This document shows, piece after piece, positions 1 through 64,000 of a DNA stretch of 64,000 nucleotides. Positions within the stretch are counted from its first letter, which is position 1; every line of letters begins with the position of its first letter. The stretch comes from Thermoleophilia bacterium. Its GTDB lineage: Bacteria; Actinomycetota; Thermoleophilia; RBG-16-64-13. The notes under the pieces were generated by a model. That model saw only the letters and a list, made by a program, of their open reading frames with translations, did not search any database and had not been told where the DNA came from. Position numbers and translations under genes: made by a program. Location of the stretch: the NCBI GenBank assembly GCA_027493445.1, contig JAOSKU010000001.1, forward strand, positions 496,001 through 560,000, in the 5' to 3' direction.

Positions 1-291
1 AGGGTCGACCCACGCCACCTCGACCCAGGGGAGCACGAACTCCTGCAGAGCGGCTAGCCCCTCCAGACTCAGGCGGCGCTGGAGCAGGGCGGTGAGCTCC
101 CAGAGGACGTAGTTGCTCGTGACCAGAGGAGCTTCAGAGCGGACGAGCTCCTCCCAAGCGGCCACAGCCGCGGCGCTTCGGCTCTGGGCACGATCGAATA
201 CGGCGTACAGGGCTGAGGTGTCGAGGAAGCAAGGGTCGGTGCGGCAGACCGGGATGGCCAGGGGGTTGAGGCTCTCAGCGCAGGCGCTCAC
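1..291 (-). CDS. PIN-domain toxin (VapC-like), 3' end beyond window
   Basis: A PIN-fold endoribonuclease, the toxin of a type II toxin-antitoxin pair that usually cleaves RNA when freed from its antitoxin. About 97 codons are visible and the frame runs off the window start. The first PIN acidic residue lies in FLDTSALYA (about residues 21-29) and the second in NYVLWE (about residues 61-66); the remaining acidic residues would lie outside. A GTG start at 291 overlaps the antitoxin stop by 4 nt (GTGA), which is typical translational coupling. It could be another PIN subfamily; the target RNA cannot be inferred. Confidence 0.8.
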   Translation of the reverse strand, partial: MSACAESLNPLAIPVCRTDPCFLDTSALYAVFDRAQSRSAAAVAAWEELVRSEAPLVTSNYVLWELTALLQRRLSLEGLAALQEFVLPWVEVAWVDP

Positions 292-569
292 CAGTCGAGA
301 AAGGCCTCAGCGAGCTCGTCGTCGTGCCGCTCGGCCACGTCGGGCGTGCCGGAATCGAAGCGGCCCGCGATGCGGAGCGCGTCCAGGCGGGTCCGGCCGG
401 AGCCGGCCTGAGCTTCAGCCAGCAAGCGGTCGACTCCCCGGCGAATGAGCTCGGCCAGGGATACGTCTTCGCGGCCGGCCATCTCCCGCAGAGCCCGGGC
501 CTGATCATCCCGCAGTTGAATCTGGGTGCGGATCACCGTCATCTCCTTCGAGTCCTGCGATACCAACAT
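288..569 (-). CDS. RHH-type antitoxin partner of the PIN toxin
   Basis: A 93-residue protein. The segment RTQIQLRDDQ followed by a helix with SLAELIRRGVDRLL matches the beta-helix-helix of ribbon-helix-helix antitoxins, and the acidic C-terminus would wrap the toxin. The ATG at 569 is preceded by AGAGGA at good spacing. A second in-frame ATG at 542 abuts GGAG directly, so 569 is preferred. Antitoxin-first order and overlap with the PIN gene fit an autoregulated type II module. DNA binding is inferred from the fold only. Confidence 0.75.
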   Translation of the reverse strand: MLVSQDSKEMTVIRTQIQLRDDQARALREMAGREDVSLAELIRRGVDRLLAEAQAGSGRTRLDALRIAGRFDSGTPDVAERHDDELAEAFLDW

Positions 570-690
570 GCTATCATTCCTCTGACGCATGCTGTAATCC
601 ATGTTTGCATCCGCGCCGCACCGTTTGACGACGTATCCCCCGGGGCGGTAAACTCCCTCACTCGCGGCGTGACACAGGACGCGCCTTAAC

Positions 691-730
691 GCCATCCAGT
701 GCGGCCGCGGCGAAGGCTACGCCTCTTGAC
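691..730. repeat. Fragment of the dispersed palindromic repeat
   Basis: About 40 bp match the right half of the dispersed repeat described at 766-926 (the GTGCGGCCGCGGCG...AAGGCT part). The rest is missing. It lies in the gap between the toxin-antitoxin pair and ffh, just upstream of a full copy. Confidence 0.6.
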
Positions 731-765
731 GAGCCCGCGGAACGAGCGCCCGCGAGACGAATAGG

Positions 766-926
766 AACTGGTTTCAGAAGGACGCTTCGCCGTCAGGGCG
801 CGATGGGCGAGTGCGAGGCAAGGACGCAGGGAGCGCTCGTAGCAGCGCTACGGGTGCGACTGAGGACGCCGCATCGTGCCGGCCAGTGCGGCCGCGGCGG
901 CCAAGGCTTCATTTTGAAACGAGTTC
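766..926. repeat. Dispersed palindromic repeat, full copy upstream of ffh
   Basis: A 161-bp element with imperfect terminal inverted repeats of about 27 bp (AACTGGTTTCAGAAGGACGC at the left, AAGGCTTCATTTTGAAACGA at the right) and a central palindrome around CGTAGC..GCTACG. It is about 40 bp upstream of the ffh start. Related copies lie at 2605, 4944, 5678 and elsewhere. No coding capacity of its own is evident; the ffh frame happens to read through it. It resembles a MITE or large REP-type element, but no transposase sharing its ends is visible. Confidence 0.85.
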
Positions 927-964
927 TTAGGACCGCAAGCGCCGGTCCCTGGTATTGTGGAGAC

Positions 965-2293
965 ATGTTCGACTCACTCTCAGACAAGCTCCAATCAGCT
1001 TTGGACGGCCTCAAGGGGCACGGTAAGCTCAGCGACAAGGATATCGAGCGAGCCGCCCGGGAGATCCGCCTGGCGCTGCTCGAGGCCGACGTCAACTACC
1101 GGGTGGTCAAGGACTTCGTCGCCAGGGTGAAGGAACGGGCCCTGGGGGCGGAGGTGCTCGAGAGCCTCACCCCGGCCCAGCAGTTCGTGAAGATCGTGAA
1201 CGAGGAGCTTACCGCGCTCATGGGCACGGCCTCCACCAAGCTGGTCTTCTCGCCGCGCCCGCCGACGGTGATCATGATGGTGGGTCTGCAGGGCTCGGGC
1301 AAAACGACCGCCTGCGGCAAGCTGGCCGCCCTGCTCATGAGCCAGGGCAAGAGCCCGGCTATGGTGGCGGGCGATGTCTACCGCCCGGCCGCCGTCGACC
1401 AGCTGAAGACCCTGGGCGGGCAGCTCCAGGTACCGGTTTACGACGAGGGCACCGACGCGGACCCGGTGGACATCGCCAAGCACGGTCTCGACTGGGCGCG
1501 GGCCCAGGGCCGCGACGTGCTCATCGTTGATACCGCCGGCCGCCTGCATATCGACGAGCGGCTCATGGACGAGCTGGTGCGCATCCGGGCGACGGTGAAG
1601 CCCCACAACATCCTGCTGGTGCTCGACTCCATGACCGGCCAGGACGCGGTGAACGTGGCCCAGCAGTTCCAGGAGAAAGTGCAGTTCGACGGGGTGGTGC
1701 TCACCAAGCTCGACGGCGACGCCCGCGGCGGCGCGGCCCTGTCGGTACGCGCGGTCACGGGCAAGCCCATCAAGTTCGCCAGCACCGGAGAGAAGCTCGA
1801 CAGCTTCGAGCAGTTCCATCCCGACCGCATGGCCTCGCGCATCCTGGGCATGGGGGACGTTCTCTCCCTGATCGAGCGGGCCGAGCTGGCGGTCGACGAG
1901 AAGAAGGCCCGGGAGCTGGAGCAGCGGCTGCGCAAATCGCAGTTCACCTTCGAGGATTTCCTCGACCAGCTCGAGCAGGTCCGCAAGATGGGGTCCTTGC
2001 AGAGTATCCTGGGTATGATCCCCGGGCTGCCCACCAACAAGCTCAAAGGCCTGCAGGTGGACGACAAGGCCTTCGACAAGGTGCAGGCCATCATCCATTC
2101 GATGACTTTGGAGGAGCGGCGGCACCCCGAGGTCATCAGCGGCAGCCGGCGCAGGCGCATCGCCGCCGGCTCGGGCAACGACATCCAAGCCGTCAATCAG
2201 CTCTTGAACCAATTCAAGCAGATGCAGAAGATGATGAAGCAGATCGGCTCCGGCCGGATGCCCAAGAATCCCTTCCAGATGTTCGGCATGTGA
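965..2293 (+). CDS. ffh: Signal recognition particle GTPase Ffh
   Basis: Ffh/SRP54 binds SRP RNA and nascent signal sequences and, with FtsY, targets ribosomes to the membrane. The protein is 442 aa, a normal length. N domain about 1-90; GTPase domain with P-loop GLQGSGKTT near 107-115, then DTAGR and TKLDGDARGG. The C-terminal M domain carries the RNA-binding segment RRRRIAAGSG and a Met-rich tail (QMQKMMKQIG). The frame stays open upstream through a dispersed repeat, but ATG at 965 with GGAG upstream gives the conserved N-terminus. It is followed closely by rpsP, the usual order. Confidence 0.97.
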   Translation: MFDSLSDKLQSALDGLKGHGKLSDKDIERAAREIRLALLEADVNYRVVKDFVARVKERALGAEVLESLTPAQQFVKIVNEELTALMGTASTKLVFSPRPPTVIMMVGLQGSGKTTACGKLAALLMSQGKSPAMVAGDVYRPAAVDQLKTLGGQLQVPVYDEGTDADPVDIAKHGLDWARAQGRDVLIVDTAGRLHIDERLMDELVRIRATVKPHNILLVLDSMTGQDAVNVAQQFQEKVQFDGVVLTKLDGDARGGAALSVRAVTGKPIKFASTGEKLDSFEQFHPDRMASRILGMGDVLSLIERAELAVDEKKARELEQRLRKSQFTFEDFLDQLEQVRKMGSLQSILGMIPGLPTNKLKGLQVDDKAFDKVQAIIHSMTLEERRHPEVISGSRRRRIAAGSGNDIQAVNQLLNQFKQMQKMMKQIGSGRMPKNPFQMFGM

Positions 2294-2348
2294 TCGGGGG
2301 TCGTTGTACATGCCGGTGACCAGCGTGAGATACGAGAGGAGGTGAGAC

Positions 2349-2591
2349 ATGGCGACGGCGATCAGATTGGCGCGGCGTGGGAGCAAGAAGCACCCCACCT
2401 ACCGGATCGTGGTGGCGGACTCGCGTTCGCCCCGTGACGGCAGGTTCATCGAGACGATCGGTTTCTACAATCCGCAAACGGACCCATCGACCATCGAGGT
2501 CGATGAGCAGAAGGCGAAACAGTGGGTGGCGAACGGGGCTCAACCATCCGACGCGGCACGCAAGCTCCTGGCGGTAAAGGGTATCGTCTAG
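2349..2591 (+). CDS. rpsP: 30S ribosomal protein S16
   Basis: S16 is a small-subunit assembly protein. The 80-aa product begins with [15 protein letters not shown] and contains the conserved [17 protein letters not shown] segment. A strong GAGGAGG lies just upstream of the ATG. It sits between ffh and khpA in the widely conserved ffh-rpsP-khpA-rimM-trmD-rplS block. A full dispersed repeat separates it from khpA. Confidence 0.97.
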
Positions 2592-2604
2592 AAGGAGCTC
2601 CAAA

Positions 2605-2766
2605 AGCTCGGTTCAGAATCACGCTTCGCCGCCAGGTTGCGATGGGCGCGGGCGAGGCAAGGACGCAGGGAGCGGGCGTAGCGGCGCTACGGGCGCGACC
2701 GAGAACGCCGCATCGCGCCGGCCAGTGCGGCCGCGGCGGCCAAGGCTTCGTTTTGAAACGAGCTCC
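2605..2766. repeat. Dispersed palindromic repeat, full copy rpsP-khpA
   Basis: A 162-bp copy in the same orientation as the 766 copy (left end AGCTCGGTTCAGAATCACGC, right end AAGGCTTCGTTTTGAAACGA). The central GGCGTAGCGGCGCTACGGGC palindrome is intact. It fills nearly all of the rpsP-khpA gap. Confidence 0.85.
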
Positions 2767-2813
2767 AAGACACGGCGGCTCAGGCGACAGCGGGAACAGG
2801 GGGGTTCTGGACA

Positions 2814-3056
2814 ATGGATGCTGAGTTGAAAGAGCTGCTCGAGTACCTGGCGAAGGCTCTGGTGGATAGCCCGGACGATGTCCGAGTGGAGGTGACCGAG
2901 ACCGACACCACGGTGGTTCTCGAGTTGAACGTGGCCAAGGAAGACATCGGCAAGGTCATCGGGAAGCAAGGTCGTATTGCCAGGGCCCTGAGGACGGTCG
3001 TGAAGGCCAGCGCCGTCAAGAACGGCAAGCGGGCGATCGTCGAGATCGTTGACTGA
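2814..3056 (+). CDS. khpA: KH-domain RNA-binding protein KhpA
   Basis: An 80-aa single KH-domain protein of the KhpA/YlqC family, which binds RNA (often with KhpB/Jag) and affects cell-envelope and division genes in Gram-positive bacteria. The diagnostic loop GKVIGKQGRIARALR is present near residues 45-60. Its place between rpsP and rimM is the conserved location for this gene. Confidence 0.93.
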   Translation: MDAELKELLEYLAKALVDSPDDVRVEVTETDTTVVLELNVAKEDIGKVIGKQGRIARALRTVVKASAVKNGKRAIVEIVD

Positions 3057-3126
3057 GGAGGCTGTCGAAAAACGAAGCATCGGCCGCCGGACAGCACTGG
3101 CCGGCGCGATGCGGCGTCCCCGGTCC
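3057..3126. repeat. Dispersed repeat, half copy in reverse orientation
   Basis: Begins directly after the khpA stop with AGGAGGCTGTCGAAAAACGA and continues with the GGCCGGCGCGATGCGGCGTC core. It is one half of the repeat, reversed relative to the 766 and 2605 copies, ending in unrelated sequence before rimM. Confidence 0.65.
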
Positions 3127-3168
3127 GCTCCAGGTCGGGCGGGAGCCCGGGAGGGGAGCGGACGGCTG

Positions 3169-3732
3169 ATGGCACGCCCCGAGTGGATCGAGGTCGGGCG
3201 GATCAAGAGACCCCACGGCCTGCGGGGCGAGGTGCGGGTAGCTTCGAGCACCGACAACCCCGAACGTTTCGTCGCGGGTGCGCTCGTATACGCCCGTCCG
3301 GCGCGGCGCGGCTTGCTCGGAGCCGCGGATGAGCGGACGCTCCTGCGCATCGCCAGCGTGCGCGGCCTGCCTGAAGAGCCCATCGTGGCCTTCACTCACG
3401 TGGACGACCGCGATCAGGCGGGAGCTCTGCGCGGCCATGTGCTCGAGGTGCCCGGCAGCGAGCTTCCCCAGCTGGCCGAGGGGGAGTACTACCCCTTCGA
3501 GCTCGAGGGCCTGGAGGTCCGCATCCCCGGCGGTCGCGCGGTCGGCGTGGTGGAAGAGCTGGTGGAGTCGCCCGCCCACGACCTGCTGGTCGTGCAGGCT
3601 GCCGCTGAGGGCGACGCGGAACCGCGGGAGATCTTGGTGCCCTTCGTGGCCGAGGCCGTCCCCGAGGTGGACGTCTCCGCCGGGTACCTGGTGGTCCAGG
3701 CGCGGTTCCTGGAGCCGCCCGCGGAGGTGTGA
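3169..3732 (+). CDS. rimM: Ribosome maturation factor RimM
   Basis: RimM binds S19 and helps mature the 30S head. The protein is 187 aa. It starts with the conserved EVGRIKRPHGLRGEV motif (residues 6-20), and the C-terminal PRC-barrel half includes EYYPFELEGLEV and ILVPFV. ATG at 3169 is chosen over upstream in-frame starts because the extra residues would be encoded by a dispersed repeat. It is followed 1 nt later by trmD. Confidence 0.95.
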   Translation: MARPEWIEVGRIKRPHGLRGEVRVASSTDNPERFVAGALVYARPARRGLLGAADERTLLRIASVRGLPEEPIVAFTHVDDRDQAGALRGHVLEVPGSELPQLAEGEYYPFELEGLEVRIPGGRAVGVVEELVESPAHDLLVVQAAAEGDAEPREILVPFVAEAVPEVDVSAGYLVVQARFLEPPAEV

Positions 3733-3733
3733 G

Positions 3734-4438
3734 GTGGGCGGCAGGCGTTTCGACGTCCTGACCCTGGTGCCGGAGGCCTTCGACTGGTTCCTCCGGCAGC
3801 ATCCGGTGGCCGACGCCCAGGCGGCCGGCCTGGTGGATATACGCATCCACCAAATGCGGGATCATTCGCCTCTGAAGCACCGCCAGGTGGACGACACGCC
3901 TTTCGGGGGTGGTCCGGGGATGGTCATCCGGGTGGATGTGGTGGCCGCGGTCCTGGAGCAGCTGTTCGGGGTGCCGGCGGAAGCGGTCCGGCAAGAGCGG
4001 CAGGTGCTGGTGATGGCCCCGGGCGGACGCCCCTTCGACGACGGCGTCGCTACGCAGCTGGCCCTGGGACCGGAGGAGGTCGTCCTGCTGTGCGGCCGGT
4101 ACGAGGGTTTCGACGCGCGGGTGGTCCAGCTGTTCGCCAGTGGAGAGCTCAGCGTGGGTCCCTACGTGCTGGCCGGGGGAGAGGTGGCCGCGCTGGCCGT
4201 GCTGGAGGCGGTCGTGCGCAAGATCCCCGGAGCCCTGGGCAACGAGCGGAGCGTGCTGGAGGAGTCCTTCAGCCAGGAGCTCGGGGGAGCGGTGGAGTAC
4301 CCGCACTACACCCGCCCCCGGGAGTTCCGGGGCCTCGAGGTGCCCGAGGTCCTGGTGAGCGGCGACCACGCGGCCATCGCCCGCTGGCGGCGGGAGCACG
4401 CGCGGGCCTCCGGCTGGTCGGGGTGGGGCCGGTTGTAA
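3734..4438 (+). CDS. trmD: tRNA (guanine-N1-)-methyltransferase TrmD
   Basis: Makes m1G37 in tRNAs to prevent frameshifting, using SAM bound in a trefoil knot. The product is 234 aa. Hallmarks: [20 protein letters not shown], then [10 protein letters not shown] and [11 protein letters not shown] in the knot region, and TRPREFRG near the C-terminus. The GTG start follows the rimM stop by one base. The frame is open far upstream inside rimM, but that part is not conserved TrmD. Confidence 0.96.
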
Positions 4439-4478
4439 TCTGAGCGGCGATGCTCTAAATTCTGCTGTCCTCTTTGTT

Positions 4479-4554
4479 GGAGCTCGTTTCATGATGACGC
4501 TTCGCCGGCCAGTCCGGCCGCGGCGACCAAGGCTTCATTCTGAAACGAGTTCTC
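4479..4554. repeat. Dispersed repeat, internally deleted copy
   Basis: About 76 bp that keep both terminal inverted repeats (left GAGCTCGTTTCATGATGACG, right GGCTTCATTCTGAAACGAGT) but lack about 85 bp of the middle. It lies between trmD and rplS. Retained ends with a lost interior is the usual form of non-autonomous transposable elements. Confidence 0.75.
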
Positions 4555-4598
4555 ATGAGTTGGGTCGGCGCGGAAACAAGAGTGCAAGGGACTTGAGA

Positions 4599-4943
4599 AT
4601 GACGGTTATCGATGTTATCGAGCAGCAGCAGCTTCGCACCGACCTCCCGCAGTTCAAGGCGGGAGACACTCTGAGGGTGCATTTCAAGGTAGTCGAGGGC
4701 ACCCGGGAGAGGGTCCAGGTATTCCAGGGCATCTGCATCAAGCGGCAGGGGCAGGGCGTGCGCGAGACCTTCACGGTGCGCAAGCAGTCGTTCGGCGTGG
4801 GCGTGGAGCGGACCTTCCCGGTGCATTCGCCCAAGATCGCTAAGATCGAGGTCACCGCCATCGGCGATGTGCGCCGGGCCAAGCTGTACTACCTGCGCGG
4901 CAAGCTGGGCAAGAAGGCCCGGGTCAAGGAGAAGCGGGTCTAG
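4599..4943 (+). CDS. rplS: 50S ribosomal protein L19
   Basis: L19 sits at the 30S-50S interface. The protein is 114 aa, the usual length, with [47 protein letters not shown] and a basic C-terminus ending [13 protein letters not shown] at 4599 gives the canonical length; upstream in-frame codons come from the internally deleted repeat. It ends directly at the next repeat copy. Confidence 0.97.
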
Positions 4944-5107
4944 GAGGCTGTTGAAGATCGAAGCCTTGGCCACCAGAACGCGCTGGCCGGCGCGATGCGG
5001 CGTCCTCGGTCGCGCCCGTAGCGCCGCTACGAGCGCTTCCTGCGTCCTTGTCTCGCACTCGCCCATCGCGCCCTGGCGGCGAAGCGTCATTCTTCAACAG
5101 CCTCTAG
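4944..5107. repeat. Dispersed palindromic repeat, full copy rplS-lepB
   Basis: A 164-bp copy in reverse orientation (left AGGCTGTTGAAGATCGAAGC, right GAAGCGTCATTCTTCAACAG). Its outer ends are AGGCTGTTGAA rather than GAGCTCGTTTCA, so the family has at least two end variants. It occupies almost the whole gap. Confidence 0.85.
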
Positions 5108-5123
5108 GGACGCGGGACACGTC

Positions 5124-5675
5124 GTGAGGTTCTCGCGGGTTGGCTCCAGACGACAGGAGGGGTCGTCACTTCTCGGCTCTCTGGTCGAGATCGTCGTCAT
5201 CGTGGGGGCGGCCTTCATCCTGGCCCTCCTCATCCAGCAGTTCGTTGTCAAGCCCTTCTACATCCCTTCGGAGTCCATGGAGGACACCCTGGTGAAGGGT
5301 GACCGGGTGCTGGTGAACCGCTTCATCTACCGGTTCTCCGAACCCGAGAGGGGCGACGTGGTCGTGTTCCATCCGCCCACCGCTCCCCAAGAGGATTACA
5401 TCAAGCGTATCGTGGCCGTGGGTGGGCAGACCGTGGCCGTGCACGACGGCAAGCTCTACGTCGACGGCGAGCCTCAGGACGAGCCGTACGTGAAGAACCC
5501 GAGCATAAACGGTACCTTCCCGGAAAGAGAGGTACCCGAGGGCTCCGTCTTCATGATGGGCGACAACCGCAATCAGAGCGGCGACAGCCGGGTCTTCGGG
5601 CCGGTAGAGGAGTCGAGGATCCTGGGCAAGGCCTTCATGGTGTACTGGCCGCCGGGGAAGATCGGCGGGTTGTAG
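5124..5675 (+). CDS. lepB: Type I signal peptidase
   Basis: Cleaves signal peptides from Sec and Tat substrates at the outer face of the membrane. The product is 183 aa, single-span type: one N-terminal transmembrane segment (about 20-40), then the nucleophile motif IPSESMEDTL (Ser near 51) and the general-base region YIKRIVAVGG (Lys near 90). Box E-like GDNRNQSGDSR follows. GTG start at 5124. It is placed between rplS and rnhB as in many Gram-positive genomes. Confidence 0.95.
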   Translation: MRFSRVGSRRQEGSSLLGSLVEIVVIVGAAFILALLIQQFVVKPFYIPSESMEDTLVKGDRVLVNRFIYRFSEPERGDVVVFHPPTAPQEDYIKRIVAVGGQTVAVHDGKLYVDGEPQDEPYVKNPSINGTFPEREVPEGSVFMMGDNRNQSGDSRVFGPVEESRILGKAFMVYWPPGKIGGL

Positions 5676-5677
5676 GC

Positions 5678-5865
5678 GCTCTTTTCAGAATGAAGCCTTA
5701 GCAGGCTGCTGAAAAAGAAACCTCGGCCGCCGGACAGCACTGGGAGGCGCCATGCGTCGTCCTCGGTCGCGCCCGTAGCGCCGCTACGAGCGCTCCCTGC
5801 GTCCTTGCCTGGCGCGTTCCCAGCGCACCCCGGCGGCGAAGCGTCATTCTTCAGCAGCCTGTTAG
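5678..5865. repeat. Dispersed palindromic repeat, full copy lepB-rnhB
   Basis: The core copy spans 5701-5863 in reverse orientation (ends AGGCTGCTGAAAAAGAAACC and GTCATTCTTCAGCAGCCTGT). Before it, 5678-5700 holds an extra terminal piece (CTTTTCAGAATGAAGCC), so two insertions or a partial duplication may be stacked. Confidence 0.8.
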
Positions 5866-5905
5866 ACAAGGGTCCGTATTCGCGACGGACGATAGGGGGC
5901 ATGGA

Positions 5906-6622
5906 GTGAGCGAGAGCGGCCGCAGTCCCAAAGGCACGGGCAGCCGGCCTCGGCCACGCTGGGACCCCTTTCGTTTCGACCGGCGCCGGCTGGTGGCCGC
6001 GGGGGCGCCCGAAGGAGTGCTGGCCGGCGCCGACGAGGCCGGCCGAGGCTGCCTGGCCGGTCCGTTGGTGGCCGCGGCCGTCTCTCTCGATTACGGCCGC
6101 TCCCGGTACCGGGAGCTCGCGGGGCTGACCGATTCGAAGCTCCTGCAGCGGGCGCGACGGGAGGAGCTCTATCTGCTCTTGCTCTCTGAAGCCCGGCGTA
6201 TCTCCATCGCCGTGGTCTCACCGCGGACAATCGACGATGTCGGCCTGCATCGCAGCAACTTGAACGCTCTGATCGCCGCCATCCAGGGTCTGGACGGGAC
6301 CTACGCGCTGGCGCTGGTCGACGGCTTCGATGTTCGGCGTCCCGATCTGCGCGCCGAGCAGTTGGTGGGTGGGGACGCTAAGAGCGCCGCCGTGGCCGCG
6401 GCCTCGGTGGTGGCCAAGGTGACCCGGGACCGCCTGATGCGCGGTCTGGACGCCCTGCACCCGGCCTACGGGTTCTGCGAGCACGTGGGGTACGCCACCC
6501 GGCGACACCGCCAAGCCCTGCTGGACCACGGTCCCAGCGTGCTTCACCGGCGCAGCTTCGCCGGGGTCGACGACGCCCAGCTGGCCCTGTGGGACCGGGG
6601 GCAGGAGGGAGGGGCCCGGTAG
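5906..6622 (+). CDS. rnhB: Ribonuclease HII
   Basis: Removes ribonucleotides from RNA-DNA hybrids. The protein is 238 aa. The GADEAGRGCLAGPLVAAAV motif (about 41-59) carries the first catalytic Asp-Glu; ALVDGF has the third acidic residue, followed by GGDAKSAAVAAASVVAKVTRD. An ATG at 5901 stops after two codons, so the GTG at 5906 is used. The N-terminal 40 residues are an extension before the core. Confidence 0.95.
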   Translation: MSESGRSPKGTGSRPRPRWDPFRFDRRRLVAAGAPEGVLAGADEAGRGCLAGPLVAAAVSLDYGRSRYRELAGLTDSKLLQRARREELYLLLLSEARRISIAVVSPRTIDDVGLHRSNLNALIAAIQGLDGTYALALVDGFDVRRPDLRAEQLVGGDAKSAAVAAASVVAKVTRDRLMRGLDALHPAYGFCEHVGYATRRHRQALLDHGPSVLHRRSFAGVDDAQLALWDRGQEGGAR

Positions 6623-6703
6623 GCCCTTGGCGGTCCCTCGAGCGTGAGCCCGGCTCTTTCAGGGGAGCAGCGGACCACCGCCCACCTTGTGCTCGCTTTG
6701 GAG

Positions 6704-7957
6704 TCAGTCGCCGGCCCTTGTTACACGGACCCACGATATTCTCCGGCGCCCAAGCCCGACTACCTGGAAGCGCCAGCCGGCCACGGTGACTGCTGCCCCC
6801 GGGTTTTCGGGGAGCCCGCTCAGCTGTTCGATGACCAGTCCAGCCACGGTGGTGTACGGACCCCTGGGAACGTCCACTCCCAGGTCCTCGAGGTCATGCA
6901 CGGGGAAGGACCCGGGCAGCACGAACTGCTGCCTGCCCACGCGACGGACCGTCACAATGTCCCTGTCGCTCTCATCGTAGATCTCGCCGACGATCTCTTC
7001 CATGAGGTCCTCGATGGTGACGATGCCGGCCACAGCCTGGTGCTCATCCAGCACAATCGCCATCTGCTCGTGTTGTTGCTGGAGCCGGCGAAGAGCGTCA
7101 AGCGCGGGAAGCGTCTCGGCCAGGATCATTGCTGGGTGAGATGCTTCCCCGGCGGTTCCCGAAGCCCCGAGTAGATCACGCAGGTGGACGATGCCGGTCA
7201 GGCGATCGAGGTCTCCGCCTTCGGCGACCGGAGCACGGGAGTAGCCTGCGGAGAGGAGGCCCGCCAGGGCGACGGAGGCGGGTTCTTCCGTTGCCACCGA
7301 GAAGACGTCCGCCCGGGGTCGCAGGAGTTGGGCCAGGGTGCGCTCCCCGATGTCGAGGGCGCCGGAGACGATCTGCCGTTCGAAGGGTGTCAGCGAGGCT
7401 TGGGCGGTGATCATGTCCCGCAACCCCTCTTCTGTGATCGGCTGGCGAGCCTGGTGGGGGTCGGCGCCGAGCGCACGCAAGACCAAGTCCGTGGCCGCCC
7501 CGAGGAGGGCAACCGCCGGAGCGGCCAGCCGGGCCACCAGGGCAAGGGGGCGGGCGGCAAGTAGGCTCCACCGCTCGGTCTTCTGCATGGCCAGTCGCTT
7601 GGGCGCCAGCTCACCGAACACCAGAGTGAGGAAGGTGAGGACCAGAGTGACCAGGACAACGGCCATTGGTCCGGCGAGGCCCTCCGTGATGGGGAGAGTG
7701 TGCGCGAGTGGCTCAGCCAGGCTTACGGCCGCGGTTGCCGAGGCGAGAAAGCCCGCCAGTGTTATGCCGACCTGAATGGTCGAGAGGAAACGGTTGGGGT
7801 TCTCGACCAGGCGGGCTACGGTGCTCCCCGCACCGCCGCGCTCTCCCAGGCGCCGCACCTGGCTTTCCCGAAGCGAGATCAGCGCGATTTCGCTTCCTGC
7901 GAAGCCGGCATTGATCGTGATGAGGATTGCCACGAGCAGCACGTCGATGTAGGGCAC
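6704..7957 (-). CDS. CNNM/HlyC-CorC family membrane protein with CBS pair
   Basis: A 417-aa membrane protein: N-terminal CNNM (DUF21) domain with about three to four membrane segments (about 1-180), a tandem CBS regulatory pair (about 200-330, including AIVLDEHQAVAGIVTIEDLMEEIVG) and a C-terminal CorC/HlyC domain ending near LGRRRISWVRV. Families of this kind export Mg2+/Na+ or affect divalent-cation homeostasis; the substrate cannot be read from sequence. It is the only - strand gene inside the rnhB-yraN-comM run. Confidence 0.9.
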   Translation of the reverse strand: MPYIDVLLVAILITINAGFAGSEIALISLRESQVRRLGERGGAGSTVARLVENPNRFLSTIQVGITLAGFLASATAAVSLAEPLAHTLPITEGLAGPMAVVLVTLVLTFLTLVFGELAPKRLAMQKTERWSLLAARPLALVARLAAPAVALLGAATDLVLRALGADPHQARQPITEEGLRDMITAQASLTPFERQIVSGALDIGERTLAQLLRPRADVFSVATEEPASVALAGLLSAGYSRAPVAEGGDLDRLTGIVHLRDLLGASGTAGEASHPAMILAETLPALDALRRLQQQHEQMAIVLDEHQAVAGIVTIEDLMEEIVGEIYDESDRDIVTVRRVGRQQFVLPGSFPVHDLEDLGVDVPRGPYTTVAGLVIEQLSGLPENPGAAVTVAGWRFQVVGLGRRRISWVRVTRAGD

Positions 7958-8223
7958 GGTGACGCCTCTCTTCGCTTGGTCATTTACGTCTGAAGCATAC
8001 CCGCCTAGGCGGTGTCACTACCCGGGGCAGGAAACCCGCCGGAGGCGCCCGCTCTTCGGTGGCCCGGGCCACCGAAGTGATGCCCCGCTCGGCGACATCG
8101 CCAACCCAGCTGCGACGCGCGACGCCTCCAAGCTGCGACCAAGGTGCCATGGGACGCGGGGGAAACGCGGCGTACCGTCTGCGCAGGAGTTCCAAGCAGG
8201 CGGCGAAGGGAAGGGAGACGTCG

Positions 8224-8595
8224 ATGGGAATGGTCAGCACCCAGCGCGGCCGGATGGCGGAGGACGCCGCCGCCTGGTATCTGCGGGGGCGAGGGTGGCA
8301 CATCCTGGACCGCAACCGGCGTACCCCTGTGGGGGAGCTCGACCTGGTCTGCCGGGAGGGTGAGGCGGTGGTGATGGTGGAGGTGAAGGCCCGTTCGGGC
8401 AATCTGTACGGCGAGGCGTTGGAGAGCGTGGGGCCCCGCAAGGAGAGGCGGCTGCGGGCAGCCGCGGGCTGGTGGGCGGCGGAGCACGGCGGTGAGTTTC
8501 GCCTGCGGTTCGATGTGGTGGTGGTCGCCCTCCTGCCCGACGGCTCGTTGCACAGCCTGGCCCATATCCGGGACGTCTTCGGCAACCGGGGCTGA
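8224..8595 (+). CDS. yraN: YraN/UPF0102 family endonuclease-like protein
   Basis: A 123-aa member of UPF0102, a restriction-endonuclease-fold family of unproven function often found beside rnhB and comM. The core is seen in GRMAEDAAAWYLRGRGW, then GELDLVCREG and VVMVEVKARSG (D, E-x-K metal-site pattern). ATG at 8224 has AGGGAGAC upstream. It is followed 2 nt later by comM. Confidence 0.92.
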   Translation: MGMVSTQRGRMAEDAAAWYLRGRGWHILDRNRRTPVGELDLVCREGEAVVMVEVKARSGNLYGEALESVGPRKERRLRAAAGWWAAEHGGEFRLRFDVVVVALLPDGSLHSLAHIRDVFGNRG

Positions 8596-8597
8596 CT

Positions 8598-10188
8598 ATG
8601 GGCATGGCCTTCGTCTATGGCTTCGCCCTCCTCGGCACCGAAGCCCTACCGGTCCGGGTCGAGGCACACGTGCGCCCGGGCCTTCCGGGCATGACTATCG
8701 TGGGGCTTCCCGGCGCCGCTGTGCGGGAGGCCCGCGAGAGGGTCCGCTCGGGTTCGGCCAGCAGCGCCCTGCCCCTCCCCAGCCAGCGCATCACGGTGAA
8801 CCTCTCTCCCGGGGAGGTCCGCAAGGAGGGGCCGGGCTTCGACCTGCCTATGGCGCTCGCCGTGCTCTCGGCCTCGGGTTACATGCCCTCGGGGCCGCTC
8901 CGCCGCGTGGGCGCCGTGGGCGAGGTGGCTCTAGATGGGCTGCTGCGCCCGGTGCGCGGGGCGCTGGCGGTGGCCGAGGCGGCCCGGCGCCTCGACTCCG
9001 AGTTCCTCATCCTCCCGCTGGGGGCTCTGCCCGAGGCTCACGAAGTGGGTGGGGTGGACCTGGTGGGGGTCCGCCATCTGAGTGAAGCAGTGGCGGCATG
9101 CCGGGATCCGACCCTGCGGGCCCGGCTGCAGGAGCGTGGCCGGCGCTGGCTCACCCGGCGGCGACGGCAGAATCGCGGGCTGGTCCTGGGCGGACAGCCC
9201 GACATGGCCGATGTTGCCGGCCATGAGCACGCCAAGAGGGCATTGGAGGTGGCGGCCGCTGGCGGGCATCACCTGCTCATGGTTGGAGCCCCCGGTTCGG
9301 GCAAGACCATGCTGGCTCGGCGGGTGCCCTCCATCCTGCCTCCCCTGGAGAGGGACGAGGCAATAGAAGTGACGCGCATCTGGAGCGTGGCCGGTCTCCA
9401 CCCCCCCGAATTCGGTCTGCTCCGGAACCGCCCCTTCCGGGCCCCGCACCACACGGTTTCGCGGTCGGGTCTGGTAGGCGGCGGTCCGGTGCCCCGCCCG
9501 GGCGAGGTGAGCCTGGCCCACCGCGGGGTTCTCTTCTTGGACGAGCTGACCGAGTTCGCCCGCGACGTGCGGGAGGCACTGCGGCAACCGCTGGAGGAGG
9601 GAGTGGTGACCATCACCCGGCGGAGCGGCACCTGCGTCTTTCCGGCCCGCTGCACCCTGGTGGCGGCGGTGAACCCGTGCCCGTGCGGCTACTGGGGCCA
9701 CCCGGAGCGTGAGTGTCGCTGCTCCGGGGAGGCCCTCGCCCGGCACCGGGAGCATCTCAGCGGTCCCGTGGTCGATCGCATCGACGTCATGATCGAGGTT
9801 CCTCCCCTAACGACGACCATGCTCGACGGGGGAAGGCCCTTCTTCCGCCGCGGTGCAGGCGCGGGTCCTGACCGCCCGGGCTTTCCGGGCTCTGAGAGAG
9901 GCAGGCGGCGAGGTGGGGCATAGCGGCAACGGGTTGCGGGCCCGCCCAGTGAGCCGAACGGGTGCCCATCCCGGGGAAGTCGAGCTGCGCTATGCGGTCA
10001 CCCAGGAGGCCCGGGCTCTGCTGCGCGAAGCGCTGCTCCATCAGGCCCTCGGGGGCCGGGGCTACATGCGCGTGCTGGCGGTGGCCCGCACCCTGGCCGA
10101 TCTAGAAGGGACCGTAGAGGTGAAGGCGGCTCACGTGGCTGAGGCTCTGGCCTTCCGGATCCCCGCGATGGCCGGGTGGAGGTCGTGA
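8598..10188 (+). pseudogene. comM: ComM-like Mg-chelatase ATPase, frameshifted (left copy)
   Basis: ComM is a hexameric AAA+ helicase that promotes branch migration of incoming single-stranded DNA during natural transformation. The first frame encodes the N-terminal domain (about 1-165) and the AAA+ core with Walker A GAPGSGKT and sensor region HRGVLFLDEL. The frame breaks at the G run 9828-9832, where the right-hand copy has two more bases (GGAGGGG versus GGGGG); the last 112 codons continue in another frame to 10188, overlapping dprA. It may be a real disruption or a sequencing error. Confidence 0.85.
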
Positions 10189-11333
10189 GCCTGACCGAGG
10201 CGGCTCTGGGTCTAAGCTGGGTTACGGCCTCTGCCGGTCGTCCCGTTCTGGGGCTGCTCGAGGAGCACGGGGTTCAGGCGGTCTGGAGAGCCAGCGCGTC
10301 CGAGTTACGCCGGTGGAGCGACTCGGGGTCTTGGATTCCGGCCTTCCTGGAGAGGCGCTCTCAGTTCATGCTCGGCGAGGCCCAAGGCGCCCTGCGCGCC
10401 AGCGGCCTGCGCTTCATGCCCTACGGGGAGGGTGAGTACCCGACCGCCCTTAAGCAGCTGCCCTGGCCGCCGGCTGGCCTGTATGTGCGGGCCGAGACGG
10501 CGGCCTACGAGGCTTTCTTGCATGCTCCTCGGGTGACTATTGTGGGGACGCGGGTGCCGACTGCCTACGGTCGCGCCCTGGCGCTCTCGTTCGGAGAGGC
10601 CTTCGCTCAGGCGGGAGTGGTGGTGGTGAGCGGTATGGCCCTGGGGATCGACAGCGAGGCTCACCGGGGCTCCCTGTCCCAGGGGGGCCTTACCGTGGCT
10701 GTCCTGGGATGCGGAGCCGACCGCCCCTACCCGCGCCGGCACCGGGACCTCTACCAGCGGATTGCCGGAAACGGAGCGCTGATCAGCGAGCTCCCGCCGG
10801 GCTGGCCCCCGGCCCCCTGGACCTTCCCTTTGCGCAACAGGCTCCTGGCGGCCTTGGGCGATGCGGTGGTGGTGGTGGAGGCCGGGGCCCGCAGCGGCGC
10901 CCTGAGTACAGCCGACTGGGCCCTGGAGCTAGGCAAGCAGGTGTTCGTGGTGCCCGGGCCCATCAACAGCCCCACCTTCATGGGAAGCACCAAGCTGCTT
11001 CATCAGGGGGCGGCATGTTGCTTGGGGCCGGCTGAGACGGTGGAGGACTTTTTCGCCATGACCCGAACGGAAAGGTACGGGCGTGGTGGGGATAGACCAC
11101 CCGAGTGTGTCGCCGGCAAATCGCGGAAGTCCGGCCCGGCCCGGTCCGCCGGCGACCTGGGGCCGGCGGCCCGTCTCTCGTTGTTGGCGCTGGCGCGAGG
11201 GGCGCAGACGGTCGACGAGGTGGCGGCCGCCACGGGGTTGGCCGTAGGTGACGCGGCCGCTGCCCTGGCCCTCCTGGAGCTACGGGGAGTGGCCGCTCGG
11301 GCGGGGCTCGGACGCTACATGCTCGTGTCGTGA
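10176..11333 (+). CDS. dprA: DNA processing protein DprA, left copy
   Basis: DprA loads RecA on incoming single-stranded DNA in natural transformation. The protein is 385 aa. The Rossmann-like core has VTIVGTRVPTAYGR, VVSGMALGIDSEAHRG and AVLGCGADRPYPRRH; a C-terminal winged-helix (DprA DML1-like) domain lies at about 325-385. The GTG start overlaps the comM frame by 13 nt. About 90% identical to the second copy at 34976, with most differences in the N-terminal 125 residues. Both copies are full length, which is unusual. Confidence 0.95.
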   Translation: MEVVSLTEAALGLSWVTASAGRPVLGLLEEHGVQAVWRASASELRRWSDSGSWIPAFLERRSQFMLGEAQGALRASGLRFMPYGEGEYPTALKQLPWPPAGLYVRAETAAYEAFLHAPRVTIVGTRVPTAYGRALALSFGEAFAQAGVVVVSGMALGIDSEAHRGSLSQGGLTVAVLGCGADRPYPRRHRDLYQRIAGNGALISELPPGWPPAPWTFPLRNRLLAALGDAVVVVEAGARSGALSTADWALELGKQVFVVPGPINSPTFMGSTKLLHQGAACCLGPAETVEDFFAMTRTERYGRGGDRPPECVAGKSRKSGPARSAGDLGPAARLSLLALARGAQTVDEVAAATGLAVGDAAAALALLELRGVAARAGLGRYMLVS

Positions 11334-11520
11334 CCACGGAGAAACCGGCAAATGGGGGGTCGAGATCCTGGAGACGGAGAGAGTCGAAGCCCCCATACGG
11401 CCGGAGAGCACCGTGCGTTCGTAGCCGCTCTGGCGGAAGGCGGGCCGGCCGGGCTGCCCCGAGCCTACGCCCGCGCTTCTATCGCCCGCAAGCTCTCCTC
11501 GGTGCGCCGCTCTGCGTCCT
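11334..11520 (+). pseudogene. xerC remnant at left island boundary
   Basis: Matches the start of the intact xerC at 36168 (shared LETERVEAP at the start, FVAGLAEGG-like and YARASIARKLSSVRR segments) but has lost about 163 bp internally and everything after about residue 100, including all catalytic residues. It marks the left edge of the island. A large deletion like this is not a homopolymer artefact. Confidence 0.8.
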
Positions 11521-11534
11521 ATCGAGCCGGTGCA

Positions 11535-11873
11535 CCTCGATCCTTTGCACAGAGACTTCGAAGAGACTGAGGAGCAGGTCGTAGCTCTTCTAGCCGAAGG
11601 CAAACGCAGCACCGCCCGCACCCCCGCCCACAGGAACCCTCAGGCTGTCTTAACCGCTTCCTCGATCATGTGCGGGCCGTGCGGGTACTCGATCCGGCTT
11701 GCGGCTCTGGCAACTTCCTCTACTGGTCCTGCAGGCCCTCAAAGACCTGGAGCGCGCGGCTCTCCTCTGGGCCTCTCTCACCATGGGGGTGCCCAGCGCC
11801 TTCCCCCAGGTGGGACCGCGGCAGGTTCTCGGCGTCGAGCTCACATTCGACGATAGTGTGGACTTGCCGCGGT
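11535..11873 (+). pseudogene. Remnant of a class I DNA methyltransferase (MmeI/YeeA-like)
   Basis: Three pieces in shifting frames resemble one protein family: a segment with EETEEQVVALLAEGK and PAHRNPQA, then FLDHVRAVRVLDPACGSGNF (SAM-binding motif I), then LQALKDLERAALLWASLTMG with FPQVGPRQVLGVEL. This order is typical of large type IIG or BREX/DISARM-like DNA methyltransferases. The NPPY catalytic motif and target-recognition part are missing. Likely scar of a restriction-modification or phage-defence system. Confidence 0.7.
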
Positions 11874-11926
11874 GAAGAGCGAATGCACGATGAAGAGGCA
11901 TCGGAAAGGCGGAGTGGCGTATCCGC

Positions 11927-11967
11927 TTGAACATTCCCATATTGGGTCGTACTATTCCCAATATGGG
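11927..11967 (+). promoter_or_regulatory. Promoter and palindromic operator of the MNT-HEPN module
   Basis: A perfect 11-bp inverted repeat, CCCATATTGGG (11936-11946) and CCCAATATGGG (11957-11967), with a 10-bp spacer. A promoter-like pair overlaps it: TTGAAC (11927-11932), 17-bp spacing, TACTAT (11950-11955). The ATG of the next gene (11963) lies inside the right arm, 7 nt after the -10, so the mRNA would be leaderless. It is a likely autorepression site for the HTH domain encoded there. Confidence 0.7.
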
Positions 11968-12568
11968 AAGTCAGGCGCAACAGAACACCAGTCTGGCAGA
12001 CGCGCTCTTTACCCGGGTGCAGCAACGGGTTCTCGGCCTGCTGTTTGCTGAGCCAGATCGGGATTTCCTGGCGACCGAAGTGATCAACCGAGCCAAGGTT
12101 GGTACCGGTGCTGTGCACCGCGAACTCGGCAAGCTGGTCACCAGTGGGTTGGTCACGGTGACCCCGATGGGGCGGCAGAAACACTACCAGGCCAATCGTG
12201 GCTCCCCGGTCTTTGGGGAGCTGCACCGTCTGATCCTCAAGACGGTGGGGCTAGCCGAACCCCTGCGCAGGGCTCTGGCTCCCTTGGCCGAACAGATCGT
12301 GGCTGCCTTTGTCTACGGTTCGGTCGCCAAGGGTGCCGACACCGCTCGCAGCGACGTGGACGTTCTGATTCTGAGCGACTCGCTCTCCTATGCAGAGATG
12401 TTCACGGCGTTGGAGGGGGCAGAGGAGCAGGTCGGGAGGAAGGTCAATCCGATTCTGATGACCTTGGAGGAGTGGCGAAAACGACGGGCTGAGGAGAGCC
12501 ACTTCGTAACCAATGTCTTTGCCCAACCGAAGATCTTCATTCTGGGATCGGACGATGACCTTGAATGA
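11963..12568 (+). CDS. Winged-helix/nucleotidyltransferase fusion, MNT antitoxin
   Basis: A 201-aa protein. An N-terminal winged-helix domain (about 1-85; VQQRVLGLLF, ATEVINRAKVGTGAVHREL, LVTSGLVTV) is fused to a minimal nucleotidyltransferase domain with FVYGSVAKGADTARSDVDVL, the GSx10DxD active site. MNT proteins of this type are antitoxins that AMPylate HEPN toxins (type VII systems); the fused HTH suggests autoregulation at the overlapping operator. A TTG at 11927 is an alternative start but would lie in the -35. The stop overlaps the HEPN gene by 14 nt. Confidence 0.8.
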   Translation: MGSQAQQNTSLADALFTRVQQRVLGLLFAEPDRDFLATEVINRAKVGTGAVHRELGKLVTSGLVTVTPMGRQKHYQANRGSPVFGELHRLILKTVGLAEPLRRALAPLAEQIVAAFVYGSVAKGADTARSDVDVLILSDSLSYAEMFTALEGAEEQVGRKVNPILMTLEEWRKRRAEESHFVTNVFAQPKIFILGSDDDLE

Positions 12569-12989
12569 ACTCGAGAACCTGGGTCGCGCGGGCAAGTTGA
12601 AGCGCGAGGACACCACTCAGGCCGAGTTCGACGGTCTTGTCCGTTCCGGGCGGACACGGTTGCGGGACGCCGGTGATCCTCACCTTGCGCTCGAGAGTCG
12701 CTTCGACCTCGCCTACAACGCGTCCCACGCACTGGCCTTGGCGGCGTTGCGCCGGCATGGATTCCGGTCTGAGAGTCGCTATCTGGTCTTCCAAGTGCTT
12801 CCCCACACTGCTGGACTTGGGCCGCAAGTATGGCGTGTCTTGGACAAGTGCCATGGTGTTCGCAACTTGTCCGAATACGAGGGCTATGCGGAGATCGACG
12901 AGCGACTTCTGGGCGATCTCATGACCGCCGCCCAGAAGCTGGAGGCGGCGGTTTGCGCTCTTGGGCCAATTGGCCCCGCAACTGAATGA
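12555..12989 (+). CDS. HEPN-domain protein, likely toxin of MNT-HEPN pair
   Basis: A 144-aa all-helical protein. The helix SRFDLAYNASHALALAALRRHG and the later VRNLSEYEGY segment match HEPN proteins paired with MNT genes; the Arg-Asn followed by E-Y is the region of the RNase or AMPylation-target motif. HEPN toxins typically cleave RNA. It is coupled to the upstream MNT gene by a 14-nt overlap. The exact catalytic RX4-6H motif is not clear-cut, so activity is inferred from family and context. Confidence 0.72.
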   Translation: MTLNELENLGRAGKLKREDTTQAEFDGLVRSGRTRLRDAGDPHLALESRFDLAYNASHALALAALRRHGFRSESRYLVFQVLPHTAGLGPQVWRVLDKCHGVRNLSEYEGYAEIDERLLGDLMTAAQKLEAAVCALGPIGPATE

Positions 12990-13173
12990 TGCCTGGCCGG
13001 TAGGCCGGTCAACGCTGCCCTTCTTCTCCTGCCCAGTCCCCCCACCATCCGAACATAGCATGCATTCCCGCATGGAAAGAATCGCGGAGAGTGGGCGGAG
13101 GTGACTGGTCCTGACGTTGCCCCTTATCGACTCCAGGCGAGCCACTGCTCAAGTAGGCTGGTATCCGGCGGCG

Positions 13174-13815
13174 TCACCCCCGGGTGATGGTCACCCAGTA
13201 GTACTGGTTCAGGAGATCCACCAAAGTCCAGCCACCCTGGTCGAGGACGCGGTGGAGGTTATCGAGAGCCACGCCGTGGCTCCGACACTCGCGCTCGATG
13301 GCCTTGAGGTGGCCGCGAGCGTGCCTGAGGAAGCGTACGTAGCTCTCCCCGCTGCCATCACACTGAAACCCTGCGCGAATGGCCCTATCCCAGGGGAGGA
13401 AGACGTGGGGGTGTAGGGCATGGAGGGTCTTCGATGTCGCCGTGGCCCCAAACTTCCTATCATCCCCCGCCGGTCGATTTGCCAGGTCCGCGAAAATCTG
13501 CGCGACGGACGCAAGTGCCGCGTCATCGATTTGGTGAAGGCCAACCTCGGCGCTTGGGAAGGAATTCCGATAGAGCTCAAACCAGGCCCGAACCTCTTCC
13601 AGCGCATGCTCTCGCCCACTGAGTGGGAGCCGACAACGCCAGGCGTTTAGCCAGGCATGGAGTGCATGTAGATCCTCATAGAGGGTGAGGTCCGGCACAC
13701 CGCCGACCGCCCGTTGGAAGACGCTCAGGGACTCGTCGTAGCTCGTGAGAGCGGGGAAGACGTACGAGGTGAAGGCGAGATCCCCGAGAGATGGCACGCG
13801 CACCGGTCTGATCAC
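13174..13815 (-). CDS. Hypothetical protein, island
   Basis: A 213-aa protein I do not recognise. Start ATG at 13815. It appears soluble, with no signal peptide or membrane segment. A central patch (KFGATATSKTLHALHPHVFLPWDRAI) looks like a conserved core of a family in which a Lys and a Trp-Asp pair recur. It stands alone on the - strand between the MNT-HEPN pair and the interrupted AbiE operon; a defence-related role is possible from context only. Confidence 0.6.
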   Translation of the reverse strand: MIRPVRVPSLGDLAFTSYVFPALTSYDESLSVFQRAVGGVPDLTLYEDLHALHAWLNAWRCRLPLSGREHALEEVRAWFELYRNSFPSAEVGLHQIDDAALASVAQIFADLANRPAGDDRKFGATATSKTLHALHPHVFLPWDRAIRAGFQCDGSGESYVRFLRHARGHLKAIERECRSHGVALDNLHRVLDQGGWTLVDLLNQYYWVTITRG

Positions 13816-13980
13816 TGCCGCTCCTTGCCTCGGACGTTCGTTCCTCTTGCGAGAGTAGCACCCGGTGCCGTCACCATCTCGTGATGGTGCTGACGACGTT
13901 GCCGGCCCAACGCAAGCAGCTGCGTCTGGCGGGCCAGTCCTGTAGCCCGATATTCCGTCGGCGTCCTTGAGGTCATCTCC

Positions 13981-14256
13981 TCATTCGCGCGGCTGCCAGG
14001 GCCCAGGCGGTCTCCAGATGCGTTGGGAGGTGCCTGCCCGAGCGAGATCCGTCGTGACGGGCGCAAGGAAACCTTGGATTGTGCTCATGACTGCAGCGAA
14101 GTCCTCGGGTGCGCCTTCTATTGCGTTCCTTCGCAGGTAGGCGCGCCACTGGGCTTGCTTGCCGGGATCGGTCTGGAAGCCGCCCTGGAGGACCGCAGGG
14201 TGGGTTGGGATAGCGCTGCTTCGTCTGTCGAAGGTGGCCTTGATGGCGCGCGCTAA
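13981..14256 (-). pseudogene. AbiEii-type toxin, 3' part cut off by IS element
   Basis: C-terminal 91 codons of an AbiEii/AbiGii-family nucleotidyltransferase toxin. The segment LARAIKATFDRRSSAIP and then KQAQWRAYLRRN match the usual C-terminal end of the family. It continues the frame of the 5' part at 15535-16182: removing the IS element and one copy of the TAA target duplication joins FDFDEED directly to LARAIKATF without a frame change. Disrupted as it stands. Confidence 0.82.
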
Positions 14257-15534
14257 GGAACCGTCAACAAACAAGTAGGATATCGGCTGAGGGTGGCGAA
14301 GTAGTGTCCTGTGATCGACGAACATGCCATCGGAGAACGTTATCGGGCGCTGGCGGGGAACTCGATGAGCGACGCCGGCGCCTCTGGGCGGCGGCGGAGG
14401 CCCGCGCGTGCGGGTATGGCGGGACCGCCGCCGTAGCCCGGGCCACGGGGATCTCGGTGGGTACCATCAGGCGCGGCCTCGCCGACCTGGACTCTCCCGT
14501 GCGCTTCTCCGCCAGCCGGGTGCGCCGCGCGGGAGGCGGCCGCAAGCCCCTCGCCGAGACCGATCCGACGCTGCTCGCCGACCTCAAGGCCCTCGTCGAC
14601 GACGATGCCCGCGGCGACCCCGAGTCGCCGCTACGCTGGACGGCCAAGAGCGTGCGCACACTCGCCGGCGCGCTTCGCGAGCGCGGCCATCGGGTCAGCC
14701 ACGAGACGGTCGCCAAGCAGCTGCGCCGACTGGGGTACAGCCTGCAGGGGAACCGCAAGACCAAGGAGGGCGCCTCGCACCCCGACCGCGACGCGCAGTT
14801 CCACCATATCAACACCAGGGTCTCGGCGGCGCTTGAGGCCGGCGAGCCCGTGATCTCCGTCGACACCAAGAAGAAGGAGCTCGTCGGAGACTTCAAGAAC
14901 GCCGGACGCGAGTGGCGCCCGATGGGCTCTCCGGTGCCGGTCCGCGTACACGACTTCAAAGACGAGGGGCTCGGCAAGGTGAACCCCTACGGGGTCTTCG
15001 ACATCGGCGGCAACGCGGGCTGGGTGAGCGTCGGCATCGACGCCGATACCGCTGAGTTTGCGGTCGAGGCGATCCGCAGCTGGTGGGAGCACCTCGGCGG
15101 GCAGCGCTCCCCTACCGCCACGACCTTGACGATCACCGCCGACTGCGGTGGCTCCAACGGCAATCGTCTGCGCCTGTGGAAGACCGAACTCCAGCGGCTC
15201 GCCGACGAGACCAATCTCGCCATTAGAGTCTGCCACTTCCCGCCCGGCACCTCGAAGTGGAACAAGATCGAACACCGCCTGTTCAGCTTCATCACCCGCA
15301 ATTGGCGCGGGCAGCCGCTCGTCTCGCGCCAGGCGATCGTGTCGCTGATCGGCGCCCCCACCTCGAGCGCCGGGCTTGAGGTCTATGCCCGCCTCGACGA
15401 GCGCTCCTACCAGCGCGGCATCAAGGTCTCAGACGCACAGCTGGCGGCGGTCAACCTCACCCGGGATGAGTTCCACCCCGAATGGAACTACGTGATCCGT
15501 CCGCATGACCGCTTAGTTGTTGCTTGACGGTGCC
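14257..15534 (+). mobile_element. ISAzo13-type insertion sequence in abiEii
   Basis: A 1278-bp insertion. The terminal inverted repeats begin GGAACCGTCAACAAACAAG (left) and GGCACCGTCAAGCAACAA (right end, reverse complement). It is flanked by a 3-bp direct repeat TAA (14254-14256 and 15535-15537). One transposase gene fills it. It splits the AbiEii toxin gene, and clean excision would restore that reading frame. Confidence 0.88.
14304..15527 (+). CDS. ISAzo13 family transposase
   Basis: A 407-aa transposase. An N-terminal helix-turn-helix (AVARATGISVGTIRRGLADL) is followed by a catalytic domain with VISVDTKKKELVGDFKNAG, TADCGGSNG and FPPGTSKWNKIEHRLFSFI, characteristic of this family. The expected N-terminus (VIDEHAIGERYRALAG) sits in another frame from a GTG at 14311, and one missing G near 14355-14358 would join it, so the listed start may reflect a 1-nt loss by error or mutation. 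Confidence 0.88.
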   Translation: MSCDRRTCHRRTLSGAGGELDERRRRLWAAAEARACGYGGTAAVARATGISVGTIRRGLADLDSPVRFSASRVRRAGGGRKPLAETDPTLLADLKALVDDDARGDPESPLRWTAKSVRTLAGALRERGHRVSHETVAKQLRRLGYSLQGNRKTKEGASHPDRDAQFHHINTRVSAALEAGEPVISVDTKKKELVGDFKNAGREWRPMGSPVPVRVHDFKDEGLGKVNPYGVFDIGGNAGWVSVGIDADTAEFAVEAIRSWWEHLGGQRSPTATTLTITADCGGSNGNRLRLWKTELQRLADETNLAIRVCHFPPGTSKWNKIEHRLFSFITRNWRGQPLVSRQAIVSLIGAPTSSAGLEVYARLDERSYQRGIKVSDAQLAAVNLTRDEFHPEWNYVIRPHDRLVVA

Positions 15535-16182
15535 TAAGTCCTCCTCGTCAAAATCGAATTGCCGGGCGAGAAGCCAGATGTCGAAGAAGTCGTTCATGCG
15601 GCTGCTGACGGTGCCCAGCCTGACCATGGCGTGGAACTTCTCGGCGACCACGCTCTCACGGCTGTATCCAAGCAGCGAGGGTGCTGGAAAGTCGAGGATG
15701 GCGGGGTAGTCAATCGGAGCTGCAGTGGGAACAACGGCATCGCCGAAGCCAACGTCGAGCTGAAGAGTGACCCGTGCCCCTCCCAGGAACCCCCGGAAGC
15801 GGACACGCACGCCTTCGTAACTCGCGTGCTCGGCGATGACTTGCCCTTGCACGCTCCCCGGATCAAAGGCCAGGCCGTCAGGCTCAACCTCCTGAATACA
15901 TATGTCCTTGACCACTTGCTCGACCGCGTGCACGTCGTTGTCGAGCATGCCCAGCACGTCTATGTCCATGGTTGGCCGCGAAAGCGGAGCCCGCCAGACC
16001 AGCAGCATCAGACCACCTTTGAGTACAAAGCTTGAGGCATGTTGCGAACACGAGAGCCGAAACAGGAAGCGTTCCATGGCAAAGTACTGCAGCAGCTCGT
16101 TGAAGGGGCGATTAGTCCTTCGCGCCTGCGCGAGAAGGCGGTCATGCACTGAAGCGGGCAGATTTCGGGGTTGGCGTTTCAG
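15535..16182 (-). pseudogene. AbiEii-type nucleotidyltransferase toxin, 5' part
   Basis: AbiEii is the GTP-binding nucleotidyltransferase toxin of the type IV AbiE phage-defence system. This part encodes about 215 residues, including FVLKGGLMLLVW and RPTMDIDVLG (the G-G...D-x-D core) and the later conserved VVAEKFHAMVRLG. The insertion cuts it after FDFDEED. The homologous N-terminus (KRQPRNLPAS) begins at a CTG (16182-16180) that overlaps the abiEi stop as CTGA behind a GGAGG; a GTG at 16149 is the first ordinary start. Confidence 0.82.
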
Positions 16183-16784
16183 AGGATCGCCTCCAGGTAG
16201 GGCCGCATGACTTGCTCCACCCGGCAGATCCTGGCGTAATGAAGGATCTCCTCTATGTCGAAAGAGCTCCGCTCGCGATAGAGACGCAGGGCTTCAAGAG
16301 GGACGTCCAGTCCAAGCTTGTTGCGGTAGCGGAAGCAATCGGCCATCGTCTTGGCCGGGCCGTAGACCTGCAGCTTGAATCCGTCCACCGCGTGGTGCTC
16401 GATGCCCGCCTCAAACATGGACCGGCTGAACCAGAAGAGTCGAAGGGGCGGATTATCGAGGCGTGGAGGCTCGGATCCCCGCTTCAGGGCCAGGTAGACT
16501 TGGTGCGGTATCTGGGTAGTCAGCTCGTAGTAGGCGAGCGCCGAAATGAGGCAGATCACCCCGTGGGGTACCTTGGCGGCGACCAGCGCTAGATCGGGAT
16601 TCCCAAGCGGCGGCAGATCGCTAAGACGGTAGAGGCCGCGGCTCAGCTTGACCAGAAGTCCGGCATCCCTCATCTGGTACAGGGTACGGGGGTGAATGCC
16701 TGCCGCGATGGCTTCGCTGGTGCGCAGGGTTCCACCCTTTTCGCGGAATGCCTTTGTGGCGCGTTGTATAGTGGGGCTCGTCAT
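16179..16784 (-). CDS. AbiEi-family antitoxin/transcriptional repressor
   Basis: A 201-aa AbiEi-type antitoxin. An N-terminal winged-helix domain (about 1-60: TLRTSEAIAAGIHPRTLYQM, LSRGLYRL) is followed by the AbiEi C-terminal domain (VICLISALAYYELTTQIPHQVYLAL, KTMADCFRYRNKLGLDVPLEALR). AbiEi proteins neutralise AbiEii and repress their own operon by binding inverted repeats. ATG at 16784 lies just downstream of a long inverted repeat. It looks intact although its toxin partner is split by an IS element. Confidence 0.88.
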   Translation of the reverse strand: MTSPTIQRATKAFREKGGTLRTSEAIAAGIHPRTLYQMRDAGLLVKLSRGLYRLSDLPPLGNPDLALVAAKVPHGVICLISALAYYELTTQIPHQVYLALKRGSEPPRLDNPPLRLFWFSRSMFEAGIEHHAVDGFKLQVYGPAKTMADCFRYRNKLGLDVPLEALRLYRERSSFDIEEILHYARICRVEQVMRPYLEAIL

Positions 16785-16787
16785 TCG

Positions 16788-16831
16788 GATAGATCTACCA
16801 GCAGATGTCAACAAGTGCTGGTAAATCTATC
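16788..16831 (-). promoter_or_regulatory. Inverted-repeat operator of the abiE operon
   Basis: A 16-bp inverted repeat with one mismatch: GATAGATCTACCAGCA (16788-16803) and TGCTGGTAAATCTATC (16816-16831), 12-bp spacer. The spacer carries a perfect TTGACA (- strand, 16811-16806), so a repressor here would cover the -35; I see no clear -10. AbiEi proteins are known to bind inverted repeats at this position. Confidence 0.7.
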
Positions 16832-17137
16832 CCACGTTGCGGGCCGGGTGTCAAGCGCCCGTAACCGCCCACACCATATCCCCACGGTGTGCGCAGCGCC
16901 GCAGGAAGCAAGAGGCCTTTTCGCCATGGCCATTGCGGTACCCAGTCTGTCAAGGCCGACGCTGGCTCTGGTTTGCCCGGGGTGCTGGCCTCCCGAGCAT
17001 ATTGAGGAATATTAGCTACTGCGCCTAGGTAATCGGTGGCCTAAGATAGTAGGCCACGAAGCCGGAGACGCCCCATGCGGTCTTTCAAAGGCCGTCTCGT
17101 CGGGCTCGGATCCATTGGGTTCGACGAAAGGGGAGAG
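16832..17137. other. Gap without recognisable gene (abiE to RHS gene)
   Basis: No convincing coding frame or tRNA. A short hairpin (GGCCTA...TAGGCC, about 17038-17055) lies about 85 bp before the RHS gene. The sequence is the divergent intergenic region between abiEi and the RHS gene, so a promoter for the latter is expected, but I cannot assign one. Confidence 0.5.
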
Positions 17138-20100
17138 ATGGCCGCCTTCGCCCGCAACTCCGTGTTCCGTCTTCTGGCCGCTTGCCTGACCCTCCTGTTC
17201 CTGCTCGAACCGATCACTCTAGCGGTGGCCCAGGCCGAGGAGCCACAGCCAGGAAGTCTGAGCGCATCCCCACTTGGCGACCGCTCCTCCCCCGCCCCCA
17301 AAGAGCTCCCCGAGAAACGCACGGCCTACTCCCGGGAGTTCGCTCTGCCAAACGGCTCCCGCCAGGTGGAGGTGTACCTCGACCCCATCCACTACCAGGA
17401 TGCCACCGGTAGGTGGCAGGCGATCGACAACGCTGTCTTCGCGAGCAAGAAGCCCGGCTTCGCCTATGAGAACACCCGGAACGGCTTGGTCACCTATTTC
17501 CCTGATACCGACACTGGCGGCGCCGTCCGGGTGGAGAAGGATGGCTTCAGCCTGCAGATGCGCCCCCTCTCTCCGCTGCCCCCAGCCCCGCCTCACCCCT
17601 CCCGGCGGCCCAGGTTCTGGCAAACAAGGTCACCTACCTCGACGCCCTCCCCGGGGCCACCCTCGCCTACACGGTCCTCCCGGGGGCTGTGAAGGAGGCC
17701 ATTGTCCTCAAAGACGCCACCACCCCGGCCATTTATGAGTTCCGCCTCGAGGCAAGCGGCCTTGTCCCCCAAGAATCCGAGGACGGCAGCATCTCCTTCC
17801 TGGACCAAGAAGGCACACCCCAGCTTCTCCTCCCTCGGCCCTGGGCCAAAGACTCAGGCCCGGGGGCGAGGTGGTCCACCTCACCCAGGCCATCCGCCCC
17901 GACGGGGAGGGCTACGTCCTCACCGTGAGCCTCGACCCCGCCTGGCTCGCCGATCCGGCCCGGGTCTTCCCGGTGATCATCGACCCCACCATAGAGGTGC
18001 AGCCCGCCTCCCAGGACACCTTCATCAGCCCCACCTTCCCCGACTCAAGCTACTCCTCCTATCCGTATCTGCGGGTGGGCAACGATCCCACCTACGGCCT
18101 GGCGCAGAGCCTGCTTAAGTTCCCGCTGCCCACCTTGAGCGAGTATCCCCAGTTCCAGGAAGCCTACATCTCCCTCTACAAAGAGTACCCGGGCCAGGAG
18201 ACGGGCACGAACACCATCGAGGCCTACCGCATTACTGCGAACTGGACCAGTGCGGTCACCTATAGCACCTTTACCACTGGGGGGAGGGGTGGTTACGGAG
18301 TGGCCGATTCGGCCACCTCCGCAGACGGCCCTGGGGGCTGGTATAGCTTCGACATCACGGCCAGCGCCAATCAGTGGTACACGGGCGCGGCCCCCAACTA
18401 CGGCATAGTGCTCAAGAGCACCGGTGGAGTGACTGGCAGCGCCCGGGAGTTTCGCTCCTCGGAATACCAAGACCCCGCCTTCAGGCCCAAGCTCACCATC
18501 ATCTACCTGGCCGGGGACCCCCGCCATACCACCTACGATCTGGGGGAGTTTGCCGGCCACACCGCGCAGGCCATCCTGGACAAGTCTCGTCTTGACCTAG
18601 CCACCACCGACCTGGCCATCGCCAGTTGGGGCCCCGGGCGGCCCTTGACCGCCACTATTCTTCAGGGACGACCACGGCGGGGACCTTTGCTCCCGGCTGG
18701 CGCTTTTCCTTTGAGCGTTCCTTGAGCTTCCCGAACGCAAGCCAGGTGGACTTTACCGATGAAGCCGGCGAGGTGCATAGCTTCTTCTACACGGGTACGG
18801 CCTGGCTCGCCCCCAACGGCCTCTTTGCCAGCCTGGCCCAGCTCGGCTCGAACTGGACGCTCACCTTCAAAGATCGAAGCGTGCTCTCCTTCGACAGCAC
18901 GGGCAGGCTCACCAGCGAAGCTGATCGCAACGGCAACACCGTCTCCTACGCCTGGGGGACGAATTCCCTCACCTTAACAGCGGCCAACGGCCAAGAGATC
19001 CAGGTTACCTTGAACGCCAGTGGCAAGATCACCTCCGCAAGCATCGCCACGGCCGAGGGCACCCGCCAGGTCGCCTACACCACGGCCGCCCCCTGGCAGG
19101 TGACCTACTTCCCCGGCACCTCCCTGGAGCACACGGCCCTCTACACCTACGACGCCGGAAGCCGGCTCACGGAGCTCAAGGCCCAGAACTTCACCGCGGC
19201 CGCCGGAGACGCCAAGGAGGCCTTCCTCTACTCAAGCGGCAAACTCACTGAGGTCCGCTTCCCCGACTACGCCTCCACCATCCCCCTCTACAACGCAAGT
19301 AACGCAGACGCCCGGGCCACCATCACCTACCCTGTTGCCGGCAAGGCCACCGTTACCCGCCGGGGTTCCATCCGCATTGCCAGTCGCTCCGGGGTGGTGG
19401 CCGTCCCCACGGGCACCACCGGCTCGGAAGTGACGCACACCTACACCTGGAACCTCTCCGGCACCATGGCCACCCACCAGGAGCCCGGCCAGACCTGGAT
19501 CTACGCCTACACCTCGGGCACCAACCTGCTCCTCACCGAGACCTCGCCCCTCTCCAAGACCCGCCAGTGGACCTACGACTCCCGGGGGAACGTCCTCACT
19601 GAGACCGACGAGCTTCTCCACCAGACCACCTACACCTACCCCACAAGCGACACAGACCCCAACCGGGACCTCCCCCTGACCGTCACCGACCCCCGGGGGG
19701 CAGTCACCACCTACACCTATGACCCCCAGGGCAACCCCACCGAGGTCGTGCGGGCTCTGAACCAGAACCCCACCGATAGCGAGGCCCGCACCACCTACGC
19801 CTACGCCGACCTCCCCGTGGGGAGCGCCACCTTCCACGGCGCCCTCACTCAGGCGCGCAACCTGGTCACGGGCAGCAGCTGGGCCACCACCGATTTCAAC
19901 ACCGACCTCTACTACGCAAGCGGCGAGCCCAAGAAGACCGTCTACCGGGAGGTGGCCCTCTACGACCCGGCAAACCCGCCGCCCTCCCCACCCCCAAGCC
20001 CGGTCGACCTCACCGTCACCCGCACCTACGACGCCTTCGGTAACCGGCTTTCAGAGACGGACACGGGCGGCCAGCTGACCCAGACCAACACCTACGATCT

Positions 20101-22849
20101 GGCCGGCAGGGTGCTCACCTCCACCGGAGCTCCCTTCACGGCCACTGTCGGGGGTCAAGGACAGCAGACCCAAGTGGTGACGAACCACGGCTACGACCTC
20201 TGGGGCCATGAGACCGCGAGCTACGCAACCTCGGGGGGAGAGACGGCGGACCAGCTGACCACCGCCTACGATGCCTCGGGGCGGCCCTCGGTGGAGACTC
20301 GCTACCTGGGCACCCAGACCCAAAGCCAGGTGATCTACAGGTACGACGGCCTCGGTCGCGAGATCACCCGAGCGGACAGCACCGCAAGCGGCCAACCCGC
20401 GCTAGAGGCCTACGACGCCCCGGGCAACGTGGCTGCCTCCTGGGACGCAGGAGTCACGGCTTACACCGAGGACAAGGCCACCCTGCGAACCTACGACGAA
20501 GTCAACCGGCTCCTGCGCACGACCGAGCCGGGTGAAACCTCCCCCACCATCTACACCTAGACCGACGACGACCAGGTTAGTCGCGAGACCCGGCCCGACG
20601 GCAGCTACACGGACTACCTCTACGACGCCGCGGGCAACCGCACCGGAGAGACCCGCTCGGACGGGGGCAGCACCTCCTCCGCCTACGACCTGGGCGGGCG
20701 GCTCGTCTCCACCACCGACGAGAACAACCAGACCACCACCTACACCTATGACTGCCTGGGGCAAGAGCTGAGCGCCGGAGCGGCCGGTTCGCCCGCCTCC
20801 ACCCAGACCTACAACACGCTGGGCTGGCTCCTTTCCCGCACCGATGCCGACGGGATCAGCTCAACCACGGTCTACGACACCACCGGCCGCGCGACTCAGG
20901 AGACCACCGCCGGCCTTTCGACCACCAGCACCTACGACCAAGCGGGCCACCTCGCCCGCCAAGTAGATCCGAACGACAAATGGCTCGAGCTCGAGTACGA
21001 CCTTCTCGGTCGGGCAAACCGGGAGCTACAGACCCTGCCCGGCTCCCCCCGGGTGAGCGTCAAGGACAGCGCCACCACCTACGACGCCCTCGGCCGCCCA
21101 GTGGACGTCACCGACAACCTCAGCCAGGTGACCCACCACTTCGCCTACCCCCTAAACACTCCGGGCACCACCACCGACACCTTGACCGTGGGTGAGACGG
21201 GCAGCGACGCCGTGCAGAGCACCCTCACTGTGGGCGCCGACGGCCTGGAGACCACCCGCCTCTCCACCATCGCCTCCACTCCCCAACTCCCCGATGTCCT
21301 GCGCACCGTCACCACCCGGGATGCGGGCCAAAGGGTGACCGGGGCCACCATAGCCGCCGGAGAACCGAGCTCCATCGAGAGCCACTACCTCTTTGACGAA
21401 GCCGGCAGGCTGAAGCGGCAATGGGGCGCCTCGGGCGGGGGCTCGGGCTTCGCGGCTTCGGCCGAGACCACCGAGGCCTACACCTACGATGCCCTGAGCG
21501 GCCGAAAAAGCGCCGATAACCTCAACCTCTCCGCCGTAGGCACGGCCGGGCCCGTGGTGGCGAGCTACACCTACACCGCCGATGGCCGCCTGGCTACGGC
21601 TACTGTCGATGGCATCGCCGAGCAGGACACCTTCAACTCGGCCGGCAACCTGACCGCCTTCACCCAGGGCGGCGTCCAGACCACCTCAACCTACGATGCG
21701 GCCAACCGCCTGCAGACGGCCACTACCGCCGGCACCACCACCTACTTCTCCTTCGACACCACGAAAGGCCGGCGCACCTCCCAAGGGGCAAGCTCCGATG
21801 AGAACGACCCCGGGCGCATCCGTTTCACCTACACGGGCACCGGGCGCCTGGCTACCTACAGCAACCCCGGCACCGGCACCACCGCCAGCTACAGCTACGA
21901 CGCGCTGGGGCAGCGTACCCAGAAGCTGGTGACCATAGGTGGCCAGACCACCACCACCAGCTTCACCTACGAGGGCCTCACCCTGCTGCGCCTCTCGGCC
22001 ACGCAGACGGGAGGGACGGATCCCAGCAGCTGGCAGATCACCTATCTCTACGACGAGTACGGCAAGCCCTATGCCGGCGTCTACCGCTCCCCGGCTCAAA
22101 GCAGCATGGCCACTGTCTTTGGGGTCATCACCTCAGACCGCGGTGACGTCCTCTCCCTCCTTGACGCAGAAGGGGAGCCCTTTGCCGCCTATCGCTACGA
22201 CGCCTGGGGCAACCCCCAGGGTCAGGGGAGTCTTGCCACTGGGATTTGGACACAAGGAACGAACCTCATCTCAAGCGCCCTGGCCGCCGCGATCGCAGAA
22301 AGACAACCCCTCCGCTACGCAGGCTACCTCTGGGACGAGGAGAGCGGCCTCTACTACCTCTCGGCGCGCTACTATGATCCTGCCACCCGCCAGTTCACCA
22401 CCAAGGACCCGGGCAAAGCCGACGGGGAGGAGAGCCCCTACCAGTATTGCGGGGGGGACCCGGTGGGGAAGGCGGATCCCGGTGGCCTGCATACCAGCGT
22501 CATTGGAAGTCATACGCACCTTGGACCCTGGTACCGGTACACCCTGTATGGGATCTACTACGGAGCGGCAAGATCTTATGGCGGCAAAATCGTAATAGTG
22601 AAATCTTCTAACCCATATTACGGCTTTAAGTACCATGATTATTACTATCATCGTTATATTGGCTTTCACGTATTATACTACCTTGCTGGTACGGCAGTCG
22701 GTCTTGTTACGAGAAAACTCGGATATGCTGTATGGGGAGCAGCTGCTGCATTGGAGGGCGTTGGACCGGTAAAGAGGGATGGCACCTGGTGGCGCTACGT
22801 AGATGTATCCTATAAGCATCGTGTATATGTAGGCAAGGTCTACTTTTAG
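17138..22849 (+). pseudogene. Secreted RHS/YD-repeat polymorphic toxin-like protein, disrupted
   Basis: About 1,900 codons. It starts at ATG 17138 (GGGGAGAG upstream) with a signal peptide (LLFLLEPITLAVAQA). A DNRLRE-type region (QDTFISPTFPDSSYSS, LTIIYLAGD) is followed by many YD repeats (for example YDALGRPVDVTDNLSQVTHH) and the RHS C-terminal hallmark YYLSARYYDP...DPVGKADPGG near 22365-22490. The last 120 residues are Tyr-rich, AT-richer and unrelated to the core, like a swapped toxin tip. Frames break near 17600, at the G run 17862-17866 and near 18630, and an in-frame TAG lies at 20558. Some breaks may be sequencing errors. Confidence 0.82.
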
Positions 22850-22854
22850 AGTGG

Positions 22855-23232
22855 ATGGGGATTATGATTGGATTGATAGTCTCAATCATCATGAGTTTCT
22901 TCATGGCGCTTCTGGTCGCACTTGACACCACTCCTAGTGTCGAATGGGGCGCAGTAGCTTTCACAGGAATACTTGGCCTATTAACCTTCATCGGCCAGCC
23001 AGGTGCACGACATGTGGAGATGTTGTTGAGCAGGCGCTCTATCGCTATGGTCGTGTATCTAGGCGTCCTATTCGTAGCTGGCGCTGTGGCCTGGGCATCT
23101 GCAAGCAGGCTGCCGGTATTCATGGTCGGAGCATTCTACGGAAGATGGATCGTCTTCACGTCGCAGTCGAATGGATTTCGGCGGACCCTCTTGCCTGCCG
23201 GGAAGACTCGGGGAGCGGGGCAAGGTGAGTAA
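22855..23232 (+). CDS. Small membrane protein after the RHS tip (possible immunity)
   Basis: A 125-aa protein with about three hydrophobic segments (IGLIVSIIMSFFMALLVAL; VAFTGILGLLTF; AMVVYLGVLFVAGAVAWA). It starts 5 nt after the RHS stop (ATG 22855, or 22864) and shares the lower G+C of the RHS tip rather than that of the RHS core. Position directly after a variable toxin tip is where immunity genes sit. No family is recognised and the role is inferred from position. Confidence 0.5.
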   Translation: MGIMIGLIVSIIMSFFMALLVALDTTPSVEWGAVAFTGILGLLTFIGQPGARHVEMLLSRRSIAMVVYLGVLFVAGAVAWASASRLPVFMVGAFYGRWIVFTSQSNGFRRTLLPAGKTRGAGQGE

Positions 23233-24270
23233 TGCTGTGCTTGCTTGCTAGTTGAGCAATCAATGCCAGGCGATATTTCACCGCAAGAGGACACCCTCCG
23301 CTACAGAGAGTACGTGATGTAATCCTAACCAGATCTGATGAAGCGTCTGAGATCTCCGACTCCCTCGCCCTGGCGCGGAATGACGGTGAGCTTGACTGGT
23401 TCGCCCGCACAGGGCCATACGTCTGGGCGAACCCAGGGACCCTGACGGCTTCGCTGCTGACGTCTCTTTAGGCGGGGGAGACGCTACTTCGTAATGGTGT
23501 GATCTCGCAGCCCCAGCTTTCGACGCCAGGACGTCTGTCTTCGATGCACTGATTCCCCTCGACCCCGCTCTTCCACCGGTCCGCCGGCGTGCCCTCGACG
23601 GGGGCTACGGCAGCGCTGCACGCTACCCCCTTGCCCCCGAGAAGAAGCTCGCCATTCTGTGAAATCCCGCCGAAGCACTGTGCGCCAAGGTGTAACGATA
23701 GCGAGGTGTCCGGAGACTTACGAATAGAGGACGAGTGCAGTCTGTGGCGGACGGACCGAAACGCTACGCATGAGAACGGGCGCCAAAGGCGCGAAACTAG
23801 AGTTCGCAATTTGCGGCATTCTCAAAAAAAACACCGGATACCTGTAAGGAATTCGGGGTGCCGGCCATTAACAGAGTAGAGTGCGAATGCAGTCTTCGCC
23901 GGAACAAGCCAGCAGCCTAACCCAAGGAACGACGGAAGGGAGGATTGAACGAGACCGATACGTTCGTCCAACAGTGATGAGTGGCAGACAGGCGCACCAG
24001 ACCTCAGGGATGCTACAGACGAGGAATGGAGGGTTCTATTGAAGTACGAATGGACGTATGACCGCGGTGGGTCATCGGGAACAGCGGGGAGTCATCTGCC
24101 AAGGGCGGGTCTTCTCATAGACTCAAATAGCGTCAGGTTTTCGGCCGGGCTACAGGGCTTCGTAGCATAGCCGACCAGGGAAGGAGGCGTGCCCAAACGT
24201 GCGCAAAAGGAGTCACCGTGGCCCCACCGCGTCGCTGTGACCACCAATAGAGAGCCAGAAGGGAGCCGGG
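23233..24270. other. 1-kb degraded stretch between RHS locus and signal-peptide ORF
   Basis: No gene I can support. A possible broken small ORF starts at ATG 23263 (MPGDISPQEDTLRYREYV) and would continue in another frame to a stop at 23469-23471 (SDEASEISDSLALARNDG). The remainder, about 23470-24270, has mixed composition, frequent stops in all frames and no recognised motif. It looks like eroded sequence between mobile elements. Confidence 0.5.
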
Positions 24271-24374
24271 ATGTTAAACAGACGAGTTAGCCTGTGGTCG
24301 ATCTTTCCGTTCGTAATCCTGGCGGTGTTAGCGGCCCTTGGAGGAATCGCGAATGCCGCGAGTCCTTGTCAATA
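24271..24374 (+). pseudogene. Signal-peptide fragment of a secreted protein, cut by IS
   Basis: ATG at 24271 with GGGAG upstream opens a short frame with a classical signal peptide (MLNRRVSLWSIF, a hydrophobic stretch to LAALGGIANA, then a likely cleavage site ANA-A). It hits a stop four codons later, right at the left end of the IS256-type element. It is probably the exported N-terminus of the gene that resumes at 25733. Confidence 0.65.
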
Positions 24375-25720
24375 GGTGTGTAAAAGTCCTCAGGCCGCAA
24401 CCTTCTCCTCGGTTCCTTGGGTCACGACGGGTAGCCCGTCTTTGAACTCCTCTCCGGCCCACACCCGGGCCATTAGCTCCGGGGCGTTTACTCGGCGGAA
24501 GTTCTTCTCGGCCACCATGAGCACCTTCCAGATGAGGCAGGTGGCGTTCTCGGTCTTCTTGAAGCGCCGGGCCGCCCCGGTCCGCAACCTGACTGCGGAG
24601 AAGGGGCTCTCCACCGGGTTGGTGGTGCGCAGGTGGCGCCAGTGCTCCTTGGGAAAGTCGTAGAAGGGGAGCATGCGCTCGAAGTCCCTCAGCAGCGGCT
24701 CTGTCGCCTGCGGGTACCACTGTCCGAAACGGTGCACGCAGGCGTCCCTTCTCTTCTGCGCCTCGGCTCGGCTCCTCGCGTAGGGAATGGCGGTGAGCAG
24801 CTGGCGGGCCTCAGGCTGCACCTTCTTGGGGAGGCGATCAAGGACATTTACTATCTTGTGGTTCCAGCAGCGCTGCTCCGCTGCCTCCGGCCAGATCTCA
24901 GCGACCGCCGCCCACACCCCGGTGTTGCCGTCGGCGAGCACCAAGCGGGGCGGGATGAGACCACGATCCCGCAGATCCCGGAACACCCCTGCCCAGCTCT
25001 CGCGGGACTCCCGAAAGCCGGGGGTCAGCGCAAGGACCTCCTTGCGCCCGTCGGCATGGGCGCAGATCACCACCAGAAGCGCAGCTTTCTCCTTGTCCAG
25101 GCCGGCCTTCACGTAGATGCCGTCCGCCCACAGGTAGACCGGCTTCCGGTCACCCAGCAGACGGTGTGACCAGGCCTCGTACTGGGTGTGCCAATCCGCT
25201 TTGAGGCGGGCGATGGAAGAGGCAGAGAGGGGCGCCCCTCCCCGAGCAGACCGCGCAGGGCGAGTTCGAAGTCCCCCAGGGCCAGGCCGTGCAGGTAGAG
25301 CTCCGGGAGCAGGCGGCCCACCTCTTCGGTGCGGCGGCGAAACAGCGGCAGGATGCGGCTCTCGAACTTCTCCTCCAGGTTGCGTACTCGGGGCCGGCGC
25401 ACGGTGATGGTGCCCCCCTGCATGCAGAGGCGCCGGGGCTTCTGGTAGCCGTTGCGGTACCCTGAGGGCGCGTCCACCTCGCGGCGGCGCTCGGATCTTT
25501 GCCGGCCGAGGAGCGCGGTCACCTCTTCCTCCAGGAGCCTCTGCAGGAACTCTTGTACCTGCAGGCGGGCCCACCCCTCCAGGGTGGCCCACTCCGGAGC
25601 TGGTACATCTTGGCCATCTCGTCTATCCTTCTGCCCGGCGATGTCTCCTTCCCCGCCGGGTTCCCCGGCGTTTTCCTTGGCAGGAAGAAGGTTACGTCGC
25701 CTTTGGTCTATTTACACACC
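24375..25720 (-). mobile_element. IS256-type insertion sequence
   Basis: A 1346-bp element with terminal inverted repeats starting GGTGTGTAAAAGTCCTCAGG (left) and GGTGTGTAAATAGACCAAAG (right end, reverse complement). One transposase frame lies on the - strand. I see no matching target duplication (left flank TGTCAATA, right flank GTTTGATG), so the flanks have changed or the insertion is old. It separates a signal peptide from a caspase-like domain. Confidence 0.82.
24390..25711 (-). pseudogene. IS256/mutator-type transposase, frameshifted
   Basis: A DDE transposase of the IS256 family. The N-terminal part (EWATLEGWARLQVQEF, RREVDAPSGYRNGYQKPR, FRRRTEEVGRLLPELYLHGL) and the C-terminal part (PVYLWADGIYVKAGL, LVLADGNTGVW, QRCWNHKIVNVLDRLPKK, TTNPVESPFSAVRLRTGAARRFK) are in different frames joined near 25230-25243 within a C/G run. 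No ATG, GTG or TTG precedes the conserved N-terminus; the frame opens at an ATA after a stop. Possibly a sequencing error. Confidence 0.8.
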
Positions 25721-25732
25721 GTTTGATGGTAG

Positions 25733-26482
25733 CTCAATGCCGCAGCTGGCGACGACTCAATAGACGAAGTCGGGGTATGGGCAATCGGCGACTATTCTAT
25801 TACTGGAGCTGGCGATCTAACCTTCGCTGATGACATCGGGTGGGGATTTTCCGATACGTTACGTATCTATACTTCCTACAACACAGTAGACGAACGATAT
25901 GATGCGGATGCCAAAGAGGTTCATCTGAAGGATCCATCTTTCGGTGGAAACGACCAGTATTCTTTCGATAAGTCGGATGTCGGTCTATTTGTAGGTCATG
26001 GCCCTGTAAATGAATCCATGAATCCTGATAGTGGCTACTTGCTTTTTGACGTGTTGTACAATAATGATAGAGAAGTGTATCCGACAGAAGTACGGTGGGG
26101 TAACTACGATTTGGATTGGGTCCTACTATCTACTTGTAGGTATTTAAACTACTTCGGTTCCTCCACGCAACTGTCGCGTCTCAAATACATGATGGCCGGC
26201 GCCCACGAGATCTTAGGTTACGAAACGAGGATGTCGGAATATCGCGATTCTGGCAGATGGCTGGGACAGACCCTAATCGGGCTATTTCAGACTGAGGCAA
26301 GAACATTTCGCTATGCCTGGAACAACACAGCGGAGGCCTTTCAGGCTACGGGAAAGGTTGCTCGAACGATGTACGGACCCGGGAATGCCAACGAGTATTT
26401 GCCGGGGTATGGGGCTCACGGAGCCGAGCCTTCCCCCTACCCGACCTCTGCAGTGTATTTGGTTGATTACACCACCAGCTAG
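25733..26482 (+). pseudogene. Caspase-like (DUF6345-like) secreted domain, 5' end lost
   Basis: An open frame of about 249 codons from the IS edge to 26482. The fold resembles DUF6345-type caspase-like proteins: VGLFVGHGPVNES (His) and LDWVLLSTCRYLNYFG (Cys) would form the His-Cys dyad, followed by MAGAHEILGYETR and repeated aromatic/Trp segments. The own start is absent; the likely N-terminus with signal peptide is at 24271, before the IS256 element. Low G+C compared with the housekeeping genes. The peptidase role is inferred. Confidence 0.6.
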
Positions 26483-26499
26483 AGGAAGGAGAAGAGCAC

Positions 26500-27486
26500 G
26501 TGGGACACAGAATCAGGATGGGGCTAATGCTCACCGCCATCGGGAGTGTCATAGCGTTAATAGGGCTTACAAGCTGCGGTTCTGTCAAGGGAACGGGAGA
26601 TACAAGCATCCGAGTCGAGAGGCCAGAGCCAGTTGACTTCGGAGTGCCGGCAGCGGCACCGCCCCCTCAGGAAGTTGCAGTGGCCAACGGTGTCACGAAC
26701 TTCGCTGGTCCCGCTACACTTCCCGCGATCGAGATTGTCAGGAAGCCTGTGACCAATGGCGTTGTTGAGGCAACCGCAAATCTTCTCGGAATGGCTGATG
26801 TACGACAGACGGTGACGAAAGACGGGCGAGCCGCAACGGCAGATAATGAATGGGAGTTGTCCTTTGTGGTGCCGGAGATGGCGGACTGTTTCTCATTTGA
26901 GTCGCGGTCATTTCTCAGCGGCGGATGTGACGCGAATGTTGAGAACGGCAGAATCCCTCAGCTGCCTGAAGCAGGTGAGATCGCGAAGCTTGCTACGGAC
27001 TACTTGAAGTCAATCGGATTGGGCCAAGGGCTGGTCTTGGCACGGACTCATGTCAAGACGAGTGCCCACGTTGAGGACCCCAAGACCGGTAGTGTTCGAA
27101 TCATTCCGACAAGTGTAGCCGCTGTGTTCAGGCCGCAGATTGACGGGATGACGGTCGAAGGTCCAGGGGCGAAAGTCGTGGTGGTCTTCGGTGAGCAAGG
27201 TACCCTTCTCTCGTTTTTCCATTGGGTCCCTGAAACTCGACCTTCAAATGCGGTAAACATCCGACCAGTTGCGGACGCCCTTGATGATATCCGCGCCGGC
27301 AAAGGCTTGCCTCCCGCACAGGGCGAATTGGCGAGCGTCGAGGTCCAGGACGTTGACATGCGGTATTTCGCTGAACCGCTGGCCAGTGGACCCTCATTCT
27401 GGAAGCCGGTCTATGCGTTTCAGGTTAGGGAGAAGGGAACCAGCGGACCGCTGGAGATTTGGTTTGTTGATGCGCAAGCTGAGTAA
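26500..27486 (+). CDS. Putative lipoprotein, unknown function
   Basis: A 328-aa protein with a lipoprotein signal peptide: a hydrophobic stretch (MLTAIGSVIALIGL) and lipobox LTSC at about residues 23-26, then a low-complexity linker. The mature part has no family I can name. GTG start at 26500, 17 nt after the caspase-like gene, so the two were probably one unit. It overlaps the next lipoprotein by 17 nt. Confidence 0.7.
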   Translation: MGHRIRMGLMLTAIGSVIALIGLTSCGSVKGTGDTSIRVERPEPVDFGVPAAAPPPQEVAVANGVTNFAGPATLPAIEIVRKPVTNGVVEATANLLGMADVRQTVTKDGRAATADNEWELSFVVPEMADCFSFESRSFLSGGCDANVENGRIPQLPEAGEIAKLATDYLKSIGLGQGLVLARTHVKTSAHVEDPKTGSVRIIPTSVAAVFRPQIDGMTVEGPGAKVVVVFGEQGTLLSFFHWVPETRPSNAVNIRPVADALDDIRAGKGLPPAQGELASVEVQDVDMRYFAEPLASGPSFWKPVYAFQVREKGTSGPLEIWFVDAQAE

Positions 27487-27946
27487 GGACGTCGGTCGCC
27501 TTGGCCTCTTGGTCACCGAGGCAGCTGTAGTGCTCCTTACCGTGGCCCTTGTTGCCGCGGGTTGCTCCTCCGAGAATCGACCATTGCCCACCATTCCAGT
27601 AGACGATGTGGTGGCATCGTATGCTGGACCGATGGGCAATATGCCCTCTGGCGACAAACCGATGTCTGGTTCGTCGGTTGACCTCCGTCCCTTCCTTGAG
27701 GCCTACAAGAGAAGTAAGCCGAGCCAGCTAGGAGTGCAGACCACCCCGGAGTGGTCGGTCGTAGTGGAGCTGAGGAACGGGTGGAGGTATTACTTTCACT
27801 TTGCGCCAGAATATCCAACTGATCATGCACTCCTGGTTGCCGTCCCTCCCAAAGCAGCAGGACAAGAGAAGCGTGAGTACGAGATAGTGTGTCCCGGTCT
27901 TCGCGAATCCCTCGACATAGCGAAAGCACAGACCCCTGGTAGCTAG
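27470..27946 (+). CDS. Small putative lipoprotein, unknown function
   Basis: A 158-aa protein with a hydrophobic N-terminus and lipobox VAAGC (about residues 28-32). The C-terminal half contains EWSVVVELRNGWRYYFHFAPEYP, a compact beta-rich pattern. ATG at 27470 lies inside the preceding lipoprotein gene, so the pair is translationally coupled. A strong hairpin follows 20 nt after the stop. No recognised family. Confidence 0.68.
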   Translation: MRKLSKDVGRLGLLVTEAAVVLLTVALVAAGCSSENRPLPTIPVDDVVASYAGPMGNMPSGDKPMSGSSVDLRPFLEAYKRSKPSQLGVQTTPEWSVVVELRNGWRYYFHFAPEYPTDHALLVAVPPKAAGQEKREYEIVCPGLRESLDIAKAQTPGS

Positions 27947-27965
27947 TCCAAAGGACCCATAGGGT

Positions 27966-27990
27966 GGGGGCCAGGTTCTGCCTGGCCCCC
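27966..27990 (+). terminator. Hairpin after lipoprotein pair
   Basis: A perfect 10-bp stem GGGGGCCAGG/CCTGGCCCCC with a 5-nt loop. It is not followed by a U tract, so it may act bidirectionally or as an mRNA-stabilising 3' end. It separates the + strand lipoprotein pair from the - strand phage-like genes. Confidence 0.6.
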
Positions 27991-28157
27991 GGTGTGCTTA
28001 CCCTATTACTGAAGATCCTTCTCTGCCAACATGACATGAGACACTGAGCCGCGAAGAATTAGTGAACCTGGTGGGCGAGATCGGGGGGCAATCTGGGACG
28101 GTGGCGCGGCGCTGATTAGTGCTGAGCTGAGCAAGGCGGATGCTGGCGCGGGATCCA

Positions 28158-30023
28158 TCAACGACGCATAGGTTTTGCGAGAATACCCTCCGCCGCCTCC
28201 CGCTCTCCATGAAGCTGTAGCGCCTCCGCCTTGGCCACGTCAACCAGATAGCTCGCGTGGTAAGAGGCCGCGTCACGACCGCCATCGGCCAAGCCTTCTC
28301 GATCCAGCCGAACCGGACCCACAACCTGACCATCCTCTGCATCGGCTGACTCCGCCGCGAACAGGCTTCTCACTCGGTCCCACCCGTCCACGAAGTCCAC
28401 TCGATGCAGGTTGCCCAGGACCTCCATCATCTCCCTCGAGGCTGTCGAGCAGCTGCACAGAGTCGGCGGAGAGCACCTCCTGCCCGGCCAAGTAGCGCTC
28501 GGAGACAAGAGCGGCTGCGTGACGAAGAGAGGCAACCTCCGCGGCAAAGTCCCGCACATCCTCCTCCCACTCCTTGACCATCTCCAGGAACGACTCACGG
28601 CAGTGGGGGAGGGTGCGGCCCCAGAAGCCGGCGCCGGCGAAGTCGCTCACCGTCCAGCTGCGCAGAGAGTCGAGGAGCTTGCGCCGAGCAGCCAGCTTGG
28701 CCATTGCCTCAACTGACAGGCATTCCTCCACCGCTGCGCCCTCGGCCCAGCTGGTGACGCGCTCCACGGCCGCACCGCCCTCCGCGGCCACCAGATCCCC
28801 GGCGTGTCCCCCGACCCACCGGTTGCAGCTTGCCCGCAGGAACCCGGGCTTCAGACTCTTACGCAGATCGCCCTTCACCCAGCGGCCCCGCCAGCGGCGG
28901 TAGTCGTCGAAGTGGAGGTAGGGTCGGCCGTCGATCTCCCGCACCCGGCCGACGAACTTGGCCAGGTGCCCGCGGGCGTCGGTCCGCAGCTCCTGGAGCA
29001 GCTCCGGGTCCGCCGGTTCTCGACCGCCTACGTGGTCGACCGCCAGGATCTCGTCCCAGGCCAGGGGATGGTCGTCTGGGCAGTGACCGATCTGATAGCC
29101 TCGCTTGCCGAGAAGCGCGCCCCACTCAGGCCAGCCCCAGGACTTCGCGGTCGAGCCACTCTCCCTCCACCAAGGGCGCCTCCCGCAGGTACTCCAGGGG
29201 ACGGTCTCTAGATGCACCACCCGGGCCTCTGCCACCTGACCTTCCTCCACCAATGCCCGGAAGGCCTCCTCCAGCTCGTCACACCGGGCTACGAACTCGT
29301 CGTCGGTGAGATCGGCCAGGCCGAAGGAGAAATTCTCGCCGGCCAGGAAGGCATGGTAGGCTTCGTCCGTCGGAAAGGAGCCGCGGACCTCCGCCCGCAC
29401 CTCGTCATCCAAGAGCGGGGAATCCTCGTCTCTTCGCACCAGGTAGGCCTCCTCGGGGATGGGGGTCTTGCCCTCCCGCAGACAGTGGGCGCAGACCCAG
29501 AAGCCCACCGTGTCCGAATCGGTGAAGCTCTCCCAGCTCTCCACACCGTGCTCCTTGGCGGCCCGCACGCAGGCGGCTGTCTCCGGATCCAGGGGATAGG
29601 GGAGAGAGGCGGAGATCTCCTGGATGGAATGGGCAAGATCGCGGCTCAGCTCAAGCTCGGCCAGCAGGCGGTACAGCCTCTCTGCCAAGAGCACGGCACG
29701 CAGGCGAAGCTCATTCTGCCGGCCGCTCACCTCCTGGTTCACCGCCTGATGCAGGAAGTAGAGGAAGAGGATGTCCCTCTCCCCCGGCGGATGGCCGCAA
29801 AGATCTCCTCTCGCGAACGGCCCTTCAAGGCTTCTTCCGCTGCGTCTTTCACCATCTGGGGCATCTTGACCAGCGGGTAGCTCGAGTCGGGCTGCTTCAT
29901 GAGCCGGCGGACGTAGTCCTCCATGCTGGGGAACTCTTGCACCTCGTTCAGCCACAGGAGAAAGATCTCCCGGGGCTCAAGTTCAGTGTGGAGTTTCTTC
30001 AGTCGGCGCTCATCATCTCTCAT
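28158..30023 (-). CDS. Large hypothetical protein of phage/plasmid-like module, frameshifts
   Basis: A reading of about 620 codons assembled from three frames. It starts at ATG 30023 (MRDDERRLKKLHTELEPREIFLLWLNE), moves frame at the C run 29781-29785 and again near 28440, and ends MRR at 28158. The middle is helical and acidic with two CxxC-like Cys pairs (WVCAHCLREG). No domain recognised. The start overlaps the stop of the upstream zinc-motif gene by ATGA, so they are co-translated. A structural or packaging-related phage role is possible but not shown. Confidence 0.55.
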
Positions 30024-30466
30024 GATTCGTCCTCCTCGACATCTTCTGCTTCCAGTTCAAGGTCAAAGATCGGGGTGGGAGAGAGCTCGCGGGAGGAGAC
30101 GGCCTCCTCGAGAGCGAGCAGTCGCTCCTCCATCTCCCCGGCCTGCAGCAGCTTGACGGCGGTCTGGGCCAGATAAGCCAAGGTGCGGGCCCGGGAGAGG
30201 CTGCTCTCCAAGCTGAGGACGTCAAAGGCGGCGATCTCCACCAGGCGGCGGATATCAGCCACCGTGGAGAGACCTGCAAAGTCAAAGGCCCCGGCCACCG
30301 TCTGCTCCTTGCGCCGGCGCTGCCCGCCCAGCTTGCGGGCGGCTGCGGCTTCCTCCTGATGAGTGGGAGAGTGAAAAAAGCAGAAGGGCTCATCGCGAAG
30401 AGCGGTGGCCCGGCAGGGCTCGCCTCTCTCGGTCATGGCGCTGCAGGTGCGACTGGGGCCTAGCAT
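30020..30466 (-). CDS. Zinc-motif protein of phage-like module
   Basis: A 148-aa protein. Residues 8-32 hold CX9CX10CX2H (C-SAMTERGEP-C-RATALRDEPF-C-FF-H), a small zinc-binding motif found in phage-associated and other proteins. A basic stretch (GGQRRRKEQT) and an amphipathic helix follow, and the tail is very acidic. Stop and next start overlap (ATGA). It lies between the ParB-methyltransferase and the large hypothetical gene. The same Cys spacing occurs at the C-terminus of NusA in this window. Confidence 0.6.
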   Translation of the reverse strand: MLGPSRTCSAMTERGEPCRATALRDEPFCFFHSPTHQEEAAAARKLGGQRRRKEQTVAGAFDFAGLSTVADIRRLVEIAAFDVLSLESSLSRARTLAYLAQTAVKLLQAGEMEERLLALEEAVSSRELSPTPIFDLELEAEDVEEDES

Positions 30467-30520
30467 GGCCTAGCTTCGCCTACCTCTGCTGGTCTCGGGC
30501 GTTGCTGGTCACGGTCATCA

Positions 30521-31785
30521 CTACTCGATCACCTTCTGGGCCCGCTCCCCGCTGAAGCTCTCCCAGCGGGCCAGCACGATTGCCGCATAGTGTGGGTCGA
30601 TCTCCAGGCCGTAGCAGGTGCGGCCGGTGCGCTCGCAGGCAATGAGCGTGGAGCCCGAGCCCAGGAAGAGGTCGAGGACCACATCTCCGTGCCGGGAGCT
30701 GTTCTCCAGGGCCCGCTCGATCAGGGGGAGAGGTTTCATGGTGGGGTGGGCTTCAGACGCCGAGGGACGGGGGATCTGCCAGACGTCCGATTGGTTGCGG
30801 TCCCCGCACCAATAGGGCGTGGTGCCTTCCCGCCAGCCGAAGAGGACCGGCTCGAAAATTCTCTGATACGGGGCTCGGCGAGCACGAACTGCCCCTTGTC
30901 CCAGATTATGTAGTCGCTCCAGTGCCCACCCGCCTCGGTGAAGATGCGGGTGAGGGTGGGGAGCTCCTTGGAGCTCATGAAGCAGTAGATGGCGCCGTCG
31001 GTGTGCTCGAGCAGGTTGCGCAGAAACCCTCGACAGAAGGTCTCCCACTGCTCCGGCGGGAGATCATCGTTCTTGAGTCGACGACGACGCTGTCCTCGTT
31101 GCTGACCGCCGTGATTGCCCAGACTGACTCCGTACGGTGGATCCGTCACGCAGAGGGCGGCCTGGGTCCCGGCCAGCAGCCTCGCGACATCCTCGGCCTT
31201 GGTGGCGTCAGCACACAGGAGCCGGTGGTCTCGCAGGGCCCAAAGCTCCCCTGGTTTGACCCGGGGCTGGCACTGAGCTTCCTCCAGGGCGGCGTCGAGG
31301 TCGAAGCTCTCCGGCCGCTCGCGGCGCTCCCTGACCTCCAGGGGGCGGAGGAGCTTGGTGATGTCGTCCTCGGCGAAACCGGAGAGAGTGAGGTCGAGGT
31401 CCGTATCCTGCTCGAGATCCTGGAGCAGACGAGCGAGTAGCTCCTCGTCGAAGTCGCCAGAGATCTTGTTCAAGGCTACGTTCAGGAGGCGGGCCTGCTC
31501 TTGGCCCAAGTCCAGATAGATGACTGGGACTTCCTTCATCCCCAGCTTGCGGGCGGCCGACATACGTTGGTGTCCGCCGATGACCGTGCGGTCCTCGCGT
31601 CTCGCGATCACGGGATCGACCATCCCGAACTCCTGGATACTGCGGGTGAGGGCCTCAAGCTCTGAGTCAGTGATTCGTCTCGGGTTGGCCGCATCCGGTC
31701 GCAGGGTGTCGAGGGGCACCTGCTCGATGGTAAGAGCGGGGCCGGCCGCCCTAGGGGCGGTCTTGGGGGCAGTCGTCTTGGTCAT
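30521..31785 (-). CDS. ParB-like nuclease/DNA methyltransferase fusion, one frameshift
   Basis: A fusion of about 421 aa. The N-terminal ParB/sulfiredoxin-like domain (about 15-110) contains DTLRPDAANPRRITDSELEAL and VIGGHQRMSAARKLG. The C-terminal N6-adenine/N4-cytosine methyltransferase has the catalytic DPPYG and, after the break, DLFLGSGSTLIACE (SAM motif I). One C is missing in the run 30870-30873, shifting the last third. ATG 31785 has GGAGG upstream. Such fusions are common in prophages and plasmids, where they modify the element's own DNA. Confidence 0.82.
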
Positions 31786-31889
31786 GAGAACCTCCGGGGA
31801 GACGGGGTGATGCAGCCGGCAGGCTGTTGACTTCTGGGGCCGGGGGAGGGAGTAATGGACGTAGCCAAACGACCAGTAAGAGGCGAGCA

Positions 31890-32102
31890 ATGAGCGGCCA
31901 GTTGACGATCAGCACCACGGAGACGAGCGCCCCGCGCACCAGCCTGCGCTATTCGTTCCTGTGGTCGGCCTGGCTGGACGGCCATGTTCTCGGGGAGGGC
32001 TACGGGTTCTCGGCGGAGGACGCCGAGCGGCGGGCCGTGAACCTCGTCACCGACACCCTCACCCCCGACCAGGTGGAGCACATCAAGGTCGTCTCGGGCT
32101 GA
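31890..32102 (+). CDS. Small hypothetical protein
   Basis: A 70-aa protein from ATG 31890 (GAGGCGAGCA upstream). The segment YSFLWSAWLDGHVLGEGYGFSAEDAERRAVNLV suggests one compact alpha/beta domain. Unknown function. With the next small gene it forms a + strand pair inside an otherwise - strand phage-like module. Confidence 0.5.
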   Translation: MSGQLTISTTETSAPRTSLRYSFLWSAWLDGHVLGEGYGFSAEDAERRAVNLVTDTLTPDQVEHIKVVSG

Positions 32103-32147
32103 GGCCTTGCCCCTGTCCCTGCTGACCCCAGGAAGGAACCGAGAGCC

Positions 32148-32370
32148 ATGATCGTCTACGAACTCATGGAGCAGCTGAAGCGCTTCGACCCCGAGGCCGA
32201 GGTGCGCCTGGCCTACCAGCAGAGCTACCCGCTGCAAGATCACGTGCGCGGGGCCGTCCAGAGCCAGGAGGCGGACGAGCTTGCCGCGCCCCTCGTCTGG
32301 ATCGTCTCTGGGGGCCAGGTCTATGACACTCCCTACGGCCCCGAGCTTCGTCTTCGAGGCCAAGTAGCTC
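32148..32370 (+). CDS. Small hypothetical protein (phage/plasmid-type)
   Basis: About 74 aa from ATG 32148. The start YELMEQLKRFDPEAEVRLAYQQSYPL matches a family of small proteins widespread on actinobacterial mobile DNA with no known role. An apparent extra base near 32347 shifts the end; corrected, it would finish ELVFEAK with a stop near 32370. AGGAACCGAGAG lies upstream. Confidence 0.5.
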
Positions 32371-32713
32371 GTGCCGCCCGCCCGGAAGCGAGAGAGAGTT
32401 CGCCGACTGGCTCTTTGACGTGGTCTACCAGGCGGCCGACCTTGCCTGGGCGGGTCTCACTCCGCTCAGTCTCACTTCCTTGGCTGAGGAGGTATCCGGC
32501 AGCGGACAGGAGGGCTTGGTGCTGCGCTTCAGCCAGGGGCCCGAGTACGAGATCACCGTCAGGCGCCGAGACTGACGCTCCGGAACCTTTCTTTCCGGAT
32601 CGGACCGGCCCCAGGAACGAACTGTCCATATAGAGGAGGCTTTTGGACACTTCGTTGTTCGGAAGACCAACGACCTTCTGTGTGGCGGTCTTATTGGCAG
32701 TGGTCTTGGTCAT
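32333..32713 (-). CDS. Possible coupled ORF after DnaC-like gene, weak
   Basis: ATG 32713 overlaps the stop of the DnaC-like gene as ATGA and is preceded by GGAGG. The first residues (MTKTTANKTATQKVVG) resemble the start of the ParB-methyltransferase (MTKTTAPKTAPRAAG), so this may be a second, truncated copy of that gene start. After about 50 codons the frame is simply antisense to the + strand ORFs. Only the beginning is likely meaningful. Confidence 0.3.
   Translation of the reverse strand: MTKTTANKTATQKVVGLPNNEVSKSLLYMDSSFLGPVRSGKKGSGASVSAPDGDLVLGPLAEAQHQALLSAAGYLLSQGSETERSETRPGKVGRLVDHVKEPVGELSLASGRAARATWPRRRSSGP
32396..32575 (+). CDS. Possible small ORF, start uncertain
   Basis: An open frame ending at 32575 with coding-like composition (EFADWLFDVVYQAADLAW, then LVLRFSQGPEYEITVRRRD). 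No ordinary start codon with a Shine-Dalgarno is seen; the start may lie in another frame near 32380. It overlaps the antisense tail of the - strand ORF at 32333-32713. Function unknown. Confidence 0.3.
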   Translation, partial: EFADWLFDVVYQAADLAWAGLTPLSLTSLAEEVSGSGQEGLVLRFSQGPEYEITVRRRD

Positions 32714-33564
32714 GAGGCCTCCTTGGGGCGGCGGTAGGCGTGCGTGGGCTCCTTGAGGCCGGCCAGGGAGGCGTCGTGCACAAGCCGGCTCACCACCGAG
32801 GTGCCCACCAGCTCCGCAAGCGCCTCCGCCCGCCATTCGGTGGTGATGACCGTGGGCAGGCACTCGCCGTAGCGGACATCGACGATGTCGTAGAGCTGGT
32901 CCTCCACCCAGGAGGCGCTGCTGGCCGTATGGGTCTTGCCGAGATCATCGAGGATGAGGACAGGCACCCGCTGGGCCAGGCCGATGAGCTTGTCTGTAGC
33001 CTCCCGGTCGCTCTTGTTGTGAAAGCCCCGTTTGACCCGGGAGAGGAGATGAGGCGCAGAGAGCCACAACGTCGGGATGAGCCGGCCCTCGCCGATGAGC
33101 TCCCCGTAGAGGCAGGCGGCCAGAAAGCTCTTGCCCGCGCCCACCGGCCCAGTCACGATCAGGTTGGAGCGGTCGGGATCCTCGAGCCACCGGCTTGCCA
33201 CCGCGAAGGCCTCCTCGTTGTGGGGGGCCCGGTCAAAGTCGGCCAAGGTGAGGCCGGCCGGTCTCTTTCCCAGCTGGCCGCGCTCCTGGTAGAAGGTGAC
33301 TTCGCGCAGCTCCCGCTCACGGGTAAACTCGGCCTGCTGCCTTTGCCACTCGGCCTCCAGCCGGGCGGCTTCTTCTTCCTGGCGGATCTTCCGGCAGCGG
33401 GGGCACACCGCGGGAGGGCCGAAGGGCCAAAGGTCGGGCGCCTCCCAACCGAAGCTCTCCCCGCAGGTCTGGCAGGTGAGATCGCCAGATGGCCTAGAGG
33501 AACTCACCGTTCTTGCTGCGGCCGTCGTCGAGATGATGTCGCCTACTCGTGCGAGCTCGCCCAT
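32710..33564 (-). CDS. DnaC/IstB-like AAA+ helicase loader
   Basis: A 284-aa protein. An N-terminal zinc ribbon (CQTCGESF ... CPRCRK, about 33-60) is followed by an AAA+ domain with Walker A GPVGAGKSFLA (about 139-150), Walker B VLILDDLGK and sensor-like TVITTEW. This architecture matches DnaC/DnaI-type helicase loaders used by phages and plasmids; IstB transposition helpers are related but no IstA is present. The gene overlaps the upstream replication-initiator gene by 71 nt, forming a replication module. Confidence 0.82.
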   Translation of the reverse strand: MGELARVGDIISTTAAARTVSSSRPSGDLTCQTCGESFGWEAPDLWPFGPPAVCPRCRKIRQEEEAARLEAEWQRQQAEFTRERELREVTFYQERGQLGKRPAGLTLADFDRAPHNEEAFAVASRWLEDPDRSNLIVTGPVGAGKSFLAACLYGELIGEGRLIPTLWLSAPHLLSRVKRGFHNKSDREATDKLIGLAQRVPVLILDDLGKTHTASSASWVEDQLYDIVDVRYGECLPTVITTEWRAEALAELVGTSVVSRLVHDASLAGLKEPTHAYRRPKEAS

Positions 33565-34399
33565 GGGCGTGCCCCCTTTCTAGGTCGCCGAGGATGTAGC
33601 GCAGATGGGAGGGACTGCGGTTCGCGAGGACCAAGGTGTCGAGTGCCGAGAGCAGCATCTGCGGATCGGCCCCACCTTGAAGCAGATCCTTAAGAGCTCG
33701 TCCGAGCTGGGCCTTGGTGGCGGGGGTGAGGGTGAGCCTGCGATCATCGGCCAGGCGGGCGGCGTAGGCCACCAGGTCCCGCACCGCTCCTGAGGCGGGC
33801 TCCTTGTTCTTGCTGGGGGTCGTAACCGTGAAGAGCGGTACGGCTGCTCTTGGCGGGCCAGACGCCCCTACCGAAGGTAGGGATTCTTCTATGTATCTAC
33901 TATCTTCTCTGGTGGTAGGAGGGGGGCACTCTAGGGTGGTAGCCTGCTCGCACCCTGGAGTGGTAGCAGGCTCGCGCTCCAGCTCGTCCTGGGGCCCGAC
34001 CTCCCTCCTCGTCTTCGGCCGGAACTTGCCCCAATGGGCCGTCTCCGTCTCCACTTGGTAGACGGCGGCCCTGCGGTTGGTGGCCGGCCGGGTCCGGCGA
34101 AGGACGCCTTCCCGGAGAAGATCAGAAAGAGCGTCGCGAATCCCCCGCTCGGCTCTCCCGGTCATGCCCTGAAAGAGTGCCAAGGAGATGGAGGCCTGCT
34201 CTTGGGCGAAGTGACCGTAGGTGCGGCGGATGACGGCTAGCACCACTTCCTTGTGCGTGGCGGGCATGGGGGAGAGGAGAAGAGCGTCGAAGAGGTCGGT
34301 GGGGAAGTGGACGAAGGGCTCCCGGTTGGGTACGCGCTGGGGCGGCACAGGCGGGGTCGCGTCCCCAAGAGGTCTAGTGTGCGGCGCCGCCCAACCCAT
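33494..34399 (-). CDS. Phage replication protein O-like/DnaD-like initiator
   Basis: A 301-aa protein. The N-terminal winged-helix domain (about 25-120: FVHFPTDLFDALLLSPM, HKEVVLAVIRRTYGHF, ISLALFQGMTGRAERGIRDAL) matches phage replication protein O/replisome organiser domains. A disordered linker and a C-terminal helical part follow. Paired with the DnaC-like gene it gives a lambda O/P-like replication unit. ATG 34399 is the first start. It lies 70 bp from the right copy of the comM-dprA duplication, at the island's right edge. Confidence 0.7.
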   Translation of the reverse strand: MGWAAPHTRPLGDATPPVPPQRVPNREPFVHFPTDLFDALLLSPMPATHKEVVLAVIRRTYGHFAQEQASISLALFQGMTGRAERGIRDALSDLLREGVLRRTRPATNRRAAVYQVETETAHWGKFRPKTRREVGPQDELEREPATTPGCEQATTLECPPPTTREDSRYIEESLPSVGASGPPRAAVPLFTVTTPSKNKEPASGAVRDLVAYAARLADDRRLTLTPATKAQLGRALKDLLQGGADPQMLLSALDTLVLANRSPSHLRYILGDLERGHAHGRARTSRRHHLDDGRSKNGEFL

Positions 34400-34470
34400 C
34401 AGCGCTTCCTTGCCTGCCGCCCGGAGGGCAGTTCGATCACCCGGCGCAGAATGGCGTAGTTCCGACCTGC

Positions 34471-34988
34471 ACCCGTGCCCGTGCGGCTACTGGGGCCATC
34501 CCGAGCGTGAGTGCCGCTGCTCCGGGGAGGCCCTGGCCCGGCACCGGGAGCATCTCAGCGGTCCCGTGGTCGATCGGATCGACGTCATGATCGAGGTTCC
34601 TCCCCTAACGACGACCATGCTCGACGGAGGGGAAGGCCCTTCTTCCGCCGCGGTGCAGGCGCGGGTCCTGGCCGCCCGGGCCTTCCGGGCTCTGAGAGAG
34701 GCAGGCGGCGAGGTGGGGCATAGCGGCAACGGGTTGCGGGCCCGCCCAGTGAGCCGAACGGGTGCCCATCCCGGGGAAGTCGAGCTGCGCTATGCGGTCA
34801 CCCAGGAGGCCCGGGCTCTGCTGCGCGAAGCGCTGCTCCATCAGGCCCTCGGGGGCCGGGGCTACATGCGCGTGCTGGCGGTGGCCCGCACACTCGCCGA
34901 TCTGGAAGGGGTCGTCCAGGTGAAGGCGGCTCACGTGGCTGAGGCTCTGGCCTTCCGTATTCCTTCGATGGTTGGGTGGAGGTCGTGA
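34471..34988 (+). pseudogene. comM 3' fragment (right copy)
   Basis: The last 172 codons of comM, from PCPCGYWGHPERECRCSG to the stop, in one frame. The AAA+ Walker A and the N-terminal domain are absent. The upstream sequence belongs to the island, so the open frame that starts at 34221 is chimeric. Compared with the left copy it keeps the two bases missing there, so the two halves complement each other but no complete gene exists in the window. Confidence 0.88.
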
Positions 34989-36133
34989 GCCTGACCGAGG
35001 CGGCTCTGGGTCTGAGCTGGGTTACGGCCGCCGCCGGTCGGCCCGCTCTGGGGCTGCTCGAGAGGTGGGGGGTTCAGGCGGTCTGGAGGGCGGGCGCGTC
35101 CGAGTTACGCCGGTGGAGCGACTCGGGGTCCTGGGTTTTGGCCTTCCTGGAGAGGCGCTCTCAGTTTGTGCCCGCCGAGGCCCGAGCCGCCCTGCGCGCC
35201 AGTGGCCTGCGCTTCGTGCCCTACGGCGACGGCGGGTACCCGGCCGTGCTCCGGCACCTGCCCTGGCCGCCCGCCGGTCTGTACGTACGGGCGGAGCCGG
35301 AAGCCTACGAGACCTTCTTGCATGCTCCCCGGGTGACCATTGTGGGGACGCGGGCGCCGACCGCCTACGGTCGCGCCCTGGCGCTCTCGTTCGGAGAGGC
35401 TTTCGCTCAGGCGGGAGTGGTGGTGGTGAGCGGTATGGCCCTGGGGATCGACAGCGAGGCTCACCGGGGCTGCCTCTCCCAGGGGGGGCTCACCGTGGCC
35501 GTGCTGGGATGCGGAGCCGACCGCCCCTACCCGCGCCGGCACCGGGACCTTCACCGGCGGATCGCCGGAAACGGAGCGCTGATCAGCGAGCTCCCGCCGG
35601 GCTGGCCGCCGGCTCCCTGGACCTTCCCTTTGCGCAACAGGCTTCTGGCGGCCTTGGGCGATGGGGTGGTGGTGGTAGAGGCCGGGGCCCGCAGCGGCGC
35701 CCTGAGCACGGCCGACTGGGCCCTGGATCTGGGGAAGCAGGTGTTCGTGGTGCCGGGCCCCATCAACGGCCCCACCTTTTTGGGCAGCACCAAGCTGCTT
35801 CATCAGGGAGCGGCATGTTGCTTGGGGCCGGCTGAGACGGTGGAGGACTTTTTCGCCATGACCCGAACGGAAAGGTACGGGCGCGGTGGGGATGGCCCCC
35901 TGGAGGGCGTCACCGGCAGGCCGCGGAAGGACGGCCCGGCGCGGTCCGCCGGCGACCTGGGGCCGGCGGCCCGTCTCTCGTTGTTGGCGCTGGCGCGAGG
36001 AGCGCAGACCGTCGACGAGGTGGCGGCCGCCACGGGGTTGGCCGTAGGTGACACGGCCGCTGCCCTGGCCCTCCTGGAGCTGCAAGGACTGGCCGTTCGG
36101 GCTGGCCCGGGGCGCTACGGGCTTGTATCGTGA
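34976..36133 (+). CDS. dprA: DNA processing protein DprA, right copy
   Basis: A second full-length DprA of 385 aa with the same motifs as the left copy (GTRAPTAYGR, SGMALGIDSEAHRG, VLGCGADRPYPRRH) and a C-terminal winged helix. GTG start overlaps the comM fragment by 13 nt. The paralogues differ at about one residue in ten, concentrated before residue 125 and near 300-320, with long identical stretches between. Which one serves transformation cannot be told. The intact xerC follows. Confidence 0.95.
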   Translation: MEVVSLTEAALGLSWVTAAAGRPALGLLERWGVQAVWRAGASELRRWSDSGSWVLAFLERRSQFVPAEARAALRASGLRFVPYGDGGYPAVLRHLPWPPAGLYVRAEPEAYETFLHAPRVTIVGTRAPTAYGRALALSFGEAFAQAGVVVVSGMALGIDSEAHRGCLSQGGLTVAVLGCGADRPYPRRHRDLHRRIAGNGALISELPPGWPPAPWTFPLRNRLLAALGDGVVVVEAGARSGALSTADWALDLGKQVFVVPGPINGPTFLGSTKLLHQGAACCLGPAETVEDFFAMTRTERYGRGGDGPLEGVTGRPRKDGPARSAGDLGPAARLSLLALARGAQTVDEVAAATGLAVGDTAAALALLELQGLAVRAGPGRYGLVS

Positions 36134-36167
36134 GGACGGGAAGAACCGGCGAAAGGGGGTTGAAGTC

Positions 36168-37130
36168 CTGGAGACGGAGAGGGTTGAAGCCCCCACGCGG
36201 CCGGAGAGCACCGCCGGCCTAGATCGACTGGTGACCGCGTTCCTGCGCAGTCTCGTGGCGGCCGGATACAGCGCGTCGACGCTCGCTGCGGCCCGCGTCG
36301 ACCTCCGTCAGTTCGGGGAGTTCCTGCGGCGGGGGGAGATCGACCGGGTCAGCGACATCCGGCCGCGGGATGTACGTGCGTTCGTAGCCGGCCTGGCGGA
36401 AGGCGGGGCGGCCGGACACCCAGGCGCGTACGCCCGCGCTTCGATCGCCCGCAAGCTCTCCTCGGTCCGCCGCTTCCTGGCCTTCTGCGTCGATGAAGGC
36501 GTCCTCCCGGCCAGCCCGGCGGTCGAGATCACTGCGCCCAAGCTTCCCCGGCACCTGCCGCAGGTCCTGACGCAGGAGCAGGCGGCCGCCCTCCTGGAGG
36601 CCATCGACGGGCGGGATCCCCTGGATATCAGGGACCGCGCGCTTCTCGAGTTGCTATACTCGTGCGGCCTGAGGAGTCGCGAGATCCTGGATCTGGACGT
36701 GCAGGATCTCGATCCCGAGAGACGAGAGGTCCGCGTGAGGGGTAAAGGAAGGAAGGTCCGGGTCGTGCCGGTGGGGGATAAGGCGGCCCAGGCGACTGCC
36801 CGCTATCTCCGCGAGGCTCGTCCCTCTCTCCTCTCCGGCCACGCCTCGGGCGAGCGGCGGCTCTTCGTCAGTCGGCGCGGGCGTCCACTTTCGCCGTCTG
36901 ACGTCCGGCGGCGGCTCCAGACACGGCTCCGGCAGGCGGCCGTCCAGGCCGGGATCTCGCCGCACACGCTGCGGCATTCCTTCGCTACGCATCTCCTGGA
37001 AGGGGGAGCGGATCTGCGCTCCATCCAGGAGCTTCTCGGCCACGCCTCCCTCAGGACCACCCAGATCTACACACATGTATCGGCCACCCACCTCCGCCGC
37101 GCGTACCGCCTGGCGCATCCGAGGGCCTGA
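36168..37130 (+). CDS. xerC: Tyrosine recombinase XerC/XerD-type
   Basis: A site-specific recombinase that resolves chromosome dimers at dif. About 320 aa. The N-terminal SAM-like core-binding domain (LVTAFLRSLVAAGYSAST) is followed by a catalytic domain with the Arg in YSCGLRSREILDL, Lys in VRGKGRKVR, HTLRHSFATHLLEGG, the second His in LLGHASLRTTQIY and the Tyr nucleophile in IYTHVS. The start is unclear: the listed CTG (36168) follows AAAGGGGG and is conserved in the remnant; a GTG near 36231 is a shorter option. Followed 2 nt later by the sigma factor. Confidence 0.9.
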   Translation: METERVEAPTRPESTAGLDRLVTAFLRSLVAAGYSASTLAAARVDLRQFGEFLRRGEIDRVSDIRPRDVRAFVAGLAEGGAAGHPGAYARASIARKLSSVRRFLAFCVDEGVLPASPAVEITAPKLPRHLPQVLTQEQAAALLEAIDGRDPLDIRDRALLELLYSCGLRSREILDLDVQDLDPERREVRVRGKGRKVRVVPVGDKAAQATARYLREARPSLLSGHASGERRLFVSRRGRPLSPSDVRRRLQTRLRQAAVQAGISPHTLRHSFATHLLEGGADLRSIQELLGHASLRTTQIYTHVSATHLRRAYRLAHPRA

Positions 37131-37132
37131 GC

Positions 37133-37942
37133 ATGTCGGTGGAGCAGAAGAAGAAGGAGAAGGACCACGCCGTCGAGGCGCTCTGGAAGCGCTACAAGGA
37201 GTTGGCCGATCCCAAGGCCCGCGACGAGCTGATCCTGGCCTACTCGCCTCTGGTCAAGTACGTCGCCGGCCGCATGGGCACCGGTCTGCCGGCCCACATC
37301 GAAGAGTCGGATCTGATCTCCTACGGGCTCCTGGGTCTGATCGGCGCCCTCGAGCGCTTCGACCCCTCGCGGAACATCAAGTTCGAGACCTATGCCATCT
37401 CCCGCATCAAGGGCTCCATCATCGACGAGCTGCGCGCCCTCGATTGGGTACCCCGCTCGGTGCGCAGCTGGGCCCGCCAGGTGGAGAGGTCGGTGACCAA
37501 GTTGGAGAACGAGCTGCGCCGGGCCCCGGTGGACGACGAGATCGCCGCCGAGCTCGAGGTCACCTTGGAGGAGTTCCAGGACATTCTCATGCAGATCAGC
37601 AGCGCCTCCATCGTGGCGCTCGACGAGTTCTGGACCCTGAGCGGGTCCAGCGGCGACAAGGTGAGCCTCATCGACACCATCGAGGACTCCTCGGCCCCCG
37701 ATCCCTCACGGGCCTTCGATATCCGCGCCGTCAAGGAGCTTCTTGCCGATGCCATCAAGCGGCTGCCCGAGCGGGAGAAGATCGTCATTGGTCTCTACTA
37801 CTACGAGGGGCTCACCCTCAAGGAGATCGGCGAAGTGCTGGGTGTAACGGAATCGAGGGTGTCGCAAATGCACACCAAGGCTATCCTGCGCCTGAAGGGG
37901 CGCATGAAGGAGGAGCTCGAGCCGGGGGCGCTCTCTTCCTGA
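37133..37942 (+). CDS. whiG: FliA/WhiG-type RNA polymerase sigma factor
   Basis: A sigma-28-family factor of 269 aa. Region 2 includes ELILAYSPLVKYVAGRMG and SDLISYGLLGLIGALERFD; GSIIDELRALDWVPRSVR is the diagnostic FliA/WhiG region 3 start; region 4 has LTLKEIGEVLGVTESRVSQMHTKA. In actinobacteria the rpsB-upstream position is occupied by whiG, which controls development; no flagellar genes are seen here, so whiG is a better guess than fliA. ATG 37133 lies 2 nt after xerC. Confidence 0.9.
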   Translation: MSVEQKKKEKDHAVEALWKRYKELADPKARDELILAYSPLVKYVAGRMGTGLPAHIEESDLISYGLLGLIGALERFDPSRNIKFETYAISRIKGSIIDELRALDWVPRSVRSWARQVERSVTKLENELRRAPVDDEIAAELEVTLEEFQDILMQISSASIVALDEFWTLSGSSGDKVSLIDTIEDSSAPDPSRAFDIRAVKELLADAIKRLPEREKIVIGLYYYEGLTLKEIGEVLGVTESRVSQMHTKAILRLKGRMKEELEPGALSS

Positions 37943-38014
37943 CGCCGCCTGCCGCTGCGCGGCCCCGTCGCTGCCGGTGGCCCGCCTCATCGCGGCGCTT
38001 GGGGCCTCGTGTGC

Positions 38015-38020
38015 TACTAT
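38015..38020 (+). promoter_or_regulatory. Possible extended -10 for rpsB-tsf
   Basis: TACTAT preceded by TG at the extended -10 position (TGCTACTAT), about 114 nt before the rpsB ATG. No good -35 is seen 17 nt upstream. Suggestive only. Confidence 0.35.
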
Positions 38021-38133
38021 CACCGCGTTCGTCCAGACGACCCTGGAGGGCGTAGCTTACGGTGGTGCCGGATATCCCCGGTTCCGTGGGCGCCTTCAGG
38101 CCGAGTACAGAACCACGTTGAAAGGATCTCTCG

Positions 38134-38967
38134 ATGCCGGTTGTCTCCATGAAGCAACTACTGGAGTCCGGGGTGCACTTCGGACACCAGACCCGCCGTT
38201 GGAACCCGAAGATGAAGCCGTTCATCTTCACGGAGCGCGGTGGTATCCACATCATCGACCTGCAGAAGACCACCAAGCTCATCGACCGGGCCTACGACTT
38301 CACCCGCAACGTCAGCGAGCGAGGCGGCTCGGTGCTCTTCGTGGGCACCAAGAAGCAGTGCCAGGACTCCATCAGTGAAGAAGCCAGGCGCGCGGGCATG
38401 CCGTACGTGTCACACCGCTGGCTGGGCGGGCTCCTCACGAACTTCACGACCATCCACGACCGGATCAACCGCCTTCACGAGCTGCGCAAGCGCAAGGAAG
38501 ACGGCACCTTGGCCCTGCTGCCCACCAAGGAACGCATGAACATGGAGCGCGAGCTGGAGAAGCTCGAGGTGAATCTCGGCGGCGTCGATATCATGACCCG
38601 CCTGCCCGCCGCCGTGTTCATCGTCGACCCCAAGCGGGAGGCCATCGCCACCCGGGAGGTGCTCAAGCTCGGCATCCCCCTCATCGGGCTGGTCGACACC
38701 AACTGTGACCCCGACGAAGTGGACTACATCATCCCCGGGAATGATGACGCCATCCGCTCGTGCAGCCTGATCATCAAGACTATCGCCCGGGCAGTGGACG
38801 AAGGTCGGGGCAAGGTGGGTCTCAAGGAGTTCGAGGCTGCGGAGCCGGCGCCGGCCCAGCCCGCTCCGGCGGAAGCAGCCCAGCCCGCTCCGGTGGTCGC
38901 CTCCGAAGGGGCGTCTGAAGCTCCCGCCGAGGCTACCGAGGCCGGCGTCGCGGATATCGAGGTGTGA
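38134..38967 (+). CDS. rpsB: 30S ribosomal protein S2
   Basis: S2, 277 aa. [20 protein letters not shown] and IHIIDLQKT at the N-terminus, [11 protein letters not shown], and [20 protein letters not shown] are all canonical. An Ala/Pro/Glu-rich C-terminal tail of about 40 residues is the only lineage-specific part. ATG at 38134 with AAAGGA upstream. Starts the rpsB-tsf-pyrH-frr cluster. Confidence 0.97.
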
Positions 38968-38989
38968 GACCCTCTCATTGAGAGATGTT

Positions 38990-39054
38990 TGACCGGGCGG
39001 CCGGCGCGCCGCCCGGTGCGGCCGCGACGGCCAAGGCTTCGTCTTGAAATGAGC
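38990..39054. repeat. Dispersed repeat, right-half fragment rpsB-tsf
   Basis: The end of the repeat (GGTGCGGCCGCGACGGCCAAGGCTTCGTCTTGAAATGAGCTC) in the rpsB-tsf gap. The left half is absent. Confidence 0.65.
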
Positions 39055-39109
39055 TCTACGTGCTGAGAACGAACTTGGGCCTCGCTTGGAGGCTGGTGGA
39101 GGAAGATCC

Positions 39110-39712
39110 ATGAGTGTGAGTGCACAGTCGGTAAAGGAGCTGCGCGAGAAGTGCGGCGCGGGCATGATGGACTGCAAGCGCGCCCTGGAAGAGACCGGGG
39201 GCGACATCGAGGCGGCCATCAAGCTGCTGCGCAAGAAGGGGATGGCCGCGGCCGACAAGAAGTCGTCGCGGGCCGCCAACGAGGGCTTGGTCGACGCCTA
39301 CATCCATCAGGGCGGCAGGATCGGTGTGTTGCTGGAAGTGAACTGCGAGACCGATTTCGTTGCCCGCAACGACGAGTTCAAGGCCTTCGTGCACGACGTA
39401 GCCATGCACATCGCGGCGGCGAGCCCCCGGTGGGTCTCGCGCGATGACGTCCCGGAGGACGTGCTGGCCGCCGAGACGGACATCTACATGGCCCAGGCGG
39501 CTGACACGGGCAAGCCGGTGCAGGTGCTGGAGAAGATCGCCGCGGGCAAGCTGGGCAAGTGGATGGAGCAGACCGTCCTCCTGGAGCAGGCGTTCGTGAA
39601 GGAGCCGGAGAAGACCATCGACGAGCTGCGACGCGAGCTGGTGGCGAAGATCGGCGAGAATGTCGAGATCCGGCGCTTCGCCCGCTTCCAACTGGGTGAA
39701 GACCTGGCGTGA
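39110..39712 (+). CDS. tsf: Translation elongation factor Ts
   Basis: EF-Ts recycles EF-Tu by GDP release. The 200-aa product is a short form like those of actinobacteria and Thermus. The N-terminal domain has [19 protein letters not shown]; the core contains [17 protein letters not shown] and [14 protein letters not shown] 39110 has GGTGGAGGA upstream. It overlaps pyrH by 4 nt. Confidence 0.96.
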
Positions 39713-40458
39713 GCCTCCTGCAACAGCCGCGATACCGGAGGGTCCTGCTCAAGCTGAGCGGAGAGGCCTTGGTCGGCGACGGCGCCTACGGCATCGACGC
39801 GGGGAGGATCAAGGAGGTGGCCGCGCAGATCGGCGAGGTGGTCGGTCTGGGTGTACAGGTGGCCACGGTGGTGGGGGCCGGGAACATCTTCCGCGGAGTG
39901 GCGGGCAGCGCCACGGGCATGGACCGGGCCACGGCCGACTACATGGGCATGGTGGCCACCGTCATCAACGCCATGGCCCTGCAGGATGCCCTGGAGAAGG
40001 TGGGGGTGATCACCCGTATCCAGTCGGCCATCCACATGCAGGAGGTGGCCGAGCCCTACATCCGGCGCCGGGCCATCCGGCACCTGGAGAAAGACCGGGT
40101 GGTCATCTTCGCAGCGGGGACGGGCAACCCTTTCTTCACCACCGATACAGCGGCGGCTCTGCGGGCCCTCGAGATCGGGGCCGACGCCATCCTCATGGGC
40201 AAGAAGAAATACGACGGGGTCTACGACGACGATCCCGAGACCAACCCGGAGGCGGTACTCATTCCCCGGCTCACCCATCGGGAAGCATTGGAACGGGGCT
40301 TGAAGGTCATGGATTCTACGGCCCTGTCGTTGTGCATGGACAACTGCCTACCCATCCTGGTCTTCAACATGGGGGTGCCCAGCAACATCAGCTTGGCCAT
40401 TCGGGGCGAGCTCGTGGGCACAGTGGTATCATGTGAAGCCGACGGGGGCGCCGATTGA
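39709..40458 (+). CDS. pyrH: Uridylate kinase
   Basis: UMP kinase of the amino-acid-kinase fold, making UDP. The product is 249 aa. [15 protein letters not shown] opens the fold; [10 protein letters not shown] and [17 protein letters not shown] are the phosphate and UMP regions; [17 protein letters not shown] is typical. The GTG start overlaps the tsf stop (GTGA). Confidence 0.96.
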
Positions 40459-40516
40459 AGGACCGTCCTCTCCTTGGCTGGTGAGGCTGCCCGAATCTCG
40501 ACGAAGGAGACGGAGC

Positions 40517-41074
40517 ATGGTCAACGAGCTGCTGGAAGACGGCCGGCGTCGCATGGACGGCGCCATCGAAGCGCTCCGGAGCGAGTTCAACACGGTGCGC
40601 ACCGGTCGGGCCTCCACCGCTCTGCTCGATCGCATCGTGGTGGACTACTACGGTGTGCGCACGCCCCTCAAGCAGCTGGCCAACCTGGCCGCTCCCGATC
40701 CGCGCCTGCTCTCCATCACGGTGTACGACAAGTCCTCGGTAAACGCCGTGGTGCGGGCCATCCAGGAGTCGGATCTGGGCCTCAACCCGAACGTGGACAG
40801 CACCGTCATCCGTCTCAACATCCCGCCTCTGACTCAGGAACGGCGCAAGGAGCTGGTGAAGCTGGTGCGCAACATGGCCGAAGAGAGCCGGGTGGCCGTG
40901 CGCAACGTGCGCCGGGATCTGATCCAGGACTTCAAGGAGCTCAAGAAGGAAGGCGAGATCTCGGAAGACGACGAGCGGCGGGCCGAAGACGAGGCCCAAA
41001 AGCTCACCGATTCGCACGTGGAGCGTATCAACGAGCTTCTCCGGAACAAGGAGGAGGAGATACTCGAGGTCTGA
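40517..41074 (+). CDS. frr: Ribosome recycling factor
   Basis: RRF splits post-termination ribosomes with EF-G. The product is 185 aa, with the signature FNTVRTGRAS, then YGVRTPLKQLANL and LTQERRKELVKLVRNMAEESRVAVRNVRRD. ATG 40517 has GAAGGAGACGGAGC upstream. The stop overlaps the uppS start (TGATG). Confidence 0.97.
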   Translation: MVNELLEDGRRRMDGAIEALRSEFNTVRTGRASTALLDRIVVDYYGVRTPLKQLANLAAPDPRLLSITVYDKSSVNAVVRAIQESDLGLNPNVDSTVIRLNIPPLTQERRKELVKLVRNMAEESRVAVRNVRRDLIQDFKELKKEGEISEDDERRAEDEAQKLTDSHVERINELLRNKEEEILEV

Positions 41075-41859
41075 TGGGACTCCTGACCCGGCTCATGGAT
41101 CTTCGCGGTCGCGGCCGGGGAGATTCTTTTTTTGACGGCGAGCGCCTGCCGCTCGGTCGGGTGCCCGTGCATGTGGCCGTCATCATGGACGGCAACGGGC
41201 GCTGGGCCGCCCGCAGGCATCTAGGCGTGCTGGCCGGACACCGCGCGGGCACACGCGCGCTCAGGGCCACGGTCAAGGCGGCACTGCGGGCCGGGGTGAG
41301 GCAGCTGACCATCTACTCGTTCTCCACCGAGAACTGGAGCCGCCCCCGGGACGAGGTGGAAGGCCTCATGGATCTGCTGGGGGAGATGATCGACACCGAG
41401 GTCCCCGAGCTCGATGAGCAAGGCGTGCGGGTGGTCTTCGTGGGCCGCCGGGACGAGCTCGGGGCCGGCCTTCAGGCCAAGTTGGCCGCGGCCGAGGAGC
41501 GCACCAGGGATAACTCGACCATGACTCTCTATGTGGCCTTCAACTACGGAGGACGCGGCGAGATCGTCGATGCGGTGCGGGCGGCTCTGGCCGAGGGGGT
41601 GTGCCCCGAGGAACTCACCGAGGAGGTCGTAGCCGCCCACATGTACGCGCCCGACATGCGCGAGCCGGACTTGATCATCCGCACCTCGGGGGAGCGGCGC
41701 TTGAGCAACTTCCTGCTGTGGGAGTCGGCCTACTCCGAGCTCTACTTCTCCCACCTGCTGTGGCCCGACTTCGACGAGGCTGAGTTCGCGCGCGCCCTCA
41801 GGGACTACGCTTCGCGTGAGCGCCGGTTCGGAGGGCGCGGGGGCCGCGACCTTGCTTAG
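41074..41859 (+). CDS. uppS: Undecaprenyl diphosphate synthase (cis-prenyltransferase)
   Basis: Condenses isopentenyl diphosphate onto a prenyl primer to make the lipid carrier for cell-wall synthesis. 261 aa: VAVIMDGNGRWA (first conserved Asp), GHRAGTRALR, TIYSFSTENWSRP, and the C-terminal DLIIRTSGERRLSNFLLWESAYSELYF. ATG overlaps the frr stop. The last 44 nt overlap cdsA. Confidence 0.96.
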   Translation: MGLLTRLMDLRGRGRGDSFFDGERLPLGRVPVHVAVIMDGNGRWAARRHLGVLAGHRAGTRALRATVKAALRAGVRQLTIYSFSTENWSRPRDEVEGLMDLLGEMIDTEVPELDEQGVRVVFVGRRDELGAGLQAKLAAAEERTRDNSTMTLYVAFNYGGRGEIVDAVRAALAEGVCPEELTEEVVAAHMYAPDMREPDLIIRTSGERRLSNFLLWESAYSELYFSHLLWPDFDEAEFARALRDYASRERRFGGRGGRDLA

Positions 41860-42660
41860 AGCCCGCCTCCTGGTGGCGCTGGTGGGCATCCCCGTCGGGG
41901 TGGCCTTGGTGGCGCTGGGTGGGCCGGTCTTCGCTCTCGGCTTGGGGCTCATGACACTGGTGGGTCTGCACGAGTTCTACACCCTGACCCGTGCGTACCG
42001 TCCTAATCTGCTGGTTGGGTACCTGGCCGCTCTGGGCATCATGGCCGGCACGTACTTTGCCGGGCTCGCCGGGTTGCTTGGAGGTCTCACCGCTCTGGTC
42101 GCTCTGCTCTTCTTCTGGGGTATGGGGGAGGCTTGGACACCACCTGGTGGGGCGCATGGCCGTGACCAGCCTGGGGGTGGTCTGGATCGCGTTGGGCTTC
42201 TCGTACCTGGTCCTGCTGCGCGCGCTGGACCACGGTCTGGGCTTGACCGTGCTCGTTGTCGGGGCCACCTGGACCAACGACACCTTCGCCTACTTTGGGG
42301 GACGGGTATTCGGCCGCCACCGCATGGCTCCCCGTATCTCGCCCAAGAAGACCGTGGAGGGAGCGGTGGCGGGCATCATCGGCGCCGTGATCTTCGCCCT
42401 GGGTGTCAAGATCTACTCCACCTGGCTGCCCTGGCGGGGAGGCGGCTGTTCTGGGCGTCGCGATCGGGGTGGTGGGCCAATGGGGCGACCTGTACGAGTC
42501 GGCGGTGAAGCGCGACCTGCAGGTCAAGGACTCGGGACGTTTCTTCCCCGGGCACGGAGGGGTGCTGGATCGTTTCGACTCGGTGCTGTTCGCCGGACTG
42601 GCCGCCTACTGGACGGCCGCCCTGCTGCTCAAGGAGGTCGTAGGGGCGGTGCTGCCGTGA
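41816..42660 (+). CDS. cdsA: Phosphatidate cytidylyltransferase, two frame breaks
   Basis: CdsA makes CDP-diacylglycerol for phospholipids. It begins at GTG 41816 with hydrophobic helices ([17 protein letters not shown]). The family signature is present ([15 protein letters not shown] followed by SPKKTVEG and AGIIGAV), and the C-terminus reads [21 protein letters not shown]. These lie in three frames: breaks fall around 42125-42150 and at the G run 42436-42439. An essential gene with two small breaks is best explained by missing bases in the assembly. Confidence 0.85.
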
Positions 42661-42703
42661 AGCGGAAGATCGACGGCGTGGGGGCGGTGCTGCCGTGAAG
42701 CGG
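42643..42703. repeat. 23-bp direct duplication at cdsA-dxr junction
   Basis: GGGGCGGTGCTGCCGTGAAG plus CGG occurs at 42643-42665 and again at 42681-42703. The unit contains the cdsA end and a GTGAAGCGG that equals the dxr start, so two candidate starts exist; only the second opens dxr. Confidence 0.8.
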
Positions 42704-43855
42704 GTGATCATCCTAGGGGCCACGGGCTCCATCGGCCTGCAGGCGCTGGAGGTGGTGGCCACCGGCCGCGACCTCACGGTGGTGGGGCTCTCCTGCGGGC
42801 GGCAGGTCAAGACCCTGGTGGAGCAGGCCATGGCCTTCGGAGTGACCGAGCTGGCGGTGGCCGACGAGGCGGCCGCGGCCGGCATATCCCCCGGGCTCTT
42901 TCCGGAGTTCACGGTGCGGGCGGGCGCAGGAGCCGCCGCCCGCCTGGTGCGGGAGGTGGAAGCCGACCTGGTGTTGAATGCCATCGTGGGCTTCGCCGGC
43001 CTCGAGGCGACGGTAGCCTGCCTGGAGCAGGGGAGGCCTCTGGCTCTAGCCAACAAGGAGAGCTTGGTGAGCGGGGGCCGGGTCGTCTCCGGACTCGCCG
43101 CCCAGCGTGGGGTCGATATCCTGCCCGTCGACTCCGAGCACTCCGCGCTCTATCAGTTGCTAGGCGGCGAGGAGCGCGCGGCCGTACGCAGCCTGATCTT
43201 GACGGCTTCGGGGGGGCCCTTTCGGGGCCGGAGCCTGGGACAGCTCCGCGACGTGGGGCCGGAGGACGCCCTCGCCCATCCGACCTGGAGCATGGGAGCC
43301 AAGATCAGCATCGACTCGGCCACCCTCATGAACAAAGGCCTGGAAGTGATCGAGGCCCACCACCTGTTCGGCGTGCCGTACGACCAGATCGAGGTGGTGA
43401 TCCACCCTCAGTCTCTGGTGCATGCGCTCGTGCGGCTGGTGGACGGCGCCCTCCTGGCCCATCTAGGGGTGCCCGACATGCGTGTTCCCATCGCCTACGC
43501 TCTGTATCACCCGGAGCGCCGGGTGGGGGCGGTACCCCAGCTCGACCTGGCATCGGCTTCCCCCCTCGAGTTCCTGGAGCCGGACCCGGCCGCCTTCCGC
43601 TGCTTGGAGCTGGCCCGGCAGGCGGGACTGGCGGGCGACGCCGCCACCTGTGCCCTGAACGCGGCCAACGAGGTGGCGGCGGACGCCTTCCTGGATGGAA
43701 GACTCCCCTTCCTGGGTATACCCGAAGTGATCGAGCGCGTGCTCGAGCTCACCGGTCAGGCATCCCCGGCAGGCTACAGTGAGGTGGCCGCCCTGGATGC
43801 GTGGGCACGCGTGAAGGCGCGCGAGGTAGTGGTCGAGAAAGCAGGGTTCGCATGA
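42695..43855 (+). CDS. dxr: 1-deoxy-D-xylulose 5-phosphate reductoisomerase
   Basis: The second step of the MEP isoprenoid pathway, using NADPH and a divalent metal. 386 aa: NADPH site ILGATGSIGLQALEVV, LANKESLVSGG, PVDSEHSALYQLL, LTASGGPFRG, HPTWSMGAKISIDSATLMNKGLEVIEAHHLF. GTG 42695. The stop overlaps rseP (ATGA). With ispG nearby it marks a MEP pathway cluster. Confidence 0.97.
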   Translation: MKRVIILGATGSIGLQALEVVATGRDLTVVGLSCGRQVKTLVEQAMAFGVTELAVADEAAAAGISPGLFPEFTVRAGAGAAARLVREVEADLVLNAIVGFAGLEATVACLEQGRPLALANKESLVSGGRVVSGLAAQRGVDILPVDSEHSALYQLLGGEERAAVRSLILTASGGPFRGRSLGQLRDVGPEDALAHPTWSMGAKISIDSATLMNKGLEVIEAHHLFGVPYDQIEVVIHPQSLVHALVRLVDGALLAHLGVPDMRVPIAYALYHPERRVGAVPQLDLASASPLEFLEPDPAAFRCLELARQAGLAGDAATCALNAANEVAADAFLDGRLPFLGIPEVIERVLELTGQASPAGYSEVAALDAWARVKAREVVVEKAGFA

Positions 43856-45003
43856 GCGGTGTTCTGAGTGTCGTCGTGGCGGTGCTGGGAGTGGGTCTCT
43901 TGATCCTGGTGCACGAGTTCGGGCACTTCGTGGTGGCCAAGCTCACCGGCATGCGGGTGGAGGAGTTCAGCCTGGGCTTCGGCCCCTATCTGGTCAAGCG
44001 GCGCGTGGGCGATACCGTCTACGGTATCTCGGCTTTTCCCGTGGGAGGCTACGTGCGCGTCACCGGCATGCACGAAGAGGACTTCCAGGCCCGGGTGGAG
44101 GCGGTCGAGGAGGCACGGACCTACAAGGGCCGCGACGCTGAGTCCCGCATGACCGGGCGCTCGGCCCTCTCCGACGAGGAGATCATCAAGACTCCTCTGC
44201 AGAACCGCTACTACGCGAAACCGGTCTGGCAGCGGGTCCTCTTCATCGTGGCCGGTGTGAGCATGAACGTGGTCGCGGCCTTCGTGATCCTCTTCTTCCT
44301 GGGAGTGCGCGGGTACTTCGTGCCCAGCACGGTCATCTCAAATGTCGAGCCGGGCAGCGGGGCGGCGGCCGCCGGGCTGCTGGAAGGCGACCGCCTGTTG
44401 AGTATCGACGGCCAGGCGATCGACGACTGGAACCATGTGCAGGAGATCATTCTGGCGAACCCGGACGCTACCGTGACGGTGGTGGTGGAGCGCGCGGCGC
44501 GGCCGGTCACGGTGAGGGCGACCATCGGCACGCGCGAGGACGGTTCTCCCGTCCTGGGCATCCGTCCGGAGGTGGACGAGGTGAAGCCGAACGTCTGGCA
44601 GGCAGTCACCTTCGCCGGCGGGAGAACGGGGGAGCTCTTCCGTCTGACCTTCCGCGGTTGGGGCATGATGCTGAGCGGAGAGGCGCCTGTCACCGGGCCG
44701 CAAGGCATCGCCGGGCCGGTGGGTATCGTCTCCATCTCCTCCGAAGCGTTCAGGGGCGGCTACTTCCTCAGCCTGCTGGCCTTCATCAGCGTGCAGCTGA
44801 CCATCTTGAACATGCTCCCCCTGCTGCCGCTCGACGGTGGGCACGTGCTCTTCAGCATCATCGAGAAGGTGACCGGCAAGGCTCTCTCGCTCCGCACGTT
44901 CGAGAGCGTCTCGGTGGTGGGTATCGCCTTGTTCCTGCTGTTGTTCCTGGTAGCTACCGGCAACGACCTGGGACGCCTTTTCTCCGGCACCGTCGGGTTC
45001 TGA
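43852..45003 (+). CDS. rseP: Site-2 zinc metalloprotease RseP/RasP
   Basis: An intramembrane protease that cuts anti-sigma factors and signal-peptide remnants. 383 aa: the first membrane segment carries the zinc motif HEFGH (about residues 21-25), one PDZ domain lies at about 165-245 (GSGAAAAGLLEGDRLLSIDG), and the second active-site motif LLPLDGGHVLF lies in a late membrane segment. ATG 43852 overlaps the dxr stop. Confidence 0.95.
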   Translation: MSGVLSVVVAVLGVGLLILVHEFGHFVVAKLTGMRVEEFSLGFGPYLVKRRVGDTVYGISAFPVGGYVRVTGMHEEDFQARVEAVEEARTYKGRDAESRMTGRSALSDEEIIKTPLQNRYYAKPVWQRVLFIVAGVSMNVVAAFVILFFLGVRGYFVPSTVISNVEPGSGAAAAGLLEGDRLLSIDGQAIDDWNHVQEIILANPDATVTVVVERAARPVTVRATIGTREDGSPVLGIRPEVDEVKPNVWQAVTFAGGRTGELFRLTFRGWGMMLSGEAPVTGPQGIAGPVGIVSISSEAFRGGYFLSLLAFISVQLTILNMLPLLPLDGGHVLFSIIEKVTGKALSLRTFESVSVVGIALFLLLFLVATGNDLGRLFSGTVGF

Positions 45004-45019
45004 ACGGGAGCGAGCGCGA

Positions 45020-46101
45020 GTGTTCAGCCGGCGGCAGGTCGTGGTGGGCGGGGTCCCCGTAGGGGGCGACGCGCCGGTTGTCATCCAGTCCATGGTCAAT
45101 ACCCCCACCGGCGACGTCGAGGCGACGGCTGCCCAAGTGCGGGCTCTGGCTACGGCCGGGGCAGCGCTGGTGCGCGTGGCCGTTCCCGACGCCCAGGCCC
45201 TCCAGGCCTTCGCGCAGCTGGCGAGCGATGCCCCCGTACCTTTGATCGCCGATGTCCATTTCGACCACCGCTTGGCCGTGGGCGCCCTGGAGCGGGGGCG
45301 GCCGCGGTGCGCATCAACCCGGGGAACATAGGGGGTCCGGAGCGAGTGGCGGAGGTGGCGCGTGCGGCCGCCGATTACGGGGCAGTTATCCGTATCGGGG
45401 TGAACAGCGGCTCCCTGCAGCGTGAGCTACGCGACCTCGAGCAGACGGACCCGGCGGGGGCGCTGGTGGAGTCGGCGGCGCGGTTCTGCGCCTTCTTCGA
45501 AGAGCTTGGCTTCCAGGCGCTCAAGGTGTCGGTGAAGTCGTCGTCGCCGCTGGTGACTATCGACGCGAACCGGCGGCTCTCGCGGCGCATCCCCTACCCG
45601 CTGCATCTGGGCGTCACCGAGGCGGGCACCCCCTGGGCGGGCTCCATCCGCAGTGCGGTGGCCCTGGGCACTCTCCTGGCCGAAGGGGTGGGCGACACGA
45701 TCCGCGTCTCGCTGACCGGCGATCCGGTGGAAGAGGTGCGGGTAGCCCGCGAGATCCTGCGCAGCCTCGATTTGATTCAAGGGGGGTCCCGGGTGATCTC
45801 CTGCCCCACCTGCGGGCGGACCCAGCTGGCCCTGGAGTCGCTGGCCCTCGAGGTGGAGCGTCGCCTCCAAGACCTGGAGGAGCCTCTCCGGGCTATGGGC
45901 CAGGAGCTCGAGGTGGCGGTCATGGGCTGTGTGGTGAACGGTCCGGGGGAGGCGCGCAAAGCCGACTTCGGCATCGCGGGGGGCAAGGGGGAAGGCGTGG
46001 TCTTCGTCGCCGGCCGGCCCGTCAAGAAGGTCCCCCAGGGTCAGCTGGTCGACGAGCTCTTCGCTCACATCGCCGCCTGGATGGCGGAGCGCGGGCAGTA
46101 G
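45020..46101 (+). CDS. ispG: 4-hydroxy-3-methylbut-2-enyl diphosphate synthase, one frame break
   Basis: A [4Fe-4S] enzyme of the MEP pathway. N-terminal TIM-barrel part (VVIQSMVNTPTGDVEAT, PLIADVHFDHRLA) and then VRINPGNIGG and, near the end, ISCPTCGRTQ and VMGCVVNGPGEA, which carry the cluster cysteines. The frame breaks at the G run 45294-45298, where one more G restores ERGAAAVRINPG. GTG start 45020. Presumably functional, with a base lost in sequencing. Confidence 0.9.
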
Positions 46102-46215
46102 GAGCTCGATTCGGAACGAAGCCCCGGCCCCCAGGCCGCCCTGGGCGGTGCGATGCGGTGTCCTCGGTCCCGCCCGTAGCGCTGCTACGCCCGCTCCCTG
46201 CGTCCGTGCCTCGCC
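46101..46215. repeat. Dispersed repeat, partial copy ispG-proS
   Basis: Starts AGGAGCTCGATTCGGAACGA right at the ispG stop, continues through the GCCCGTAGCGCTGCTACGCC palindrome, and stops matching before the second terminal repeat. Confidence 0.7.
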
Positions 46216-46335
46216 CGCACCCCATGGCCCGACTCTTGCGCGCCGGCCCAGCGTGGGGGAACATGAGGGACCGTCGCGGTCTGGCAGGGCCCGATCCGCG
46301 GCTGCCCATCCAGATCGTGACCAGGAGGATACGGG

Positions 46336-48045
46336 ATGCGGGCGTCGCAGCTCTTCATGCCCACGCTGAAGCAAGACCCGGCCGACGCCGAGGCGGTCAG
46401 TCACAAGCTCCTCGTCAGAGGGGGATTCGTGCGGCAGTTCGCCGCCGGAATCTACATCTTCTTGCCGCTGGGCTGGCGCGTGATGGAGCGCATCAACCGC
46501 ATCATCCGGGAGGAGATGAACGCCATCGGCGCTCTGGAGCTCTCCATGCCCACCATGCACCCGGCCGACGTGTGGCAGCAGACAGGGCGCTGGCACGACA
46601 TCGGCGACGAGATGTTCCGTCTCAAGGACCGGGGGGATCGTGACATGGTGCTGGCCATGACCCACGAAGAGGTCTTCACCTGGCTGGCCTCGCGGGAGCT
46701 GCGCTCGTACCGGGAGCTGCCGCAGATCTGGTATCAGATCCAGATCAAGTTCCGCGACGAGCCCCGACCCAAGGGGGGCATTCTGCGGGTACGGGAGTTT
46801 CTCATGAAGGACTCCTACAGCTTCGATGTGGACGTCGCGGGTCTGGAGGTGAGCTACCACAAGCACATCCAGGCCTATGACCGCATCTTCCAGCGCTGCG
46901 GCCTGGTCTACTACCGGGTGGAGAGCGACCCGGGCATGATGGGCGGGGCCCAGGCCCACGAGTACATGTCGCCCTCGGCTGCCGGTGAGGACCGAGTGGC
47001 CTTGTGCAACGCCTGCGGCTACGCCGCCAACGTAGAGCTGGCCCGCTCGGTGGCTACGCCTCCGGAAGGTCGCGTGCCCGACGTGCTGGAAGAGGTGGCT
47101 ACGCCCCACATGCGCACCATCAAGGAGGTGGCCGCCTTCCTGGAGCTGCCCGCCTCCTCGCTCATCAAGTCGCTGCTGTGGATGGCCGGAGACGAACCGG
47201 TCCTGACCCTGGTACGGGGCGATCAGGAGCTGCATCAGCGCAAGCTGGAGAGGTACTTGGGCCGCACTGTGCGTCCCGCGCACCCCGAGGAGGTAGAGCG
47301 CCTGCTTGGCACGGAGGTCGGCTTCGTGGGTCCGGTGGGGCTCGAGCTGCGCACCTTGGCCGACCAGAGCCTGGCTCCTGACGGGCCGGGCGGGCGCAGG
47401 GCCTACGTGGCGGGGGCCAACAGGGCCCACACACATCTTCGCGGCGTGGTTGTCGACCGGGATTCTCGACCGGAGTGGGCCGATCTGCGAGAGGCGGCAG
47501 AGGGAGACGGCTGCTCGCAGTGCGGGCACGCACTGCACATCGAGCAGGTCATCGAGGTGGGCAACATCTTCAAGCTCGGAACCAAGTACTCGCTGCCGTT
47601 GGGTGCCAGCGTGCTTGACGAGAAGGGGGAGGAGCGGCCGATCGTGATGGGTTCCTACGGCATCGGGCCGGCCCGTATCGCGGCCGCCGCGGTGGAGCAC
47701 GGCCACGACCAGAAGGGGATCGTCTGGCCCAAGGCTATCGCCCCCTTCGACGTCCACCTGGTCCAGGTGCAGGCGGCAGACGCCACCCAGACCGGGGTGG
47801 CTCAGTCCGTCTATACGCGGTTGAACGAAGAGGGCTGGGAGTGCCTGTGGGACGAGCGTGATGAGCGGGCCGGCGTGAAGTTCAAGGACGCCGAGCTGAT
47901 CGGGTGTCCCGTGCGGGTGACCGTGGGCAAGAAGGCCGGCGACGGCATCGTGGAAGTCGAGCCCCGGATCGGAGGCACCCGAGAAGAGGTGCCGGCCGAC
48001 ACGGTCGCGGAGCGAGTGGCGGCCCTTTGGGAGGCGGCCCGTTGA
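46336..48045 (+). CDS. proS: Prolyl-tRNA synthetase (bacterial type with editing domain)
   Basis: A class II aminoacyl-tRNA synthetase of 569 aa. Motif region RQFAAGIYIFLPLGWRVMERI; MTHEEVFTW; FRDEPRPKGGILRVREFLMKDSYSF (motif 2); INS editing domain about 230-370 (ASSLIKSLLWMAG); motif 3 MGSYGIGPARI; anticodon-binding domain with LWDERDERAGVKFKDAELIG. ATG 46336 follows AGGAGG. Two CxxC pairs (CNACG, CSQCG) may bind zinc. Confidence 0.96.
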   Translation: MRASQLFMPTLKQDPADAEAVSHKLLVRGGFVRQFAAGIYIFLPLGWRVMERINRIIREEMNAIGALELSMPTMHPADVWQQTGRWHDIGDEMFRLKDRGDRDMVLAMTHEEVFTWLASRELRSYRELPQIWYQIQIKFRDEPRPKGGILRVREFLMKDSYSFDVDVAGLEVSYHKHIQAYDRIFQRCGLVYYRVESDPGMMGGAQAHEYMSPSAAGEDRVALCNACGYAANVELARSVATPPEGRVPDVLEEVATPHMRTIKEVAAFLELPASSLIKSLLWMAGDEPVLTLVRGDQELHQRKLERYLGRTVRPAHPEEVERLLGTEVGFVGPVGLELRTLADQSLAPDGPGGRRAYVAGANRAHTHLRGVVVDRDSRPEWADLREAAEGDGCSQCGHALHIEQVIEVGNIFKLGTKYSLPLGASVLDEKGEERPIVMGSYGIGPARIAAAAVEHGHDQKGIVWPKAIAPFDVHLVQVQAADATQTGVAQSVYTRLNEEGWECLWDERDERAGVKFKDAELIGCPVRVTVGKKAGDGIVEVEPRIGGTREEVPADTVAERVAALWEAAR

Positions 48046-48133
48046 AAGATCGCAACGAAGCCGCGGTCGTTGGGGCCGCACTGACCGGCCCAATGCGGCG
48101 TCCTCGGTCGCGTCTGTAGCCTCGGGCTACGCC
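48043..48133. repeat. Dispersed repeat, partial copy proS-rimP
   Basis: A reverse-orientation half copy (GTTGAAAGATCGCAACGAAG, then the GACCGGCCCAATGCGGCGTC core) beginning at the proS stop. The far end is replaced by a short tandem repeat. Confidence 0.65.
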
Positions 48134-48142
48134 GGCGGTCAC

Positions 48143-48196
48143 GGGGCTTCCGGGGGCCACGGCGCTTCCGGGGGCCACGGCGCTTCCGGGGGCCAC
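48143..48196. repeat. 18-bp tandem repeat, three units
   Basis: Three units of GGCGCTTCCGGGGGCCAC (the first with GGGG in place of GGCG) in exact register. It lies between a broken dispersed repeat and the rimP promoter. No protein is likely encoded. Confidence 0.85.
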
Positions 48197-48224
48197 GGAC
48201 TATGCCTGCATATAGCTACGTTTG

Positions 48225-48254
48225 TTGTAGGTAGGATGAACCCTGTGTTATAAT
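48225..48254 (+). promoter_or_regulatory. Promoter of the rimP-nusA-infB operon
   Basis: Consensus TATAAT (48249-48254) with an extended -10 TG (TGTTATAAT) and a weak -35 TTGTAG (48225-48230) at 18-bp spacing. Initiation near 48262 would give a leader of about 75 nt to rimP, containing a terminator-like hairpin. Confidence 0.7.
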
Positions 48255-48292
48255 TCGGCCAAGCGAAATCAACTCAAAAGGAGCGTGCGGGG

Positions 48293-48326
48293 AAGTGGGT
48301 GCAACCGGGCCCACTTTTGTTTTGTT
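48293..48326 (+). terminator. Attenuator-like hairpin in rimP-nusA leader
   Basis: AAGTGGG (48293-48299), 10-nt loop, CCCACTT (48310-48316), then a U-rich tract (TTTTGTTTTGTT). This is an intrinsic-terminator shape placed between the promoter and rimP, so it could terminate transcription before an operon that encodes NusA, itself a termination factor. Confidence 0.6.
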
Positions 48327-48338
48327 CGGGGTCGAGTG

Positions 48339-48791
48339 GTGAAGCTGACCGAGACATGGGTGCAAGAGGTCGTCGATGACCAGCTGGAGAACGTCGAGAT
48401 CGTCGACGTCGAGGAAGCCGGCAGCCGGCGGCACCGGGTGGTCAGGATCTACGTGGACCATCCCGGCGGCGTGTCACACGAGGTGTGCGCACGCGTATCG
48501 ACGGCTGTCGGTGCCGCCCTCGACGAGCAGGGATTCGCCGACGGGCCGTACACCCTGGAGGTGAGCTCGCCCGGATTGGAAAGACCGCTCAAGAAGCCCG
48601 AGCACTTCCGCGCTCAGGTGGGCAAGAAGGTCTCGGTGAAGACCTTCGCACCCATCGACGGTCAGAAGGTCTGGAGAGGCATTCTGGCGGAGGTCGGTGA
48701 GGACAGCTTGGTCGTCGTGGACGCGGGGCGGCGGGTCGTGATCCGGTTGAGCGACATCGCGAAAGCCAACCTGGTATTCGAGTTCGAGTAG
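48339..48791 (+). CDS. rimP: Ribosome maturation factor RimP
   Basis: A 30S assembly factor of 150 aa: VRIYVDHPGGVSHEVCARVS and YTLEVSSPGLERPLKKPEHF are family hallmarks, followed by a C-terminal SH3-like domain (KVWRGILAEV). GTG 48339 is chosen; a GTG at 48285 would add 18 residues encoded by the attenuator hairpin. Followed by nusA. Confidence 0.94.
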   Translation: MKLTETWVQEVVDDQLENVEIVDVEEAGSRRHRVVRIYVDHPGGVSHEVCARVSTAVGAALDEQGFADGPYTLEVSSPGLERPLKKPEHFRAQVGKKVSVKTFAPIDGQKVWRGILAEVGEDSLVVVDAGRRVVIRLSDIAKANLVFEFE

Positions 48792-48801
48792 GGGAGAGGG
48801 A

Positions 48802-49983
48802 ATGAACAGAGAGACTATCGAGGCCCTCCGCCAGATCGAGAAGGAGAAGAGCATCCCCTTCGAGGTTCTGATCGAGGCACTCGAGGACGCCCTCCATTCC
48901 GCCTACAACAAGACCGGCACCCACGTGCCGTACTCCGAGGTGAAGATCGACCGCGAAACGGGTGAGATCCACGTTTTCGAGCTCATCTTTCCTCCGGGAA
49001 TGGAGCCCGATCTGGAGGACGAGGAGACCGAGGTCGACTACTCCATCGCGGAGCGCCGGGAGGTGACCCCCGAGGACTTCGGGCGCATCGCCGCTCAGAC
49101 GGCGAAGCAGGTGATCTATCAGCGCATCCGCGAAGCGGAGCAGGATCTCTTCTTCAAGGAGTACTCCACCCGCGTCGGCGAGATCGTCACGGGCATCGTG
49201 CAGCAGTCCGACAACCGGTATACCCTGGTGGACCTGGGCCGGGTCGAGGGCCTGCTGCCCAAGAGCGAGCAGGTGCCGATCGAACGCTACGAGCACGGCA
49301 TGCGCATCAAGGCGGTGATCAAGGAGGTCTCGCAGAACCCCAAAGGGCCGCCCATCATCCTGTCGCGGCGAAGCGAGGATCTCATCCGCCGGCTGTTCGA
49401 GCTCGAGGTGCCCGAGATCGCCGACGGCTTGGTGGAGATCGTGGGTGTGGCCCGCGAGCCCGGCTACCGCTCGAAGATCTCGGTGATCTCGCACAGCGAC
49501 GGGGTGGATCCAGTCGGCGCCTGCGTCGGACCGCGCGGCTCGCGCGTGCGCATGGTTGTCTCGGAGCTGCGGGGGGAGAAGATCGACATCATCCCCTACA
49601 ACGAGGAGCCGGCCCGCTTCGTGGCCAAGGCCCTGTCTCCGGCCCGGGTGCGGGAGGTGCTGCTCGATGACGAGGCTCGAGAAGCCACCGTGGTCGTACC
49701 CGACGATCAACTTTCGTTGGGCATCGGCAAGGACGGCCAGAATGCCCGCCTGGCCAACAAACTGACAGGCTGGAAGATTGACATCAGGTCCGAGACCGAG
49801 ATGGCCGAGGAAGAGGAGTCTTTCTCCGTCTCCGAAGCGGACGCTAAGGTCATGGACGGCCGGTGTCACGCGCTCACATCGGGCGGCAAGCGCTGCCCCA
49901 ACGCGGCGCTGCCCGGCAGCCTGTACTGCGGCATCGCGGGCCACCAGGCGCTGGCTGCTCTAGACAGGGCGGAAGGGGAGTAG
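48802..49983 (+). CDS. nusA: Transcription termination/antitermination factor NusA with Cys-rich tail
   Basis: NusA, 393 aa. The N-terminal RNA polymerase-binding domain (about 1-125) is followed by S1 (about 130-200, VGEIVTGIVQQSDNRYTLVDLG) and two KH domains (DPVGACVGPRGSRVRMVVSEL; LSLGIGKDGQNARLANKLTGW). After about residue 350 there is an unusual tail with CX9CX10CX4H (CHALTSGGKRC, then YCGIAGH), a likely small zinc motif instead of the acidic repeats of enterobacteria. ATG 48802 with GGGAGAGGG upstream. Confidence 0.96.
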   Translation: MNRETIEALRQIEKEKSIPFEVLIEALEDALHSAYNKTGTHVPYSEVKIDRETGEIHVFELIFPPGMEPDLEDEETEVDYSIAERREVTPEDFGRIAAQTAKQVIYQRIREAEQDLFFKEYSTRVGEIVTGIVQQSDNRYTLVDLGRVEGLLPKSEQVPIERYEHGMRIKAVIKEVSQNPKGPPIILSRRSEDLIRRLFELEVPEIADGLVEIVGVAREPGYRSKISVISHSDGVDPVGACVGPRGSRVRMVVSELRGEKIDIIPYNEEPARFVAKALSPARVREVLLDDEAREATVVVPDDQLSLGIGKDGQNARLANKLTGWKIDIRSETEMAEEEESFSVSEADAKVMDGRCHALTSGGKRCPNAALPGSLYCGIAGHQALAALDRAEGE

Positions 49984-49999
49984 ACTCGGAGGGAACGCC

Positions 50000-50296
50000 A
50001 TGGGAGCCGGCCGCGCGACTCGAGTACCGCAGCGACGCTGTATTGCATGTGGCCGGCGCGGGCCTCAGGAGCAGTTCATCCGGGTGAAGCTCGATCCGAG
50101 CCGGTCTCCCGCTCGGGTGGTGGTGGACGTGGACGAGGCGCGTACGGGACGGGGCGCCTATCTGTGCCCCCGGCGGGTGTGCCTGGACCAGGCGACGCGC
50201 AGGCGGGCCTTCGCTCGGGCCTTCCGAAGGCCCGTGGCGGTAGAAGTAGAGGAGCTCCTCTCGAAGTTCGAGACGGAGGTGGACGAAGCAACGTGA
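50000..50296 (+). CDS. ylxR: YlxR family RNA-binding/nucleoid protein
   Basis: A 98-aa DUF448/YlxR protein. VPQRRCIACGRRGPQEQFIR carries the family Cys pair; GRGAYLCPRRVCLDQATRR is the second conserved block. YlxR proteins are reported to bind nucleic acid and modulate RNase P or transcription; the role here is inferred. It sits at its normal place between nusA and infB. Confidence 0.93.
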   Translation: MGAGRATRVPQRRCIACGRRGPQEQFIRVKLDPSRSPARVVVDVDEARTGRGAYLCPRRVCLDQATRRRAFARAFRRPVAVEVEELLSKFETEVDEAT

Positions 50297-50313
50297 CCGA
50301 TGGCAGGTGAATC

Positions 50314-53030
50314 GTGGCGAAGAGACGGATTTACGAGATAGCGAAGGAACGAGGAATCACGACCCAGGAGCTGGCTGAGAGGCTGCGGGCTGCCGGCGTC
50401 GAGGTCAAGAGCAACCTCTCGAGCGTCGAGGAGTCCGACGTCGACCGCCTGTTCGCCTCCGCTTCTACCGGCGTTGCCGAGGGAACGAAGGAGAAGAAAA
50501 AGAGCGCCCCCAGGAAGGCGGCGACGAAGCCGGTTGCCAGGGAGCAGCAGGCCGGGGAGGCGGCGGGTGACGGCCCTGCGGCCCAGCCCCACCCTGAAGC
50601 CGTTGCCGGCTCCCAGCCAACAGCCGGCAAGTCGGAGACTGAGGACGGGCGTCCCTCCAAGAAGAGCCAAGCCCCGAAGCCAGCCGTCGGACCGCGCATC
50701 GTCGCCACCGCGGAGGAGCTGCGGGCCAAGGAGCAGGCGGCTCGCGGCGCCCGCCCCGGGGGGGCCGCCCGCAAAGGCCGGCCCCGGCGCCCACGTCTGG
50801 AGGACCTGCCCACCGTGGTCGGCCCCGGCGTCCCGGTGCGCAAAGGGGTGAAGCCTTCGGGCACCGTACTACGCAAGGGCGAGGAACCCAAGCCGGCACC
50901 CAAGCCGGCGCCGCCCAAGCCGGCGGGTTCCGGCGGGCCCACGCCCGGTTCCCGGGGCAAGAGTCCGAGTGCGCCCCCCGGCCGGCCGCCGCGCAGCGCC
51001 GCTCCCAGCGGCGCGGCGCCGGCTCCTACGCCGGCCGCCGCTCCGGATGCGGGCGAGAGAACCGCTGCTCGGGGAGCGCCCAGGCGTCGGAGTGGGGGCG
51101 AGGCGACCCCGGGTGCAGCCCGCACCTGGAAGCCGTCGGACAGGCCTACCCGCCGCCGGGTGGTCATCGACTCGCAGGCCGGACGCAAGGGCAAGTCGTC
51201 CAGCCGGGACAGGAAGGGAACCCCGGTGGCCGAGGTCGAGCGGGCTCCCGTCAAGAAGAAGGCGGCCCCTGGCACCGAATCGCCGGTGACGATCCACAGC
51301 GGAGCCACCGTGAAGGACGTCTCCGAGGCCTTCGAGATCCCGGCGAGTGAGATCATCAAGACCATGATGAAGCTGGGCGAGATGGTCACCATCACACAGT
51401 CGCTGGCGGACGAAGCCGTTCTTATCATGGCCGAGGAGTTCGAGCGCCAGGTGGAGATCCAGCACGCCGAGGACGAGTCGGCCGAACCCACCTTCGTCGA
51501 CGACCCGGCCGACACGGTGGAGCGCGCCCCGGTGGTGACCATCATGGGGCACGTTGACCACGGCAAGACCTCTCTGCTCGACGCCATCCGGGAGACCGAG
51601 GTGGCCAAGGGGGAGGCCGGCGGGATCACCCAGCACATCGGCGCGTACCAGGTGCACCACAACGACCGGATGGTCACCTTTATCGACACGCCCGGCCACG
51701 AGGCCTTCACCGCCATGCGGGCCCGAGGGGCCAAGGTAACCGACATCGCCGTCATCGTGGTAGCGGCCAACGATGGGGTCATGCCTCAGACCGTCGAGGC
51801 CATCGACCACGCCAAGGCGGCCGAGGTGCCGATCGTGGTTGCCATCAACAAGATGGACCTCGAAGACGCCAACCCCGATCGAGTCATGCAGCAGCTCAGC
51901 GATCAGGGCCTGGTCCCCGAAGCCTGGGGGGTGACACCGTGATGGTGCAGGTGTCTGCCAAGCAACGTCTTAACCTCGAGGACCTCATGGACATGCTGCT
52001 GCTGGTGGCGGAGGTGCAGGAGCTAAAAGCCAACGCCAAGGCGCCGGCCAGCGGGGTGGTGATCGAATCGCAGCTGGACGTGGGCCGGGGGCCGGTGGCC
52101 ACTATGCTCATCCAGCGCGGAACCCTGCACGTGGGCGACGCCATCGTCAGCGGAGAGGCCTACGGCAAGGTCAAGGCCATGTTCGACTTCAAGAGCGAGG
52201 CCGCTGACGAAGCCGGCCCGGCCATGCCGGTGCAAATTCTGGGCTTCAACAGCGTGCCCATGGCCGGCGAGTTTGCCATGGCTGTCAAGGACGAGCGCGA
52301 GGCCCGACATCGGGCCGAGAGCCGCACCGCTCGTCTGCGGCAGGAGCAGCAGGCCAAGGGCGGAGCCGGGGCCACCGGGCTGGACGACTTCTACCGCCGT
52401 CTCAAGGAAGGCGCGGTCAAGGAGCTTGCCCTGATCATCAAGGGCGACGTGGGCGGCTCGGTGGAAGCTCTGGAAGAGGCCTTGAGCAACATCAGCCATC
52501 CCGAGGTCAAGGTTTCGGTCATCCACTCGGGCGTCGGTGGGGTGAACGAATCCGACGTGATGCTGGCGTCCACGTCGGACGCGGTCATCATCGCGTTCAA
52601 TGTGCGTCCCTCGGTCGCCGCGAAGGCACTGGCCGAGAGCGAAGGGGTCGACATCCGGACCTACCGGGTTATCTACAAGGCCATCGAGGACGTGCAGGCG
52701 GCGCTGGCCGGCATGCTCGAACCGGAGTATGTGGAGCAGGAGCTGGGTACGGCCGAAGTGAGGCAGATCTTCCGCGCTTCGCGGGTCGGCACCATCGCCG
52801 GGTGCTACGTCCAGACCGGCAAGCTTACCCGCTCGGCCAAGATCCGCGTCGTGCGGAATGGGCAGATCATCCACGAGGGCACCATCGATTCGCTGAAGCG
52901 GTTCAACGACGATGTGCGCGAGGTCCTCGCCGGCTACGAGTGTGGTTTGCACCTTGACGGTTTCGACGACATCAAGGAAGGCGACACCGTCGAGGCCTAC
53001 GAGATCAAGGAAGTTGCCCGGACCGAGTAA
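50314..53030 (+). CDS. infB: Translation initiation factor IF-2, one frame break
   Basis: The initiator-tRNA GTPase, about 905 aa. An IF2 N-terminal helical domain ([20 protein letters not shown]) is followed by a long Ala/Pro/Lys-rich linker (about 55-320) and the G domain with [20 protein letters not shown] and NKMDL. Domains II-IV follow, ending [10 protein letters not shown]. The frame breaks at the G run 51926-51931: one additional G gives [15 protein letters not shown] and rejoins the downstream frame. GTG 50314. Almost certainly a functional gene with a lost base. Confidence 0.92.
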
Positions 53031-53049
53031 CAAGGCGCCGCGGGGTTAT

Positions 53050-53334
53050 GTGGGGATCGTCTCGGCTGAGATCCACTTCGCGGAGGCGGGCTCCCTGAAG
53101 TCCAAGCGGATGCACCTGCGGCGGATGCGTGACACGCTCACACGCCGCCATGGAGCGAGCTTTGCCGAGGTGGGCTATCAGGACCTGTGGCAGCGGTCGC
53201 AGGTGGTGCTGGCTCTCTGCGCTTCAGACCCGCGCGTGCTCGAGGCGTCGCTGGCGGCCGCGGTCGGCTACCTCGACTCCCAGGACTGGGAATTGGTGCG
53301 CGTGAACGAAGAGGTGGTGGAAGTCGATGCGTGA
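53050..53334 (+). CDS. ylxP: YlxP-like DUF503 protein
   Basis: A 94-aa DUF503 protein (GIVSAEIHFAEAGSLKSKRMHLRRM, then ASFAEVGYQDLWQRS), often between infB and rbfA. Structures suggest a small RNA- or protein-binding fold and the role is not established. GTG 53050 fits the family's short start; a TTG near 53011 inside infB is an alternative. It overlaps rbfA by 8 nt. Confidence 0.85.
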   Translation: MGIVSAEIHFAEAGSLKSKRMHLRRMRDTLTRRHGASFAEVGYQDLWQRSQVVLALCASDPRVLEASLAAAVGYLDSQDWELVRVNEEVVEVDA

Positions 53335-53773
53335 ACAGAATTACAGGATGAGGCGCGTGAACGAGGCGCTGAAGGAGGTCCTGGGCCAGACGATTCAGTC
53401 GGGGTTGAAGGACCCCCGCATCGGCTTCGTGACCGTGACCGCCGTGGAGGCCACCACCGATCTGCGCCATGCCCGGGTCTTCGTGTCCGTCCTCGGCAAG
53501 GAGGAGGAGAAGGAGGCCAGCCTGGCCGGGCTGCGCTCGGCCGAGGGGCATCTGCAGGGAGTGATCAACCAGGAGCTTCATCTGAAGCGGGTGCCCGCCC
53601 TCGAGTTCGTTTACGACACGAGCATCGACCGGGGAATGAAGATCCAGGCTCTGCTGCGCAGTCAGGAGGAGGCTTTGGGTCTGGACCTGGCGGCCCCCGA
53701 AGGGGAGCAAGCCGACGCTGGCCCGGCAGGGGGCTCCGAAGACACCTCCGACCGGGACGGAGCTGACCGGTGA
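53327..53773 (+). CDS. rbfA: Ribosome-binding factor A
   Basis: A 148-aa cold-shock 30S maturation factor with a KH-like fold: RMRRVNEALKEVLGQTIQ, then DPRIGFVTVTAVEATTDLRHARVFVSVLG and RVPALEFVYDTSIDRG. The acidic C-terminal tail of about 35 residues is extra. ATG 53327 overlaps ylxP; the stop overlaps the next gene by 4 nt. Confidence 0.95.
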   Translation: MREQNYRMRRVNEALKEVLGQTIQSGLKDPRIGFVTVTAVEATTDLRHARVFVSVLGKEEEKEASLAGLRSAEGHLQGVINQELHLKRVPALEFVYDTSIDRGMKIQALLRSQEEALGLDLAAPEGEQADAGPAGGSEDTSDRDGADR

Positions 53774-54753
53774 CGGGCGATATCACCCATGCCGAAGTGG
53801 CGGCCCGCCTGCGGAGCGAGCGGCAGATGGTCATCATGGCCCACGAGAACCCCGACGGTGATGCCCTGGGCTGTGTGGTCGCTTTGGCGCTCATGGCCCA
53901 GAACCTGGGCATCCCCCACTGCATCTATCTGCCCGGGCGGGCTCCGCTCCCGGCCGAGTACACCTTTCTGCCCGGTCTTGACCGCGCCCTGCGCGGACCC
54001 ATGCCGAAGATGGAGGCCACGACCACGGCCTACGTCCTTGACTGCGCCACGGCTAACCGGCTGGATGTAGAGGGGCTGCGCTGTGCCGGGGCCTGCATCA
54101 ACATCGACCATCACCACGACAACACCCGCTTCGGCACCCTCAACCTGCTGGACTTTGAAGCCGCCTCCGCCACGCAGATCCTCTTCGACATCTTCATGTC
54201 GGGCAACCTGCCTATCGACGCCCGTATTGCCACGGCCCTGTACGTGGGTCTGACCACGGACACCGGTCGCTTCCAGTACTCGAACACCACCCCCGCCGCC
54301 CACCGCATGGCGGCCAGGCTCCAGGAGATGGGTGCAGACGTGGCCGCCGTAGCCCACGAGATCTACGAGAGCATGGCCCTGTCGAAGGTCCTGCTGATCC
54401 GGCGCGCCCTCGAACGGATGCAGCTCCACCTTGACGGCGGCTTGGCTGTCAGCTGGCTGACAGCCGAGGACTTCGCTGAGGCGGGCGCCGATGAGAGCCA
54501 GACGGAAGGCGTCATCGACAGCCTGCGCATGATCAAGGGTGTCCGGGTGGCGGCCTTGCTGCGGGAGCGGCTCAACGGGGCCCGGGGTGAGTACAAGGGG
54601 AGCCTGCGCTCTACCGACGGCTCCATCGACGTGTCGGCCGTGGCCCATCAACGCGGAGGAGGAGGACACCTGCAAGCGGCCGGCTTCACCGCCGCGGGAC
54701 CGCTGGAAGACCTCCTGGAATGGCTCGTGCGCGAGGTGGGCACGCGGTTGTGA
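53770..54753 (+). CDS. nrnA: DHH-family nanoRNase/pAp phosphatase NrnA
   Basis: Degrades short oligoribonucleotides and pAp. 327 aa: MAHENPDGDALG (motif I), VLDCAT (motif II), INIDHHHDNTRFG (DHH motif III), LTTDTGRF (motif IV) and the DHHA1 substrate motif RGGGGHLQAAGF. GTG start overlaps rbfA; the stop overlaps truB by 4 nt. NrnA between rbfA and truB is the conserved Gram-positive arrangement. Confidence 0.94.
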   Translation: MTGDITHAEVAARLRSERQMVIMAHENPDGDALGCVVALALMAQNLGIPHCIYLPGRAPLPAEYTFLPGLDRALRGPMPKMEATTTAYVLDCATANRLDVEGLRCAGACINIDHHHDNTRFGTLNLLDFEAASATQILFDIFMSGNLPIDARIATALYVGLTTDTGRFQYSNTTPAAHRMAARLQEMGADVAAVAHEIYESMALSKVLLIRRALERMQLHLDGGLAVSWLTAEDFAEAGADESQTEGVIDSLRMIKGVRVAALLRERLNGARGEYKGSLRSTDGSIDVSAVAHQRGGGGHLQAAGFTAAGPLEDLLEWLVREVGTRL

Positions 54754-55655
54754 GTACCACCGGATCTCCGCGGCTGACCGGGTTGTCACGGGTGGTCCTG
54801 GTGGACAAGCCCCCCGGGTGGACCAGCTACGACGTCATCCGCCAGGCCAAGCGGGATCTGGGGGGCAAGATCGGCCACGCGGGCACCCTCGATCCATTCG
54901 CCACCGGCCTGCTCGTAGTGCTGCTGGGTCAGGCGACGCGGCTATCGGCCCTATTCATGGACCTGCCCAAGGAGTATCTGGTCACCGCTCAGCTGGGCGC
55001 ACGGAGCACCACGGGCGATCCTACCGGGGTTGTCGAGCCGACCGGAGGGGACCCGGTGGGCGCCGGTGACATTCTTCCGGTTCTGGACCGCTTCCGGGGC
55101 ACGTTCTGGCAGAGGGTGCCCATGACGTCGGCGGTCAAGGTGGGGGGTGAAGCCCTCTACCGGAAGGCCCATCGAGGCGAGGAGGTGGAGACGCCGGTTC
55201 GTGAGGTGACGGTCTACGATTTCACGCTGGTCGATTTCGACGCCGAAGGACAGAAGGCGACGTTGATCGCACGCACCGCCAAGGGCACCTACGTACGCAC
55301 CCTGGTGGAGGACGTCGGCCAGGCGCTGGGAGTGGGCGCGTACGCCGCTGCTCTGCGCCGGACCCGCGTGGGGCACCTGTCGGTCTCCGACGCGATCGAG
55401 CCGGAGACCCTGGCGGGGGACGTGCTCTCTGCGCCCGCTGTACCGGCCGTGCTGTCCCTGTCGGCCGCCCTGGGTCACCTGCCCCGTCACGACGTCGACG
55501 CCCAAGTGGCTGGGCGCGTGGCGAACGGGGGCGAGCTGGAAGGGGGTCCGGCGGGTCTGTTCCGGGTGTACGGCCCTGCGGGTCTGCTGGCCGTGTATCG
55601 GGGACCGAAGGGCCGGGCCCGTCCCATGGTTGTGTTTCCTACCCCCCAGGACTGA
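54750..55655 (+). CDS. truB: tRNA pseudouridine-55 synthase
   Basis: Makes pseudouridine 55 in tRNA. 301 aa: VDKPPGWTSYDVIRQAKR, GHAGTLDPFATGLLVV with the catalytic Asp, KEYLVTAQLGARSTTGDPTG, MTSAVKVGGEALYRKAHRG. A C-terminal PUA-like part ends MVVFPTPQD. GTG 54750 overlaps nrnA. Confidence 0.95.
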   Translation: MSTTGSPRLTGLSRVVLVDKPPGWTSYDVIRQAKRDLGGKIGHAGTLDPFATGLLVVLLGQATRLSALFMDLPKEYLVTAQLGARSTTGDPTGVVEPTGGDPVGAGDILPVLDRFRGTFWQRVPMTSAVKVGGEALYRKAHRGEEVETPVREVTVYDFTLVDFDAEGQKATLIARTAKGTYVRTLVEDVGQALGVGAYAAALRRTRVGHLSVSDAIEPETLAGDVLSAPAVPAVLSLSAALGHLPRHDVDAQVAGRVANGGELEGGPAGLFRVYGPAGLLAVYRGPKGRARPMVVFPTPQD

Positions 55656-55672
55656 GCGCTCGAGGATCCGCT

Positions 55673-56646
55673 GTGCGCATCTACCGGTCCATGGATGAGA
55701 TCGCCGATCTGGGAGGACGGCCCCGGGCGGTCGCCATTGGCACGTTCGACGGAGTCCACAAAGGGCACCAGGCGATCATCGGCCGGGCGGTGGCCGCCGG
55801 GCGGGATATGGAAGGGGTGTCGGCCGTCCTGACCTTCGAGCCTCACCCGGCTGTGGTCCTGCGCCCGGAAACGTCGCCCTCATCCTCACGCCGCTCAACC
55901 TCAAGCTCCACCTACTGGAACAGGCCCAGGTGCAGGAGGTGATGGTCATTCCCTTCACCCGTGAGTTCGCCGCCTTGTCTCCTGAGGCGTTCTGCCGCGT
56001 CGTGCTTTCCGGCCGGTTGGGCGCGAGGCAGGTGATGGTGGGTGAGAATTTCCGTTTCGGCCGCCGGGGGGGCGGTACCCCGGAGGACCTCCTGGCTTAC
56101 GGCCGGGAGCACGGTTTCGCGGTGACCGCGATCGGGCTGGTCTCCGAGGGCGAGGGAGCGGTCTCGAGCACTCGCATCCGCGGCCTGCTGATCGCCGGCG
56201 AGGTGGAGCGGGCGGCCGCCCTGCTGGGCCGGCCGCATGTTGTCGAAGGCATGGTCGTGTCGGGGGCCGGTCGAGGACGAGACCTGGGCACCCCCACCGC
56301 GAACATGGAGGTCTCGCCCCAGGTGGCCGTCCCCGCCGTGGGGGTCTACGTCACCCGCACGATGCTGGGGCCGGACCGGATGGAGGCCTCAGTCACCAGC
56401 ATCGGCACGAACCCCACCTTCGAGTCCGACGACGTGGTACGCGTGGAGACCTATCTGCTGCACTTCCGGGGGAACCTGTACGGCGAGCCCATCAGGGTGG
56501 AGTTCCTCAAGCGACTGCGCGATCAGCGCCCGTTCTCCGACCCGAGCGCACTCATGCGGCAGATCGAGGAGGATGTGCGCCAGACCGCGGAGTACTTCCA
56601 GGGCCTGCGGCCTCTAGCTGGACTCTATCAGGCCGTTGAAGAATGA
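55673..56646 (+). CDS. ribF: Bifunctional riboflavin kinase/FMN adenylyltransferase, one frame break
   Basis: Makes FMN and FAD. The N-terminal nucleotidyltransferase has IGTFDGVHKGHQAIIGRA, VLTFEPHP and later VGENFRFGRRGGG and VSSTRIRGLL. The C-terminal kinase has GRGRDLGTPTANMEV. The frame breaks at the C run 55877-55879: one more C gives TSPLILTPLNLKLH and joins the downstream frame. The stop at 56644 lies inside the tip of a dispersed repeat (AVEE, stop). Probably functional. Confidence 0.9.
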
Positions 56647-56655
56647 AGCGCCGGC
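56631..56655. repeat. Dispersed repeat tip overlapping ribF stop
   Basis: GGCCGTTGAAGAATGAAGCG matches one terminal inverted repeat of the family. Only this tip remains, and it encodes the last residues of RibF. Confidence 0.55.
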
Positions 56656-56670
56656 TTCCCTGAAGGCAAG

Positions 56671-56702
56671 CCGAGGGGCGGCCCGGACGGGCCGCCCCTC
56701 GG
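56671..56702. terminator. Bidirectional terminator hairpin ribF/mtaC
   Basis: A perfect 14-bp stem CCGAGGGGCGGCCC/GGGCCGCCCCTCGG with a GGAC loop between the convergent ribF and mtaC genes. There is no U tract on either side, as is common in high-G+C genomes. Confidence 0.75.
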
Positions 56703-56749
56703 CAAATCGTGGGCGGAAACAGGCCAGCCCTTGGCTGGTGCCTACGGAC

Positions 56750-57514
56750 CTACACCACCAGGTTCCACTTGGCCCGCATGTCCTGCCAGCTCATGCCCGA
56801 GGAGGCATCGGCAGCGAACCCGGGGCCGTCCTTGGCTACGTCGGCGTAGACGCCCATGTCGTAGCTGGTGACGTACTCCTCGGAGACGGCGCCCCCACCG
56901 CAGACAAAGGGCAGCTCCACGCCTTCCTTTTTCAGCATGTCGGAGATCTTGGCGAACGCCGACATGGTGGTGGTCATGAGAGCCGTGCCCGTGACCAGGT
57001 GGGCCTTGTTGTCCTTGATAGCCTTCACCACTGTGTCTTCGGGCACGTCGGAGCCCAGGTCGATCACCAGGAAGCCGTTGGCCCGGATGAGGGCGGCGGC
57101 TATGTTCTTGCCGATGTCGTGGATGTCGCCGTGGGCGCAGTGCATCACCACCGTGCCCTTCTTGGTGGCTTTGCCTCCCATGGCGTCCTCGGCCTTGGTC
57201 AGGCCTACCATGAGGGCGTCAGAAGACAGGATCACCTGGGGCAAGAAGTAGACGCCGTCGTCCCAGAGCTTGGAGACCTCGCGCATGCCCGCGATCAGCG
57301 TATCGATGACCGTCTCGGGGCCCTTGGCGGCGATGGCTTTGTCGGTGGCATCTGAGACCACGTCCTCGTCACCATCCACCACCCCGCGGGCGATGGCCTG
57401 CAATACCGGGTCGGCACTCACGTCTTCCGCGCCCCGCTTCTTGGGGGCGATCTTGACGTCGTAGCGCACGAAGATAGGGGTGAAGTCGGCGATATCGGCT
57501 ACGGTCCTTGCCAT
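56750..57514 (-). CDS. mtaC: Methanol corrinoid protein MtaC
   Basis: The corrinoid-binding carrier that takes the methyl group from methanol via MtaB. 254 aa. The cobalamin motif HGDIHDIGKNI holds the lower-axial His, then a Rossmann-type B12-binding domain (GFLVIDLGSDVPEDTVV, LVTGTALMTTTM, PFVCGGGAVSEEY). An N-terminal four-helix cap domain spans about 35-115. AAGGAGGAG upstream of ATG 57514. Follows mtaB by 117 nt on the same strand. An MtaA-type transferase is not in the window. Confidence 0.92.
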   Translation of the reverse strand: MARTVADIADFTPIFVRYDVKIAPKKRGAEDVSADPVLQAIARGVVDGDEDVVSDATDKAIAAKGPETVIDTLIAGMREVSKLWDDGVYFLPQVILSSDALMVGLTKAEDAMGGKATKKGTVVMHCAHGDIHDIGKNIAAALIRANGFLVIDLGSDVPEDTVVKAIKDNKAHLVTGTALMTTTMSAFAKISDMLKKEGVELPFVCGGGAVSEEYVTSYDMGVYADVAKDGPGFAADASSGMSWQDMRAKWNLVV

Positions 57515-57631
57515 GGATTGCTCCTCCTTGTCGAGGGTCGTTCGCGGTACCCGGATCTCGCCGGGACACCGCAGCCTCGTCTCTTAACCTCGTCTGCTCG
57601 GGCCTCCCCTCGGGGAAGGTCCCTGCGGCCT

Positions 57632-59005
57632 CTAGTAGCCGTAAGAGGTGGGGTCGAAGCCCGGCACCTTCTTGTACTCGCTCAGGCACATATCGACGAA
57701 GTCACCCTCGTTGTCCGGCAGCTGGTCCACCTCCTTGCGGGCCTTGTCGAGGGCCTCGCGCTCGTGCTCGGTGAGGACGAGCTTCTTGTCGGCGGCGATC
57801 AAGTCGGCCGTCTTCAGCACGGCCGCCTTGGAGCGCAGGTAGTAGCTGTCGACCTTGCTCACGATGGCCTTGCCGATCTCATAGGCGTTGTCCGGGGAGA
57901 GCATGAAGCCGTGCACGTCCCGGTACTTGTCGCTGGCGATGTTGATGTCCCGGAGCTCCTTGGCCGTGCCCAGCTCGATGGCCGCGTTCATCTGGGCCAC
58001 GTTGTAGCCCAGGATCTCGGTGAAGACCTCCACCGAGGAGCCCGCGAACATGTCGTGGTACTCCACGGCCTCGTTGCTCCACAGGTCCACCACCGCCGAG
58101 ACGATGTTGGATTGCATCTCGGAGTGGGCACAGGCCGAGGCCACGCCCTCCATGGAGATGGGCACCCCGGTGATGGCTTTGATGATGGGGTCCTCGTAGG
58201 CGCAGTCCTTGGAAGGGCCGGTGGCTCCCTGCTCGTAGGCCACGAGCGAACGGGCGGCCGAGCAGGCCCGGGCCAGGGCGGCGAAGGTGTGGGGCAGGTC
58301 GGTGGCCGTATAGCCGCCGGCCAGGAACATGGCCGTGTTGCCGCGGGCGCAGTCGGTGTCGCCCCCGGGGGTGATGTTGTTCTTCTTGGCGGTGGCTACG
58401 ATCTTCTGCCAGAGCCACTCCATGTCCCGGCTGGAGAGTACGCCGATCCCGAAGATGACGCCCTTGATGTCCTGGCGCTGGACGGCGTAGTCGAAGACCT
58501 CCTTGCCGCCCATGGACTCGATGGAGAGCACGTCGGCTCCGCCGGCTGCGGTGGACTCGAAGGAGGCGAGCATCCAGTCGAGCTCCTGGGAGTGGCGCAT
58601 GTGCACCATGTCGGGCTTGCGGAGGTCGGCTACCGTGGAGACCAGGGCGCTCTTGAGGCCGTACTTGTCGTAGTAGTCCTGCATCTGGCCCTTGGCCTGG
58701 GTGAAGATGGCGGCCGCCCACTCGGGCTGGCTGGTCATCTGGTAGATGTGCTCGAACTCGATGACCAGGCCCGGAAAGCCAAGAGCCACGCAGCGGCCCA
58801 GGGCGTCGTCGGTCATGCGTTGGTACTCGCGCAGGATCTTCTCTTTGGTCGCCTCACTCCCCGGACGGGGATGGGGCACGATCTGCGGGTAGACGTGCTT
58901 CTTGCCGAGCTCTATTGGACCGATGCCTATCGAGACCGGGTGCGGGGCAGTGCCGAAGATCATGTCATCCCAGCTCTTGTAGGCCATCGAAGTATACTTA
59001 GGCAT
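57632..59005 (-). CDS. mtaB: Methanol:corrinoid methyltransferase MtaB
   Basis: A zinc enzyme that activates methanol and methylates MtaC. 457 aa. The barrel region holds likely metal-binding Cys residues in PGGDTDCARGNTAMFLAGG and GPSKDCAYEDPI; VIEFEHIYQMT carries the conserved Glu region. Full length. Bacterial mtaBC pairs occur in methanol-using acetogens and related anaerobes. ATG 59005 follows GGAGGGAGACGC, and a conserved leader element with a mini-ORF lies directly upstream. Confidence 0.93.
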   Translation of the reverse strand: MPKYTSMAYKSWDDMIFGTAPHPVSIGIGPIELGKKHVYPQIVPHPRPGSEATKEKILREYQRMTDDALGRCVALGFPGLVIEFEHIYQMTSQPEWAAAIFTQAKGQMQDYYDKYGLKSALVSTVADLRKPDMVHMRHSQELDWMLASFESTAAGGADVLSIESMGGKEVFDYAVQRQDIKGVIFGIGVLSSRDMEWLWQKIVATAKKNNITPGGDTDCARGNTAMFLAGGYTATDLPHTFAALARACSAARSLVAYEQGATGPSKDCAYEDPIIKAITGVPISMEGVASACAHSEMQSNIVSAVVDLWSNEAVEYHDMFAGSSVEVFTEILGYNVAQMNAAIELGTAKELRDINIASDKYRDVHGFMLSPDNAYEIGKAIVSKVDSYYLRSKAAVLKTADLIAADKKLVLTEHEREALDKARKEVDQLPDNEGDFVDMCLSEYKKVPGFDPTSYGY

Positions 59006-59120
59006 GCGTCTCCCTCCGTTGCTGAATGGCGGGTCGGACCTCGCAGACCTCCGCAGGCGATGTGCCGCGTTGGGCCGGTCTGCAGGGAGTGCTGGGCGTC
59101 ACACCATACGCATCACCTCC
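59003..59120 (-). promoter_or_regulatory. mtaB leader element (copy A) with two-codon ORF
   Basis: About 115 nt directly before mtaB, shared with 60444-60560. It opens with GGAGGTGAT, then an ATG-GTG-TGA mini-ORF (59107-59099) at ideal Shine-Dalgarno spacing. Conserved islands include CAGACCGGCCCA, a CCTGCGAGG-like block (here TCTGCGAGG) and CAACGGAGGGAG, the last being the mtaB ribosome site. Probably a translated or structured regulatory leader. Confidence 0.65.
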
Positions 59121-59269
59121 CGAACGGTCGCGAGAATCGGCCGGCGGCCGAGCCCTCGAGGGTGGATGAGAGCATGTGGGTAGAGTCCAGGGATCTACAT
59201 CGAGCACCAGGCCTGCAGCAGCCTGGCTCGGGAGCCTGACGGTTTCCCGGCGAAGCATCCCGCCCTTTG

Positions 59270-59298
59270 GTTATACATCGGTTGTCCATACAGGTCAA
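59270..59298 (-). promoter_or_regulatory. Promoter of mtaB-mtaC
   Basis: TTGACC (59298-59293), 17-bp spacer, TATAAC (59275-59270) on the - strand: five of six matches in both boxes. The predicted start near 59263 gives a leader of about 255 nt, the last 115 of which are the duplicated element. The first 140 nt of the leader contain GC-rich potential hairpins but no riboswitch that I recognise. Confidence 0.75.
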
Positions 59299-59342
59299 TA
59301 GCCTCCGGTCCACTCGGTCCTCGCTCGGATCGAGCGCCGCAC

Positions 59343-59507
59343 CTATTCCACGAGGTAGCCGAAAACAAGCAGGTACAAGAGGCCCCACAGCGCCACGACC
59401 GACGACGCGACGTCACCGATCTCCAGGGCGCGCAGGATGAGGGTGGTCACCGTGGTGGCCGCCCCCACGACGAGGACTTCGAGAATAATCTTGTTTCTCA
59501 AGACCAC
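59343..59507 (-). CDS. Small membrane protein, 54 aa
   Basis: Two hydrophobic segments (IILEVLVVGAATTVTTLIL; VVALWGLLYLLVFGYLV). GTG 59507 is preceded by AAAGGAG at good spacing. Third gene of a three-gene - strand unit with 59557 and 59959. No family recognised. It ends 44 nt before the mtaB -35. Confidence 0.62.
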   Translation of the reverse strand: MVLRNKIILEVLVVGAATTVTTLILRALEIGDVASSVVALWGLLYLLVFGYLVE

Positions 59508-59556
59508 CGGCAATCTCCTTTCGACAGGCCTGGGTAGCCGCTGCCACACCGGTTGA

Positions 59557-59940
59557 TCACAGGCCGCGTATGAAGTTTCGCAGCCAGATGAAGAGCATGA
59601 TGAAGACCAGCACCCAGGCGACGTACGTCAGGGACATGAGCGGGTACTCGTCGACCGAGCCACCCACGATGCTCGGGGTGGCGTACTTGAACAGATACGT
59701 GAACCCGAGCCCCAGGGCGAGAAAAAGCACGGTTCCCACGAGCTTGTTGGCCACCCGCAGCCCTTCGGTGTTGGGAAGTCCCCAGTAGGCCGTGAGGGCG
59801 AGGAACCAGGCGATGAGCCACAGGTCGATGTCCAGTCCCAGGGTCCCCTTCTGGTTCCAGTCCAGCAGCCACATGATGAAGACGCTCACGGCGGCGAGTA
59901 CGATCACCGCCGCCAGAACGGCCAGTTTGCGCGTCAACAT
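59557..59940 (-). CDS. Small membrane protein, 127 aa
   Basis: Four predicted membrane segments (LAVLAAVIVLAAVSVFIMW; LWLIAWFLALTAYWGLP; LVGTVLFLALGLGFTYLF; LTYVAWVLVFIMLFIWL). GGGAGGGG upstream of ATG 59940. Second gene of the unit, 18 nt after the 130-aa gene. No recognised family. A transporter or energy-coupling subunit is conceivable. Confidence 0.68.
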   Translation of the reverse strand: MLTRKLAVLAAVIVLAAVSVFIMWLLDWNQKGTLGLDIDLWLIAWFLALTAYWGLPNTEGLRVANKLVGTVLFLALGLGFTYLFKYATPSIVGGSVDEYPLMSLTYVAWVLVFIMLFIWLRNFIRGL

Positions 59941-59958
59941 GCCCGTCCCCTCCCTTCC

Positions 59959-60351
59959 TCAGACGAGGCCTAGGTGTTGGACGAGCACGAACCACGCGAA
60001 GCCCCAGTGCAGGGGCAGCAGAGAAAGGACCATCTCCTGATTCGTGGCAAAAGCACCGTCGCCGGTCAGGGTCATGGACAGGGTCACGGAGGTCACCGTG
60101 CCGATGAAGGCGATGGCGGTCCCGACGGCCTTGCGGAGCGTGGCCCGCTCGGAGCGCTCTCCCTCCAGGCCCATTCCAAGGAAGGGGCCGTAGAAGAAGA
60201 TGAAGAACAGGATCCAGTAGGCGAGAACGGCTGAGAAGAGCGTCGCACTGGTAAGATCAGGGGACACGTAGAAGAAAGCCCAGGTAACGGCCACTCCGGT
60301 GGCCACCATCAGCAGGAAGGTCAGGATGCGCTCTGCGGTGGGGGAGTTCAT
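59959..60351 (-). CDS. Small membrane protein, 130 aa, first of operon
   Basis: Four predicted membrane segments (LTFLLMVATGVAVTWAFFYV; LFSAVLAYWILFFIFFYGP; AVGTAIAFIGTVTSVTLSM; LPLHWGFAWFVLVQHLG), with a charged loop (GEGERSERATLRK-like) after the second. ATG 60351 overlaps the stop of a 32-aa leader ORF (ATGA) and follows GGGGGAGGGAT. No family recognised. Position beside mtaCB and a shared leader suggest a role in methanol metabolism. Confidence 0.68.
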   Translation of the reverse strand: MNSPTAERILTFLLMVATGVAVTWAFFYVSPDLTSATLFSAVLAYWILFFIFFYGPFLGMGLEGERSERATLRKAVGTAIAFIGTVTSVTLSMTLTGDGAFATNQEMVLSLLPLHWGFAWFVLVQHLGLV

Positions 60352-60446
60352 GCCGATCCCTCCCCCGGCACTGGAAAAGTGCCACAAGTCACAAAGAGTC
60401 CCGGACCTCCGTGCCGGCGAGCAAAAGTCGAAGCATACACAGGCAT
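60348..60446 (-). CDS. 32-aa leader ORF resembling the MtaB N-terminus
   Basis: ATG 60446 follows CAACGGAGGAAGGTGC, as for mtaB. The first residues MPVYASTFA parallel MtaB MPKYTSMAY, after which the sequences diverge. The stop TGA overlaps the ATG of the 130-aa gene. It may be a leader peptide giving translational coupling, or the scar of a lost mtaB copy. Confidence 0.5.
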   Translation of the reverse strand: MPVYASTFARRHGGPGLFVTCGTFPVPGEGSA

Positions 60447-60560
60447 GCACCTTCCTCCGTTGTGAGGTTGGATGAGTCCTCGCAGGCCATCCCCGCCTGG
60501 CTGGGCGAGGTGGGCCGGCCTGTTTGGAGAGGGTCATGTCACCTCATCGATCACCTCCTT
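60444..60560 (-). promoter_or_regulatory. Leader element copy B, upstream of membrane operon
   Basis: Homologous to 59003-59120: AAGGAGGTGAT followed by the mini-ORF ATG-AGG-TGA (60547-60539), then CAGGCCGGCCCA, GGCCTGCGAGG and CAACGGAGGAAG before the ATG at 60446. Mini-ORF position and both Shine-Dalgarno sites are kept although the middle has diverged. Confidence 0.65.
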
Positions 60561-60698
60561 GGGCTCCAGAGCGGGTCCGTGCGAACACGGCACCCCGGGC
60601 GACGTCGGTGAGATGGGCGAAGGATAGGCACGGTTCTCTCAGACTCACTACCGCGCGGATCACGGCCACCGCCGGGTCCGCTTCATGTCTATAAACTC

Positions 60699-60727
60699 AG
60701 TATACAAACACGCATCAAGGGAGTCAA
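60699..60727 (-). promoter_or_regulatory. Promoter of the membrane-protein operon
   Basis: TTGACT (60727-60722), 17-bp spacer, TATACT (60704-60699) on the - strand, near consensus in both boxes. It faces away from rpsO. It gives a leader of about 250 nt to the leader ORF, similar to that of mtaB. Confidence 0.7.
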
Positions 60728-60849
60728 TCGGAAGAACGCCACTGTGGTAATCTAGTACCGGCGCTGGAAGAAAGCGCCCGTTCTGACCTGTTTCTCGGCT
60801 TGGATCGAACGCATTCACGCTGGGGACACGGAGCCCGAGGAGGCTGAGC

Positions 60850-61116
60850 ATGCTGAGCAAGGAACGGAAGGGCGAACTCATCGACAGGTTCAAGAAGCAC
60901 GAAGGGGACACGGGGTCCCCGGAAGTCCAGATCGCTATCCTCACGGAGCAGATCAATGTCCTGACCGGGCACCTGAAGATCCACAAGAAGGATCATCATT
61001 CGCGCCGGGGTCTCCTGAAGATGGTGGGCAGGAGGCGGAGACTTCTCAACTACCTGCAGAAGCAGGAGGTGGAACGGTACAGGACGGTAGTGAGAGAGCT
61101 GGGTCTGAGGAAGTAG
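60850..61116 (+). CDS. rpsO: 30S ribosomal protein S15
   Basis: S15, 88 aa: [49 protein letters not shown] and [12 protein letters not shown] are canonical. GAGGAGG upstream of ATG 60850. Precedes pnp, as in most bacteria. Confidence 0.97.
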
Positions 61117-61134
61117 GGGTCGAGGGAGAAGTGG

Positions 61135-61236
61135 GGAGGCGGTGCCGAGAGCGGCGCCGCCTCCGTCGTGTCGTGAACCCGCCGCCGGCGGGCGACGCGG
61201 AATTGTTCATGTGCGTCTCGGGAGGGTCCTGAGACG
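61135..61236 (+). promoter_or_regulatory. Two hairpins in the rpsO-pnp intergenic region
   Basis: First: GGAGGCGGTGCC (61135-61146) pairs with GGCGCCGCCTCC (61153-61164) with one G-U. Second: CGTCTCGGGA (61214-61223) pairs with TCCTGAGACG (61227-61236) with one G-U. In enterobacteria a hairpin here is cut by RNase III and PNPase to autoregulate pnp; the same use is an inference. Confidence 0.55.
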
Positions 61237-61260
61237 TCGCGAGGAAAGGTCAAGGACAGA

Positions 61261-63401
61261 ATGTCTGAGCAAGCAGTAGTCGGAGCGCACCCGGTGAGCA
61301 CCACCGAGATCCTGGTGGGTGACAAGCGCATCACCCTGGAGACTGGCCGTCTGGCCAAGCAGGCCAGTGGGGCCGTGCTGGTCCGGTCTGGCGACACCAT
61401 GGTCCTGGTCACCGCGGTGGTCTCCAAGTCAGAGCGGAACGTCGACTTCTTTCCACTAACGGTGGACATCGAAGAAGGAATGTATGCGGCCGGGAAGATC
61501 CCGGGGGTTTCATCAAGAAGGAAGGGCGTCCCAGCGACCGGGCCATCCTGACGGCCCGGCTGATCGACCGCCCGGTGCGGCCGTTGTGGCCTGCGGGCTT
61601 CAACAAAGAGACTCATGTCGTCGCCACCGTGCTTTCGGTGGACAAGCAGAACCCCCACGACGTGCTGGCCATTCTGGGCGCTTCGGCGGCCCTGACGCTC
61701 TCGGAAGCCCCGTTCCTTGGCCCCATCGGGGCGGTGCGTGTAGGCAAGGTCAATGGTTCCTGGGTGGTCAACCCCACCTATGCCGAGATCGAGGAGAGCC
61801 CGGTCAACCTGATCGTGGCCGGTACCGCCGGCGCCATCAGCATGGTCGAGGCCGGTTGCGAGGAGGTCGGTGAGGCAGAGATCCTGGCCGGCCTCGAGGT
61901 GGCGCACGCGGCCATCAAGAAGCAGGTCGAGGTCCTGGAGGACTGGGCGGCCGATGTGGGTGTGTCCACCATGGAGTTCGAGGAACGCCTGCCCGACCGG
62001 CTCCTGATGGACAAGATCAAGGCCCGCTTCGCGGGTGACGTGGTTGCGGCGGTCTCGAAGCTGGAGAAGCACGAGCGCTCGGCCGCCGTGGCCGAGCTGA
62101 AGCAGCAGGTGCTGGCCGCCTGGCCTCCGGCCGAGGGCGCCGAGGACCCGGCCGCTGAGGCCGCGGCCGTCGCAAAGGCCTTCGACGCCGTGGAGAAGGA
62201 GATCATCCGCCACCGCATAGCGGTGGAGAAGGTCCGGCCCGACGGGCGGGCCGCGGTCGAGATCCGGCAGCTCAACGTGGAGGTGGGCGTGGCCCCGCGC
62301 ACTCACGGCTCCGGCCTCTTCACGCGCGGCCAGACCCAGGTCATGAGTCTGCTCACCTTGGGCGCGAGCCGAGATGAGCAGCGCATCGACGGTCTGGGCG
62401 TGGAGGAGTCCAAGCGGTTCATGCACCACTACAAGTTCCCGCCTTTCAGCGTGGGGGAGACCGGCTTCATGCGCGGTCCCGGCCGCCGCGAGATCGGGCA
62501 CGGAGCTCTGGCGGAGAGAGCGCTGGCGCCGATGATCCCGGATCCGGAGACGTTCCCGTACACGATTCGGCTGGTCTCCGAGACTCTGGAGTCCAACGGC
62601 TCGAGCTCCATGGCCAGCGTATGCGCGTCGACCCTGGCTCTGATGGACGGCGGCGTGCCCATTCTGCGACCGGTTGCCGGCATCGCCATGGGCCTGGTCA
62701 AGGAGAAGGACGACTTTATCGTGCTGACCGACATCGCCGGGGTGGAGGACCACCTGGGCGACATGGACTTCAAGGTGGCCGGTACGCGTGACGGTATCAC
62801 GGCCCTCCAGATGGACATCAAGATCAAGGGCGTCACGTTCCAGATTCTGACCGATGCCCTGGAACAGGCCCGCAAGGCCCGTCTCTTCATACTGGACGCC
62901 ATGGGCGCCGTCATCTCCCAGCCCCGCGGTGAGCTCAAGGAGTTCGCCCCGCGCATCGGCACGGTGCGCATCGATCCCGAGAAGATCGGGGCCCTCATCG
63001 GGAAAGGCGGGGAGACCATACGCGGGCTCGAGGCGGAATTCGAGTGCACCATCGAGGTGGACGACGAAGGCCTGGTCAAGGTCTTCGCCACCGACGGGCG
63101 CCTGGGCGATGCCTGCATCGAGCGCATCCGCAGCATCACCAAAGAGATCGAGCCGGGCGAGATTATCGTCGGCCGGGTGGTCTCGACCACGAACTTCGGC
63201 GCCTTCGTGAACCTGAAGCCGGGTACCGATGGTCTGATCCACATCTCGAAGCTGGGTGCGGGCCGGGTGGCTACGGTGGAAGAGGTCGTCACCAAGGGTG
63301 ACATGGTCAAGGTCGAAGTTCTTGACGTCGCCATCCAGAACGGCAAAGAAAAGATCAGCCTGAAGCTGCTTGAGAAGCTTGCCGCGGACGTGGCGGGCTA
63401 G
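61261..63401 (+). CDS. pnp: Polyribonucleotide nucleotidyltransferase, one frame break
   Basis: PNPase, a phosphorolytic 3'-5' exoribonuclease of about 713 aa. First RNase PH core ([21 protein letters not shown], then [11 protein letters not shown]), helical domain, second core ([47 protein letters not shown]), KH domain ([17 protein letters not shown]) and S1 domain ([28 protein letters not shown]). The frame breaks at the G run 61503-61507; one more G restores [14 protein letters not shown]. Presumably functional. Confidence 0.94.
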
Positions 63402-63415
63402 GTAGGAGGCGGGCG

Positions 63416-64000
63416 ATCCAGGACTATCGCCTGCACGAGCTTCCCAACGGCCAGCAGCTCATCACCGAGCGGCTCGATCACCTGCGCTCGGTGACCCTGG
63501 GGTTCTGGATCCCGGTGGGCTCCCGCGACGAGGTGGGGGAGCTCACCGGAGTCACCCACTTCATCGAGCATCTGCTCTTCAAGGGCTCCCGCAGGTACAC
63601 GGCCGAGCAGACGGCGCAGATCTTCGACACCCTGGGGGGCGAGCTCAACGCTGCCACCTCGCGGGAGTACGTGCTTGTGTACGGCCGTTTTCTCGACGAG
63701 CAACTCACCACGGCTATGGACGTGCTGGTGGACATGCTGCTCACTCCCACCTTCGCCGACCTGGACCGGGAGCGGGAGGTGGTGCTCGAGGAGATCGCGA
63801 TGTACGAAGACTCACCTCAGGACCTCATCCACGATGTGCTGGCCGAGACGGTGTTCGGCGACCATCCTCTAGGGCACCCCGTGCTGGGGAGCCGGGAGGG
63901 GATAGCCGCCGTCTCCGAAGGCAGCATCCGGGCCTACCACCGGCGCCACTTCCGCTTCTCCGACATGATCGTGGCCGCGGCCGGCAACATCGATCACGAT
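63416..64000 (+). CDS. M16 family zinc metallopeptidase (processing-peptidase-like), partial
   Basis: N-terminal 195 codons of an M16 (PqqL/MPP-like) peptidase, often after pnp. LPNGQQLITERLDHLRSVTLG opens the fold; HFIEH is the inverted zinc motif (HxxEH) with the downstream Glu in REREVVLEEIAMYEDSP. The 3' end is outside the window. No ATG, GTG or TTG precedes the frame between pnp and residue one, so the listed start is only the first codon of homology; a lost base near the start is likely. Confidence 0.85.
   Translation, partial: MQDYRLHELPNGQQLITERLDHLRSVTLGFWIPVGSRDEVGELTGVTHFIEHLLFKGSRRYTAEQTAQIFDTLGGELNAATSREYVLVYGRFLDEQLTTAMDVLVDMLLTPTFADLDREREVVLEEIAMYEDSPQDLIHDVLAETVFGDHPLGHPVLGSREGIAAVSEGSIRAYHRRHFRFSDMIVAAAGNIDHD

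What the first reader, a model, noticed from the sequence alone, without database searches (positions are those of the whole stretch)
48225..48340. Attenuator in the leader of the operon that encodes NusA
A strong TATAAT promoter is followed by an intrinsic-terminator shape (AAGTGGG/CCCACTT and a U tract) before rimP-nusA-infB. NusA enhances hairpin-dependent termination, so a feedback loop on its own operon is a simple prediction.
Basis: partly seen in the sequence, partly recalled or inferred. Interest (0 to 1): 0.5.

Follow-up and report, generated by a model that had tools for sequence, protein, structure and literature searches.

The report
rimP-leader transcription attenuator before nusA
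A small RNA hairpin and U-run just after the promoter of the operon for RimP, NusA and IF2 looks like a real, conserved premature stop signal, and it is one more case of a bacterial regulatory element described in 2010.

Summary
An extended -10 (TGTTATAAT, 48246-48254) is followed about 40 nt later by a terminator hairpin (48291-48318) and an interrupted U-tract (TTTTGTTTTGTT), 20 nt before rimP. Alone, the hairpin is not beyond chance. Comparison decides: 17 of 17 family loci examined keep promoter and hairpin 32-42 nt apart, while the distance from proS varies from 2 to 200 nt. In the class, 98 of 106 usable rimP leaders have a terminator hairpin, against 13-14% of shuffles, with compensatory stem changes. 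A covariance model finds only this site in the 4.7-Mb genome, apart from its reverse complement at E 8.2.

This is the "rimP-leader" of Naville & Gautheret 2010, also present in Bacillota.

One caution: mycobacterial NusA is reported not to enhance intrinsic termination, while mycobacterial NusG does at poor U-tracts. The U-tract here is interrupted, so NusG may be the main or joint factor. New member of a known kind; low interest.

The parts
48246..48254 (+). extended -10 promoter element TGTTATAAT; weak -35-like TTGTAG at 48225-48230
   Evidence: TGnTATA[AC]T upstream of the hairpin in 17 of 17 family loci; TGnTAnnnT 20-60 nt upstream of the hairpin in 71 of 83 other class leaders against 3 of 83 in a control stretch (at least 5 of 6 of TATAAT: 40 of 83 against 7)
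48261..48290 (+). leader before the hairpin (transcription start about 48261, inferred); no conserved anti-terminator seen
   Evidence: mean z of the fold before the 3' arm is +0.42 over 17 family leaders
48291..48318 (+). terminator hairpin, core AAGTGGG/CCCACTT
48315..48326 (+). U-tract TTTTGTTTTGTT with G interruptions; predicted release at about 48323-48326 (inferred)
   Evidence: tract interrupted in 16 of 17 family loci, L011 being the exception
48339..48791 (+). rimP, ribosome maturation factor, start GTG 48339
   Evidence: (best E 4e-32, 111.5 bits, below that model's curated cut-off of 162), for the start
48802..49983 (+). nusA
   Evidence: TIGR01953, 377.5 bits, cut-off 253.4
50000..50296 (+). 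ylxR/rnpM-like gene of the operon
   Evidence: 56.3 bits, below the curated cut-off of 80
50314..53030 (+). infB (IF-2), read as two overlapping frames
   Evidence: only the first frame was scanned (325 bits, below the cut-off of 424.4)

Best explanation
The leader is a transcription attenuator of the rimP-leader kind. RNA polymerase starts at about 48261 and makes about 63-66 nt. The hairpin 48291-48318 then forms while RNAP sits on an interrupted U-tract, so a fraction of transcripts ends at about 48323-48326 and the rest runs on into rimP-nusA-infB-rbfA. Because the stem foot is weak (A-U, G-U) and the U-tract is broken by G, the fraction depends on general elongation factors. The most likely input is the operon's own product NusA acting together with NusG, giving negative feedback. 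No riboswitch-like sensor, leader peptide or anti-terminator was found. Shown: anatomy, conservation, specificity to rimP leaders. Inferred: start site, termination, factor dependence. Not shown: NusA feedback in this organism. I put about 0.85 on an attenuator and about 0.5 on NusA being the main regulating factor.
For: Promoter and hairpin 32-42 nt apart in 17 of 17 family loci while the proS stop lies 2 to 200 nt before the promoter. 98 of 106 class leaders have the hairpin, against 0.13-0.14 in shuffles. Changes on both sides in 3 of 9 pairs and 98.8% of cells paired; 0 of 500 shuffles reach the observed value for four of the five measures, 21 of 500 for the fifth (the alignment is fitted to the model and so leans its way). 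One match per genome in each of the 44 genomes with a match, of 200 class genomes searched at E 0.01 with strict filters. In the own genome only this site and its reverse complement, E 8.2 (150 of 1259 first-look candidates were scored). The same element in Bacillota and other Actinomycetota. Published rimP-leader and NusA autoregulation. Weak stem foot and distal U-tract interruption are described for NusG- and NusA-dependent terminators of B. subtilis.
Against: No transcript data. The leader as a whole folds no better than shuffles. Mycobacterial NusA is reported not to enhance intrinsic termination, and M. tuberculosis NusA or NusG did not substantially change full-length synthesis in vitro on the template tested. 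Six named leaders keep the hairpin with a short or broken T-tract, which is not what a pure terminator would do. Three of 106 class leaders (L037, L048, L098) show no such hairpin.
Confidence: 0.55

Rival explanations
1. NusG, not NusA, is the factor that sets termination at this leader. The attenuator then reads NusG (or the NusG-to-RNAP ratio), with NusA only a downstream product.
For: Mycobacterial NusG strongly stimulates intrinsic termination at suboptimal U-tails while mycobacterial NusA does not (review statement). The tail TTTTGTTTT holds the TTNTTT motif and the stem foot is A-U/G-U, features given for NusG-dependent terminators in B. subtilis. The tract is interrupted in 16 of 17 family loci.
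Against: The element sits before nusA in several phyla. In B. subtilis NusA-stimulated termination in the leader is the stated mechanism. Mycobacteria belong to another class than the one inferred for this window.
Confidence: 0.25
2. A constitutive partial terminator that sets the basal ratio of operon to short RNA, with no feedback from any factor.
For: No sensor or conserved anti-terminator is seen. Nothing here shows a response.
Against: The same hairpin core across phyla and autoregulation stated or suggested elsewhere make a fixed set-point less likely.
Confidence: 0.12
3. It is the 3' terminator of the upstream proS gene, and the promoter match is incidental.
For: It lies downstream of proS on the same strand and would also stop proS read-through.
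Against: The hairpin keeps its distance from the -10 (32-42 nt) in 17 of 17 loci but not from proS: the proS stop lies 2 to 200 nt before the -10.
Confidence: 0.04
4. The hairpin acts on RNA stability or translation (processing site, 5' protective stem, binding site for RimP or another protein) rather than on termination.
For: Six named leaders keep GTGGG...CCCAC with a short or broken T-tract. Within the family the core hardly varies at all.
Against: 98 of 106 class leaders pass a filter that requires at least 5 T in 8 after the stem. The start region of rimP lies outside the stem.
Confidence: 0.06

Closest known systems
rimP-leader (Naville & Gautheret 2010, PMC2965389; section 7 and passages read)
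   Same: Same place (leader of rimP-nusA-infB), GGG...CCC terminator stem with U-tract, 20 nt before the start codon (published range 4-130), no visible anti-terminator.
   Different: The pair next to GGG/CCC is U-G here, not C-G; the loop is 8 nt; the U-tract is interrupted. In part of family f3 of this class the core itself is swapped (GTCGG/CCGAC or GCCGG/CCGGC) with pairing kept.
B. subtilis NusA autoregulation by attenuation (review PMC12288461, passage, citing Mondal 2016, which is not held)
   Same: Intrinsic terminator in the leader of the nusA operon.
   Different: There NusA dependence is stated as established; here untested, and actinobacterial NusA may differ.
Rfam RF01770 rimP (gammaproteobacterial leader)
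   Same: Leader of the same operon. E. coli has ACTGGGCTTTAGGCCC followed by seven T, 17 nt before its annotated rimP start (read by eye; the pattern in the script did not pick it).
   Different: The model (102 positions) matches neither the window nor any of 21 genomes searched.
S. agalactiae rimP operon leader (PMC4448216, passage)
   Same: Termination 31 nt after the start site at a predicted intrinsic terminator; the authors suggest NusA feedback.
   Different: There supported by RNA-seq; here by sequence only.

Membership tests
rimP-leader (Naville & Gautheret) | lies in the leader of a rimP-nusA-infB operon | tested here: met
rimP-leader (Naville & Gautheret) | terminator stem with GGGc(...)gCCC | tested here: met
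   GGG 48297-48299 / CCC 48310-48312 with U-G in place of C-G; GGG and CCC in the arms of 87 of 98 class hairpins, against about 1% of shuffled leaders
rimP-leader (Naville & Gautheret) | U-stretch after the stem, 4-130 nt before the start codon | tested here: met
   TTTTGTTTTGTT; 20 nt between stem end 48318 and GTG 48339
rimP-leader (Naville & Gautheret) | no visible anti-terminator (general form) | tested here: met
   mean z +0.42 over 17 leaders; the GTGGG bases are paired upstream slightly more often than in shuffles (3.4 against 2.9 of 5), without a common structure
Rfam RF01770 rimP | score over the gathering threshold | tested here: not met
   no RF01770 hit; 0 of 21 genomes; among 14 control genomes only E. 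coli rings
NusA-autoregulated attenuator | leader termination rises with NusA level | not testable with these tools
   needs Term-seq or in vitro transcription
NusG-dependent intrinsic terminator | TTNTTT in the non-template strand, weak A-U/G-U stem foot, distal U-tract interruption | tested here: met
   sequence; features as given in PMC8060035 passages
NusG-dependent intrinsic terminator | termination depends on NusG | not testable with these tools
   needs in vitro transcription or a NusG-depleted strain
leader-peptide attenuator | conserved short ORF in the leader | tested here: not met
   the ORF from the GTG in the stem runs from 2 to at least 50 codons over 17 loci (reading was capped at 50) and in some loci runs into rimP

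The most novel reading that the evidence does not exclude
In a high-GC actinobacterial class with no measurable excess of canonical U-tract terminators over chance, the nusA operon keeps a private, clean, slightly broken intrinsic terminator as a gauge of the cell's termination capacity, read by NusG (or NusG with NusA) rather than by NusA alone. Part of family f3 shows that the supposedly recognised GGG/CCC core can be swapped for CGG/CCG as long as it pairs, so the gauge would work by hairpin strength and U-tract, not by sequence-specific RNA binding.
Probability: 0.25. Interest if true: 0.45.

Novelty: new member of a known kind. Interest (0 to 1): 0.22.

Why it matters
It extends a known, very widespread attenuator to a little-studied actinobacterial class, with comparative evidence (promoter, hairpin, compensatory changes). 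It also sharpens an open point: which factor such a leader senses in a phylum where NusA has been reported, in mycobacteria, not to stimulate termination.

Tried and rejected
Leader peptide: the ORF from the GTG in the stem (15 codons in the window, overlapping the rimP start) is not conserved in length. Anti-terminator: pre-hairpin folds are no better than shuffles (mean z +0.42), though the GTGGG bases are paired slightly more often than in shuffles (3.4 against 2.9 of 5), with no common structure. Riboswitch or other Rfam family: no hit at gathering; the best weak hit is an sRNA on the other strand, E 0.38. Regulon of the same hairpin: model R1 finds in the own genome only this site and its reverse complement at E 8.2. 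The plain pattern GTGGGN{4,12}CCCACTT gave 6 matches, including the leader on both strands, against 10 for its reversed control, so it is not specific; the other 4 places were not followed.

"Only canonical terminator in the genome": a gapless-stem scan of 464 kb found only this one at 7 or more T of 9, while one shuffle gave 3. A variant with longer loops and longer stems found one other site in 400 kb, and the scan gave 0, 2, 2 and 0 sites in 100 kb each of four relatives. An energy-based scan of 864 kb found 31 against 34 in one shuffle (4 against 2 at 8 or more T), with a few clean ones elsewhere (L253, L265), against 27 to 15 (6 to 1) in 50 kb of E. coli. So I claim only that no genome-wide excess was seen, and the shuffles are single.

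Row handling: of 113 relatives' genomes with nusA, 110 loci were used; G055, G086 and G104 (pieces at contig ends) were left out. G001, of the same genus and 64% complete, had no nusA match. rimP was found in 108 of 110; L068 and L106, with too little upstream sequence, were dropped, leaving 106. One of the 98 hits (L011) is not the true hairpin, which lies further upstream. In L025 and L026 the detector picked another hairpin although the GTGGG motif is also there. Of the 8 misses, L015, L034, L092 and L099 do show a paired GGG/CCC hairpin with a T-run that my filter missed, L071 has one with a poor T-tract, and L037, L048 and L098 show none. In one search the family set is 14, because L011, L015 and L016 were not in it. 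In the named set, rimP was found in 75 of 80 loci and one search counted all 75; two rows (L151, L166) had a coordinate error, and the corrected count is 56 of 73. Four of these 73 (L112, L113, L117, L118) have the contig lengths of class loci already counted. Alignment A2 holds two reverse-strand hits among its 57 rows.

Full report
What is there. The window holds proS (ending 48045), then a 293-nt gap, then rimP-nusA-ylxR/rnpM-infB-rbfA (RimP, the ylxR/rnpM-like protein and the first infB frame score below NCBIfam's curated cut-offs, with clear E-values). In the gap lie an extended -10 promoter TGTTATAAT (48246-48254, poor -35), a hairpin with core AAGTGGG/CCCACTT (48293-48316, extended by wobble pairs to 48291-48318) and the tail TTTTGTTTTGTT (48315-48326). 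The rimP start is best placed at GTG 48339, because L004, L006 and L007 have ATG at that codon.

Chance. Alone, the hairpin proves little: 7 terminator-like sites were found in 10 kb against 3.8 expected, and the whole leader folds no better than its shuffles (z -0.25). The test that counts is comparison.

Relatives. Of 119 relatives' genomes, 113 had nusA, and 110 loci were used. In the window's own family, 17 of 17 loci (own genome included) show TGnTATA[AC]T followed after 32-42 nt by AGTGGG[T]...CCC[AG]CTT. This includes L016, where my RimP search failed, and L011, where extra DNA separates hairpin and rimP. In the class, 98 of 106 usable leaders have a terminator hairpin in the 200 nt before rimP, against a fraction of 0.13 or 0.14 in dinucleotide shuffles, 12 of 105 in the stretch 200-400 nt upstream and 8 of 106 on the reverse strand. 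An extended -10 (TGnTAnnnT) lies 20-60 nt upstream of the hairpin in 14 of 14 family and 71 of 83 other leaders examined, against 1 and 3 in a control stretch; the stricter test, at least 5 of 6 letters of TATAAT, gives 14 of 14 and 40 of 83, against 0 and 7.

Structure. Within the family and its nearest relatives the stem is almost invariant (16 sequences). Across 57 model matches (54 distinct), 98.8% of cells are paired and 3 of 9 pairs have changes on both sides; no shuffle of 500 reaches the observed value on four of five measures, and 21 do on the fifth (the alignment was fitted to the model, which favours it). Class hairpins carry GGG and CCC in 87 of 98 cases. Nine of the eleven exceptions are in one family, f3, where GTGGG/CCCAC has become GTCGG/CCGAC or GCCGG/CCGGC with pairing kept; other f3 members (L019, L020, L021, L023) keep GTGGG/CCCAC.

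Specificity. A covariance model from 16 leaders finds in the 4.7-Mb genome this place (E 5.8e-14) and its reverse complement (E 8.2), and nothing else (150 of 1259 first-look candidates were scored). In 200 class genomes, each of the 44 with a match at E 0.01 has exactly one (strict filters, so 156 without a match say little). This looks like a dedicated element, not a common terminator.

Mechanism. The hairpin keeps its distance from the promoter, not from proS: the proS stop lies 2 to 200 nt before the -10 in the 17 family loci. So it belongs to the rimP leader. No conserved leader peptide and no conserved anti-terminator (mean z +0.42) was found. The simplest machine is therefore a partial terminator whose strength is set by general factors. 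A weak stem foot and an interrupted U-tract, the latter in 16 of 17 family loci, are features given for NusG- and NusA-dependent terminators in B. subtilis (PMC8060035, passages).

What is known. [quoted passage not shown] A 2025 review (passages) states that B. subtilis NusA is autoregulated by NusA-stimulated termination in its leader. RNA-seq in S. agalactiae shows termination 31 nt after the start, and the authors suggest NusA feedback (passage). I found the same hairpin in named Bacillota and Actinomycetota (56 of 73 leaders, 51 with GGG/CCC, against 0.10 and 0.01 in shuffles; at least four of the 73 repeat class loci) and a shorter form in E. coli (read by eye). Rfam RF01770 covers the gammaproteobacterial form and does not match here.

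Against the simple NusA reading. [quoted passage not shown] In vitro, M. tuberculosis NusA or NusG did not substantially change full-length synthesis on the template tested (passage). In six named leaders the hairpin is kept with a short or broken T-tract (L144, L147, L152, L155, L171, L174). So NusA feedback is plausible but unproven here, and NusG is a serious rival. For the cold-shock idea, one E. coli paper argues against Csp-mediated anti-termination of this operon (PMC6511841, passage).

Genome background. In 864 kb of the own genome, hairpins with 7 or more T of 9 are no more frequent than in one shuffle (31 against 34), while a 50-kb E. coli stretch shows 27 against 15. With a stricter gapless scan of 464 kb this leader was the only site, against 3 in one shuffle. 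Paucity of canonical terminators is already known for mycobacteria.

Verdict. Observation confirmed; attenuator well supported; NusA feedback partly supported; new member of a known kind. No paper on this leader in this class was among the titles listed by my searches. Three of these lists were capped (12 of 30, 10 of 14 and 10 of 65 papers shown), and only the held open-licence library is covered.

Noticed in passing
window 51926-51942: infB appears split into two overlapping frames (50314-51942 and 51939-53030) next to a run of six G; probably a sequencing or assembly error in an essential gene, not checked against reads or relatives.
   Followed up: partly
window 48132-48198: Three tandem copies, 18 nt apart, of a GC-rich unit between proS and the promoter, of no known role.
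   Followed up: no
loci L006, L007, L018, upstream of the -10: An imperfect palindrome like GAAGTAT(A)GCTGCTTC about 20-40 nt upstream of the -10 in some family members; it may be a regulator site (by eye). Not clear in the window.
   Followed up: no
family f3 leaders L029-L033, L036, L045, L050, L107: The rimP-leader core GGG/CCC is replaced by CGG/CCG with pairing kept, against the published high conservation of that core.
   Followed up: partly
named loci L144, L147, L152, L155, L171, L174: rimP leaders that keep the GTGGG...CCCAC hairpin but have a short or broken T-tract.
   Followed up: no
L265 about position 5577 and L253 about position 607 (own genome): Two clean terminator hairpins in a genome without a measured excess of such sites; their neighbours were not looked at.
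   Followed up: no
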